Shown: piece after piece, positions 1 to 64,000 of the stretch
Position numbering within the stretch: position 1 is the stretch's first letter
Layout of the letters: every line of letters begins with the position of its first letter
Source: Gautieria morchelliformis
Taxonomy: Eukaryota; Basidiomycota; Agaricomycetes; Gomphales; Gomphaceae
Assembly (NCBI GenBank): GCA_015179125.1
Contig: WHVA01000011.1
Location: 310,001 to 374,000 of the forward strand
Direction: 5' to 3'
Length of the DNA: 64,000 bases
Notes under the pieces: model-generated
Seen by the model: only the letters and a program-made list of their open reading frames with translations
Database searches by the model: none
What the model was told of the DNA's origin: nothing
Made by a program: the position numbers and the translations under genes

Positions 1-1086
1 CGCTGGCCGACTAGATAGAGGGTTAAGATCGTGATGAGAGGGAAGATGCCAATAGGAGGCTATTGGTTCATGAACACAAGGGGGATGGGGGCCTTCTGAG
101 GGTATGGAATGTGGCGTTCAAGTTTAGTTGATGCTGTCAGTGCTGAGTACGAGAAAGGAAAGGGCGCCTGTTGGGGGGAGGTACGTTGATGCTGGCCGGG
201 CACTGGCGCTAGCAAAGACGGAGGGTCTCGAGGGGGCGGCGGGACTCTGTAGAGGGTGGCTTTCACAGGTCGGCCCTAGGGCGCTGGGGATCTCCGTGTT
301 GGTGGACTCAATAGTACTAGTACTTACTGGAGGTCGTTTTGCCATCTATCCGCATACGTCCGACCGCTGTCTGAAGTCTAATTGGCGGTGGCATTCTCGT
401 TCGTCCTCTTTGGGATTCTCAGGGTGGTGAAATTAATAGCAAGCGTGATGGTGTACATACCTTCACTGAAGATGGTTGAGCGCCGAAGAAGTTGTATTCT
501 TTTACGCTTGAATAAAGATCGATTCGATCAGAGTCATGGTCATCAATACGCGTCGACTACGTGAGCCGACAAATCTGGATCTCGGTTAGCATAGCCTAAC
601 TCGCTTGGGTGTGGCGTGGGGTTTCGAAGGTCATACAAACAGCCGAGAACAAATTGAGTGAGCAACTCGGAGGAAAGGCCGGTTAAAGTGACCATATTAC
701 GGAGGGCGGCGTAAACGTTGGACTAGTCAGTGTGGCATCAAGAAAGACGTGGCGTGGGGACTCCAAGTTATGTGCAACCTCCCAGAGAAAGGTTTCGTAA
801 CGGGTACACAGTGGCACAAAGTGTGGCGCAGGCTTGCTTCGTAAGATCATGATCCCTGGAGATCTGCCCGATTGTGTCCACAAAGTTGTAGCCGAGGTGT
901 CACCAACCCCGATTTTTTTATCGGTGGCTGAGATACGCCTATCAGCCCAGCACTTCGGTACGCTGACGCGTCATCGAGTGGGCGGTGGCTGTGAACACAA
1001 GGAATGGACAAGGGGAGGTGGCCCGTGCACACAATAGTAGAACGGACTCTCGTGTTGCTCGCTATCGAAATCAACCACTCTCCTCC

Positions 1087-1149
1087 GATTGCAGACTGCT
1101 ATGCCTAGAGGAATCGAGTCGATTCCTCTAGGCATAGCAGTCTGCAATC
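1087..1149. repeat. Perfect 31-bp-arm palindrome (hairpin)
   Basis: The arm starting GATTGCAGACTGC and ending GGAATCGA (1087-1117) is followed after one base by its exact reverse complement (1119-1149). It can form a 31-bp perfect stem with almost no loop. It has no TIR/TSD structure that I can see. Confidence 0.9.
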
Positions 1150-1170
1150 CTTGAACAGTGACGAAAATGT

Positions 1171-1246
1171 CCCAACTCCTCGCGGTTTCGTCAGGTACGT
1201 GTCGACACGAGCCGACACGCTCCTGAGGAAACCGCGAGGAGTTGGG
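1171..1246. repeat. 25-bp-arm inverted repeat
   Basis: The left arm 1171-1195 (starts CCCAACTCCTCGCGG) pairs with 1222-1246 with one mismatch. The 26-nt spacer itself contains GTGTCG/CGACAC, so the stem can extend inward. It lies 21 bp after the 1087-1149 palindrome. Confidence 0.85.
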
Positions 1247-2216
1247 AGTCCAGGGACTAGTATTCCCAATACCTTTATGGACCTCTTCTGACCAGTGTAA
1301 AAGCATGACGTATGACATGGAATGTCCTGTCTTCCAAATGACTTGAATGTGGCTGATCCAACGTTCCAAAGCGCGGGCAAAACAGACCATACATATATCG
1401 AAGTCTTGTGGAAGTCATTCCATGGTCTTGTCCTGTCCTTTCATAAATACAAGGAGATTTAAATCATGCATTGGCACTACATACTATAATATACATCAAT
1501 GATATATATAATACAGTACTCGTAATCTTTGATGAATCCGCATGGTTTGGACGGTCTGATTGCTAGAATTCAAGAGAATTGCAAACACAATGCATAAAGC
1601 TTAAAGCGTCTGGAAGTGGTACGGCCGAAATTCAACCTTATGCTGAGCGCTTCAACATCGAGTTAATGCGCAAAGTCAGTTGACCAGATTCCGCTGCAAG
1701 TATTACTGGAATTGGGGTTTGAGATCGTTACTAAATTAGGGGCGATGCGTCACGTGACGAACTCAACGGTCAACAACGCTCCGCCACGCAACCGCGGGCC
1801 ATTGCGTGTACAGCTCTTCTCCCAGTGTTAATACCTCTTGCCCCTACACGTGATTCAATCCTCCTTTCCTTCAAAGTAACCCTCTTCTACTTAGGTGTAG
1901 AGGAGATTCTACGTCCATGTGCTGTCCCCCTCAGGGCTCACAAGATCATTATTACACGACACGAAAACCATGCTGTCTCAAGAAGCTTTACGTTCTCGTG
2001 ACAGAAAGGCCTCAGAAAGCCTACTAGCTGACTGCAAGGATTATGCGTGTCTCGGGGAAGTCAAGCCATGCGGTGGCACCTCGCAAGTGTGTTCTGCTAG
2101 GCTGAATGACTCCCCTCCTCCTTTCCCGGACACTAGACTCAGAGCCTTGTTCCCATTCGGACTATCTGGCCGCTTGATACTACTCCTTTTTATCATATAC
2201 TTCTCTGTTTCTGCTG

Positions 2217-2224
2217 TATATAAG
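2217..2224 (+). promoter_or_regulatory. TATA-like box of the GH95 gene
   Basis: TATATAAG lies 31-38 nt before the chosen ATG at 2255. This supports a short leader and that ATG, rather than the in-frame upstream codons from 1919. Confidence 0.45.
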
Positions 2225-2254
2225 CCGTCCTTCCACTCCATTCTCATACAAGCT

Positions 2255-5200
2255 ATGCGGGACCTTACTCTACCCATCATACTACCCTGGACTCTGTTCT
2301 TTGGTACAGCGTTTAGTCTGCCATCAGCGTTCCCTACCTCTGGAAATGCGCTCTGGTACCGTACACCTGCCGTGGCCTGGTCCAAAGATTACCTCCCAGT
2401 TGGAAATGGTTATCTAGGCGCCATGGTTTCCGGAGGTACGGACATTGACCAGACGCAACTCAACCTGGAAAGTCTTTGGTCTGGCGGGCCGTTTCAGAAC
2501 GCTGTGCGTAGTCTGGACCATGAAGCCTTTCACAGATGTTCACAACCACCATAGTCTTATAATGGTGGAAATCATCCTGTATCTCAAGCCAGCGCCCTCG
2601 CGCAGGAGATGCAGGATATCCGCAAGAGCATCTTTGCAGCCGAAGGAGGGATCATCGACAGTGAGAATTGCCCTCCAGATTGATATCATCTCAGGAACCT
2701 GAGATTTCCGATTGAATTCAGGTATTGCTGGTCTGACAGAGCCGATCGATAATTATGGTTCGTCAGCTTTCAGCATATAGATAAACATAACCTGCATGTA
2801 TATGCAGGCAGTTACACGGCAGCGCCGTGGCTGTTTACCACTCTCAACACGAGTCAGGTTCAGAATTATGTACGTTGGCTCGACCTCGATTCTGGCATCG
2901 CACGTTCGACGTGGGACACAGACAATGCCACGTTCACTCGGTAAGGCCTGCTGTCACATTTTTGGAAGATGCTGACGGCTTTCTAGCGAGACGTTCTGTT
3001 CCTTCCCGTCTAATGCTTGTGTACAAATGACGAATAGTTCTTCCTCGGATCTCATGTCTCTCTCGTATTATTTCACGTCGGTTCCAGGGAACCCGATACC
3101 TCAAGTTACCTGTTTCGATAACTCTACACTCCAAGTCCGAGGTGCCGCCGGGGACCCAGGCATGCAATATGAAATTCTGGCACGAGTGCAGACTTCCCCC
3201 GCCGGCGTCGTAACGTGCAATTCAACAGCCAATGGAAACTCCACTGTGATTGTAACACACGCTGAAGCTGCCTGGATCACCTGGGTTGGCGGCACTGAGT
3301 TTGACCTTGACGCAGGCGATTCTGCCCATGGCTACTCATACAAAGGGGCAGATCCGCACGACGCTTTGGTATCTCTGCTTCAGAACGCTACTACAAGCTC
3401 TTATTCTTCCCTTTTGGGAGGACATACCAGTGACTATCAATCGGGCATGGGCAAATTCTCTTTGAGCCTCGGTCAAAGGCCCGATTTATCTCACTCCACA
3501 GACCAGCTTATGGCATCATATCAGACGGGTACCGGTAATCCTTATATAGAGTGGTTATTGTTCAATTATGGAAGGTACATGCTCTTTAGCAGTGCGAGGG
3601 GCGCTCTACCTGTGAACTTACAAGGCAAGTGGGGTCGAGACAGTGTCCAGCCTTGGGGCGCAGGTAAGCAGCATAATGGCAAGGTTGGCATGTGTTAACA
3701 ATATGTTTATGCGATAGACTATCGTATGTATGGATAATTGCCCACTTTTCCAACCGTTTGATCTTTGATCGTGCCAGATACCAATATCAACGTTCAGATG
3801 AATTATTGGGCTGCAGAGCTGACTAATTTAGACGTTCAGGACTCACTGTGGAATTATATGGAGGTGGGTACGCCCGTATATCCCTCGATGTGCCGTGAGT
3901 TCATTAATGCAGAAAAACTGGGCAACGAGAGGGGCTGAGACCGCTGGCATTCTGTACAACATTACACGAGGCTGGGTCACTCATAATGAAGTCAGTACGA
4001 GTGATTTCTCTGTTATGACAGAATTTTGACACATGATCACATTTACAGATGAATGTATGTTTGTGTGTTCCTTGTCTCATTCAGAACTAGAATAACATGT
4101 GTGGCAAGATATTCGGATATACAGGGATGAAAGGTGTGGATGGGACTGCAAGCTGGGCCGATTACCCCGAGTCAGGGGTCTGGATGGTTAGTGTCGAGTC
4201 TGAGCCTTGGTCAAATTCATCGTTAACAGTATGACCTCTTGGTCACAAATGGTTCAGATGATCCATGTATGGGATCATTTCGATTACACGAACGATGTCA
4301 ACTGGTGGAAGTCACAGGGATGGCCGTTGCTTAAAGTAAGCCGAGAATCTGGTTCGACGGGTTGGATTTACCCTGAAGCATCGACTCCAGGGCGTGACCT
4401 CATTTCATCTCGACAAACTCATACCGGACCTGCACTTCAATGACAATACCCTTGTTACTGCTCCATGCAATTCCCCGGAACAGACGCCCATTACCTTTGG
4501 TGCGTATTTGCAAAAGGAAAGGATGTGCCTAATCAGAAATTCTTTTAGGCTGTGCGCACCAGCAGCAGCTCATATGGCAGATGTTAAATGCCGTTGAAAA
4601 GGGATTCGAGGCGTCGGGGGATACTGATACCCAGTTCCTGGATGGTAGGCGCCTGGCTTTACTCTTCCGCTAACAACTGTTGTTCACGAGCGATGGACCA
4701 CAGAGGTTCGAGCGAAGAGGGCCCAGCTGGATATGGGTCTGCGTGTGGGTTCATGGGGGCAGCTTCAAGGTGCGCAAGGTAGCCCATTTTTGGCGCATAC
4801 ATTGATGAGATGCCCAAATAAATAGAATGGAAGATTGACATGGACCAGGAAACTGATACCCATCGGGAAATTGCACATCTCGTCGGTGTTTTTCCTGGCT
4901 ATGCTCTCACAAGCTATGCAGGGCAAGCCAACTACTCCAAGGATGAATTGTGGCAAGCCGCCCAAGGTACTTCTGAAAACCTACATTGCATTTAATAAGT
5001 CTATAAATGTTTTCAGTGAGTATCGTGCACCGTGGCAACGGGACCGGACCGGACGCTGATGCAGGATGGGAGAAAGTGTGGCGAGCAGCGGCATGGGCGC
5101 AGTTTGGTAACGAAAGCGAATTTTATACAGAATTAACCGTAAGCTTGGTGTTGAACTGCCATGAGGATGCTGTTTGACGATTTCCATCAGTATGGCATTC

Positions 5201-5633
5201 AGCGCAACTTTGGGAATAATTTGTTCAGCCTGTACGGGCCTCAGGAACCGGACCCTATCTTCCAAATAGATGCGAATTTGGGATATCCAGGGGCATTGCT
5301 TGTACGTCCTATTACGTCTCGGTGATGCCTTAGTCGCTGAAAGTCTCGCAGAATGGCCTTGTTCAGGCTCCCGATGTTCCATACCTGAATTCTACGTTGA
5401 TAATCACCTTACTTCCAGCCCTTCCCGATGCGTGGTCTTCCGGTAGCCTGAATGGCCTCCGTGTACGCGGTGGGATCACGCTTGACCTGCAGTGGTCCAA
5501 AGGTCTTGCCACTGGCGGATCGGTCGTCGTGGACAGCGTGGTGCGAGAGAGAAATGTGGGTGTGGTGTATCGCGGGAAGGGGATTGATTCTTTCACAACG
5601 CATGGTGGCATGACACGGAAGCTGCCGTTGTGA
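2255..5633 (+). CDS. Glycoside hydrolase family 95 alpha-L-fucosidase, secreted, 17 exons
   Basis: Predicted to release L-fucose from alpha-1,2-fucosylated glycans outside the cell. The ATG at 2255 opens a hydrophobic signal peptide (LPIILPWTLFFGTAFSLP), then the GH95 N-terminal pattern WYRTPAVAWSKDYLPVGNGYLGAMV. The exons are 2255-2503, 2555-2660, 2722-2757, 2808-2940, 2987-3663, 3778-3863, 3913-3990, 4049-4054, 4109-4186, 4258-4335, 4391-4499, 4549-4644, 4704-4769, 4826-4966, 5017-5138, 5191-5301 and 5352-5633. They join in frame to 817 codons, a normal family length. The family blocks NINVQMNYW, IHVWDHFDYTND, CNSPEQ (probable catalytic Glu region) and GPDADAGWEKVW are present. Apparent stops in the genomic frame all fall inside introns, so I read the gene as intact. 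Exon 8 is only 6 nt (Met-Asn). It stands alone, with the TPR-CHAT gene convergent downstream. Confidence 0.9.
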
Positions 5634-5868
5634 TAAGTCTTGTATTGTGATTTCCTGTTCTCTAGTGTAGACCTTAATGTTGCACTACTGTAATATTATA
5701 TATATATAGGTGCAAATGTTCGACTTGTATTCATCGCCGGCGTAAGCTCCGTACACAGGAATCGGTTAGAAAGTAAACACCAAAATCTGTACGCACACTT
5801 GATTACATTCTCACCTCAGCTACTAAATTACACACCGCTGAGGGCAGACAATTGCATGTGCGTCCACC

Positions 5869-8800
5869 TCACCTCCCCATATGAATAAAGGGAACCCATC
5901 GTTTAAATGAAACCCCCTCGGAACGCAACTTGGCAACAGCAACATGGAGGGCTCGAGCAGCCTCTCTGGTATCAGGTCGAAAGGTATCTGTCACGGAAGG
6001 TCGGTTCTCTCTATAGAGATATTCATAGAATGCATCTGCAATCTTTGGACCATCCTCATCAGAAATGGACCTGGAAACAATCAGACACTGCACCTGGAGC
6101 TGACACGGTTCACTCACCACATCGTCGCAACAACCCCTCGAAAGCCGGCAAACAGCAGCGTCGAGGCAAGATGAATCGCCTCGTCGGGAAGAGTCTTGTC
6201 ACCCGTGGCAGTCTGGCACGCACCGAGGAAAGCTAGTTTTGCATTAGGTGTGGGCTGCTGCATTATTTTTGAGACCTTCAGGGGGCCGTCGTGTAGCATC
6301 AAGGAGCTCTCAAGCGGGTTCTCTGGATGTTGTTGCCCGTGACAGGCAAAATGGGCAATGGATGTGGTAGGAAGATGCGAAACAACCGCCTCAACTTTTG
6401 ACGACCTGAGCGTAATCAGATCCTTCATTGGCACATGTTTTTCTATCCGTAGCATCTCGTCAACGGTATAAGGAAGGCTGCTTTGGCCGGGTGTGTTAGG
6501 TTCAATGACCACCATCATCTTGAAGGGGTCAGAATTGGGCATGTCCGAGTCGCTAAGAAGCGCGCTGATGGTGGGTGTATATGACGAAACTACATGGTCG
6601 CAAACACACTCTGGCTCCCCAACATCGTAAATTCCAGCAGCGTGTATTGGAAGGAAGGCAAACGGCCCCGTGGGGCACCAACATAAGTTGGGTGGTGTAG
6701 CAGATATCTACAGCAGTGAGCTTGAGGAGAAAAACCTTGCTGAAATGACAACCCACACACCTCCAAACCCAGTGAGCATAGAACAGGTTTTACCACTGAT
6801 TGCCACAGCATGGCCAAGACTGTTTGGAAGTCATTAGGTCGTTCATTGATTCGAACCCGTGACATGTCTCGGCTCTCCCAGCTCTGCCGCATGAACTGTA
6901 GGGTAGTAGAAGGCAACATCTGTTGAAGAAGAACATCTACATGAGCGCGAGTAGATGCTGAACGGGCCAGATCTCGATGCCCTGGCGCAGTGGCAATTTG
7001 TATGAGATCCACGAGTGCATTCACATCAGCAAAACTCAGCGCCAGTGGCACATGCTGGACGCCATTCAATGTTAATACTAAGGCGGCGCAACCAGCTTCG
7101 CTTGCGTTGAGAATCACCACTGGTGCTTTGGCTGCAGCATCCACCAGTTTGGGGAGTCGCTGTGGGCGCAAAAAATCTTTAAAGGCTTCCAAGTCGCGTA
7201 TTTTTTCCAGGGTTTCCAACCACTCATCGTTGAGACGACGTAAACGAGCTGCCTCGCGCTCCATTGCCATCACTGTTTGTGGACTATCAGATATATCCTG
7301 TGACACATCCCGAAGCGAGCCCTGCTCAAGCGCGAGAGATATACGTCTTAGCTTTGCCTCAAGTTCTGGTGCCGATTCATGGAGGTCATCCATTGGTGTA
7401 CGGAGTTGCAATGCCTGCGACCAAAACACTGCACGGCCTTCTTCGAGTAGCTCGACAGCCTTGTCACACTGACCCGATCGAATTGCACAAGCAGCTGCCT
7501 CACGAGCCAAGCCATCACTACCGGATGTCAAGGCTTGTTGGCGAGAAGACAAATCCAAGCCGAGCATGGCTAGACGGGGAAGAAGTTCAATCGCAGCCTG
7601 ATATGCCTCCAAAGCCGAATCAGGCTTAGAATCTGCATGTCTTGCCCAGAGTTTGGCAGCATCTAAGCGTTGAGATGCAGGGGCAGTCTCACACGCTACT
7701 GCATCCCGAAATACATCCATGGCGGGGCCGAAATATTCTGATTTATCGGTGTGGGTGTATGCTCTCATAAAGGTGTCTCCAAGGTTTTTTGAATATAAGC
7801 AAGTTAAGGGATGGCCGGCATGAAGTACACGTTGTGCTTCGCGATGGAATGAAATCGCCGCCTCCAAGTCTTCTTGTTGACCGGATTGCTCAAATCGTCT
7901 TTTCAGCACATTTGCTAGATTGTTGAGGGACGTGGGTCGATAAGGATGTGGTGCCGGTCGCAGCTTGAGTGCCTCTCTATGGAACAAAACCGCCTTCTCC
8001 AAGTCTTCTTGTTGACCGGATTGCTCAAATCGTGTTTCCAGCACATTTGCTAGATTGTTGAGGGACATGGATCGATCAGGATGTGGTACCGGTCGCAGCT
8101 TAAGTGCTTCTTGATTGAATGAAATTGCCTTGTCTAAGTCTTCTTGTTGCCTAGACCGCTCAAATCGTGTCTCTAGCACGATTCCAAGGTTGTTGAAGCA
8201 CATTGAGCGGTCAGGATGTGGTGCAGGTCGCAGCTCCAGCGCTTCTTGATGGAAAGAAATTGCCTCCTCCAAGTCTTGATGTTGACCGGCCTGCTTAAAT
8301 CGGGTCCTTAGCGCGCTTCCGAGGCTGGTGAGGGATAATGGTCGATCAGGATGTGGTGCAGGTCGCTGCTCCAGTGCTTCTCGATGGAACGAAATTGCTT
8401 CCTCCAAGTCTTCATGTCGGCCGGACTGCTCAAAACGTACCTCTAGCGCGATTCCGAGGTTCCCGAGGGTCATGCATCGATCAGTATGCAGTGCAGGTTG
8501 CAGCTCAAGTGCCTCTCGATGGAATGAAATTGCCTCCTCCAAGTCTTCATGTCGACCGGCCTGCTCAAATCGGTTCATTAGCGCGCTTGCTAGGTTTCCG
8601 AGGGTCGTGAATCGGTCTGGATGTGGCACTGGATGCAGCTCGAGTGCCTCTCGATGGAACAAAATCGCCTTCTCCAAGTCTTCTTGTTGACCGGATTGCT
8701 CAAATCGTGTTTCCAGCACATATGCTAGATTGTTGAGGGAGGAGGCTCGAAGAGTATGAGGCGTAGGTCGCAGCTCAAGTGCCTCTTGAATGACTGAAAT

Positions 8801-9738
8801 TGCCTCATCCAAGTCTTCTGGTCGACCGGACTGCTCAAATCGTGTCCCTAGCACGATTCCGAGGTTGTTGAGGGACGTGTCGCGATCAGGATGTGGTGCA
8901 GGTCGTAACTTCAATGCCTCTCGATGGGACGAAATTGCCGCCTCCAAGGCTTCATGTCGACCGAAGTGCTCAAATTCTGTACATAGCATGACTCCGAGGT
9001 TGCTTAGGGATATGGATCGGTCAGGATGCGGTGCAGGTCGCATATCGAGTGCTTTTCGATGGAACTCAATCGCCTCCTCCAAATACTCGTGTTGACCGCC
9101 GTACTCAAATCTTGTCCACAGCGCATTTGCCAGGCTACCCAGCAAGGAGGATCGGTCAGGATGCAGTGTAGGTAGCATGTCAAGTGCATCTCGATAATGT
9201 GATATGGCAGAATCCAAGTCTTCCACTTCATCAGACTCGCTAAATTGTGTTTCGAGGGCCTCTGCGAGGGCAACGAGGAAGGCGACTTGATCAGAAAGCG
9301 GTGCAGGATGCACGACTGTGTCCCCCTGCGAAACAGTTCTCGCGGGCAGGTCTTCGCGGGGACCGGACTGGCGGCCCTGGTTAAACCGTTCTAGTAGATC
9401 ATGGACATTGATTTGAGATGTCGCCGATGGACCAGAATGTGTGACAGCGTGCAACTGGGACGCTTCTCCTAAGCCTTCAGTGTGGACAGGGTCTTGCTCG
9501 GGGATCTGACCATCCTGACAAAGCACTGATGTTAGCTCAGACCTCTCGGACAGCTTGTTGCGGCGTACAGGATGAAGGCGATCTCGCGGGTTTAGTTCTG
9601 AGGCGGTAGGTTCTGAGAGTTGTTCATCCTGAAATCATAAGTTGAACGTAAGCAACAGACCTTACCTTCCTTACGCTTTTTCACTGCTACCTGGCTACCT
9701 TCAGCTTCAGCTGCGGAGCGTTTTTTGCTTCCTGTCAT
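5869..9738 (-). CDS. TPR-CHAT protein (caspase-like CHAT peptidase fold with tetratricopeptide repeats)
   Basis: Model: exons 9738-9666, 9612-6761, 6707-6118 and 6070-5869 (1238 codons). The ATG at 9738 opens a short basic segment. An N-terminal linker follows, then about eleven 45-residue TPR-type repeats (roughly residues 148-642) with consensus EDLEEAISFHREALELRP, then a helical linker and a C-terminal CHAT domain. The CHAT dyad is intact: His in HFACHG (about residue 1098) and Cys in LGACQTATG (about 1139), followed by GFRGVVATMWSISD. CHAT is a clan-CD cysteine-peptidase fold related to separase and caspases. Bacterial TPR-CHAT proteins act as proteases in defence systems. The role of the many Agaricomycete copies is not known to me. 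The first exon is the least certain part. It converges on the GH95 gene, with 235 bp between the stops. Confidence 0.85.
7760..9244 (-). repeat. Eleven tandem 135-bp coding repeats (TPR array)
   Basis: Successive units start with the FEQSG-type motif exactly 45 codons apart and share long stretches at DNA level (for example near 7905, 8030 and 8695). A more diverged half-repeat precedes them up to about 9385. Near-identical neighbouring units suggest recent unequal crossing-over or gene conversion. Confidence 0.9.
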
Positions 9739-10830
9739 GTGGGAAAATCAGAGTCGTGAAGGGTACACGAATTGAGGGACAGCGGGCGTTATTAGTCCAT
9801 GCGAGACGTTACACAAGCCGTAAAGATCGCCGAACAAGCTGTAGATGATGTTGCTCAGCGCCCGTGAACGCGCTGAAGCCGTTGGTGAACAGCTAGTCCC
9901 AGAATAGCTTGAATTTCAACTCGTCAAAAGCTACTTAGACCCTCTGAGCTAAAACTATGGAATGCATAAGTCTCAAAGCGATATCTGACCCGAAGTCATA
10001 CACCATTGGCTCTGCCCAGCCCAAACCTGGGAATACCAACCATCCTGCCGCAATCGCTGCACTAATATACTTTGACGCACCGGCTCAGCTAAGTCTCCAG
10101 CAAAGGGCGTGTACTATAAATAGCGCCACAATTCCCGCCCCATGTATGCGCGGCCACTACAACATAGATCGACAATTCATTCGTTTATCCTGCGACCACT
10201 CCACACCATTTCGTACTTTCCTCATCAGCCTGTATGTCACATCGGAGGGGTCCCCTTAATCCGCACGTCTGGGGACCAAGGTGCACAGGATAGCTCAGTC
10301 TTGAAGGCTCTGGTCCCGCTTCCCATGTGATGGTCAACAGGGTCTATCTAGCCACAGCACTTTCTAATCAATCTTATCCAAAAGAAAACGTGCGACGGCG
10401 GATGGAATCGTAGAAGTACGTAATGGCATTCTCGGGTGAAGCATGCATGGAGCACCATGCTCAGTACACGGCTCGTTCAGCGATGTGTGTATTTTCATAT
10501 GGCATACTTTCGCCAAAATCGCCGTATTCACTGCTACGGGATTCCCTCTGTGTCTTTGTTTGTAATGGCTGTAACTGGCTCGACTTGACTGCCAGTCAAT
10601 GAGTCACGTGGAGGGGGCGAATGGTGCATGGGTGGAATGCAGTGTGTAGTGAAGCGGAGCGAGAGGGATAGAACTTGCCAGGATGGGTGAGCGCCGAGCG
10701 GTTCGGTAGCATGCACACAGCCCGCTTGTACATATCTGACATGAAAATTTCCCTCAGATATTCATAGAAGTTTAGAACAACTCCATACCCGAGAACTGGA
10801 TACTACATCAGTTCTTCGGGTCCACTTTGT
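9739..10830. other. Intergenic region between TPR-CHAT start and siderophore synthetase 1 stop
   Basis: It should contain the promoter of the leftward TPR-CHAT gene at its left end and the terminator of siderophore synthetase 1 at its right end. I see no supported gene here. Confidence 0.5.
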
Positions 10831-13062
10831 TTACCCCTCATGACCCCGGTAGTGGATCAGGTTCGGCATTTCTTCGTATACCGCCTGAAAATTCCGAGGA
10901 TGGTTAGCTGATGCAGACTAGTGGCAGCCAGATCAGCGAATGGCAACTCACCTCGCGATACAGTCCCTCGAATTTCATTCTCAACAAACACTTTCCCATG
11001 ACAGTTGTCCGCTTAGGATGCAGCCATGCGTCCCAAAGGCTACTACTTCTTGGCACGCGATCCTGCAGACTCCTCCTGACGATTGACCACCCACGTCCAT
11101 CATGGTGGAAGCCAAGGACACGAATGAGGCGGTGTAAATGGTTATGGATCAGAGTGTGATACAGTCGCCTCTCCGCATCATGGACGTCGGTAACAGCAAT
11201 GCAATGGTCTGGGAGTGTGTCCAGTGCTACACCCGTTGATGCGAAAAGAGTAGGGGCATGAATGCGCAGCCCGCCAAAGTCGCGGAAGACAAAACCGGTT
11301 AGCTCTCCAGTTACTTTGTTGAAGCGGGCGAGAGTATTTTGGCCATGCGCTTCGAACGCGATACCGTTTATGATCAATGGTGGAAGGAATGCATCGAAGA
11401 TCAAGTTGACGTAGCTGCCAATGAAAATAAGTTGCTAGCTCAAGGTGATAAGATTGGTGGAGCTTACCGTTCAAGAAACATGTGTTTTTTATCGACAGTG
11501 TCCAGCCCAAGGGCTGTGACAATAGCAGGTTCTTCCCCCGCCTTGTCCCCGTATCCGCTTTCTGTCAATGTGGCGGCAAGCACGACGTTCTCCCCGTTCT
11601 CCTCCCCATCATAAGCCTTCCTTATAATGGCCGTACAATGCTTTGCAATATCCGGATCGTTATGACAGTACACCGCACTCGCGACCTCCTCCTCGATGAT
11701 GAGAACCTGTCGATCGATGGCGAGATGTGGAACGATGTCACGGCCGAAACGTGGCCCGGCGTAGGCGGTAAAATGGGAGATAGTGCGTAAGGCAGAGGAT
11801 ATTTTCATTCCAATTGCTAGTTTCAACGTGAGTTCTGGAGAACACGGAAGTGTCAGCGTTCTGGGGTAAAATATGTTAATGATTGTAACAGTAGCCATAG
11901 CACGATACAATCACCTGATGCTAGCCTGTGCGGGTGTCGACACACTGAACTCTAGAGGCATGATGCTGATGTGTGGGAATTTGGCTATGATGTTCGGAAC
12001 CTGCAGCTCGTGAACGGGAAAGAGCATCCGATCTTGGTGCGCCTTGAGGGGCTTCGCTGCATTCTTTGCCGCATATTTCAGAAGTGGGGCTAGAAGCTCT
12101 TCGAAGTGGCCTTGGCTAGACAGGCAAGTACGCGGGATAGACACGAAGCGGACGCGAGGCTGATAGAAGTCATATTGACCAGGGGACAATGAAGGAAGTG
12201 GGGGGATTGTTCTTCGTGCGCGATGCATCTGCTCCGAAGGGTTCAACGGTGGTATATGCGGGGTATATTTGAACTAACAGGATGCGTTGGGTGACCTTCG
12301 ACCAGGGCCCTCTCCCATTCTATTCTCGTTGAGTTTAAGGTGGGACGGCGGGGACAATTCTCATACGCGTGTTCTTACAGGTGTTGTTAAAGGGATAGTA
12401 CAGTACTGAATCCCGGTTTTGAACTCACTTTGCCAGACGAAAGAACTTTGAAGCTCGTGAGCTATGGCATCCCTGATCGCAGGATTAAGCTGGATATTGT
12501 CCGATAATTTCTTCCATAAGTATTGTGGATCCATTGCCAAGGATAAAGTCGTGTGTTTGATGAAGTTATAAAATGGGAGAGACAGTAAATCTGTCTGAAA
12601 TTCGAGCTAATCATTAGGATAGTCAACCGACGAGTCATATCAACTACGGTCGAATGACAGCACCTTTAATACTGGCTCGAAGTTACGATCATCCCGGACG
12701 TCGTAGATCCAGGGTAACATGTCGAGCGGATCAACCAGACCAATCTCATTCACATGGTGGAGGTTCCCAGACGGGTTGAGAATGGGCGGAGTGCGTAAGG
12801 GTACAACGACGAAGATATCCGCCGGGCGGTATAGCTTTTTGAGTGGGACCGTCGTAGGCGTATATTTGCTGGAAAGAATAATGCAGGCACCGACGGAATT
12901 CGCAGACTGGATAGGTATAAATATGGCGCTGAGGAGACCCTCTGTGACGATGCATGCAAGGAGGCGAGAAGCAACTGCAAACGCGGCGCGGTCTGCACAT
13001 GATGTGAGTGAACCAAGCGGGGTCGCTGCAATGGCGAAAGATTGAGCGTTGGAGTGGCTCAT
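10831..13062 (-). CDS. NIS siderophore synthetase, IucA/IucC family (copy 1)
   Basis: NRPS-independent siderophore synthetases use ATP to join a carboxylate such as citrate to an amine or alcohol. Model: exons 13062-12664, 12594-12429, 12373-12279, 12228-11915, 11860-11468, 11414-10952 and 10884-10831, joining in frame to 627 codons. Family motifs appear in order: DPLDM near the N-terminus, EGHPTHP/MHRARR split by an intron (the canonical GHPxHP nucleotide-binding block), LFPVHELQVPN, SSALRTI, AFEAHGQNTL, RDFGGLRIH, and a C-terminal HNHLHRLIRVLG region like the FhuF-type domain. The first intron (donor GTGCTG) is the least certain. The exon layout matches copy 2, which is transcribed divergently. 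Substrate cannot be predicted from sequence alone. Confidence 0.85.
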
Positions 13063-13860
13063 ACGGCTGTATTTGAGGGGGCTATTTGGATGGAGACCAT
13101 AAGCTTAAATCACAATGGGGGGTTCGCTATGGCGTAAACTGGGGTGCAACTTGGGATCAGTACGCATCCACGGTCACGGGAGCGCGAGTATCGGGTATGC
13201 AGGAGGATGAGGCCGCTGGAAGGCGACAGGTAAAATATTTATCAAAGGGACTCGTGTTCTAAAAGGCATTACCTGCGCCCCTGCGGCGACCAAGACATTA
13301 TATAACCGGATATCAGATAAGATCATCAAGAGATCAATTAGACGCCATCTTTCGCGGAGTGCAGATTCCGAGCAGCTTTGCCGCTTTTCACCGTGACCCT
13401 ACTTAATCCTTTCACGTTTGTTCTCTGACCCACATCGACTGACACATCTGTGAACTTCCACTCACTCGTGAGTCTTTTTTGACCAAGGGTTTACCCCATC
13501 CTGTGCGTAAGGGTCAGCCGGATACAACGGAAAATCAACGAACTAAGCGTGGGCATGAGGCGTGCACCCACGAGATCAGATAGATGGTTGCTTTATTACA
13601 CAAATTACGGTATACCCGAGTCATGACCATATTGATCTCACCCGAAATCCCTAGGTGTCTTGAAGAGGGCCGAAAAGCATACGCCGAGTTTGCACGTCTA
13701 CTTCATCTGATCATAGGCCGTGTCTTCTTTGGGGAAGCCATTAGTCGGACGGTCTCCTTTCCCTCTCCCCCACACACGTCAGCGACTGTCTGTAATACCT
13801 GGCTTATTATTCACCTCTCCTCGTCTGCTTGGTCAATTCTCGTAGCCTGGTACTTGGAGG
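13063..13860. promoter_or_regulatory. Shared bidirectional promoter of the two siderophore synthetases
   Basis: These 798 bp separate the two divergent start codons and contain no supported gene. They hold one perfect ATCWGATAA site (13312-13320), a near match ATCAGATAG (13575-13583) and a TGATAA on the minus strand (13239-13244). Confidence 0.6.
13312..13320 (+). promoter_or_regulatory. Iron-type GATA factor site (ATCAGATAA)
   Basis: This is an exact match to ATCWGATAA, the consensus described for fungal iron-regulatory GATA factors (Urbs1/SreA/Sre1 group), which repress siderophore genes when iron is plentiful. It lies 250 bp from the copy-1 ATG and 541 bp from the copy-2 ATG. Function is inferred from the match and its context. 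Confidence 0.55.
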
Positions 13861-16175
13861 ATGTTATCTGCTTCCACTCTTGCACCTCCTGACCGTGCAT
13901 CTTTTGCCACTTTGTCGCGTCTTTTGGCATGCCTTGTCACAGAGTCTCTTCTTAAGGCCATTTTTTTAACGTGCCCCAGGCCTCAGTCGTACCTCGTTGG
14001 TGCTGCCATTATATTACATGCCCATGCCAGCAAGCATGAAGGACCTTACTTCCCAGAGGATGTCTTCGCAGTCATCCCTCTCCGCCACATGCCCATATTC
14101 CAGCCCAGAAGTGACACTGAGATTGGGCTCCTCGACCCTCTAGACATGCACCCGTACGTGTATGAGCTCTTGGATGTTGTAAAATCGGACGACAGTCATG
14201 AAATTCAGGCACGTTACCAATATCGCCTATGTCCTTAGTGTTCAGGCTGATCTGGCGGTTCAAGCCTGTCAAGCATCTGTCCCAATGTGCGCTCGACAAG
14301 GCCGACGTCCTCAGTTCGAGGCTAGCAGATTCGGAAGCAGGGAATTTTGTCCGGTCTTCTTCGTCACCCATCCCGGATGATGGACCTTCCACTCAGGCCC
14401 GAACGTCCTCCTCGTGGGTGGATCAGTTTCGCCTGGCACTTTCCCAGATTATTTCAGGCACTACCCATGCGTCACTCACGCTTACTCCTGGCCCACTTCA
14501 TCTGTGGAAAAAGTTTGCGGACGCAATCAATATTGACGAAGACATGCAGGAGGCGGTGGCAGAAGAGCTTAGGAGCTCCGTCGCATGGCAGCGTAAATTA
14601 ATTTCCCCCACAATCCAACGTCACTGACGAGTCATGCACAGAGTACACCTATGAAAATTCTCCCCAACATGCCCCTGTATTTGGGTCTCCAAGCATTGCA
14701 TGGGAGCAATGTATCATAGAAGGACATCCTACCCATCCCGCGAGTCACTTCTAATGGTATGCCATACGCCCAAGTACTCACATGTCCAGTGTTAGATGCA
14801 CAAGGCTCGCCGAGCGATGCTTCCTATCCCGCCAGTTCATCCAGGTGACTACGATTGGCAGCACCCGTTGATCCGCCTCGTTGCTGTTCCACGAGCAAGC
14901 TTATACATTCAGGGCGCTTGGGATGATCTCATCGCCCCATTTTGTGAAGCTGCAGCTAGGAACGCAGCCAGGCCCATTGCCATTCCCGAGGACCATACGC
15001 TTATTCCGGTTCATGCTCTTCAGATACCAAATATACTGGAGAAGTTCCCCGACACAATTTTGCTCTCCAAAGAGTATCACGTCGAAGCCCTCGCCCAGCA
15101 GAGTCTAAGGTATATTTCACCATTCTGAGATTCAGTCTTGCGTGCTGACTACCGCAGGTCGGTAGTCGTACCTTCAGCACTACACGCACACACCTTCAAA
15201 CTCGCGCTTGGGGTGCGCCTTACATCTGCTATGCGCACTATCTCCCCGCCATCTGCATTCTTGGGTCCGCACTTCTCTAGAGAAGTTGTCCCGCGGCTTA
15301 CCTACGACCGGGCTCTACTCGTCGTGCAACGCGAGCTCGCAAGCGTTTCTCACAGACATTCTGACCACGAGATTGCGAAGCATCTAGCGGGTATCGTGCG
15401 TGAAGCGTATGAGAACACTTGTGCAGACCATGGCGAGTGTGCTATTGTGTGCACTGCCCTGGTGGAAACAGCATATAGTGGCGAGGCGGAACTCCCATTG
15501 GTGCAATTGCTATTCGGACTTGATACTGAGGAAAAGCGAATAGCATGGCTTGATACGTGCGCAACTCTCTTCATTCTGTCATCCATTTCTAACGTGGATC
15601 CCTCCACTAGATTTGTCGATGTGTTCTTCAAAGCATTTCTTCCCTCAGTCATCGTCAACGGCGTTGCCTTTGAAGCACACCCACAGAATACGCTTGCGCG
15701 CTTCGACATGCAGACTCGCGAGCTGAAGGGCTTCGTCATTCGCGACTTTGGCGGCCTGCGTATCCATCCACCTACACTGGTTGCGTCCACAGACCTCCAG
15801 ACACTCGACGGCATCATCAAGCCAGGGCATTCTATCATCGCGGAAACGCTCGAAGAAGTGTATACACGACTGTATCATACTCTCATCCACAATCATCTCC
15901 AGCAGCTTATTCGTGTGCTGGACCTCCATTATAATCGTGTAGGCTGGCACATCGTACGGCGTCGGCTAAGTGAGCAGATTCCTGATGGTCATGAGTTGCG
16001 CAAGTTATGGCTCAGCCCAGAGAGCGAGACATTGCCAGGAAAGTCCTTTGTGCGCATGAGGCTGCAGGGGATGTATCGCACTGTGAGAGTTATAATTCTC
16101 ATACATGACAGATACACTGACACATCGCAGCATTTGCATGGCCCATTCCCGAATTTAATTCATTACAATTCGTAG
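13861..16175 (+). CDS. NIS siderophore synthetase, IucA/IucC family (copy 2)
   Basis: Paralog of the divergent copy 1. Model: exons 13861-14178, 14265-14592, 14642-14739, 14796-15109, 15158-15556, 15611-16082 and 16131-16175, 657 codons in frame. Only the first intron is doubtful. Motifs: DPLDM, EGHPTHP/MHKARR across intron 3, LIPVHALQIPN, SAMRTI, AFEAHPQNTL, RDFGGLRIH, HNHLQQLIRVLD. Two oddities: intron 3 (14740-14795) seems to use a GC donor where copy 1 has GT, and AFEAHGQN of copy 1 reads AFEAHPQN here. The introns at 15557-15610 and 16083-16130 are multiples of three without stops, so they can be mistaken for coding, but alignment to copy 1 shows they are introns. The product would be a cytosolic siderophore-forming enzyme. 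Confidence 0.85.
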
Positions 16176-16596
16176 ACGTATTACGCAATCTCCTCGTGTA
16201 CTGTAGTCTTATCTACAGTAAGATGATTACTGTCCACTTAAGAGTGGCGTAAAGCCCTCGATACCATGTCTCCGCAGGCCGTGTGGGACAGCATTGGGCA
16301 GCGGGCTTGAAGGACCCTATCATGATATTCATATCCAGGTTATAAAGCTGGCCGTAGTTTAGGAGGTGCTAGATTTGCTATTATCCTAGTGGGCAGTGAG
16401 CTGGGCGAATACGTACTGCCAAGTAAGAGTTATATATCATGCAGGTCTTTCCTCGAGGCTCATGCGCTCATGAATGATGCAATGAATGGAATCTACGATC
16501 ACAGTAATTATGTAAGTACGCCTCTGATGTGCAATGAAGCTTATTAGGGCGCGTTCGGTAACCAGATCATGAAAATCTGATCTGAAGAAATCATAA
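16176..16596. other. Spacer with a second Harbinger-like terminus
   Basis: No gene is seen. At 16544 the string TTA is followed by GGGCGCGTTCGGTAACC, which resembles a PIF/Harbinger end next to a TTA target site. It is not the mate of the element starting at 16597 and may be the broken end of an older one. Confidence 0.4.
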
Positions 16597-16622
16597 GAGC
16601 CCGTTCGGCGCCGGCATTGCAT
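16597..16622 (+). repeat. Left TIR of the Harbinger element
   Basis: Starts GAGCCCGTTCGGCGCCGG and matches the reverse complement of 19603-19628 except for one base (C versus G at position 15). Confidence 0.93.
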
Positions 16623-16746
16623 TTTCGAGTTTTCAGTTCAGCCGAACAGCCAGGCAATTTCGTGTGATCTGGCTGTGGCAGCCGAACGCAACGCTTGAGC
16701 AAATGTGATTCCAGTGTGATCACGTGAGCAGCGCGCCTCATTAAAA

Positions 16747-16798
16747 CTAGCTTCGTGTATACCTGCTAGCTTCGTGTATACCTGCTAGCTTCGTGTAT
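16747..16798 (+). repeat. 19-bp tandem repeat ending at the transposase start codon
   Basis: The unit CTAGCTTCGTGTATACCTG occurs at 16747-16765 and 16766-16784, with a partial third copy at 16785-16798. The last copy runs into the transposase ATG (16797), so the array forms the 5' leader or core promoter. Confidence 0.9.
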
Positions 16799-18140
16799 GG
16801 ATCCTAGAGTCTCTCACGGATCCGTCCGAAACAGAAGAGCGTCTGAAGAGCTCCAGAGACGTAGAGAACTGACACGAAGGGTCACTCTATATACGCTCAC
16901 GCACGCAATGGCCGCAACAGGATTGTACTACACAAACTACATAGAAAGGCTCCCACTCCATACTTCAATATTGTCAGGATGGGGGTGGGTGAAGGAGCTC
17001 TTAGATGGCCACCCACAGCGTATCAAAGACCAATTAGGAATGCACAAACATGTGTTCCTCAAGCTCTGTTCCGAACTCGCAGACAAAACCGGCCTCGGGC
17101 ATACACGCCATGTTTCAATAGAAGAACAGATTTCTATTTTTCTATATACGGCAGTAACCAATCTCTCTAATAGGAAGATCGCAGAACGCTTCCAACGAAG
17201 TGGGGACACCATTTCGAAGTACGCAGCCCCAAACCTCTAATAGATTGGGAACTCATAGCCTAGTCTTAGGTGCTTCCATAGAGTCCTTTCCGCCCTTGCT
17301 GCTGCCGAGTTCTACAAAGTCTATGTTCAGCTTCCAGATGGAAACACCGCACTTGCTGAGGAGATTGAAAGCAATCCAAAGCTCTTCCCATATTTCAAAG
17401 ACGCACTGGGAGCCATTGACGGTACTCACCTGGATGTTCGTCCACCCCTTGCAGACAAGGCTCGTTACCGAAACCGAAAAGGAACCCTGACTCAGAATGT
17501 GCTTGCCGCATGCACATTTGATCTACAGTATTGCTACATCCTTGCAGGCTGGGAGGGTAGTGTGTATGATGGTGCTATTTTTGAAGATGCTCGGTCCCAC
17601 AACTTGAAGATACCAAACGGAAAGTATTACCTTGCTGATGCCGGTTTTGCATCATGTGATGTACTTCTGGTGCCATACCGAGGAGTCCGGTACCATCTTA
17701 GAGAATGGGAAGCAAGTAAACATAAGTCAGTGTTTCATTCACCCATATATATGTCAATTAATTACCTGGATAGACCAGAGAATTACAAAGAATTATACAA
17801 CCTGCGACATGCATAGGCCCGGAATGTCATTGAACGTATATTTGGAGTCTCACAAAAGCGATTCAAGATGCTGTGCTATGCCAATGAGTATCCTATTGCC
17901 ATACAAGGGTGTCTTATTCATGCACTTTGTGCTCTGCACAACTTTATACGTGTTTATGACATTGACGACACGATAGAATGGGACTTCGCCGAAGCAGATC
18001 ACACATCCACGAGTGGGCAAGGGTATGATGAGGTTACAGGCGTTACACGAGTGGAAACCACAAGGGCTGCCCTTAGGCGTGATGAGATTGCAGAGAAGAT
18101 GTGGGAAGACTACCTGGGAGAAAGGTCCCGGCGCGAGTAG
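16797..18140 (+). pseudogene. Harbinger (DDE_Tnp_4-type) transposase with a premature stop
   Basis: The transposase would cut and paste the flanking element. Exons 16797-17218, 17270-17725 and 17774-18140 join in frame and give a standard Harbinger protein. An N-terminal helical region with a HTH-like segment (NLSNRKIAERFQRSGDTIS) is followed by the first catalytic Asp in GAIDGTHLDV and the second in YYLADAGF, then the NVIERIFG block that holds the catalytic Glu. An in-frame TAG at 17814-17816 lies just before this last block, after LRHA. Translation would stop before the third catalytic residue, so this copy should be inactive. A CAG-to-TAG transition is the simplest explanation. The rest of the frame to 18140 is open, implying recent inactivation. 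Confidence 0.85.
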
Positions 18141-18154
18141 AACTACAAGTTATC

Positions 18155-19365
18155 CTAGTATGCCCCAAATAGAGCTGCCCGAGTACCAATCTCTTCACTA
18201 ATCTGCGCATTGAGCCAGAGTCGCCTCCGAGGCTTGTTACGCATGGCCAGGTACATGTCAGCCGCCGCAGTGTTGCGCATAAAGATATCTGCTACAATAA
18301 TGACCTCAGAATCGGCAAGCCCCTCCTCTTCATCCTCCACCAGCTGCATGGCCTTGGTCTTACGCACCGGTGATGCTGCGAGCGCCAAGGAGCTGCCTTC
18401 GTTCTGTAGAGCGTATGTCATACCTGTAATCGCTGTGCTCATTGCAAACATGGCATCCGCGCCAGATTTCCGTACACGTTTGGGTCCTGGCTTCATCGTT
18501 GTTGCAGCCTTGCATTTCTTATTAGATGTTGGGCCGGGAGCAACCTACGAGTATTACGATGCCATGCCATGCAGCCACAAGACGAGTGAGAGGGGGATCA
18601 GGGAGATGGAGACGAGAGAGAGAGAGGTGCAAGGGAGAGACAAGGGTGAGTACCTAGTGGATAATCATAGATCGGCTCGGCTCACCTTTTCGTCACTTTC
18701 CTCCGCGCTACTGCTCTCATCAATACATTCCCCATCCCGTCCAGAGTCTTCAGGCTCTGGCTCATCGTCATCAATGGTATTGGGGCTCGAACTATTGCCT
18801 CTGAAAACGCCGGCACCCGTGGCGATTATCCCATCCACGAGTTCGGCCATGGTATCATAGAGCGGAAAGGGTTTTTTTTCGAAATGGCTTGGCCTTGGGA
18901 TGAGCCTTTGCATTGTCAATACATTATCACAGTAGATACTGAAGATAATAAACTGCATACCTTCAAATAGACATCCCATACCTCCACCGGTGCTGTGACA
19001 AGCTTTTTGCCGTCGTTCCAGCCAAATCCGGACTGCGAACGAAGCTTCTGGACAATCTTGTATTCCCCCTTAAGCTGTGTGGTATTACTGAGGATAATAA
19101 AGAAAAGAAAAGAAACGGCACTCACTCGTTGCCAGCATGTCTTGCAATGCCCAACGGCCTTCGGTACAACCGGTCTAAACTTACCTGCTAATCCAAGTAC
19201 GACCAGAGTCCATGTAGCGGCTTTCCAGCCGGACTCAGCTTGAACTCCATCCTGTCGTGCCTTGAGGAGAATGTCGACAAGTTCTGCTTCTTCTTGCGCA
19301 GTCCACTCGGCGGTCTCCTTTTTCGGCGGCTTTGCAACTAGAACGACTGGATTGGGCTCGGCCAT
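18155..19365 (-). CDS. Myb/SANT-like DNA-binding protein of the Harbinger element
   Basis: This is the usual second Harbinger gene, whose product helps the transposase bind the element ends and enter the nucleus. The ATG at 19365 precedes a SANT/Myb-like trihelix block (ETAEWTAQEEAELVDILLKA, then SGWKAATWTLVV with a CW-containing third helix). The rest lies in further exons: about 19078-18966 (YKIVQKLRSQSGFGWND, VEVWDVYLK), about 18890-18690 (FEKKPFPLYDTMAELVDGI with an acidic DDDEPEPED tract) and a last exon ending at 18155 with a basic PGPKRVRKSG stretch and a C-terminal helical region. I did not see a disabling mutation, unlike in the transposase. Exact splice positions of the middle exons were not verified. 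Confidence 0.75.
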
Positions 19366-19602
19366 TACGCCAGAGGCAACGGCGGTTGTGGGTGTACTGA
19401 GGACGTCTGAGGGCCAAGGGCAATCTACTTTTTGCGATTGCGAGCAGTTGTGGTCCAAAGCAGTATCGCAAAATAACCGTGAGTATCGCGTTTTGAGAGA
19501 TCGGTTTTCTCCGCGATTGTGTCAGCCGAACAGTCACGCAATCTCACTCAATTTGATAGATTGCACAATCTCCATTTTGGCGGCGCAACCTCAGAATATC
19601 TC

Positions 19603-19628
19603 ATGCAATGCCGCCGCCGAACGGGCTC
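19603..19628 (-). repeat. Right TIR of the Harbinger element
   Basis: The reverse complement starts GAGCCCGTTCGGCGGCGG. It is followed on the plus strand by the TAA target duplication. Confidence 0.93.
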
Positions 19629-19631
19629 TAA

Positions 19632-20391
19632 TTAGCTACTAGCTGAGTGCATGCTTGTATTGAATGTTATGTTGTAAGCTATAAGAGTTTTCAATGGTTA
19701 TTGCCTTGCATTCTTACGGTGCATGAGCGTCCTCAGGTCTAAAATTTGAATGACGAGTGATCAAATCACTTTTGTGTACTTCCGAAACTACCAGCCTGTA
19801 TTTATTTATAGTTGATGACATGTATCCCTTCGACTAGTCACGTGGCATTTTGAACTCCTTTCATCGACCACCGTGACCGCGCAAAGTCCTACAGCTCCCA
19901 CACGGTTACTGAGATATCTGCTTCAGGACGAGGCCTCTCAAGCTTCTGCAGGGCATCAGGGTTAAGTAATAAACCTGCGGCAGCTTGATTAGCACCGGCG
20001 TCTAGGATGAGCTCGGATTTAGCCCACCATCGTTCGTTCGGCCTGGCCATGCTTGGAAGGCCTTTTCTGCGATTGCTGTACAAGATCTAGCTACAAAAAT
20101 ATTCTCGGTAAGTAAGGCTGGATGTTAATCCCGAAGTCATCGGCTGATATCCGTTAGTTTCGGACAAAGAGTGCGGCTTTAGTGGCATCGGCGATCCTGG
20201 TGCGCATGCTTACCAGGAACTACATTGACTCCATTTTTCAGTAGGAAATATCTACTACTGTATTCCAAATGTGAGGGTTATAGTCTGTTGAGATCGGTAG
20301 TAAGCTTTTTTTCTCTTGGGCCGTTTCCGTTTTATCTAATCACCCGAGAACGCAGGCGTCATTTTGATATAAAAACTGTCTGGCTCATCTC
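19632..20391. other. Intergenic region between the Harbinger element and the alpha-kinase
   Basis: No supported gene. It should include the promoter of the alpha-kinase gene near its right end. Confidence 0.5.
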
Positions 20392-23212
20392 ATGGTATCT
20401 ACAGCCCTGCCATCTGCTATGACTCGCTGCCTGGGCTGTTCGCAAAACTTCCCTGGCCTTGAGTCTACACAATCCCAGTGCGCAAAGTGCAATAAGCTGA
20501 CAGCTGCTGGGTCAGACACCGAAAGAAAAGCTATCGAGGTATGTATTGTTCCGTTAATATTCTTACATATTTTGTGCTGAACGATGCTATACCACAGGTG
20601 TTTGCTCAGTGTCTAGGATGTGGTGTCGTATATCCATTCCTCAAGGAGAGGCTCTGTGGTGCATGCTGTGATGATGCCAAAACCAGTAAGTGCTGCACTC
20701 TTTAAACAGGCTATATACCTGATAACTCACCAATTCTAAGAGCCACAAGTTTTCGATGGTTTGTATTGCCGTTATTTCAAGTCTATTTAGTTTTAATGAT
20801 TGTTTAGACTCTACGACGGTCAGTGAGTATCTCGCATATAAATCCTCAATACATGAGGCTTCCGCCTCGGAACATCGTCTCAACAAGCTGAAGCGGCCCC
20901 TTAACGTCAATCTCAAGAAGGCTGGTGAGGTTTTGAAGAAGAACGAGGCTTTGAAGAGGTATAATAAGACAGATTCGGTCAGCATTCGCCTCACCTTTTG
21001 GTGTTATTCGCTTCGAAGAAAACAAGGAAACGGGAAACGACGCCAAGTAAGTGCATGCTGTCTTCCTATGAGAAGCATCTTCTAACGCACCAATAGATCC
21101 AAATTCCAACGGTTGTTCAGAAATTTGAGGCGACGAAGCTCGCGCACACCATGATTAATGAGTTGCTCGTCTATGCAGAAAGCATTTATGACAAGTCAGG
21201 TGGTGTTGATAAGCTGAAGCCGAAGCCGTCTTTTCTTAGGTACGTATACACCTGAAACCTGATCATTTGTACTCTCTGATTATGGACATGTCTTTAGAGA
21301 GAATGTTGTGTTCGCAGTAGCAAGAACCGTGTCTGATACCTCCTATCTGGATCTTGACACGGCAGAAATGCTTGAATCTACGGAGGCCCTTTATACGCAT
21401 CTAGCCACCAATGGGTTGCTCTCTAGTAGGGATTTGAAAGAAAGGACGATAACGATGCAGTTGCGCTTATATCAAGAGGCGTCACAATCAGTAAGTCTTC
21501 GGTCTTTTTTACTAGGTTCGGCAATTGCAACTGTTACCATTAGACAGACGAAGATATGGAAATCATCCGCTCACCGAGCACATCTAGCCATTGTAATATG
21601 CGCTCAATGGATCTGTGTAAACGTAAAGTTTCTGAAACCACAAATGGTAAGTCATCCTTGTCAATTGTAAACCGAGCACAATTTTTTTTACTTATTTATT
21701 ACAAGACTCCCCACCCACAAAGCGATACATTAGTGCCTACCGATCCCGATGTCATAACGCTAATTCAACAACCCAAAGCTCGTGTATGATAGTTATGCTT
21801 TCAAGAAGGAATCATTTGTAGTCACCGCTGAATGCAAGACCATTCACATCGGAGTTGAGGATAGTGAGGTGGAAACTATCCTAATTCCGCAGAATTGGCA
21901 ACAGTATATTAATACGGGGAAAAAGGAGGGGGGTTATCTAGGATACGGTTTTGTCAAGTTCAGGTTTACGGTCAGTAACTGCGGCATATCTTTACATTCT
22001 AACTGACAGTTACCAAACTCAGGGCCGCATTGGCGGAAAAGAATATGCAATATTTCAAGATAAAAACATTGGTGGAATAACGGAGAGCACAAATCAATGT
22101 GACCTTCGCAATGAGCTTCATCTGCTTGCATGGGGGCAATATTTCCTTGATTCCTTGATATTTACCCCGTCCGGAGGTTCCACGAGGTCCCACGTCTTCA
22201 ACCTCACGTGCTGGTCCAGCTACCGTCTGATGGACACGTCCCAGTGCGGCCAATCGTCACGGGAGCCTGCGTCATTGAGGCTCGTGGGGTCGAGTCCCGT
22301 GTCGTTCACCACTGCCACCATTGAGTATTTGAATGGGCGGCTCAAGGTGCGATCCGACTCCCCCTCGTCCTCAGGGCCCTCCTCTAGCTCGATGAGGGTG
22401 ACCAATGCGGACACGTTCGAGGGTATGGGTAACCCTCGCGGGTATGTGGGTGCGTTCGCACGTCCCATGCTGCTACCCGATGCCTCGCACATATGCCGAC
22501 GGTTTCCGTGCGCGTTGGCCTTTGTGGTGGGTCCGCTGGGGGGTCGGGGTCAGATATTAAATGGAATGCAGATGATGCATTCCTCGGGTGCTTGGTTGAG
22601 CCGTTAGCTGAAGTTCCAGCTCATGAGCGGTCTAAACAGAGTTTACTCTATAGCACGTTCCTAGCCACCCCACTCCTTCCATTTCCAGTTGGACCGGGAG
22701 GCATGGAACAAAAAATTTCAGGCAATAGTGAGGTTGGTGAAAATACTGACCACGTTGGGATCTGGGTGGATGCGTACACGCACCATACCCTTGTTGATAG
22801 TGAAGGGGAATATCTGTTTGTGGACATTCAAGGTATAGTAAATTACCATGATATTTTAGCATCAATTGATGCTATGACGAGAAGGGTTCAAGTATTCGGA
22901 CAAGCGCCTCGTACTGTTTGACCCACAGGCCCATACGTATGTCCAACCTCGTTGAACTCGGTGGAATTCATAATGCTAACATGCATTAGCTATGATTATT
23001 CTTCTGGTTTCTGGGACAAAGGACCTCCCGCAATTGCGGCCTTTCTTAAAGAACACAAGTGTAACAAGGTCTGCCGGCAACTAGGGCTTCATAGGGAGAT
23101 TGTGCCTCAGAAACCGGTAGATGGCTCAACTACTTCAGCCGACGCAATGCATGAAAAAAAAGGCACTGTGCGCAGTGGCAAGTATTTGACGTTAAAGGAG
23201 TTGGTGGACTAA
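20392..23212 (+). CDS. Alpha-type (MHCK/eEF2K-like) protein kinase with N-terminal zinc-ribbon motifs, possibly disrupted
   Basis: Atypical Ser/Thr kinase of the alpha-kinase superfamily. In-frame ATGs lie at 20392 and 20419. The first two exons encode paired CxxC motifs (CLGC/CAKC and CLGC/CGAC), as in other fungal alpha-kinases. Middle exons cover helical sequence (SEYLAYKSSIHEASASEHRL; KFEATKLAHTMINELLVYAE; SYLDLDTAEMLESTEALYTH). The kinase domain runs from GGYLGYGFVKFRF through KEYAIFQDKN, NELHLLAWGQYFLD, IKWNADDAFLGCLVEPL, VDAYTHHTLVDSEGEYLFVD and DIQG to RLVLFDPQAHTYDYSSGFWD and CNKVCRQLGL, with introns near 22836-22887 and 22934-22988. Two breaks remain unexplained: the frame between about 21710 and 21780, and a 390-bp GC-rich insert between QYFLD and IKWN. 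It may be a pseudogene. Confidence 0.7.
22163..22558. repeat. GC-rich insert in the kinase domain flanked by GATATT
   Basis: GATATT occurs at 22157-22162 and again at 22553-22558, bracketing about 390 bp that has no counterpart in the kinase fold and much higher GC than its surroundings. It could be an insertion with a 6-bp duplication or an unusually long intron. No recognised element or convincing TIRs. Confidence 0.4.
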
Positions 23213-23347
23213 TACTACTTTGTTAACCCAAGTAGTTTTCTTGGTAGCTTCGTAGATATTTGGGACTATTCTAACGATTCTGATTTAATCGGCATTTTTT
23301 TTTCTCTTTTATAACAACACCCTTTGATTGTGTAGCTTGATCGGTGC

Positions 23348-24871
23348 CTACATGAGCGGTAACATGGCTTGAAAAACGGTCCACACATTGAACATGGTCA
23401 GCTTTTGAATACCCAATGAATCATATACTTCCTGAGCATGTACGGCATACTCAACGCTCACAAACCGAATAAGATCATCACCACCAATTGACACCATTAA
23501 CTCCCTGACAACACCCTTGTTAACAGGCTGGAGGAGATTCTCAGCGCTATATTCTTCGTGCAATGCGAAGGCTTCGTTCGGTGATACACCAGAGGGTAGG
23601 ACCTTGTTCCGATCCTTTCGCACACGATGGTTATTGAAGCGGTCCCGAAGCTCATCTAATTCTTGTTGGATAAGTTTTGGCCACAGCCATTGTACTAGTT
23701 CACTGACTTTAACATTGAGTAGCGTTAGATTAGAATGCGCCATCCTACACAGTCGTCACCCCATTGAAGACGAAGTTGTAGCCAGCCTCGCTCTATTGTT
23801 GTGTTATGAACAGACTTAAGAAACTTGTGTGCAGGTACTTCATTAGTAGAGAGCTCTGGCGAGAAGTATTCCCTATGTTATGTCAGGACAGAGGTTAGAT
23901 AACATGTTTAATCCAATACCGAAGAGCATTTGCCATGCCGAAGACAGTAATAGTTTCCGTACCGCAGTCTGTCGTAGTTTGGATTGGCATCCCTGCCATA
24001 GATGAGAGTGAGCTACGAGTTTAAAGGCTCACTTACCTCCCAACGTCTCAACCAAAGATAAGTACAAGTACGCAATCGCAAGTTTTAAACGGTTGTTTGG
24101 GACAACCCAAATTCCCAGCCATTTACCTGACCATACATCGCGCAAAGCCCAGACAGGAAATCCAATCTTTGTCAGTTTATCGTGCCCATCTCCGCTCCAC
24201 TCATGATGCGGGCCTAAAACTACTAATGCCTGTCGGAAGATTTTTTTCGCTGTTGGCTCTCGAAGCTCAAATCCAACTGGGTCATGTAAACGCATCTCCG
24301 ATGTCACATAGTCGCTGATACCAACGGTAAGTGTTTTCCCAGTCAGATATAGATTAGAAAACTACATACCGAGTCAAATGGATACCACCGAGTCAAATGG
24401 ATACCATGCTCCCGCGCAATTGCTTCGACTAATAGCTTTGGGCCTCGCCGGCGGGTTGGGTCTTGTGCCATTTGGTCCAAGACAAGCTGCCGTTTCACCG
24501 TGACAGGTAGACTACTAGTAGTTATACCACTACTTTTCAGTTCTAAGGCAGACCGTCGACGGTCTACTGTCGCTCTGCTAGATCGGCATGCAATGATAAA
24601 TCAAGCTAGTATATTAGACAGATAACAGCATACCTCATCTTTATACTATGCTCAGCCCAGAGCAGTTTGCTGATCTGCTTGCCGCTTACATGCCCCCTTC
24701 GATGATATTCAACCAGGAGCGCGTTGATTCGCTCATCATCAGGTGCCGCTAAACCACAGTCTTAAGGCGATCTCTATAGTTGACAGTAACATAAGACTCA
24801 CGACAATCCTTATGCTGGTTTCTCCCCTCGGGATTGCGGTTATAAGGGTTATCTGCAGGAGAATCAGGCAT
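23348..24871 (-). pseudogene. Integrase-core (DDE, rve-like) protein of the Agaricomycete multi-copy family, probably decayed
   Basis: The order on the minus strand matches a family found repeatedly in mushroom genomes. It opens with MPDSPADNPYNRNPEGRNQH (from 24871), then INALLVEYHRRGHVSGKQI, VKRQLVLDQMAQDPTRRRGP, REHGIHLTR, SEMRLHDPVGFELREPTAKK, HHEWSGDGHDKLTKIGFPVW, IQTTTDCGTETITVFGMANA, VPAHKFLKSVHNTTIERGW, and finally SELVQWLWPKLIQQELDELR to the stop at 23348. The acidic triad is visible as Asp in DGHDKL, Asp in TTDCG and Glu in TIERGW. Between LQWGDD and SELVQWLW about 18 residues usual for the family seem to be missing, and I could not place every splice site. No TIRs or LTRs were found around it. 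Whether it is a domesticated gene or a transposon remnant is open. Confidence 0.65.
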
Positions 24872-26185
24872 TGAAAGCCTGAGACAGCGACAAGGACGAA
24901 GTAGGGCAGTTGGATGACGTGTCAGTTGCAAGCGCTTGTGCCACGGGCCTGCCGTCGCGAGTAACTAAGGTACACAATTCAGTATTACTTATGTGAGTAT
25001 TACATTATCGCAAACTCAGTTCCGGAAATGTAGACCTGAGGACGCTCGTGCACCGTAATTCTTGTTCAAATGTCACGAGATACCAGTTAAACTTTCCCAT
25101 TATTTCAAGTAATAAATCAATATATACAGGGGAAAATACCGATGAAAGATAAGGGAAAAATAACTGAAATACCTCAGTCTGATCCAAGAAACTCATACCA
25201 GGCTGCTTCACATACATTGGAGCGGCAGTGCGCCGGGAGCCGAAAGGAGACGAAAGCGGCAGTGACCAGTGACCCTCTCTAAGTCAATGAGTGAACAGGA
25301 TGTGATACCAACTCACCTGGATCGGCCGGCTACTTGGGGCCTCTAGGATGGGTGAGGTGCGTGTGCTAAAGAGCGTGGAAGACTGCAAACGGATGGCTAG
25401 GAATGGTGTGCATCTCAGTGTGGCAATGCAAGGCACGGTGGCGGAGAAAACGAATAGCAACACACCTGCATCCCGTCGTCATTAATAAAAATCATCGACA
25501 TCCCACCCTTCGCGCAATACATCTGCATCGCTTTGTTCAAAGACTCCACGGAGGGCGTGCTAATGTAATCACTAACTAACAGTTGTCCTCGTCTCCGATT
25601 GGCGGCTTGACGGTGGCTTTGCGCGCTTCGGGCTTTGGCGTGACCATGCCCTTCGTCTTCTGTATCAGTCTCTTCTTTTATCTCTAGGTTGTCGGATTAT
25701 TAGCTTTTTGTGAGTGGGATATGGTTCCGCTTCTCATCGCACCTCTAACATGCCCCCAGCAGCATCGGCTCCGTCTCTCAATACCACGAAAACTCCAAGT
25801 CCAACTCCGCACCTGCAGTGACGACTGCCTCCCGCATATTACGATCCCGCTGCCAGTGTGCAAGTCTGGAGCAGGCTATGTGAATAGGGGGTTTTACCAA
25901 ACGGTCTCGTGGCCAGTAAGGGAGGCAATTAAGTATGGCTGGCATCGCAGATAAATCCCGGACTACTAGACTGTGTCTGGAAAGAATATTTGGAATCCGC
26001 TCAACATCGGAAGTGTCAGTGCCTCAAATGTGCACCTTTTCGTTCACTCAATCTAGATGTGAAACAACTCAAGCCAAAAAAATTTCGAACACCGCTCGTG
26101 GCCGGAACTGCATAAATTTTGAGCGTCAATGCAACGCCTACTTCAGTCATCTGTCCTCCGTTCCTCTGTTTTTCTTCGACGGGCC
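24872..26185. other. Intergenic region before the SHMT gene
   Basis: No supported gene. The right part should contain the SHMT promoter. A 23-codon frame at 25750 and an ORF on the minus strand at 25005-25217 have no recognisable content. Confidence 0.5.
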
Positions 26186-28084
26186 ATGGCTTCTACCCAG
26201 GCCTTCGTAAGTCTACTGTTTTTTTTTCTCAGTTTTCCTTTGTTCTAAAGAGTAGTAATGAAGAATGCACCTTTGTATGCACCCCTTTCCGAGGTCGACC
26301 CTGAAGTGCAGAACATCATCGACAAAGAAACATGGAGGCAGTTCTCAGGTTTGGAGCTTATAGCATCTGAAGTCGGTGTTTTGGATTTATGTGTTATACA
26401 TCTCATAAAACGAGGGGTCCGCAGAACCTTACCAGTCGTGCGACCATGGAGGCCAACGGGTCTATCCTCACAAATAAATATTCAGAGGGATTACCCGGAG
26501 CACGTTACTACGGGGGGAACGAATGGATCGACGAATTGGAAGTTCTTTGCCGAAAGCGGGCTCTCGATGCCTTTAACCTCGACCCTAAGAAATGGGGAGT
26601 AAATGTACAACCATATTCTGGAAGTGTGGGTGGTACTTTATAATTTACTGTCGTTCTTAGTGCTGATACTTTTGAAGACTGCAAAGTATGCAATGTCCCT
26701 GTTATTCTGTTTCGAGTCTCACGTAATTTTTAGTTTCGCTGCCCTCACGGCCCTCATTAGCCCACAGGACCGCCTGATGGGCCTCGGGCTTCCTGACGGT
26801 GGCCATTTAACCCATGGGTACTATGTGAGTCACCTCGTCTTGCCTGTGATTCATGTCACTGAGGATTCTTCCAAGACTGCCAAAAAGAAAATGACTGCGT
26901 CTTCAATCTATTTCCAGTCCCTTCCTTACGGCCTGGATCCGAAAACGCAATTAATCGACTACGTAGCTCTCGAGTCCCAGGCCCGCCTTTTCAAACCTAG
27001 GTTGTTGATTTGCGGCGCTTCTGCTTATCCTCGTGATTGGGATTATAAGGCTCTCCGCAAAATTGCTGACGATCAGGGTGCCTTCTTGATGGCTGACATA
27101 GCGCACACCAGTGGTTTGGTAGCTGCGGGCGAGCTCGATAACCCATTTGAGTATTGTGATGTCGTGACTACGACCACGTATGTGGTCTAATTCTTCCTGG
27201 GCGGTTATCTAATGACGCCGGACCCTGCAGTCACAAAACTCTTCGTGGACCTCGTGCAGGTTTGATTTTCTTCAGGAGAGACTGTGAAAATGCAAAGGAC
27301 CTCGAGAAGCGCGTCAACGATGCTGTATTCCCCGCATGCCAGGGTGGTCCCCATAACAATGTGTGATTCCATCTACTTTCCCCTACCCATTTTTCATTTA
27401 TTTTTTTAGACCATCGCAGGTATTGCTACCGCCCTGAAACAGGCGGCTGACCCTTCCTTCAAACTATATGCGAAGCAGGTCGTTTGCAACGCCCGCACCC
27501 TCGCGGCAGAACTTGTTGCCCACGGGTATAAGCTCCAAACCCAAGGAACTGATAACCACCTCGTGCTCTGGGATCTTCGTCCTGTCGGTTTGACTGGTAG
27601 TAAAGTCGAAAAACTCTGTGACATAGTAGGGATTACCATCAACAGTATGTAATTTTCATCATCACTGATTCTATGTGTACTCACAATGTATCAAGAGAAC
27701 GCGGTCTCGGGTGACGGTAAGGATACCGGGTTTCTGATTTCCTAATGGTTCTAATCTTCAATGTTCTTAGCTTCGGCCCAGGTCCCTGGTGGAATTCGTC
27801 TTGGCACATCTGCACTCACGTCACGCAACTTCACTGAGCGTGACATTAAACAAGTGGCAGAGTTATTGCACCGTAGCGTGCAATTGTCACTGGTCATCCA
27901 GAAGGAGGCAGGCTCCAAGATGCTCAAGGATTTTGTGCGTGCAGCAACCGAAGGTGATGGTGCGGGTGCCAAGTCCGTCAAGCAACTGCGCAAGGATGTC
28001 AGAGCGTTTGCCAGGCAGTGGCCGTTACCTGGCGTTGATGTCACCACGATTAAGAGGCCTGTGGGAGTTGAAGAGGACGACTGA
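26186..28084 (+). CDS. Serine hydroxymethyltransferase
   Basis: PLP enzyme that interconverts serine plus tetrahydrofolate and glycine plus 5,10-methylene-THF, feeding one-carbon metabolism. Model: exons 26186-26206, 26264-26371, 26425-26625, 26678-26685, 26734-26824, 26876-27177, 27231-27360, 27410-27644, 27696-27716 and 27771-28084, in frame to 476 codons, the usual length for a fungal enzyme. Family blocks: [75 protein letters not shown], the PLP-lysine motif [28 protein letters not shown], and [16 protein letters not shown]. There is no long N-terminal targeting sequence, so a cytosolic isoform is likely. An 8-nt microexon (26678-26685) is required to give the conserved STANF. The gene looks intact. 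Confidence 0.93.
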
Positions 28085-28438
28085 TGGAGACCACGAGCAG
28101 TCGAATTTAGATTTATCTTTTCCCATTGCAACTTTACCAACATTCAACATCGTTGGTTCCACTGTGTATCCATATATCATCACCTACAGGTCTCAACATC
28201 CCGATTCCCAGATCTATCGATTAGACAGTACGTTTGATCTTCTTGTCAGTTCTTAGCATGGCATTCTACACTGGAAGACCATGGAAGTGACTCTAGATGC
28301 CTTTGAGGCACTTTGCTCTTTATGGCCGTTTGTCACTTACGGCGGCGAATACATCGCCCTGTCAGTTTAATCGGAGATTGAAGTAACGTGAAAGGCGCAC
28401 TTCTCCCCTCCCTCACCTCCACTGTTCATTTACTAGTA

Positions 28439-31400
28439 ATGGACAACGACGAGGACATGCTCGACTGGGGAGCACACGACGATGACGAGGGTGCGCAGCT
28501 ACATTCTCAGCATACCCCAGGTATAGTTGTCCAAGAAAGAGCTGCTACAAAAGACGAGGCCACCCTCTCTGGCGCGGAATCCTTACTTGCTCTAGCCTCT
28601 GGAGGCGTTGATCCTCAGGATGACAAGGATTCGGACGTTGTGTCTCTTGGTGGTGGTGAAGACGATATGGAAGAGCTATATGCCTACCAGTCTCGCACTC
28701 ACCTTGGTGGCGTTGCTAGTGGCGACGTTAAACCGGACGAGCCAGCTCTACGTCCGTCAAGGGCAAAGGAAGAGGCTGACATGGAAGATCGGAAATCAGT
28801 CAAAACACATGCAGCGTCTACCTCTTCCGTTGCTCCTAAGAACTACAAAAACCTTTCTAATGATCCGGTTTCAGATACCAGCAGACCTCGCTCCAAGCCA
28901 AATTCTCAGCCTAAGCCATCCCGCGAAAATATACGCTCACCTTCCACCACTAGGCTTGCCCCACCTACAGGTCCACTTGGATTGCCACCAAAGCCTGTTG
29001 CGGCACCCACGACCCCGTACATTCGCCCCTCTCACCCTTCCATTATGTCTGCTAGTAGTATGGCGGCGCCCCCGAGAGAGAGGGACCGTGACTTGCAACG
29101 GGACCACCATGATGTCACGAAAGGCAAACATGGATCTCACAGTCATGCATCCCCAGAAAGCGATGTCTCACCACTGGCCCCGGGCTGGGAGACTCGCAGG
29201 GCTCGTGATGGGTCGCAAGATATGTACTATTATAACACTAAAACTCTGCAGAGCACTTGGAGTCGCAGTATTGCGACTGGCAAATCGTCTTACAAGCCGG
29301 AAGGCTCCGCAAGCCCGGTGTACGGAAGGGGCCGTGTCAAGGAACAATTCCCATCTTCAGTGCTAGAATCCCCCGTAGCACGAGATATAACCCACCCTGC
29401 AGGTCATGATATAGGATCACAGCCGCGCACTAGGCCGACTCGGTTTGACCCCCCCATCAGAACAGAACCTATTGCGCCCTCGACTACTCCGGGGTTGACC
29501 TTTGAAGAGCGCCATTATCGCCCCAACGATGACAGGTCCCCTGAACGTTCCCAGCCCTTTGGCAACGGCGACCTTCGTCTGCAACATCAAGCTCGAGGAA
29601 CAACAGATGCCACGTCAATGAATCGCGATCAGTCTCCAGCGAATCATCCTACTCATCCTACTCTGCGTCGTGGCAACGACGCAGATTTTCAGCCTACCGA
29701 CCGTGTCCAAAGTAGACACCGCGACGAAAGGGAATTACCACCTTATGGCGACCGAGCGCCAGGACGTAACGGTGAGAGGCGGATTGAACGCTCACGCTCA
29801 CGTTCTCCGGGACGTTCTCGGCATGTGTGGCCTAATGAGCTTGTTTCTAATCCGTGGGTGCGTGATGCTGCAGTCTTGCCTTCAAACGAGCGTCGCGCCC
29901 CTGCAAGTATGGAAGGTCCCCGCCCGCCGTATGGGGATTCTTCTCCTCCTTTACTGTATCGTGGTGCTCAACCACCCAGATCAAGCTCTGTTGGACGTGA
30001 AGATCGTTCGCGATATGCACCTCCTCCAAATCATGATCAGTCATCTTCCCGTACGTTATCCACTCCCACCCCGTCTATCTACGCGACCACTTCCCCTACC
30101 GAGGTGAAACGTCGTGCTGGCGCTCGAAAGACGCCGCCGAGCCCGTCCCTCGAAGACTCCATCTTACCATCTCTCGACCTCTTCTCCGTACTGCTCGAAC
30201 CAACCCACGGACGCTCATCATGGACCTTTTTCCTTTTTATTTCAATTCTTCTACCCCCTTGCTTTTTACAATAATACCCATTCAAATCCGTTGTTTTTGC
30301 CCTCTTTCGCCATTTCTTTCATTATTTTTAGGAGACAGGCACAGATCACCACCACCGCCCGAGCGTCCGCGCAAACGCACGCGGTCCAAGTCACCCGATT
30401 TCAACAATGTCAACCAACGTCAAGCTTTTAGGCCTTCACAGTCCCAACCTTTACGCTCCAACCAACGTTGGAATGGTTTCGATCCGAACCAGGCAAGGCA
30501 GCACGATCAAACGACCCAATTCGACAGACAAACGCGCGACCGACCTCCTCATCAGTTTGAAAAGCCTACTATGCTTCCTTCCACGGATCCGAACCAGGCA
30601 AGGCAACACGATCAAACGGCTCAATTCGACAGACAAGTGCGCGACCGACCCCCTCATCAGTTTGAAAAACCTACTATACATGCTTCCACGTCATATACTG
30701 ACAATGTTCGAAATGGAAGTGGCGATAGAGGATTCGATAGGGAAAATGATGCAAAGCGCCAAAAAGTCTTCGACAATTCTGATTCTACGGGAACTCGTCG
30801 GCCTCATTCGGATGGTTATGGCGACCGCGATACACGGTTGGGAGATGCTCCTCGTTCGTTCACTCTATCCGATTAATATTCTCGCGAGTATTGTCTGAAT
30901 TCCTAACTATTTGCCTTTCTTTTCCCAGGTCGCAAGCGGCAGCCCCTTCCACCACAATCTGAGCGTTTCAAAGAAGTGGCCGCCGGTCCGCCAGCCCCAA
31001 CGCTTCCCCCCCCTCGTCACGTAACCAATGGGCCTCTTCCGTCGGTGACTCCCTCAGGTCCTAGGCGGTTACCACCTCGGGAAGTCAATCCTATAGATTC
31101 TGTACAGCAGGGCAGTGTCCGTGCCATCTCCCAGAGAAAAGACTTTGAGGACATACGCGGTCAAGTCGGCAATAGCTCTCAGACGAGGGCTTTTGAGACG
31201 AATGTCGGTTTCGCTGAAGGGAAACACTACGAGGAAAGAGGCAGGCCAAGACAGTGGGACAGGGAAAGGGAAAGGGCTTTCCCCGCCGAGTTGCCCACGG
31301 GCCCTCGTGCAATGGATCTTGATGCTGAGCCACCAGTTTTTGCCCGTAGGGGTCGCTCGCCAATGCGCCAACATAGAGATGCATATGAAGATGCATCGCC

Positions 31401-32473
31401 ACCTCCGCACCTCCCCACCAGTGGTCCGCGTCATTCTGATCGACGGGAGCATTTTGCATCTGGTGGATTGAAGCACTCATTCACCGCTACCGATCGGGCT
31501 CACAGAGAGCAACAAGGGCGATCACGTCTTGCGGAGGTGGGCGTTGGCTGAATACTGAATTATTCATGGCTGACGTCTCCCTTAGAACCAGGAATTTAGC
31601 CATTCTCAACCCGCCCGTCCTGACTCCCTCCCGTCCCAGACACGCTTCCAGCAACCGCAGCCTAGTCGATTAGCATTTAGTTCGAAACCGTCGAGCACCA
31701 ACCAACTACCTGCTGCCACGAATAAGTTAGGTACCGCGGGCCAGTCCATAGAAGCCTCGAGTAAACGTCACGGTGGAGAATATCCTCTTCGCGGCCCATC
31801 GCCCCCACAGTCTACGAATGACCCATCATTACATGCTCGTGAACATGGGGGTCGCAGGTCTCGCTCTCCCAAAGCTGTCGGCCTATCCGTGGATACTGAT
31901 CGAAATGATCTGAGACACGAGCGGTCGTTGGTGACTCGTGGGGACGATGCGGAGCTGCGCAGCGAAGCCAAGGGTATCATAGAAGCCCAGCCGCGCGGCC
32001 AATCGAGATTCTCTGACATGGACCCAGAACGATCTAATACGTTGCTCAACACCTCTCGCCCATCTTCGCCTCCTGGCGCCCGTGCCATTCGCATCCGTCG
32101 CCCTTCCAAGCTCCCCGATTCCACGTCTTCTATCGAACACAGGCCCCCAGCTGGCCGTGGGCAGCCGCAGCCAAACCGCCCCCACAGGCAAGGTTCCCTT
32201 CTTGATCGGCTTTCGAACCCTTCCGTGCCTGGTGTGACGCCTCCATTACGCGACAGGGTGAGTTCACCGGGAGAAAACTGGAAGAGGGGTGGAACGGGAC
32301 CACAATCGGGACCAGGTACCTCCCTACGTGACAGACTTGAGGGCGTAGGCGATGCACGACATGCGAGGAACATTGAGTGGGACCAGCCCTTTGAAGACCC
32401 TACCAATGGATCGAACCGGAGAGACAGACAAAATAGGCGTGGCGGGCTTGGTCGGGGAGGGAGAGGCCAATGA
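28439..32473 (+). CDS. WW-domain, low-complexity arginine/proline/serine-rich protein
   Basis: Start ATG at 28439 opens an acidic stretch (MDNDEDMLDWGAHDDDE). A single WW domain follows at about 29170-29270: PLAPGWETRRARDGSQDMYY then LQSTWSR, with both signature tryptophans and the tyrosine block, though the usual final Pro is absent. The remainder is disordered, rich in R/S/P/D, with RSRSRSPGRSR, KRTRSKSPDF and a C-terminal GGLGRGGRGQ tail. Exon 1 runs to about 30200, exon 2 from about 30334 to 30860, exon 3 is 30929-31536 and exon 4 is 31586-32473. Exons 2-4 begin at clear acceptor sites. WW plus RS/RGG composition suggests a nuclear protein linked to mRNA processing or transcription, binding proline-rich partners. 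That role is inference. No ortholog name is assigned. Confidence 0.7.
30481..30690 (+). repeat. 105-bp tandem duplication inside the WW-protein gene
   Basis: Two in-frame copies (30481-30585 and 30586-30690), each starting GATCCGAACCAGGCAAGGCA, encode the 35-residue segment beginning DPNQARQHDQT and ending near HQFEKPT. A few substitutions separate them, so the duplication is recent and keeps the reading frame. Confidence 0.92.
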
Positions 32474-33978
32474 TGAAGGATGTCCATTGTAAAATTTTAC
32501 ACCATTGTCGTATTGCTATGCATGGCTTTCTTTGCGTTACAATATCATTGACTTGTTCCATGGATGTGTTGCGTGGAGACTTTTAGTACTCACATCTGCA
32601 TCTGTCTGAGTTTGGAATTTTACCTCCAGCAGCAAGCACGCTCTCATCAATCATAACTTACTGCTTACCAACGCATGGATAGTTCCATACCATTGTCCGT
32701 GTGGACGCGTTTCACCTGAGGCCCGATGCCATCTGAACAGATCCTTACTTCTGCCATACTTAGTAGACCTACTATGATAGCGTGCGCTCCAACAGGCCAT
32801 TATAACTTACCAAGTAGGGATATACATAGCGCTGCTGCTTGTATCCTGCAGGCGAGTATCAGCCAGCATCTCTTATCAGCAGCTAGCCAGACTAAGGTAA
32901 GGGCTGCCGCGAATGGTTGTACGTGATGCCGGCCGCTGACAGGCCATGTGTTCCAACTTTGGAAGTGGCGATGGTATTTATTTGTGGTAAGTTCTTTTCA
33001 AGGTTCATGAATGACGTTACGTATGTCAAACCACCTTAGCATCCGAAACGCTCCCGTACCACCCCTGATATCAGGAACACTGTGTACATTTGGAAGAGCT
33101 AAGCAAGTCTTGCATGTGGGAGCTAGGTAGATTGAAGTTTATCTGGACCAGTGTTACTATTGTAAGTCGAGTCAAGCACACGATTTCACCCGCGCCAAGT
33201 CCTTCAGTACTTCAGTGCTTATATTGCGAGCTTCAGAGAAGTGTTTTCCAAGGTTAACTCTGCAGGTTATAGTACTGATTTGAGAACTTCACATAGCTGA
33301 GGCTGCTGAGCCTAGCATAAGGCTGTACAGGTGCCCAAAGCTCGACTGTTTCAAAGCCCATCCTGCCACAAGTACAGGAGAATATGCCCATCGGGATGCT
33401 ACCGCATTTGCCCGTCTATGTATACCCAATCTACTCACAAATACCGTTCTGCGGGGATTTTTTGACCAAATCATCCCCGTGGAGCGGTATTCCTCCATCT
33501 ACTGTAGCTGCCTCGTCACGTGGATTCCCAGCTCTAGTGGGCGGAACCGAGACTCTGATGACCGGGTGTGGCTTTAATAAGTACGCCGGTGAGCCAACAC
33601 CTATCTCTGTGCGTTGCTTGGTAATGTCGACGCTATGTCAGTGTATCGTCCGTTTCTCCTGGCTGACTGTTGATGCTCGTCCGAAGCTCAATATGGCATG
33701 CATACCGCATCCCCTCATATGTTCGAAAGCACAAACTTTAGCACAACCCAAAAGATAACAGATATGCGGATGGTTGTCGATTGAACCAATCACCTTCATG
33801 AAACTCACGAGTTCGTTCAATAATCCCGAACGAAGCCCAGCTCGCACGCTTATCTCTTCCCCCCCTTAACCTTTAAACTGGGGCAAGTACATCTTCCTGA
33901 AATGGGGAACGTATAAATGCCTACTTTGTCCGTGCTATTCCCCAGCCTCAGCAGTTGATCTGAACTTACCCAGGTGCA
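32474..33978. other. Intergenic region before the S53 protease
   Basis: No supported gene. Short frames on both strands have no recognisable domains. The last 70 bp contain a TATA box. Confidence 0.5.
33912..33917 (+). promoter_or_regulatory. TATA box of the S53 protease gene
   Basis: TATAAA lies 62-67 nt upstream of the ATG at 33979. Spacing fits a short 5' leader. Confidence 0.5.
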
Positions 33979-36232
33979 ATGGTAACGTCTCTCCTCCTTT
34001 CTCTGGTCTCTGTGTTAGCATTAGCATGTGCGAAGCCTACCCCTCACAACCTCGTGGTTCATGAGCGCCGCGAGGCCGTCCCAGAAGGGTTTGTGAGTAA
34101 CGGTGCCGCGCCACCTACTACAAACTTGGACTTGCGGATCGCACTCGTGTCCAATAATTTGGCCGGGCTTGAGGCAGCATTGTACGACGTCTCGACTCCA
34201 TCGAGTAGTTTGTACGGACAGCACCTTAGCAAGGAGGAGGTATAACAGTTGACTCGCTAACATAACATGCAACTCACACACGGTGAACAGGTTGAGGCAT
34301 TCGTCGCGCCTTCCTCGGCTACCGCTACTGCCGTGAATGAATGGCTCTCCTCCAACGGTTTGACTGCCTCCCCGGTCTCTCCTGCAGGCGACATGCTCAG
34401 TTTTTCCCTCCCCGTTTCGAAGGCCAACGAGCTGCTTGCCGCTGATTTCGCCATCTTTACCCACCAAGCTACCGGAGAACAAACCATTCGTACACTGTCC
34501 TACTCAGTTCCCGCTGCGCTCGCCAACCATATTGAATTCGTGCACCCCACGACTGCGTACACTGCCTCTTAGGTCAAAACTTACTTACCATTAACTGATT
34601 TTCCATATGTCCAGCTTCCCGATACACACAGGCGGTGCCCCGTTGGTGCTTACTCCCATTCCACATGGCGCAAATGTCTCTCCCGACGCTGTCCCAGCAT
34701 CGTGTGCGACGTTGGTCACGCCCGCATGCCGTATGCACGTTTTCTTCCTTGTCTTAGACTCAACCTAAAATAGGTTTGCTGTTCAATTAGTTGAAGCTCA
34801 ATATGGCATCCCTGCTTCAGTACCAAGTCAAACTGCTAGCCAAATTGGTGTCTCAGGATTCCTTAATCAATTTGCTCAGCAAGCGGATCTTACGGTGCGC
34901 TTTATTTTAGTCCCGGCTACAACATCTGATGCATTCCCTCGGATTTCGGTTTCCAGAGTTTCCTTACGGCTTTCCGTCCAGACATTTCCCCGACGACTGC
35001 ATTCGCCCTCCAAACCCTGGATGGAGGTTCTAACCCTCAAAGAGCTAGTCGGGCTGGTATCGAGGCCGTATGTTTCTTTCAATTTTTCAAATAGTCCTTC
35101 CGTTCCTGCTTGATCGATCATTTTCCTTAGAACTTGGACACCCAATATACGGTTGGCATTGCTGGTGGTGTGCCAGTCACGTTTATCTCTGTCGGATCGA
35201 GGAACACGGACGGAATTGACGGTTTCCTCGACATTATCAACTTCCTCATCAGCGAGGCCTCACCCCCCCAAGTTTTGAGCACAAGCTATGGATTCAATGA
35301 ACCTGGAATTCCCTTATCCATTGCCAAGTATGAATAGTTCCAATATCATTGATGAACTATGCTGATATACTAGACCAGTTCATTGTGTAATGCGTATATG
35401 CAACTTGGTGCTCGAGGTGTCTCCATTTTCTTCTCTTCAGGTGACGGTGGTGTTTCGGGCTCGCAGTCTCAGACATGCACTACATTCATCCCAACTTTCC
35501 CTTCTGGGTGTCCTTTCTTGACCTCCGTAAGTGTTGAGAGAGAATAGACTCTTGTCTGGACGACTGATCTATTTCAGGTCGGAGCTACCACAGGCATCAG
35601 CCCGGAGACTTCCGCAAGTTTCTCCTCGGGAGGGTTTTCTAACCTCTTTGGCATCCCTGCTTACCAGTCCTCAGCCGTCTCTGGGTATCTAGCCACACTG
35701 GGCAACACCAATGCTGGCTTGTTCAACACGGTCAGTCCTTCCTGAGATGCTTTCTCTGAAGCTGCTGATATTCTCACACACACAGAGTGGCCGTGGATTC
35801 CCTGATGTCTCCGCTCAAGGCGAGAATGTCGTGATCTTTGACGGGGGTCAGGAGGGGACTGTTGCGGGCACCTCGTGCTCGACCCCAATTTTTGCCAGCA
35901 CCGTCTCATTGCTCAATGCTGAGCTGCTCGCGGCAGGAAAGCCCGTGCTCGGATTCCTAAACCCATTCATCTATGCAAACCCAGGGGTGTTCACCGATAT
36001 CACTACGGGTAGCAATCCAGGCTGCAACACCAATGGCTTCCCGGTAAGTACTGTCTGAACTCTTGGCTATGCGAAATTTAACATCAGGGTCTTAATTTGC
36101 CAGGCAACTACCGGGTGGGATCCGGTAAGCCAGAGATTTCCTTCGCTGTTCGGCACCTCATGCTTTCCTTAATAGGTCACCGGATTCGGTACTCCCAATT
36201 TCGCTGCTCTGAAGACTGCAGTTGGCCTGTAA
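33979..36232 (+). CDS. Secreted sedolisin-family (S53) serine-carboxyl peptidase, tripeptidyl-peptidase-like
   Basis: Acid-active extracellular protease that would trim peptides from protein substrates. Model: exons 33979-34239, 34291-34556, 34615-34730, 34791-34894, 34957-35067, 35131-35327, 35379-35526, 35578-35730, 35786-36043, 36104-36124 and 36176-36232, in frame to 563 codons, a typical length. A signal peptide (VTSLLLSLVSVLALACAKP) is followed by the pro-kumamolisin activation domain (to about residue 180), then the catalytic domain after PIHTGGAPL. The S53 triad is present: Glu and Asp in IEANLDTQYTVG and Ser in AGTSCSTPIFAS, with the oxyanion Asp in SSGDGGVSG. The C-terminal block TTGWDPVTGFGTPNF, which carries the calcium-site region, is complete. 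Ten short introns, all GT-AG. Likely induced for protein digestion, but the sequence does not show how. Confidence 0.93.
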
Positions 36233-37671
36233 CGATCTTTTTACGAGTAGTTATGATCATGATTTTTAGTAAAGTGCTGGGAAACAAACATGTAGCATCA
36301 TGCTGAGGCCGAGTAGCTCGCTACTCGCGGACAAACTTCATCCTGTGAGGCTGGGGGCCGGGGTATGGCGGTCAAACTGCATAAAATGGTTATATTTCCC
36401 GCGCGCGTCGAAGAGGTAAACCCACGCACGCGAGAGTGGCTATGTGCCCCTCATGATAAATGCATAAATGCTTGCGGCATCAAGCCGGCATGACATCCGC
36501 ACTGATAAAATATATTTGCATTAGCAGTATTTTTTAGTCTGAGTAAGGCATACATGATGTAAAGTTATGCATCTAAGTGTTGAAGGGGGTTAAGTACAGG
36601 TGCCTGAGGCAGTACGCAAGTTTACGCAAGTTAAAATAATACAAGAATGTGGTAATGCAGAGGTATGGATATGGGGATGTGGAAGTATGGGAATGGACAT
36701 GAGAGTGTGGAGGTATGGAAGTAGGTGGATACAGGAGATCAGTATGGAAGTGGACATGGCCTGCTTGGAGAAATTGGTATGTATGTATGTGAGCATACTA
36801 ACCATCTTCAAGTTTAATGAAACAATTAGATTGAGGTTGAGGTATTAAAAAGAATAGTGCGAGGTGGTAAATAAGTAATGACGACTTGAATAAGCAAGAG
36901 AAATACGTACATTAGCTTGAGTGTAAAATATTCCAAAGGACAAAAAAAAAGAGGAAAAAAAAAGAGGGAGTTGTCAAAAGAATGGCAGTTCAAATGATAT
37001 CCTAGACTAGACTAGCCCATGGGTTATCTGGTGTTTTGAATGGACTGTCGAATCCACTGAGCTTAGGAGCTGTCTTCATTGATGCTTTGAAATCCTCAAA
37101 GCTTTTCTCCACTTCAGGGTAGAGAGTCACCTGGCTGGTGGTGAGCTGGAGGTTGTTGCTTTTTGTGGGATGGGGAGAGCTGATGCTGAAGGTGACCCTT
37201 GCTTGCTATCAGAACTAACAACATATATAGTATTTGATACTACTCATAGAAGTCAGTGCATACTCTCCCAATGCAGAGTTGAAGTGCAGACATAGGTTGG
37301 TTTCATGAGCCTCTTTGATGTTAGAAGACCACTGAAAGTCATCATTATAGTATCATCTGGAACAGGACTAAAAGTGTAGGAGTTTGAGGTACACTTCTTC
37401 TTTGATCACGTGTTATGGCTGTGTATATCATCATTGAGCTCTGCTTCCACTATGGCATCTTTGAAGTCAGCAGTTGTGTTTTAGGTGGTAATGGATTGCT
37501 TACAGGCAGAACACTTTGATGTTGATGCATCCTTTCCTTTGAGTTTGTGCATGTCATTGCTTAACTGCTTTTGGGACACTGCAGACTATTACAAGATGAC
37601 AAGACACATTAAGATATTCAAGACCTACCAAGGCATAGCTTACTTTCCTGCCACTCTTACCTCCTTTCTCA
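36233..37671. other. Low-complexity and decayed sequence downstream of the S53 protease
   Basis: It contains an imperfect purine-rich GTATGG/GTGGAGG-type tract (about 36655-36770), two A-rich runs around 36941-36963, and on the minus strand a gene fragment at 37002-37200. Nothing else is supported. Confidence 0.5.
37002..37200 (-). pseudogene. C-terminal fragment of an unrecognised protein
   Basis: On the minus strand an open frame reads TLYPEVEKSFEDFKASMKTA and then SGFDSPFKTPDNPWA before a stop at 37002-37004. The composition looks coding. Upstream, around 37480-37440, a further coding-like piece (ADFKDAIVEAELND) is cut by a stop. I do not recognise the family. It is most likely a broken host or transposon gene. 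Confidence 0.35.
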
Positions 37672-37812
37672 CATCTGACCTTGATCCCATGCCTGAATCC
37701 CCTTAGTTACTGATCCCGTTCCATCATGCATCATTTGTATATTGACATCACCCTGGTTCCCCCGCATATGCTCGCCCCTGACCCTTACCCTCGCCCATAT
37801 ATAAACCCCCTG
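37672..37812 (+). repeat. LTR-like repeat, inverted copy at 44258-44400
   Basis: About 140 bp from CTGACCTTGATCCCATGCC through ACTGATCCCGTTCC to CCCATATATAAAC recur in reverse complement at 44258-44400. The CATATATAAA box followed by about 270 bp ending near ATCATATCATAACA (38083) suggests a solo LTR with its own promoter on the plus strand. Confidence 0.6.
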
Positions 37813-38851
37813 TATGCATTCCTATTCTTCAGTCTGAAAATCAACTATCGTACCCTTTGATCCTTAGTTAGTTTCTAAGCCTTCACCTCTTGAGCCAAAC
37901 CTCACCTCTTATTGGTTTACCTCTGAAGTTGGGACTCGTGCGTAGGGTTGGCGCAGCACATAAGCTGAAGCCAAGTCCCTCTCCGACCTCCCTATCAGAA
38001 CCTCACTCCATAACCTTGGACCTTACCTCGGGTTTCGCTCCCGAGCTTGGTAAACCTTACGAAGGATCATATCATAACAGCCATGGTGTAGGGGAACGGC
38101 TGTTCAACCAGCCAAGGAAGGCTGCTCAACCAGCCCTTGTCTTTTCCTTTTGTCTTGACAACATGTAAAAACACATTTGAAGAATTAACAGTATCTGTAT
38201 GCTGTTAATATAACTGGGGAAAGGCTTTTCAAACATTCCTCTAGTTATCTTATATTTTTCCTTATTTTTCCAAAGTCTCCATGGCTCTACCATTTTTCTG
38301 TCATTACAGAGTTGTGGATCCTCTAGCACCCACAACTCTGTTCCGGGCGCTCTATTTCAAACTCCGCCAGGCACCTCGGCGGTGGCCGCATTTTCGGACT
38401 TATGGTCACCCAAGCACCCACAAGTCCGGCAGGATGGCTCTCTCAGTATTTCCAGCTGAGTCCCAAACAGTTGCTATATGCAGCCATAGCAACTGTGCAG
38501 CCTGTTTGGCTTCACCAAACAATGGGGATCATGGTCAGTCATGACAACTAGGCTGTACCAGGCTATGCTCAGCTGTGCTAAGCAGTGCTCTTAGTACTTA
38601 TGGCTACAGAGCCCTAATTGGCTCAGAACTGCTTACTCAGCTTCTGAGTGCCAAATACATGGTTATCTGGAGATACAGCCTCAATGGCTCAACCAATCCA
38701 GGCACACCTTGGTGAGTCAGGAGTACATGACTCAGCCAAGCTGTGCTATGGCACATGACCCCTTTCAGTGAGTCATTCCTGACAAATCAAGCTCTGATTG
38801 GTAGGAAGCATGGTAGAGTCCCCTGGAAACAGCCAGTTTCTTCCAACCCTT
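37813..38851. other. Repeat sequence hosting the copia-1 insertion, with three stem-loops
   Basis: No gene. After the LTR-like end near 38083 come three successive 11-bp-arm hairpins: 38307-38317/38330-38340, 38395-38405/38418-38428 and 38467-38477/38486-38496. Sequence on the far side of copia-1 (43497 onward) with a TATAAAAGG box at about 43577 is probably the continuation of the same older LTR. Confidence 0.4.
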
Positions 38852-38856
38852 TCTTC

Positions 38857-39060
38857 TGTTAAACGCAGTACAGGTATATTACTCCGATCTGAGTTCGGAG
38901 GAAGAAGCAAGTGAGTGTGATGTTACACTAGGGAACTAGCTACTTACCTGAGTTCGGAGGAAGAAGCAAGTAAGGCTTCTACACTCCGAACTCAGGGTAC
39001 TGTACAGCACGATGTCTGACTAAGCGGTTGATCGCGTCATGTGACAACGACGCTGCAACA
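38857..39060 (-). repeat. 3' LTR of copia-1 (204 bp, long form)
   Basis: Contains two copies of a 24-bp segment starting CTGAGTTCGGAGGAAG, separated by a 35-bp spacer, where the other LTR has one copy. The segment CTGAGTTCGGAG also pairs with CTCCGAACTCAG downstream, giving a hairpin. Confidence 0.93.
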
Positions 39061-39086
39061 CACCCCCTTGACGCGGGCAATCCACC

Positions 39087-42000
39087 CTAGAATAGTCCCA
39101 TGGCTCGGCGATGCTGCTCCACTGATTCGCGAGGCAAGGCCTTCGTTAATAGGTCCGCCGGCATGTTCTTTGTAGGTACGTAATCCATTTGGATGATTTT
39201 ATGTGCAACTTTCTCCCGCAGCCAGAAGTACCATAGATCAAGGTGCTTCATTCGTCCGTGATGCTCCAGATTCTTGGCAACAGATAGAGCGGACTGGTTG
39301 TCGATACAGAGGTGAGACGGTTTATTTATTGTTGAGCCGAGCTCATCCAATAAAGTGCGCAGCCAGACGATCTCGGTTCCAGCTAATGCCGCTGCTACGA
39401 ATTCGGCTTCCGTCGTGGATAGGGTAACGATGTTCTGTAGTTTGCTGGCCCAACTGACAGCTCCGGTTCCGATTTTAGCGAGGAATCCTGAGGTTGACCG
39501 TCTGTTATCCGGATTTCCTCCATGATCGGCGTCTGTCCATGTCTGGAACGCTTCGGTAGAGTTGTTTGGTGCAAAAGTGAGTGCCAAATCAGTGGTCCCT
39601 TTTAGATAACGAAGGAGATGTTTTACTGCTGCCCAGTGAGCTGGGCCCGGATTCGAGTTGAACCGTGCGAGGCATCCGACGGCGTAGGCAATGTCGGGGC
39701 GGGTCGCGATGGCCAAATAGTTCAATGCTCCGACTGCATTCAAATAAGGTAGGCCTCGCATCTCTTCTATCTCCTCAGGCGTTGATGGTCCCATGGTTGC
39801 GTTTAGGTTCAATCCTGGGACATCGGGGTGGTCACAGGGCGGCAGTCTGACATGTGGAATCTCTCGAGAATTTCTCCGATGTACTGCTTTTGTGTGAGCT
39901 TCAGCGTTCTCTGTGAGCGGTTGTAATCCACCTCCACACCTAACAGCGACATTATTTCACCTAGATCCCTCAGCTTGAATACCTTGGCCAATCCCTTTTT
40001 CACTCGGTCGAGTTCTGACTTTGAGTTCGATACTAGCGTCAGGTCATCAACAAATACGGGTATGATGATTTTGGTCTCATCACTTGTCCAGACGTAGATG
40101 CTTGGGTCTGATTGGAGGCGCTTGAATCCCAAGCCTTCCAGCGCTGTCCCGAGTCGCTTGTACCACAATCTCCCACTTTGTTTCAGTCCGTAGAGTCCCC
40201 TCTTCAGCTTGCATACCCAGTCCGCATCCCCTTGATGGTAGCCTTCTGGTTGCTCCATGTATATCTGGGCATGGTCGCTCAGTATTCCGTTCAGGTAAGC
40301 GTTGGATATGTCTATGGATTTGATGTACGCTCCCTGAAGCGCTCCTTGAGCTAGTATGGTGCGTAGTGCTGCCCATCGTGCCATTGGAGCAAAAACTTCG
40401 TCGTAGTCAATGCCTGGCCGTTGCATATATCCTTTTGCAACTAGGCGACTCTTGTATTTGTCTAACGTTCCATCAGAGTTGAGTTTGATTCGGAAAACCC
40501 ATCGTGAGCCAATGGCTTTCTCTCCGGGTGGTAGCCGTACTAATTCCCAAGTGCCGTTGTTCAGGAGCGCTTGGATCTCTGCGTCAGTTGAACCTCTCCA
40601 TATTGGTGCATCAGGGCGCTGCATTGCTTCGGCGAATGTCTTTGGGACACGGTCATCTTTGATTGTGGCATTGAATGCAAGTTCAACTTCATTTGGTGAG
40701 ATTGTATACGCTCTAGCAATGTCAGACTCATTGTATATGTATTCCAAGGCCTGAATAATTGATGCACTGGCTGCTGCGCCCCCTCAGGGCCCGGGTCATC
40801 GTGATCAGGCGGTGGCCTTGGTCTCAGGAACGGGTCATTAAGGTGCCGGTAGTCCAGCCGTGAGATGGCTCTGCTCGAGCGACAGGGTTGATCGATGGGT
40901 GCAGGTGCTGGCGGTAGAGGCAGGGCCTGGTCTGGTTCAGGTGGAGCAGGGATGACTGGGTCTGGAGTTGGGTCAGGCTGGTGGTCCCCCGGAGGGTCAG
41001 GAGCAGGATCGGGCTCGGGAGCGAGCGCATCATCTCCAGGATTTCGGTCTGGTGCATCTGGCAGGGTGACAATATTTCTCTCTAATGGAGCGGGTGTGGG
41101 TAGGAGTGAACTGTAGTCGGAGGCTTTGGTGGAGAGGCCCGGGAACTCAGATTCGTCGAAAATGATGTCGCGTGATATGATATAATATTTTGTGATGGGG
41201 TCAAGGCAGCGCCACCCTTTGTAGCCATCCTCGAATCCAAGATAGATACATTTCCGAGATCGTGGTTCTAGTCCATTTCTCTCATCCTTCTGTACGTGAA
41301 CATAGGCAGTGCAGCCAAATACGTGCAACATCCCAAGGTCTGACTTTTGGCCATGCCAGGCCTCATATGGGGTCATGTCTGGCAATGCGGACGTTGGTGT
41401 AGCATTGATTATCCGGACTAGTAGTCGTAGAGCATCCCCCCACATCAAAGTTGGGAGACGAGCTTGATGCAGTAGCGCTATCGTTCCTTCGATGAGGGTG
41501 CGATTTGTACGCTCGGAGATCCCGTTCTGCTGTGGGGTGCCTTTAGTTGTGTGCTCATGAATTATTCCCCGGCGTCGGAAGTGTTCGTCCCATTTTCTGC
41601 CGATGTATTCGCCTCCTTTGTCATCTCTGAATTTCCTTACTCTCAGGTTCAGTTGGTTTTCCGCCAGCGCCTCATAGGGTAGATAGGCGTCGAAGACCTC
41701 GTCCTTTGTTTTCAAGAGGTATACGCATCTGTATCTCGTGCAGTTGTCTGTGAAGGTTACCCAGTATCTGTGTCCGGATGACGTCCTGACTGGGAGAGGT
41801 CCGTGTACGTCAGATACGATGAGGTCGAGCGGTTTGGAGGATCGGTTGTTACTGGCCCCTGGGAAGGAGTCGCGATGCTGTTTTGCAGCAATACAAGGTT
41901 CGCAAATGTTGGGAATTTTATCGTTCGAGCTCATGTTTACTCCTTTTGCCATACCGTTTTCAAGGAGCTTGTCCAGGCGCACTGATCCGATGTGAGCTAA

Positions 42001-43302
42001 CCGCTTGTGCAGCAACAATCTGTCCACAGCAGGCAATGAGGTCGTTAGGGCGAACTCCGGGATTGGGATCGTTTCTCCGACAAGGAAGCCTGTTCCGTTT
42101 CGTACTGTCACACAAAACCACAGATTTCCGTCCTGCATGAAAGAAATGCGATCTTTTATAATATTGATGACAAAACCGTGGTGCGTAGTAAGGCGAAGGA
42201 CCGCGAGTAGATTATTTTGAAGCATGGGTACATGTAAGACTTCTGATAAGACGATACTTTGCGCTGGCTTCCCATTTATGATGGGTGTAAACAAGATGCA
42301 CCCCTTTGCAACTGAATACACGATCTCGTTGGTTGCGAGGCGGATGGGCAGGCGATAGGGTTCGTAGTCCCGAAGCCAATGTCGGTGTGGGGTCATATGG
42401 CTTGTAGCGCCCGTGTCTGTGTTCCAGCGTGTGTTAGCATCGCTAGTGGAAATGGGCGGGTATGAGGAGCGCAGACTCGCATTTCCAGCAAGTTCCTGCA
42501 CCGCTCCGTCTTGCCCGTTCTCCACTGCCTGGTGCGCATTTCTCCTTTTCTCGTTCTCCTCCCCCCATCGCGCAGGTTTAAGTTCCGGATGAGCGATCCA
42601 ACAGCGATCCGCTGAGTGCCCCCGCTTCCTGCATGCGGTACACGTCGGGATGGGGGACTTCTTTCCTCGAGCTGTGGCGAGGGCGGCTGTTGTGGAGGCC
42701 GAGGACGTCTGGCGCTTCAGGTCCTCGTTGCGGAAAGCTGTGGATACGGTCGCGTGGTCAAGGGTGCTGATTAAGAGAAGGGAGGAGGTGAATGCTCCAT
42801 ATTCCGTTTGGTCGAGTCCTGTGATCGCAGCATGGATGCCAACTTCGTCCACGATGTTTTGGACGGTAAGTGTGCTCGGCGTGAGTGCTATGAGGTCGTT
42901 GGTGGCCGCGTTGATGCAGGTGATATAATCAGTGAGTGATTCCGTGTTGTCTTTTCGTATGCTCAACAGTTTCTGTACCGCGTGGAAGCGGCTGTTCGCT
43001 ACCTGTGATCGGTGTGCGGCTCTCAATCTCTTCCACATCTCAATAGGATCATCCATCCCGCCTTCGACGTGGACGTATTGCGTTGGCGAGAGAGACTTGA
43101 GTAGGATTCCAGCTGCCTCCTCTCTTTTTAATAGCCATTTCGATACTTCTACTGCGTCGGTCGGTCTTCTGAATTCCTCAGTGACTATTCGCCACGCGTT
43201 TACTGTCATGAGTTTTCCTTGCAGTGCGATAGCCCATTCGTTGTAGTTGGAACTCATGAGTCTCACGCTGCTAGTGCGGTGCTCGGTTTCTGAATCAGAC
43301 AT
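39087..43302 (-). pseudogene. Copia Gag-Pol polyprotein with two frameshifts
   Basis: The frame from 43302 to 40561 covers Gag (MSSNYNEWAIALQGKLM), a CCHC zinc knuckle (CTACRKRGHSADRCW), protease (WNTDTGATSHM), GAG-pre-integrase, and the integrase core with Asp in LIVSDVHGPL, Asp in KFRDDKGGEYIG and Glu in GISERTNRT, then a proline/Asp-rich linker. Reverse transcriptase continues in another frame from about 40750 (SRWVFRIKLNSDG; the catalytic block VFVDDLTLV) to a stop near 39809, and RNase H with the C-terminus continues in a third frame to 39087 (QTWTDADHGGNP; LCIDNQSALSVAKN). So there are frame changes near 40760 and near 39815. Gag and the integrase domain are intact, but full Pol cannot be made without correction. 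Confidence 0.9.
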
Positions 43303-43346
43303 GGTTGGCGACTTCTTCTTCGATTTAGAGCACGGGGCCCATAACC

Positions 43347-43491
43347 TGTTAAACGCAGTACAGGTATATTACTCCGATCTGAGTTCGGAGGAAGAAGCAA
43401 GTAAGGCTTCTACACTCCGAACTCAGGGTACTGTACAGCACGATGTATGACTAAGCGGTTGATTGCGTCATGTGACAACGACGCTGCAACA
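43347..43491 (-). repeat. 5' LTR of copia-1 (145 bp, short form)
   Basis: Identical to the 3' LTR outside the 59-bp segment except for two substitutions. The inward flank on the minus strand reads GGTTATGGGCCCCGTGC, a candidate primer-binding site. Confidence 0.93.
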
Positions 43492-43496
43492 TCTTC

Positions 43497-44257
43497 CATC
43501 TTCCACAAGCTTCTTCCCCCATTCCATTAATAGATAGAAGGTTCTACCTGCTTACTAAGCTCTTGTACATTACAATATAAAAGGAGGCCCTTTGCCTGCC
43601 CTTTGAGCAATCAATCTACCCATCTTCTATCCTACACAGCTTGTGTGACTTGCACATCTTATCTAAGTTCCTAACCCGAACTAGAATACTACTCTTGCTT
43701 AGAGTAACTATTCTTAGTTAAGTAGTTGCTTTACTGCTTAGCGACTTAGCCTAACACGCTGGGTGAAACTCTACAGAGTGAGGTTGGCAATCGATTTTCT
43801 TGTCAATTAGCACTCCAATACCCAAGACGAGCTGTTCAGTTGATTTTCCTGTTCAGTGACTTTCACAAGTGAAGTCAAGTTGTGCGCGAAAGCCACTTCA
43901 CATTACTCTCTCGTTATTGCAGTGCATTGACGTTGGTCGACCCAATCCACTTACAAACTCTCCTGCGGAGCCTATTCCCTCTTTATTAAAAGGAATACTC
44001 TTGGACCCGATAGTGTCCTTGAACCTACACACTCTTTTAGTTTATTGTTCAGTGCAGCTAAGAAACGCATTGCCTTCCAGCTGTAATAACTTGGACTAGT
44101 TATTACACAGATTGCAACCAAGGTACAAATATTAAATTATTTCCGGAGTTGTGCTGCTGCATTGAACTGGTATTCTACTAGTCATGTAAGCGACATGTTC
44201 TGATATACAGAGGAGTTAGCAATAACACCAAAGTCTTGAAGGGTTCCAAAACAGTTT
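43497..44257. other. Probable older LTR remnant right of copia-1
   Basis: No gene. AATATAAAAGGAGGCCC at about 43575 looks like an LTR TATA region followed by transcribed repeat sequence. It probably belongs with 38299-38851, split by copia-1. Confidence 0.35.
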
Positions 44258-44400
44258 ATATATGGGTGAGGGTAAGGGTCAGGGGCGAGCATATGCAGGG
44301 GAATCAGGGTGAGCTCAATATACAAATGATGCGTGATGGAACGGGATCAGTAACTAAGGGGATTTGGGCATGGGATCAAGGTCGGATATGAGTCCAGGCT
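44258..44400 (-). repeat. Inverted mate of the 37672-37812 repeat
   Basis: The reverse complement aligns with 37672-37812 with roughly one difference per ten bases. Together the two copies bracket the copia-1 nest. Confidence 0.6.
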
Positions 44401-44961
44401 CGGGCTTGGGCTCGAGCTTAGAATCACAAGTACTCGGGCACGAGTATCACAAGGCTTGGGCTGGGAAAAAGGGTTGTACCGGTAAGTAACCGGCCAAAGG
44501 CCGGGTCCTTACAGGTGGCACGCCATACGCACACCTCATATGCATCTTCTAGCCGCCTACTAGATAGTTTGGGGGAAGCTATGTATGAGCCCACAGAGGA
44601 GGATGGTGATTACTGGTATGTTCCACTGTAACATTTATGGTTAGCTCAATGTGAGTGTCCAATAAGTAGCTTCCCCATTGACTGTGCTGTAGATACCCAT
44701 TGTGATTGTGGATGGAGGGAAGGAAGATACCCTGGGAAACGAGTCGACGGCTGACATCTCATCCTGCCTAGATTCAGAGGTTTGGATCTGTTGGAAGAAC
44801 AGGATATCTCTGTAGCATCTCTTTTTTCAGAGACTTTTCTGATATGGGAATCTGTTTCCATCCTTTCACCTCAGCCTGATCCGGAGCCAGGGCCAGAACT
44901 ATTGACAAATATAATGGGTTCACCATGTCCTGTGCCTCCAGAGTTAACAGACACTAACCAC
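44401..44961. other. Spacer left of the foldback element
   Basis: No supported gene. Short frames only, with repeated GGGCTCGGGCTTGGGCTCG-like text near 44400. Confidence 0.4.
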
Positions 44962-44964
44962 TAA

Positions 44965-45530
44965 CACTGGAGACATGGCAAAATTTCCTGACTTTGGAAA
45001 TGTACTGGAAATCCTAAGGATTATTTCTTCAAAAATTCCCAGTACAGGAAATTGGATGAAATTTTAGGTTTTATCAGGGTTTTTGACTTCAGCAAATCCT
45101 TCAAAAATTGTAAGACTATCACCTCAAAATATCCAAGAAACTCTCAGGAAACATTGAATTTCCTCCACTATGAAACTAAATATTTACTAAAGTTTCCTCA
45201 GTTTTGGACATTCTATAGAAACACCAATTTCTACAAAGTTTCCTTGTCAAGTATTGAGGAAATCAACATTTTCATAGAATTTCCAAACTGAGGAAACTGT
45301 ATTAAATATTTATTTTCATAGAGGAGGAAATTCAATGTTTCCTGAGTGTTTCTTGAAGATTTAAGGTGATAATTTTACAATTTTTGAAGGATTTCATGAA
45401 GTCAAAAACTCTGATAAAACAGTCAATTTTCATCCAATATCCTAAACTGGGAAATTTCGAAGAAATGTGGAATATCCTCAAGGTTTCTAGTAGATTTCCA
45501 AAGTCAGGAAATTTTGCCATGTCTCCAGTG
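44965..45530. mobile_element. 566-bp foldback/MITE-like element, nearly one complete palindrome
   Basis: It begins CACTGGAGACATGGCAAAAT and ends with its reverse complement. The arms pair along most of their roughly 280-bp length, including inner blocks such as GTTTCCTCAGTTTTGGA against TCCAAACTGAGGAAAC. It is flanked by TAA on both sides (44962-44964 and 45531-45533), a TWA-type duplication as made by PIF/Harbinger transposases. No coding capacity. Confidence 0.88.
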
Positions 45531-45533
45531 TAA

Positions 45534-46824
45534 GCTTGCCTGATGAATGGATCACTCCTACATCATGACATCAATACACCACCTCTCTGGATGTAATCCA
45601 GAAGACTATTCTGCTCAAACACTTGATGTCACCTAACTGCAGTATCGAGCTTGCTGAACATGACACTTGGTTAGATATTGATGTGTTTGGTCCAAGCATG
45701 GTAGGTAGTGCCTAGATTGTTACATTGAATGGATGTGAGGGCGATAAATGGCACAGATCTGATTCTTGACCCAGACACTGTCTTGCTCTTGATTCCTCTT
45801 GTGCCTGTTCCTGTCACAGGTAAGGTCTTAACCAAGAAGATTGCCAAGCTGTTATGGGATTTTGTCCATCTAGTCATCATGTTTGAAGCTTTCTCCACCT
45901 CCTTATCCTACTGCCCTGGCAAGAATGAATCTGGGGCTGGTCTTACTCCCTATGCATTCCCCCCCACTATCATCTAAGCTATCAGAAGGTTCAAGCAGAC
46001 ACTTACCATTCCAGATGGAATGGCAACAGGAAACAAGCATCAGGACACAGAAGTGCAATATGGCTAAGATAGCGGCCATCCAAACTCAGCTACCCTTAAG
46101 CACCCATTCTGGCCATCTCGGTAGGCTGCCTACTACTTTGCGCACTTGGACAAATAAATAAATCAGTAACCATAGAATCATTTCTAGCATACATACAAAG
46201 AACTTGGTGGTTTTACTTAACTAAAATACATGACAATTGTCACACAGAAGAGAAAACCTTTTTTATTCTTGAAACTGTCTTTAAACTTCGTTTTAGACCC
46301 ATAGAACAGGTCGACCATTTTTGACCTGACAGATATTGGCTGCCTGGAAGTTCCTGGCAGAGTTTATAAAGTTGCATGGGGGGTCCTTGTGGGTGTTTTA
46401 CATAATTTGCACGGCACCGGTACCCGACAGTCTAAGTTTCAACCCAACCATGGGTCCCTGGCGGTCTCTACCCAGCACTGTACCCAACCCAGGCTTATCC
46501 CAGTGCGAAAGCATGGGTCTAGACCCCTAGTTACACTTAAATACCTAAACCCCAAATATGAACTACCGATTTTGGCCGCTTATGTAATAGGGTTAACTAG
46601 GGTTAACAAGTGCTTAAGGGTAGTTCAGTTTGGATGGCTGCTACCTTATGTGTGAGATATGGGTGAAGTGCCGCACCATGGAATTTGGCATGGAAGGGAA
46701 TGTGGGTGGCTCTGCAGCTGGGTGTTCAATGTTCATGCTGCACCTTGCTAAGTATGTGCTCCCAATGGCACTTGTCTTCCCATATTTACAGAGATACTGT
46801 ACTGTGCAGTGTTGAAACTGAATA
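45534..46824. other. Repeat-rich spacer without a supported gene
   Basis: Short open frames (for example 45729-45977) have coding-like stretches but no recognisable domain. Probably decayed transposon sequence. Confidence 0.4.
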
Positions 46825-46829
46825 TCATA

Positions 46830-47065
46830 TATAGTTGAAGTAGATTAGAATTGGGTAGTCAATTTGATAGTGAGCAGCGACCTTAGTCGCTGCCTTAAAT
46901 ACATGGTGTCCTATCTAATTATATCTCTCCCCATTGTCTGTCTGACACATTGTTCTCTCTAGGTCCTTTGCCCACCATACCTTGTCTCATGAACTATAAT
47001 CTGAGGGACACGTCACCATATGCATCATAGCACCAAAGTGCCACCCAGACCTCCAGATGCCAACA
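46830..47065 (-). repeat. 3' LTR of copia-2
   Basis: Aligns along its length with 53295-53523. Just inside (47066-47076) the minus strand reads AGGGGGAG, a polypurine tract. Confidence 0.85.
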
Positions 47066-47473
47066 CTCCCCCTCACTTCAGTGAGTCCTAAAGTCTTTCG
47101 CACATACCCCTGTTGAGGCCACTCTTGTCCCTCCATTATTGAATCCACAAGATCCTCATTCAACCTGGCCTAAGTTTAGCAAAGCCTCGTTAGAGGCCAC
47201 TTGCTTGCAGATCAAGTGGTATGCAAATCAATAATGGTTGAATCTGAGTTCTTTGAGTGTCCTGAGCCAGATAAATTCTTTGGCACCTATAGTAAGGGTG
47301 AGATACTTGGCCTCTATCATAGATAATGCTACTGTGCACTTTTTCCTTGCACTCCAAGCAATAGATCCTCCCCCTGACATCGCAACATATCCATTGATTG
47401 ACCTAAAAAGGATGTCACTATCTCACATGTCTATAAGATAACAGAGGGGGTGGTCTGTGAGTGCTATATTGGG

Positions 47474-47896
47474 TCATGTTCTGAGAGCTGTATACATGGG
47501 TGAGCCAACCATCCTGGCACCATGATTTATTGGCAGCTGCACCAGCTCCCTGGTCTTGATCACCTCAGAGTTACTGTGGGTGACGATTTTGTTGCTGACT
47601 AATGCACAGTCTGCATCGGGGCCTTTGGTTATCTCTGGTGTCTGCACTTCAGTGTCTCTAGCAGTTGCCATTGTCATATGTGGATCTGCATCAGTCCTCA
47701 CATCTGCAGCCACTGCTTTCACTTCCACTCCCCCTGGCTGTTGCTCCTGTGTCATATATTCCTCCCCCTCAAGCACAGCCATCTCATTGCTCCCTGTCCC
47801 TTGACATGCTACTTGATACATATGTCCCACCTTTTTGCATGTTCCAAAAATTGCTCCCATGCTTGATTTGAATGTGACACCTAATGATATAAACAT
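47474..47896 (-). pseudogene. Copia-2 protease-downstream remnant
   Basis: The open frame begins FISLGVTFKSSMGAIFGT and KKVGHMYQVACQ, matching the region after the protease in copia polyproteins. The remaining sequence is linker-like. Integrase, RT and RNase H cores are absent. Confidence 0.6.
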
Positions 47897-47924
47897 AGCT
47901 GTGTGTCCAATATCGGTGAGGTGC

Positions 47925-49218
47925 TGTCATGACGCATTTATTTTCTATACTCAGTCGCTCTGTCTTCCCATTCCTCACTCCACCTCCGTGTTCGCTCTGA
48001 TCGCCGTTCGCTGGGTTTGGCGGTTGATCTTCGCTGTTCGCGCCATTCACCATAGCCACGCCATCAAAGCACGATTGACGTCCTTGGACTGGCTTGGTGG
48101 TTCATCACTGGCCCTATCACCTCCTCTGCTCAACCCCCTTTCGATGTTCCTATGATCGGATTGTCACGACTCGTGTATTTTCTCCGCCCAGCTATCCCTG
48201 TTTCCCCTTTCACCACTCCTCCTCCGTATTTGCTCGGCTTCACCCCTCCCTTCGACCACCCCTCCTCCATGTCCTCTCTGTTCGCTCTTCGCCACATTCG
48301 CCGAACGACCATTCACTGCTTGCATCATTCGCCAGCAGGCACACCATCAAACGCAATCAACATCCTCTACCCAGTGTGATGGTTCATCACTGGCCCCATC
48401 ACCTTCCTAATGCAACCCCTTTAGGTGTTCATATGGCCGGGATGCATTCATGGGACATCCTACCCGTGGGTCGTGTGGGATCAACCCAGCAGACGAAGAG
48501 TCCGTGCAGGGTAGCGTATATACAGGTCCCAAGGCGTGTTTTCGTACATACAGGTCCCAAGGCGTGTTTTCATACATAGGTACCTTCGCCCTCTTTCCTC
48601 TCCGTCATTTCATGTTCACACCCCTCTTCCATTCTATTGAATGTTTATTTTATCTATTTTGTATCATGACTGCGCACCCCTATCCAACCCTGACTCATGA
48701 TGGCCTCTTTCCTATTCGCTGTTACAGTACGAGCATTTGATATAAGTAGTTCACATTCGCATGTATGTTCCCCAGTTCAATTATCATACATCGATCTTGT
48801 GCAAACTTGACCTCGCTGTGACTATTGTCTTGAGCCTTCTCCTGTAGATTTCTATCTTTGACAGGAAGAAGACTTAGGCATCACTGGTGAGTTCTCATAC
48901 TTCATCTTCGTTACCTTAGCCTTCGAATTATTTTCTGTGCTGTCGGCAAAGGGCTCCGAAGGAGCACCTTCGCTGGCGAAAGGATTGTCACTACTTACAC
49001 AACCTTTCTGAGACATCTTGCACGTTGCATCGTCAAGTGTCGCAGGCTATTTTTATCTGACTGCAGATAGGGCAAGCCCCGTTTGGGCAGCCCTTTATCT
49101 TGTGAACATTTATTGGTTCACCCTCTTCGCCGAACAGCATACTTATTTGCACAAGTCATTCGGGCATTCGCTGTGTTCACTAATACACGATATTAATGCC
49201 TAAAAACCAATCTTGACA
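47925..49218 (+). mobile_element. Solo LTR A (1294 bp, long form)
   Basis: Starts TGTCATGAC and ends CAATCTTGACA, flanked by GGTGC at 47920-47924 and 49219-49223. Its first 240 bp are a second, diverged copy of the LTR's own 5' end, which restarts as TGTCACGAC near 48169. A TATA-like GATATAAGTAG lies near 48737. Confidence 0.9.
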
Positions 49219-49713
49219 GGTGCCCTATACTGATAAAGTTGTTGGGTGCCTTGGGCACATGTTTTATGTTATTGAGCTTAATAGTAAAGGTATCAGCCGA
49301 CTTTGAATTCCAAGGGGACCATTCCTCATCTGTGGGTCTTAAGCGAAGCTCCAGGGGTGATGCCATCAATGACAGAGGTCTCTTCAATGTACAATGAGAA
49401 ATCATGTGGGTCATGGGCTATATGTGTAGTTGCAGCTGAGTCGGCAGGCCAGTCAAATGCTGAAATAGAGATGAGAGCTGTATTACCAATACAAATATGT
49501 TCCTCCATGTTGGCATCATCCACAGCAAAGGGACGAAAGAAGTCATGGCAGAGATTGATGATGCCGATGGCTCCCTCAGACTTGAATATGCCCTGTAGTC
49601 TAGTCCAGATCAGGTTGCTTGACAATAAATTGATCAATGTAAACCAGACATTCATCAGAGATATGCAAACAAATTTCCTTCCTCACCTTCTTGTCCTTTT
49701 TCGTCCATCCAGG
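49219..49713 (-). pseudogene. Copia-2 Gag-to-protease remnant
   Basis: On the minus strand: KKDKKVRKEICLHISDE, then after a frame change LQGIFKSEGAIGIINL, then a deletion that joins Gag to the protease motif FDWPADSAATTHIA, and later FTIKLNNIKHVPKAPNNFIS. The piece continues beyond solo LTR A at 47919. Confidence 0.75.
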
Positions 49714-50741
49714 TGTCATGACCTGTCTATTTCTCTTACCCCACTGTCTCTATGTTCCCTCTCGTCACTCCCTAGCATCTTCGCCAGAGTTCGCCGCACC
49801 CACTGACCACTCCCCCTCTACGTCCTCTACCCGCTGTTCGCCCCATTCTCTGAACCGCTATTTGCTGCTCGTGCATTTCACCAGCAGGCACGCCATCAAA
49901 TATGATTGATACCATTCACCCGGCATGATGGTTCATCATTAACCCCATCATCTTCTTAATCCAACCCCATTGGGTGTTCATATGGCCAAAGTGTGTTCGC
50001 AGGACATCCCTTCCATAGGTCGTGCGGGATCAACCCAGTAGACGAAGAGTCCGTGCAGGGTAGCATGTATGCGGGTCCCAAGACATGGTTTTGTCCATAA
50101 GTGCCTTCACCACCTTTATTCTCCATCATTTCATGTTCGCATTCTTCCCTCACTCTATTGTATGTTTATTCCATCTACTTAGTATCATGACTGCACACCC
50201 CTATCCGACCCTGACTCACGACGGCCTCTTTCCTATTCGCTGATGCCTTACGAGCATTTGATATAAGTAGTTTACATTCGCATGTATATTCTCCAGTTCA
50301 ATTATCATACGTCGTCCATCTTGTGCAAACTTGACCTCACTGTGATCATCGTCTTGAGCCTTCTCTTGGAGATTTCTATCTTTGACCAGCAGAGGACTTA
50401 GGCATCACTGGTGAGTTCTCATACTTCATCTTCGTTACCTTAGCCTTCAAACTATTTTCTGCGCTGTTGGCGAAGGGCTCCGAAGGAGCACCTTCGCCGG
50501 CGAAGGGACTGTCGCTACTTAGACAGCCCTTCCGTGACACCTTGCACGTTGTATCGTCAAGTGCCACGGGCCATTTCGTATGACTGTAGATAGGGCGCAC
50601 CCCATTCGGGCAACACTCCTATCTTGTGAACATTCATTGGTTCACGTATTCGCTGAACGGCATACTTATTCGCACAAGTCATTCGGGCATTCGCTGTGTT
50701 CACTAATACACAATATTAACACCTAAAAACCAATCTTGACA
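49714..50741 (+). mobile_element. Solo LTR D (1028 bp, short form)
   Basis: Starts TGTCATGACCTG and ends CAATCTTGACA, flanked by CCAGG at 49709-49713 and 50742-50746. Same family as A but without the extra 240-bp 5' block. Confidence 0.92.
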
Positions 50742-50938
50742 CCAGGGATCACCTGTCTCTCTGCTGCTGTTACGTTCCTCAGATCCGGGGGTTCAGGTTC
50801 TACCTTGGTGCCACTGGTGATATCCCAGAGTTCTTGGTCAACCAGGATCCAGTCAAGGCAGCAGCGCCAAGCAGCATAGTTGTCCCCATTCAGTGGATCA
50901 ACTATGTATGTACTGTTAGTCATGCTGGCAAGAGACAT
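50742..50938 (-). pseudogene. Copia-2 Gag N-terminus
   Basis: Reads MSLASMTNSTYIVDPLNGDN then WRCCLDWILVDQELWDI, the UBN2-type copia Gag opening. The reading frame runs into solo LTR D and resumes at 49713 with KKDKKVRKEICLHISDECL. Confidence 0.8.
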
Positions 50939-51010
50939 TGTTGGTCAATTACTGGTGCAGAGGTTCAATATAGATAATTAGTTATGGCTGGGGCCAATAA
51001 GCTATAGGTC

Positions 51011-53289
51011 TGTCAAGATTGGTTTTTAGGCGTTAATATCGTGTATTAGTGAACACAGCGAATGCCCGAATGACTTGTGCGAATAAGTATGCTGTTCAGC
51101 AAATAGGTGAACCAATAAATGTTCACAAGATAAGAGGGCTGCCCGAGCGGAGCTCGCCCTATCTACAGTCGTAGCGAAATAGCCCGTGGCACTTGACGAT
51201 GTAACTGTCAATATTGGTTTTTAGGCGTTAATATCGTGTATTAGTGAACACAGCGAATGCCCGAATGACTTGTGTGAATAAGTATGCCGTTTGGCGAATA
51301 GGTGAACCAATAAATGTTCACAAGATAAGAGGGCTGCCCGAGTGGAGCTCGCCCTATCTACAGTCGTCGCGAAATAGCCCATGGCACTAGACGATGTAAC
51401 GTGCAAGGTGTCACGGAAGGGTTGTCTAAGTAGCGACAATCCCTTCGCCGCCAGCACAGAAAATAGTTCGAAGGCTAAGGTAACGAATATGAAGTATGAG
51501 AACTCACCAGTGGTGTCTAAGTCCTCTTCTGGTCGAAGATAGAAATCTCCAGGAGAAGGCTCAAGACGATGATCACCGCGAGGTCAAGTTTGCACAAGAT
51601 GGATGATGTATGATAATTGAACTGGGGAATATACATGCGAATGTAAACTACTTATATTGAATGCTCGTAAGGTATCAGCAAATAGGAAAGAGGCCGTCGT
51701 GAGTCAGGGTTGGATAGGGGTGTGCAGTCATGATACTAAGTAGATGGAATAGACATACAATAGAGTGAGGGAAGAGTGTGAACATGAAACCACAGAGAGT
51801 AAAGGTGGCGAAGGCACCTATGTATGAAATCATGTCTTGGGGCCCGCATAACACTGCCCTGCACGGGTTCTTCATCTGCTGGGTTGATCCCACATGACCT
51901 ACGGGTAGGACGTCCCGCGAACGCACCCTGCTCATATGAACACCAAAAGGGGGTTGGACCAAGAAGCTGATGGAGCTACTGACGAGCCATCATGCCGGGT
52001 AGGGATATTGATCGTGATTTGATGGTGTGCCTGCTGGTGAATGATGCGAGCAGCGAGTGGCTGTTCGGCGAAATGTGAGGAAGGGCCAACGGAGATGACA
52101 TAGGGCAGGAGTGGTCGAGGTGGAGGGCGAAGCCGAGCGAACACGGAGGAGAAGTGGTGAAAGGGGAAATGGGGATAACAAGGTGTAGGAAATACACACA
52201 TCATGACAATCCGATCATAGGAACATCATCGAAAGAGGGTTGAGCAGAGGAGGTGATAGGCTCAGCGATGACTGCCAAGTCAGTCCAAAGAAGTTGATCG
52301 TGCTTTGACAGCGTGGCTATGGTAAATGGCGTGAACAGCGAGGATTGGTTGCCGAACACGGCAAGGGCGATCGGAACGAACACGGAGGTGGAGTGAGAAA
52401 TGGGAAAACAGGGCATCTGAGTATGGGAAATAAATGTGTCATGACAGTAACGTGCAAGGTGTCACGGAAGGGTTGTCTAAGTAGTGACAATCCCTTCGCC
52501 GGTGAAGGTGCCCCTTCGGAGCCCTTTGCCGTCAGCACAGAAAATAGTTTGAAGGCTAAGGTAATGAAGATGAAGTATGAGAACTCACCAGTGATGCCTA
52601 AGTCCTCTTCTGGTCGAAGATAGAAATCTCCAGGAGAAGGCTCAAAAACGATGATCACAGTGAAGTCAAGTTTCCACAAGATGGACGACGTATGATAATT
52701 GAACTGGAGAATATACATGTGAATGTAAACTACTTATATTGAATGCTCGTAAGGCATCAGCGAATAGGAAGGAGGCTGTCGTGAGTCAGGGTTGGATAGG
52801 GGTGCGCAGTCATGATACTAAGTAGATGGAATAAACATACAATAGAGTGAGGCAAGAGTGCAAACATGAAACGATGGAGAATAAAGGTGGTGAAGGCACT
52901 TATGGACAAAACCATGTCTTGGGACCCGCATACATGCTACCCTGCATGGACTCTTCGTCTACTGGGTTGATCCCGCACAACCTATGGAAGGGACGTCCTG
53001 CAAACACACTTTGGCCATATGAACACCCAAAGGGGTTGGATTAAGAAGATGATGGGGGTTCGTGATGAACCATCATGCCGGGTAAATGGTATTGATCGTA
53101 TTTGATGGCGTGCCTGCTGGCGAAATGCGCGAGCAGCGAATAGTGGTTCGGAGAATGGGGCGAACAGTGGGTAGAGTGGACATAGAGAAGGAGTGGTCGG
53201 AGGGTGCGGCAAACTCTGGCAAAGATGCTAGGGAGTGACGAGGGGGAACATAGAGGCAGTGGGGTAAGAGAAATAGACAGGTCATGACA
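51011..53289 (-). mobile_element. Solo LTR C (about 1033 bp once nested LTR B is removed)
   Basis: Inverted relative to A and D: starts TGTCAAGATTGG and ends GGTCATGACA on the plus strand. Flanked by AGGTC (51006-51010 and 53290-53294). Interrupted at 51206-52446 by LTR B. Confidence 0.9.
51206..52446 (-). mobile_element. Solo LTR B (1241 bp, long form), nested in LTR C
   Basis: Starts TGTCAATATTGG and ends TGTGTCATGACA on the plus strand, flanked by GTAAC (51201-51205 and 52447-52451) within LTR C. It has the same extra 240-bp block as LTR A. Confidence 0.9.
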
Positions 53290-53294
53290 AGGTC

Positions 53295-53523
53295 AAAGTA
53301 GATTAGAATTGGGTAGTCAGTTCAATAGTGAGCAGCGACCTCAGTTGCTGCCTTAAATACATGGTGTCCTATCTAATTATATCTCTCCCCATTGTCTGTC
53401 CAACACCTTGTTCTCCCCAGGTCCTTTGTCCACTATACCTTGTCTTGTGAACTATAATCTGAGGGATGTGTCATCGTATGTATCATCACACCGAAATGCC
53501 ACCTGGATCTCTAGATCCCATCA
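53295..53523 (-). repeat. 5' LTR of copia-2 (main part; the other 8 bp lie at 51003-51010)
   Basis: Homologous to 46830-47065. Solo LTR C inserted eight bases from its inner end, duplicating AGGTC. Confidence 0.82.
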
Positions 53524-53749
53524 TCATATACTATCAGTGTGAAAGTGTGTCATGTCGACTCATTGCCCATGTGATTTGTCAGGCTACTAGTACATAACCA
53601 CCCATACCCACACATGTGGGCAATACTCTGGCCTGCCTGTGTGCAGAATTTGATATTTGTGCAAAATGACACTCATAGTTCTTGCTTACAACCCTCTCAA
53701 AATGGAGAGACATGACCAGATGTGCAAAAGGCTGACTCTCAGTTGCCAG

Positions 53750-53902
53750 TGTTGGAATTTCATGGAGAAGGGATGTGAAGGAAGGGGATAGCACTGACTG
53801 GGTGTTGTGGCAAGTTACAAATGGATGAGTAAATACAAACAAACTACTGGGTATTTGTTAGCTACATGTTGTGTTTGGCATTGCGGTCACTCAATGCCAC
53901 TC
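53750..53902 (+). repeat. Direct repeat, first copy
   Basis: About 150 bp starting TGTTGGAATTTCATGGAG and ending near CACTCAATGCCACTCA. The second copy is at 54305-54455, interrupted by a MITE. The two are 403 bp apart and could be the LTRs of a very short non-autonomous element. Confidence 0.7.
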
Positions 53903-54304
53903 ACAAATCCAAAAACATCATCACACCTTCTCGAGCGGTGTAGAGTCCAAAGCACCTCGTGAAACTTAGAACACAAACTCTTCATCATCCTCTTCTCCAG
54001 CATCTGCCAAAGTGGTCATGCCACACCTCGGGGAGCTGTAAAGTGACACTCTTCACTTCAGTGGTCCATGAGACCATTGCCTGATCATCATGCTTGCACA
54101 CGTAGAGGTAATGACAACAGAGTAAAAGGCAAAGCAGGCTCGGTGAATGGAATGGGGGTTGGTTGGCCTTTCGTTAGGTGTAAGTTGTGTGCTTTTGGTA
54201 GGCACATGTATGGGATCGATTGGCACACTTTCATTAGGCATGGTGCACTTTCAGTAGGTGCGACTTTTAGCAGGCAGCGTCTAGGCACAGTTTTGATATG
54301 TTTG

Positions 54305-54455
54305 TGTTGGAATTTCATGGAGAGGGGATGCAGAGGAAGGGGACAGCACTGACTGGGTGTTGTGGTGAGTTACAAACAGATGAGTAAATACAAACAAACT
54401 ACTGTGTATTTGTAAGCTACGTGTTGCATTTGGTATTGTGGTCACTCGAAGCCAC
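54305..54455 (+). repeat. Direct repeat, second copy
   Basis: Matches 53750-53902 with scattered substitutions. Its right end continues after the MITE at 55062, which shows the MITE inserted later. Confidence 0.7.
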
Positions 54456-55053
54456 TAGTGATGTGCACAGCCACCAAATGCCCAAGCCAGACCAGGTCCA
54501 AGCCGTGGGGGCACTGGGCTTCCAGGCCTGGCTCAGGTTCTGACAAGCCTGAACCAAGCTCAGAAGCCATGGCCTCATAGGTGCTTGCACCCCAGGATGT
54601 TTGGTAGCCAAAAAGTATACTTCTACTCAGATATGCATACCCAGATGCCCCTCCTGCCCCTCTCCAATGCCCTGTCCTCCATCACACATACTGGGCAGAT
54701 TGCATTCATCAACCTCCACTGCACATCCCCTACCAGTGTCACCTCTGCCCAGTCTGTTGCTAGCTCCCCACCGCCCAGACCAGGATCAGGCAGCATGTGT
54801 GCAGGCCCCCTGCCAGCCCTCTGTCACATCCATAGCATTGTCTGCATTGCACTATGCACTTGCACCCCGCCAGCCCTGCCCCCACCTCCATCCCTCCATC
54901 CCCACCTCCACCAACAGCATCCCCTCAGCCGGCTGCCCAAGCTAGGATTAGCCCAGGCTGAGCTGGGCCTGCTGTCAAGGGCCCAGCTCAGGATTTGGCA
55001 AGCCCAAGCCCAAGCCTGGGCTTTGGGGCCAAGCCAGGCCCTGCACATCACTA
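54456..55053. mobile_element. hAT-like MITE (598 bp, GC-rich)
   Basis: Terminal inverted repeats TAGTGATGTGCA / TGCACATCACTA, subterminal GGCC/CAAGCC motifs, and an 8-bp target duplication that has drifted: GAAGCCAC (54448-54455) against GATGCCGC (55054-55061). No transposase. The long open frame across it is not a gene. Confidence 0.75.
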
Positions 55054-55061
55054 GATGCCGC

Positions 55062-55948
55062 TCAAACATGAACAGCCAGGCCAGCTGGGAAGTTGCCTGG
55101 TGGGATGGATTTGCATGTCATTATCTGCACCCAGACCTTCCCTGCACACCACTCGAGGTGCTGACCAAATTTGAGTCTGCGAACATTGTGGGTGTCATGA
55201 TTACTTGCCACCTTCAGGCAGTGGATTTTATCAGAGGCCATGGGGTATTTGACAGGGAGTATAGTATATTGGAGGACTGAATTTGCTTACATAAGAAACG
55301 TGAGGGAACTGTGGTTGGTGCTTAAAATTTTCAATTTTATACTGGTCTTTACTGCCCTTCACTACTTTCAGTACTCATTTAATATCAGGTATTATTTTTT
55401 TTTGATTACAAATTAAAATAAATAAATGGACAATATTGCGAGTGCGGGTCAGTTTTGTCGCGCGCGGGGAGAAAATATTTGTGCGGGATGACACTCATAC
55501 ATTTGTGCCACGTGCTCCGGAGCCTCAACAACCGAGATAGTCCAATCATGCACGCGGTGATTTCCGAACAGCAAAGAGATCGAGGGTTTTTCTTTCTGTG
55601 CCACGAACACTGATGACAATACCCAAGAGGCTTGGACCCCTTGGCAGCCATGTATCCGAGTGATCGGAGGCCTCATTTGTTCAAGGATTACGAAAACAAA
55701 TAGGAATGGGTATTTCAGTGGTGTCTCACATCAAATTAAAGTTGCCTGCTCAAGCCAATCCAGGGTACGGAAGGCCGTCGGGGGGGATGGATTCCCGTCG
55801 TCATGGCGTACAGAAGCCAGTTGTTGGCCTACAAAACAACAGATCGTTGCAATGTCTAGCACCCACTGTCGTCAGTCAGGTATCGTTTCGGTGAGTACTT
55901 CTCGAATGATACTTCGCCTCATGACGAAAACATCTTTGTGGCCTAGTG
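55062..55948. other. Spacer before the F-box gene
   Basis: No supported gene. A T-rich/AT-rich stretch is at about 55380-55430. The right end may hold the F-box promoter or an untranslated first exon. Confidence 0.4.
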
Positions 55949-57353
55949 ATGCCGCTTGGTATCCTCGATCTCCCTGAAGAAATCATAGATCCCATCGTTG
56001 GAGCTCTGTTACCTGAATATGATCCAAATGGTCCACGTCTCAATACTTACGCATACGAACACCTCGTCGATTTATTATGCTGTCGTTTGGTATGCTGGAG
56101 TCTCTTCCGGCCTGCCTCGCGCTGGCTCTGCCGACGAGTTCATCTAAAGTTATGTCGATTCAATCAACATGTTCGTGTTACAGCCACACCTTTCACCCGT
56201 CCCGAATATGCTTCCAATACCCGGGTATTACATATCTCTGGCCGCACTGGATCCGACTCCCACCAAGTCCAGCCGCGTCTCTCGCTTGCCGGGACACCAC
56301 TTTTTTCTGGAATGAGAAACCTGCGGATCCTTGTTATACAGCTTTGTCCCACCCTTGTCACAGAAATCCTTCCGCAGTTGCTATCGCTGCCTCTCCTCCA
56401 CACGGTTGTCTTAGAAGGATCAGAGACGACTGTAGACTCCATAAATTGGTCCTGTATTGGTGGTCCATTCCCCAACATCAAGAAGTTGGATTTTAGGCGC
56501 ATACGTGATATAGGACCTCTTATCTCACTAGCGCCATCTTTGGAGGCATTGAGTCTCAATCCTTCAACAAGATTGGATGACGTTTTGAGTTCGATCCCAT
56601 TTCCGTGGTATACGTTACGCCAACTGGCGCTTGAGCGTGTCTTGGACATTGAAAAGACTTGTGTCGCTCTTCTGGAAAGTTACCAGGTAAAGTGCCTGTA
56701 ATTCATTTTACATTCGCAGCTGATACCCGTTTAATAGTATTTAAGAGACAACGTTGGCGTCTGTGCTTCTCTTACTGAGCTCATGGTCACCCAAAATCTG
56801 ACAATCACTGACGCTCGCCGTTTGTTGTCAACGTTCGGTGGCCAACCTCTTCAGTCCTTGATAATTGGCTGTGTCGTAAACCTTGACATCCAATTCTTGG
56901 AAAGCGTTGTAGCAACGTTCCCCAAGCTACACGAATTTGCCCTGCTAAGGATAAGCGCGGAGTCCGATCTGTCGACTATTACGGAGTTGGTAAGGGAGAT
57001 GAGAAGGAAGGGGAGATATCGACAACTGATGATATTGATTTTAGGATCACTATGCCACAGTCCTTGGGCAGCTACGGGAGCTGCAGGTCCTGCACCTGAA
57101 CTGGATTAGGCATCATGACGACGATCACCTACGCTTTCGCATCCTACTTGATAGCATTCTAATCCCTATCGTCTTTCACTGTCGGAAACTCACACAAATA
57201 CGGTTCATGCATCAGGGGGACGGAATTTCCACTATAGCAAATATTACCCGAGATAACCGAGGACAGTACAAGGGCCACGTCTTCGAGACTCTCAAAGATC
57301 GTTGCTGCCTTGCTACATCGGCATGGCATGTCGACAGATATCCCGTCATGTGA
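55949..57353 (+). CDS. F-box-like protein with leucine-rich repeats
   Basis: Model: exons 55949-56686, 56738-56989 and 57045-57353, in frame to 432 codons. The N-terminus reads LGILDLPEEIIDPIVGALLP and VDLLCCRLVCWSLFRPASRW, the divergent F-box seen in many Agaricomycete proteins (LPxE...I followed by a CxLVCxxW block). The rest is irregular leucine-rich repeats (NLRILVIQLCPTLVTEIL; PLLHTVVLEG; PNIKKLDF; SLEALSLNPS; HEFALLRISAE). F-box proteins dock substrates to SCF ubiquitin ligases through Skp1, so a substrate-receptor role is inferred. The third exon (DHYATVLGQLRELQVLHLNW) appears only if the 55-nt intron 56990-57044 is removed. No disabling change seen. Confidence 0.8.
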
Positions 57354-58303
57354 GGTACAGTCACCTGAATCCCAAGCTTACATTTGATCCACTCAGACGT
57401 TTTGAGCTACCTACCCCTTCCCTGCTGGGCTAATTCTACTTCGCGAGCTTGTGTTCTAGTGATGATTCTCCGCTATAACTTCTCGTAGATCAGCGTGCTA
57501 GAGGGGGAGAGATAGAATTAATTAGAGTGCCCGAAATGCGACGTACTATTGCTGGCAAAAATTAACTGATCCCAGACTCAGACTAGCTGACTCTTGACCG
57601 AAAATCGTTTCTCTAATCTTAGCGACACGACTCAACTTAGGTTGGCCACCACGACTACATCCCTGCCTTCAGAAAGGAGGACTGAACATGTTTTCGATGT
57701 AATGTGAAGGCGAAGGGGCCGGTTGCCTAATCGGACGCTGGTTGCATGTGGGTACAAGCCTTTCGCGGATTCAACGATATGCAAATCACGAGGGACACAA
57801 CCGCAACGAAAAAGCTCGGAACCAGTGATCTATCGTGAATTGTTGATACGGATATGTGACAGTCCAAACAAGCTTTCCCTTCCAGCATTTCTACCTAAAA
57901 GTCCAATCGCGGTGACATCTCTACGCGCAACTCCAAAATCACACCTTTAAGGTTGAAACATTTCCCGACGTGGCCATATCGACTGCCACATAAATAATCG
58001 ATTATCTCCACGACGAAGTCTGCACTATGCGCCTGCGGTCTTGAGGAACGAGACAGTGGCACTGTCTCTCGACGTTGGCTCCCACGTTCCCGTTACCATC
58101 TGAGCGCGCTCGACCTTCTGTTAACATCAAGGCACGGACGGACGGTAGTAATGTGGATACAAGGGGCCCTAGACCTGTATCCACATTCCTACCGTCTGGG
58201 AAGATCGAGGCCGCTCGTGGGATAGAAAATGGCACACCTCTCTGCCCAAGGACCCACTAAGCAGGATGATGGGAGTTCAAAGCTTGTCCTTGTCTAATGT
58301 TCG
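57354..58303. other. Spacer between the F-box gene and its decayed relative
   Basis: No supported gene. It contains a 9-bp-arm hairpin at 58050-58068 and a 21-bp-arm hairpin at 58141-58196. Confidence 0.45.
58141..58196. repeat. 21-bp-arm inverted repeat
   Basis: GACGGTAGTAATGTGGATAC plus A (58141-58161) pairs with 58176-58196 with one mismatch over a 14-nt spacer. Confidence 0.85.
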
Positions 58304-58687
58304 GTGGTACGGACTAGGAGAAGCGGCCTTGAAGGCGAGCATCAGCGCTCTCGGGGCGTAAAATCGCTCAGCTTAATTAATTTCAGGTTGCACATCTTCG
58401 CTCAGCTTCTCGAGCTGCTCAGTGAATCTCCTGCTTTGGTGAACTTGAAACTCATCCATGCAACCTCGAGATCGAGAGTACGTACAGATCAGGGGAAGGG
58501 TATATTGAAAAGTACACCATTCCTCGCTCTCTACGTACTCTTGAACTCGGTGACAACACTAAATGCCTGCTTATTTATTGGCTGCTCGTTCAACATCCTA
58601 TTCCAAATATACACACCGTGGTGCTCACCATGGTCACTGCAAAGGAAGTACCTGATGTATCGAGCTTGCTCTATCGGCTTGGACGGT

Positions 58688-58738
58688 GAGATCGGGGTGT
58701 TCTAGACAAGGTCCAAGTGTCTAGAGCACCTCGATCTC
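58688..58738. repeat. Inverted repeat inside the F-box pseudogene
   Basis: 58688-58708 (GAGATCGGGGTGTTCTAGAC plus A) pairs with 58718-58738 with two mismatches over 9 nt. CTTGGAC (58678-58684) also pairs with GTCCAAG (58711-58717), so the two pairs interlock. Confidence 0.85.
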
Positions 58739-58861
58739 TCTTTTTACACCTTAGTTCCTGGAGACACAGAAGGTACATCAGTCTCTCTCTCTCCTCGAAT
58801 TTCCCCAACTCGCTTCGTTGTTCAGAGAGAGTCAGCCATTTAAAATCTTGCCTCAGTCTAC

Positions 58862-58918
58862 CCTCGAGGTTTCCGTGAACCACGATTAAATTATTCGTGA
58901 TTTACGGCAACCTTGAGG
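58862..58918. repeat. 24-bp-arm imperfect inverted repeat
   Basis: 58862-58885 pairs with 58895-58918 with four mismatches over a 9-nt loop (CCTCGAGGTTTCCGTGAACC against its partner). Within the same pseudogene. Confidence 0.8.
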
Positions 58919-58989
58919 ATGGAGAGGTACACCTTAGAATCAAGGATAGCTTGTCTGATCTGGACGCGAGAGGGAGACTCCAGCTCATG

Positions 58990-60783
58990 TGACCAACGCA
59001 CGCGTTAAACCAGCTCGTCTGGTTTAAATGTTGCGACATTGTTCATTGATACTTAGCCATCTGACTGTGATTATAATAAGAGATCAATTGGCTCTCTTGT
59101 ACACGCCCGAGCTGCAATTAAGTCTCTGTTTTTGTTACCAATTCACGCAAAGCTGCCTTCGCAGACTGGTTTGGGAATAAAGCCAGACACGGAGGAAGCC
59201 ATTATGAACCTATGGACTCTGCCACATTCGGGGCCAAACTGGGAAATGCGAGACATTTGCAGAACCTGCGAGCGAGCGAACTGGATCGATGGAAGCACAA
59301 GGACTTCTACGCCATCCTCGTCGACTCCAGCGATCGGGCACTCTCGGCCTAGGAGGAAACATGATGAGAGAAACATGTGACACATAAACGTTCCAAGAGA
59401 GTGAGACTTGCCACTGCTTGCAATATGTACTACGGAGGTACTACCCGTCGATCTGTCACGTTCAGGATCACTCGAATATCGCCTGGGTAGCAACTATTCA
59501 TGCGGGCGGAACCCCTACATGGAGCTAGGCTAGGCGAGCTGCCGCAGGAAATCTGGCATTGATATCTGGTCAATAGTATGGCAACCAACTTCTCAGACAT
59601 AATTGTGATGATGCAGGCATGATATCACGATCGCTAACTGGGCGTAGGATTCCAACGAGCAGCACGGTTGCAGCCTTTAGTGGTCTATATCATTTTCCTG
59701 AGGCTACGAGCAGTCGTGTTGTGACGTGGCCAAGCTCTGGCAGCGCTCTCTAACCACCGTAACCATTCCTACTGGGCTAGGCTTCACCGGACACCCCCCA
59801 GCTTGCTCAAGGTTGGCCAATAGGACATGGGTATACATGCTTAGTACCGTATTCAGACAACTGTAGAATGGATCGGAAACTAGACCTGCTCGTGGATGCG
59901 CAGCGAAGTGGGGTTCAGGAGCAGTCACGTCAGATCTATAGGGGGTTGAGCGCAGCGCGTAGCAGAACACGTACGTATACGTATGTCGACTTGAACATGC
60001 ATCTCACTCCTATTTTCTGCCAAACCCGTGGACGCTAAGTGTATACTTATAATTGTATTATGTATGTACATAAATACTTAAGTGCTAGCTATGCTACAAT
60101 ATCGCAAGGAGGGACTAGGGTCAATTTCCGATCCTCCACGAAGCTCTAGGTTGATAAATGGGATTCTTTCGCAAGAGGGGTGGTGCGCAAGGATGCAGCT
60201 CTCGTCGAAAGGAGTCATGTCACCTGTGGATACATACGTTGTAGCTTGCGGTCATGGACTAACAGGAGGCGATTCCAGATGGCATCTGCTGAAAGATAGG
60301 CGGTAACTCGGTATCATTTTATGCCAGACTCCTGAACATATGCATATATTCGGCCTGGTAAGACGACCGAGTGGGGTGATAGCGATTTCGAAATGTTCCG
60401 GGACAATCACCAGCTTGGAGATTTTCAACCGAGACCGGCTGGCGCATCGTCCGATTGCAGACGACCTACTGGCAGTCCCTGCAAGCATGTCGTCAAAATT
60501 CATCAGAGATTACAGCCGAAAGGTCTGAGATTTGACGATCCTGGTGTCTGAGGCTATAACCTGGAGAGGGAATAATAAGTAAAGCAGAAATGAGAGTGGA
60601 ACACGCTTCCAGCGGCTGAGTCTCGAAGGTTCTACTAGATAAGCGCCGATTGGCCTGCCGGTGCTGGCGTGGCCTTGTTAGGCGCTATTGCTGTTCCGCT
60701 TTCTTTTCGCCACCACAGCCCACAGTTCAACAAGCCCAACAAGCCAACCCACCCACTTTTTTCTTCAACATCACTCTCTAATA
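58990..60783. other. Spacer before the bZIP gene
   Basis: No recognised gene. Short frames at 59132-59380 and 60340-60528 (EIFNRDRLAHRPIADDLLAV) may be further scraps of leucine-rich genes. The last 100 bp are CT/CA-rich, typical of a fungal promoter and leader before the bZIP ATG. Confidence 0.4.
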
Positions 60784-62806
60784 ATGGCCGCCGTACTCGA
60801 TGCTGAGCAAGCGGCTCCACCTCCGTCTTCCTCGATGAACTTTGAGGAGCTTTTCAACATGGATCTATATGGTCCAGCTGCATCGCAAAGCCCAGGTGGT
60901 CCCTCTCGTTCCTCGTCTAATTCTCCTGGCTCCTCGTTTTTCTCTCTGCCGCCTCCTACCCCACCCCAAACGCAATCCGACCCATATAACCCAACCGTAC
61001 CAGATAACTCAGTTGACTTATCTTTCTTCAACTTTGGCCTTCCGCAGGCCACATTCAACAAACCTCTCGATCTGAGCGCGAACGGCAGCTCACCAAGTGA
61101 AGGCACCTCGCCCGCGTCTTCAGTTCCATATGACTTTTTCGGCTCTTTCGCTGGCGGTAGCGGTAGTACCTCTAGTCCAGACACGGTGCCGAGCTCGGCC
61201 TTCTCCCCAAAAGACTTGTTTGCAATCGACCCTACTTTGGTTGGAGCGACGTCAGCAGTCCCCACTATACCCAGCAGAGACATCGCGGGGAGCCCGAGGA
61301 AGAGTCTGACGACTCTGAAGACGACGAGGACGACCAGCCCATCATGAAGCCCGTCAAGGTCGGTGGCAAGGGCAAGGCCGCACGAAAAGGCACGGTGGCG
61401 TCTGGCGGCGTTGTTAAGCGAACACCCGGTGGTAGCGCTGTCAAGGACAAAGCTGCCAACGACGATGACTGGAGGCCTAGTCCTGAGGAGTATAAGAAGA
61501 TGAGTAGCAAAGAGAAACGTCAGCTTAGGAACAAGATTTCCGCGAGAAATTTCCGCGTCAGGCGTAAAGGTCAGTTAACTACACTCGAGCGGTCAAGTCA
61601 TTAAGTTAAAGTAAATATCCAGAGTATATCACAACGCTCGAGGGGGATATTGCCGAGCGTGATAGCCTCATCGATGCCATTCGGGAGGAACTTGGCTCAA
61701 CCAAGCTTGAGAATGTTGCGCTGCGGCAAGAAGTTGATGCACTTAAGCGCGCCATGCTCGAGGGTCGTGCCAACCCCGTCCTTCCTCCACCCGCTCCTCT
61801 TACGGCCACGCCTTCGGTGGCAAACACCAAGCGCAGCACCCGCACGCTTAACAAGCCCAACACAAAGAAGGATCTCCCCACAAGTCCCCGCGCAACGCCT
61901 GCTCGTGCCTTCTGGGGCGGAAGCAACTCCGCGTTTGGCGGTGCTGGCGGCATCACGCCCGTGCACGCCACTCTTGTCCCGGATTTCCCCGCATTCTCTG
62001 AGAAGCAGTCGCAGCGAGATCAGCAGGAGAATATCAACCCCGCGCTCAACCTGCCATGTTTCGGCGGCGTGGGCACGACGACTCCCAACCCCAAGTTCCC
62101 GCTGTCGCCGTTCCAGCAACCTAACCTCGGTGCCAACTTTGACGCGTTCGCGGATCTGAACCCTTTCACCCTGAAAACACTCGATGCATACCGTATGCAA
62201 CTTTGGGGCCGCATGGCTCGCGAAGCGGGCGCCCAGCAGGCGCAACAACGACAGCGCGCCCAGTCACCCGTACAAAGCCATCTCACCAGTGCGTTGCGCC
62301 CTGCCTTCTTCACCGCCTCGTCCATCCACAGCAAAGAGCGTGACACGACCAAGCACCCGTCTCCCACGCTTTCCGCCCTCCTTTCCGGCAAGCCCTCTGG
62401 CCCTTCGTCTTCCACAACCGCCTCCGCTTCGCCTCGTGCGGCCGAAATGCAGCCACAGCACGCGATGCTCGCGAGTCTTGCAAGCCAGACGCTGCTGTCC
62501 AAGATGGGCTCTGCGTTCTGGGACGCGTTCGCAAGGCCTGGGCCGGCCACGGCGGCATCATCCCCCGCGACGTCAGCGACGGGACGCGGAGCGAAGGCCG
62601 ACTGGGACCACGACAAGGTCCGGAAGGTGCTCGAAGGCAAAGCCGTCGTCCGTGTCGTGGACGTCGATACCCCTGCCTCTGGCTCGTCGACGGATGCGCT
62701 CGAGGAAAGCATGCGCACGCTGTCGCTCGCCGGGCATTCCGACAGCCAAAGTGCCTGTGCCGGCATCTTTCTGAGGACACGCGCTGCGGTCGTGGGCAAG
62801 AAGTAG
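60784..62806 (+). CDS. bZIP transcription factor
   Basis: Sequence-specific nuclear DNA-binding factor. The ATG at 60784 opens a Ser/Pro-rich activation-type region (FEELFNMDLYGPAASQ; DLFAIDPTLVG). The basic region KRQLRNKISARNFRVRRK has the invariant N-x7-R spacing, followed across intron 61570-61622 by the zipper EYITTLEGDIAERDSLIDAI with heptad hydrophobics to about LKRAMLEGR. The C-terminal part has FDAFADLNPFTLKTLDAYRM and a conserved end (DALEESMRTLSL). The upstream frame (to about 61260) and the frame from the acidic EEESDDSEDDEDDQ stretch onward do not match. A 35- or 38-nt intron after DPTL (acceptors at ...CCCAG or ...CAGCAG) would restore the frame, but that is short, so an indel or sequence error is also possible. 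Target genes are unknown. Confidence 0.85.
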
Positions 62807-64000
62807 AGTCGACACGCCAGCATGCAGCTCTGGCGCTTTTTCCCTTTCTTTCTTTCTCTGTTTTTCTTGATTTTGTGGAGCGGCCTAATCTGCCATCGGT
62901 CACATCTATATGCACATTCCTTGCGCTTTGTCTTGCTCGTCAAGTCCAGTCTGGACAATCACCCCTCCTCAGTCCTTCCTTCCCCCCAGATACTCACCCC
63001 TGATCCTGTTGCGTCCTATTTGTTGCTAGCTGTCGTCGCTTGAATCCAATGCATGTAAGATACTTGACGTGGTCTGGAGGGCCCATATTATATTTCTCAA
63101 GGATGGAGAGAAAGATTGCAATCTCGGCATGAGGATCGATTGACCTACAAGTGTGGCTCTCTAGCCACTCGAGCTCGTTGAACCCAGCTCGGTTTCAATA
63201 GGAAAAAAAAAAAAAAACTGGTCTAAATACCAAAAGAACATGGTGGGAAAACTACGGTTTCGATATTATAGAACAGTAATGACACCGCCGCTCACGATGA
63301 GCCGTCGGCTCCGTGCGACCGCGACGGTGCGCACGGCCGTGCGTGTAGAAGCGAACGACAAAGGGACGAAGGCACGATGAAGGGGGCGCTTAGGAGGGGG
63401 ACGAGGAAGGGAATATCCACTGGGGCCGTAACGACGGGAAAAGGCTACGCACAGACTCACAGATTAGGAGGTTGGGACACGGCATGGCACGGTATGGGCG
63501 TGCCCTTCGTCTATGAAACACATGTACACATGTCGGCCTAGGTGTGGGGGGGCAGGGGGGCGGCGGCAGTAAAGCCCTAGGACGAAGCGAAGCGAGCGCG
63601 GGTGGCAAAGATCTCGTCTCGCCTGCTCACCGCTCACGCTTCCGATACATCGCCAGGGCCCACAGGGCGCACGCACGACGCGTGACTTGTACGAGCAGAA
63701 GCGGAAGGGCCCGCAGGCCTCAGGGCGCACCCAGGACGCTTGGCTTCTGCGAGCACGGAAGAACATGTGACGCGGTGCACCCCAGTCCCAGTGCCCAGTG
63801 GATCCTATACTGCCAGGGCCCCAGGGCGCACCCTCACCCATGACCGGAGAAGGGGGCGTGGGCGGGGCCGGGGTCGGGGTCGGGGTCGCGGAGCCTACAT
63901 AGCCACAGGTGTTGCTGCGTGGACTGCCGGGCAGCCAGCGAGAAGGCGAGCAACACCATCGTTTTAATTCCAGAGTCGACGGAAGAGCGATGACCCATGC
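62807..64000. other. Non-coding tail of the window
   Basis: No supported gene. It includes a 15-nt A run near 63200, a GC-rich zone from 63280 with repeated CAGGGCGCAC-type text (63660-63835), and a G-quadruplex motif at 63852-63885. The long open frames on both strands in the GC-rich zone conflict and lack domain content. Confidence 0.5.

Follow-up and report, generated by a model that had tools for sequence, protein, structure and literature searches.

Annotation pipelines have repeatedly turned up genes for NRPS-independent siderophore (NIS) synthetases in basidiomycetes, and several published cases resemble the locus considered here. In the available text of PMC8874372, the core NIS genes of Coprinopsis cinerea and of Hypholoma sublateritium are adjacent; the two NIS genes of Stropharia rugosoannulata, for which PF04183 and PF06276 are named, lie on different scaffolds, with both clusters expressed in mycelium. 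Two core NI-siderophore genes fall on each of seven contigs from five Agaricus bisporus and two Pleurotus ostreatus strains, a per-contig count derived from the totals given in the available part of PMC11942895. NIS Clusters 1 and 2 are reported across Armillaria and other Physalacriaceae (PMC10700112, main text), and an African Armillaria strain is described as having two NIS clusters whose expression at the protein level could not be proved (PMC12973365, in part). The Rfs enzyme of Rhizopus is stated to be enough on its own for rhizoferrin (PMC10700112, citing Carroll 2017), and an ATCWGATAA element is reported in the Mucor rfs promoter (PMC9226013). Within the accessible portions of the literature found, no product is assigned to a basidiomycete NIS gene.

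The DNA analysed here, called the window, is a stretch of 64,000 nucleotides (positions 310001-374000 of contig C113) from the 122-Mb assembly of Gautieria morchelliformis, which comprises 1113 contigs. Two genes, NIS-A and NIS-B, diverge head-to-head within it. The pair spans exactly 10831-16175, the interval given by the sequence-only reading, whose ends are the stop codons of NIS-A (10831, minus strand) and NIS-B (16175, plus strand). The locus is a further instance of the mushroom NIS pair already known: like the Agaricales pairs, which we compare by published description only, it is a mushroom locus in which two genes for NIS synthetases lie together. The interpretation as two paralogous, divergent and probably iron-regulated NIS synthetases stands, but the claim that such a pair is unusual for a basidiomycete has to be given up, similar genes and pairs being in print (PMC10700112, PMC8874372 and PMC11942895, each in the text available). 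As described in the main text of PMC10700112, the Armillaria clusters have the same domain order as here, and Cluster 1 genes have 6-10 exons, a range that includes the seven found here; Cluster 2 of Armillaria novae-zelandiae has two predicted NIS copies, whereas the other Armillaria clusters have one NIS gene per cluster. Rfs of Rhizopus and Mucor is likewise a fungal NIS enzyme, multi-exon in Rhizopus and with ATCWGATAA in the Mucor promoter, but the available text describes it as a single sufficient gene with a known product, in contrast to the pair here (PMC9226013, PMC10700112). What this locus adds is the set of shared introns, a decayed third copy and, as the main addition, an iron-repressor site accompanied by a control from the same genome; in the accessible parts of the mushroom NIS literature searched we found no mention of such a shared site in a basidiomycete NIS pair.

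Spliced models of both genes were built from frame continuity and splice signals, and neither has an internal stop. NIS-A (10831..13062, minus strand) encodes 631 amino acids in seven exons, which are, from 5' to 3', 13062-12664, 12606-12429, 12373-12279, 12228-11915, 11860-11468, 11414-10952 and 10884-10831; its six introns are all GT-AG and 50-67 bp long. NIS-B (13861..16175, plus strand) encodes 671 amino acids, also in seven exons (13861-14194, 14239-14592, 14642-14739, 14796-15109, 15158-15556, 15611-16082 and 16131-16175), and its intron 3 is GC-AG. The junction of its exons 1 and 2 is uncertain, three solutions keeping the frame (657, 671 and 677 amino acids). Both NIS genes are intact. 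A third locus with PF04183 and PF06276 exists in the genome, on contig C748, where fragments of NIS-A at about 88% DNA identity lie in two opposite orientations within a larger inverted duplication. It was rejected as an extra NIS gene: the fragments fall in several frames, nearly all of exon 1 is missing and part is inverted, so that the C748 copies are decayed NIS-A. Their existence might be taken to mean that the pair itself consists of pseudogenes, a reading that we consider very improbable, since each gene keeps seven open exons, workable splice sites and conserved motifs, and the decayed copies are elsewhere.

Both products are assigned, by their domain content, to the NIS synthetases. 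PF04183 (IucA_IucC; E-values 7.2e-24 for NIS-A and 2.1e-29 for NIS-B) is followed in the same chain by PF06276 (FhuF; 7.1e-17 and 3.6e-13), the correct order in both, and all four matches exceed the curated Pfam cut-offs, which confirms the IucA/IucC family membership expected by the sequence-only reading. The four motifs named by that reading were recovered in the same succession in both spliced products. In NIS-A, on the minus strand, these are the GHPTHP (12279..12296), SALRTI (11779..11796), EAHGQN (11336..11353) and RDFGG (11270..11284) boxes; in NIS-B, on the plus strand, they are GHPTHP (14722..14739), SAMRTI (15225..15242), EAHPQN (15672..15689) and RDFGG (15741..15755). The conserved NIS boxes are nucleotide- and carboxylate-binding. 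The C-terminal parts of NIS-A and NIS-B were aligned with seven bacterial NIS proteins, derived from six plasmid hits that were picked, out of 60 listed, for organism variety; these proteins show 21-27% identity to NIS-B. NIS-B keeps 22 and NIS-A 21 of the 29 columns of the aligned part that are invariant in the seven, including the G-H of GHPxHP, S-x-R, K, E-x-H-x-Q-N and D. A second S-x-R-T box, likewise invariant in the seven proteins, reads QASIRT in NIS-A and QQSLRS in NIS-B, a T to S change. Of the solved relatives, AsbB is matched by sequence at 7e-6 by NIS-A and 1.5e-4 by NIS-B, and DesD at 9e-4 by NIS-B only.

Among bacterial enzymes of type A' (FslA; SfaB/SfaD), FslA, which acts in rhizoferrin synthesis, gives the best NCBIfam model for both proteins (5.7e-14 for NIS-A and 2.1e-14 for NIS-B), far below its cut-off. 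Just three NIS models appeared in the NCBIfam run, FslA among them, and it also ranked first for all ten of the bacterial or archaeal loci (from 80) on which the models were run, so the match says little about substrate. The citrate or rhizoferrin reading is drawn mainly from a published tree (PMC10700112, main text) and not from the present analysis, which lends a product of this kind weak support, plausible though it is.

An alignment of NIS-A and NIS-B over 606 positions gives 46.5% identity, and five of their six introns stand at the same alignment column and in the same phase under all three NIS-B models. In a tree of 88 rows the two form one clade (SH-aLRT 100) apart from the bacterial and archaeal rows, on a long stem whose attachment to its neighbours is weak (support 38). 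The tree was made by a quick method from 89 assembled rows, of which one (L115) was dropped, rows of at least 760 amino acids being trimmed to their last 700 residues; no row in it is identified as FslA, LbtA, Rfs or SfaB/SfaD, and the pair is its only fungal entry. Because identity, shared introns and the single clade agree, the pair is best explained by a single intron-bearing gene that was duplicated, not by two independent acquisitions from bacteria, and its members are, judged from these comparisons, old paralogs. The proposal of a duplicated locus thus holds. The bacterial relatives are remote. In a tblastn search of NIS-B against 72,556 plasmid records, 95 matched, and none of the 95 covered 80% of the query. 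A pattern scan of contigs with patterns of the N-terminal region found no relative; a scan using the alignment with the seven bacterial proteins confirmed 359 bacterial or archaeal loci, 80 of which were kept, with 22-30% identity in their best segments.

The same comparisons bear on whether the two enzymes would act in parallel. Each could be a complete Rfs-like synthetase, with NIS-A drifting towards another amine or under weaker constraint, and we entertain this tentatively, at somewhat short of an even chance. The end branch of NIS-A is longer than that of NIS-B (0.75 versus 0.34), NIS-A is without some 45-55 linker residues found in NIS-B (in the part where the NIS-B junction is uncertain), and the two retain the invariant residues to a similar extent. 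The branch lengths, however, come from the quick tree with its long stem, and the keeping of pairs in several mushrooms speaks against simple redundancy.

The intergenic region between the divergent genes (13063..13860; 797 bp) is a putative bidirectional promoter, and 13064-13860 matches nothing else in the genome. It contains ATCAGATAA at 13312..13320 on the plus strand, an exact match to ATCWGATAA, the consensus of SreA-type iron repressors, and the only one in the window. According to the available text of PMC2610380, this is the SreA consensus, and in vivo sites of orthologues in Ustilago (sid1) and S. pombe conform to it. A variant one base off the consensus, ATCAGATAG, lies at 13575..13583 on the same strand. 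The number of exact sites expected in 797 bp is 0.028 from the genome-wide density (4251 in 122 Mb) and 0.019 from shuffles of the window, so that a single exact site in one promoter (P ~0.03) is modest evidence when taken alone; the consensus came to mind while the sequence was being read, and the test is not a blind one. For the relaxed pattern ATCWGATAR, two of the three sites in the window are within the intergenic region (P = 4.6e-4 if placed randomly). The genome-wide count of 4251 is about twice the 1966 obtained with a reversed-pattern control. Many of the ATCWGATAA places listed come as two sites on opposite strands, some 270 bp from each other, and the two places that were compared are 92% identical over 466 bp; an interspersed repeat therefore contributes to the count. 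Membership of ATCAGATAA in that repeat was ruled out, its surroundings being single-copy: the 181 bp around it match only themselves in the genome.

As a control from the same genome, the iron permease gene FTR1 has three exact ATCWGATAA sites upstream of its first frame, at distances of some 110 to 340 bp from the likely start (P ~4e-7 for a 400-bp stretch, the stretch having been picked after the sites were seen). The genome also encodes a protein in which two GATA fingers flank the cysteine-rich block CPGDGRCDGTGGTSACAGCPTYNN, an arrangement that we take to be the Fep1/Sre layout, the block being as in Fep1/SreA. Both features expected of a Fep1/Sre-regulated gene, ATCWGATAA in the promoter and a repressor in the genome, are thus present, and the predicted site together with the repressor gene suggests that the pair is probably iron-regulated. 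Exact sites were also seen on C748 (two, in the coding copies), on C504 (two) and in an NRPS stretch on C693 (one), outside obvious promoters, and were left out of the support count; at the C748 copies no gene with an evident iron role is at hand to explain them. No exact ATCWGATAA was found in L016, L017 or L037, the last being a 9.9-kb stretch of C433 that takes in the upstream end of an NRPS locus plus several further kb; not every candidate iron gene, therefore, carries the element.

Two paralogous, divergent NIS synthetases that are probably iron-regulated make a siderophore role for the pair likely. We propose that with ample iron a GATA repressor of the Fep1/Sre type would occupy ATCAGATAA in the shared promoter and keep both genes off, and that iron shortage would allow transcription of both. 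The two enzymes would then each adenylate, at the expense of ATP, a carboxyl group of a polycarboxylic acid, citrate being the likeliest, and couple it with an amine (putrescine or another diamine, for instance) to give a rhizoferrin-like carboxylate siderophore. Taken as a whole, this reading of an intact NIS pair, controlled by Fep1/Sre and making a rhizoferrin-like product, seems to us fairly probable. The iron-repressor site and the FTR1 control make a simple test possible and give a reason to seek carboxylate siderophores in mushrooms.

Whether the two enzymes would share one pathway is a separate matter. They might, as the sequence-only reading had it, act successively on a single citrate core, like paired bacterial NIS enzymes, and yield an unsymmetrical product. 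This would fit the retention of old, non-identical paralogs (46.5% identity), intact and side by side, the intergenic region and iron site common to both, and the pairs described in several Agaricales in the available text of PMC8874372 and PMC11942895; against it stand the sufficiency of Rhizopus Rfs for rhizoferrin (PMC10700112, main text), the location of the Stropharia genes on different scaffolds and the arrangement in Lentinula, whose two clusters have a single core gene on each contig. The sufficiency of Rfs and the split Stropharia genes mean that a two-step route is not a necessity, and we hold successive action to be rather doubtful. A more specific version is a two-gene iron module in which a Fep1/Sre-controlled bidirectional promoter would serve a two-step synthesis of an unsymmetrical citrate siderophore, the cluster having neither a transporter nor a tailoring enzyme of its own, and with a duplication independent of the bacterial two-enzyme pathways; this we think unlikely.

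The neighbourhood bears on the siderophore role itself. To the left of the pair lie a frame for a TPR-repeat protein (6590-9634) and a GH95 gene (domain matches at about 2.35-5.52 kb), and a GH95 gene is likewise described near Armillaria Cluster 2 (PMC10700112, main text). To the right, a DDE_Tnp_4 transposase frame (17.3-17.8 kb) and a Myb/SANT match (about 19.0 kb, minus strand) together recall a PIF/Harbinger element; matches to an alpha-kinase (near 22.7 kb), serine hydroxymethyltransferase (near 26.4-27.2 kb and beyond) and WW (near 29.2 kb) follow, with a Copia-like element at 39.8-43.4 kb. All six reading frames were scanned over 18-33 kb and four over 1-6.6 kb, together with 18 of the 24 listed frames at least 200 residues long; two of the three minus frames of 1-6.6 kb, the intervals 9.6-10.8 and 16.2-16.8 kb and small exons beyond 33 kb lay outside the scan. 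Within what was scanned around the pair, we recognised no transporter, P450, reductase or further gene of a tailoring kind. Armillaria Cluster 1, by contrast, is described with an ABC transporter, a P450, a methyltransferase, C2/MRP and Frag/DRAM (PMC10700112, main text), none of which was recognised in the stretches scanned here; the ABC transporter, P450, C2/MRP and Frag/DRAM partners were looked for in the ORFs and frames scanned and not found. The want of a recognised partner transporter in these stretches, together with the great distance of the bacterial enzymes (21-27% identity to NIS-B for the seven rows), would suit ligases of NIS fold that produce an amide other than a siderophore, but the iron-repressor site and the FTR1 control link the locus to iron, and we judge this alternative quite improbable beside the proposed iron-repressed siderophore synthesis.

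As to a possible hydroxamate route elsewhere in the genome, five matches to the ornithine N-oxygenase family exceed its 21.3-bit cut-off but cover only about 100 of 339 positions, the best scoring 33.3 bits, and the family was also matched in 12 of 14 control genomes. Condensation domains of NRPSs were matched seven times on four contigs. Indirect support for a basidiomycete source comes from DUF6533, essentially an Agaricomycete family: the 122-Mb assembly contains 637 candidates in all, and all 150 of those scored match it.

On the NIS-A side of the divergent siderophore synthetase pair lies a GH95 gene (window 2351-5523). GH95 is also listed around NIS Cluster 2 of Armillaria (PMC10700112), and this arrangement possibly reflects an old synteny. 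The same side contains a minus-strand frame of 1014 residues (6590-9634), which runs without interruption and encodes numerous TPR repeats. Within NIS-B, the intron at 14740-14795 is of the GC-AG type; the intron at the matching position of NIS-A is GT-AG. Directly behind NIS-B, in the stretch 16770-19090, come frames matching the DDE_Tnp_4 transposase and, after them, a Myb/SANT match on the minus strand, an arrangement like that of PIF/Harbinger transposons.

Elsewhere in the Gautieria assembly, decayed NIS-A fragments lie in both orientations inside a large inverted duplication on contig C748 (78500-88300), in which the duplicated unit is a coiled-coil-like gene and the arms (~1.8 kb) share 94% identity.

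An interspersed repeat found genome-wide carries two ATCAGATAA sites in opposite orientation, ~270 bp apart; two example copies (C1:64285-64753 and C1:188334-188809) are 92% identical over 466 bp. The genome count of the iron-repressor motif is inflated by these sites, and the repeat could spread GATA sites through the genome.

NRPS genes with several condensation-domain matches are located at C433:32988-40186 and C693:237435-241622, each with an MFS-like transporter frame (judged by eye) lying beyond it in the surrounding stretch, and an NRPS piece occupies the start of C297 (11-1081). These loci are candidates for a ferrichrome-type route.
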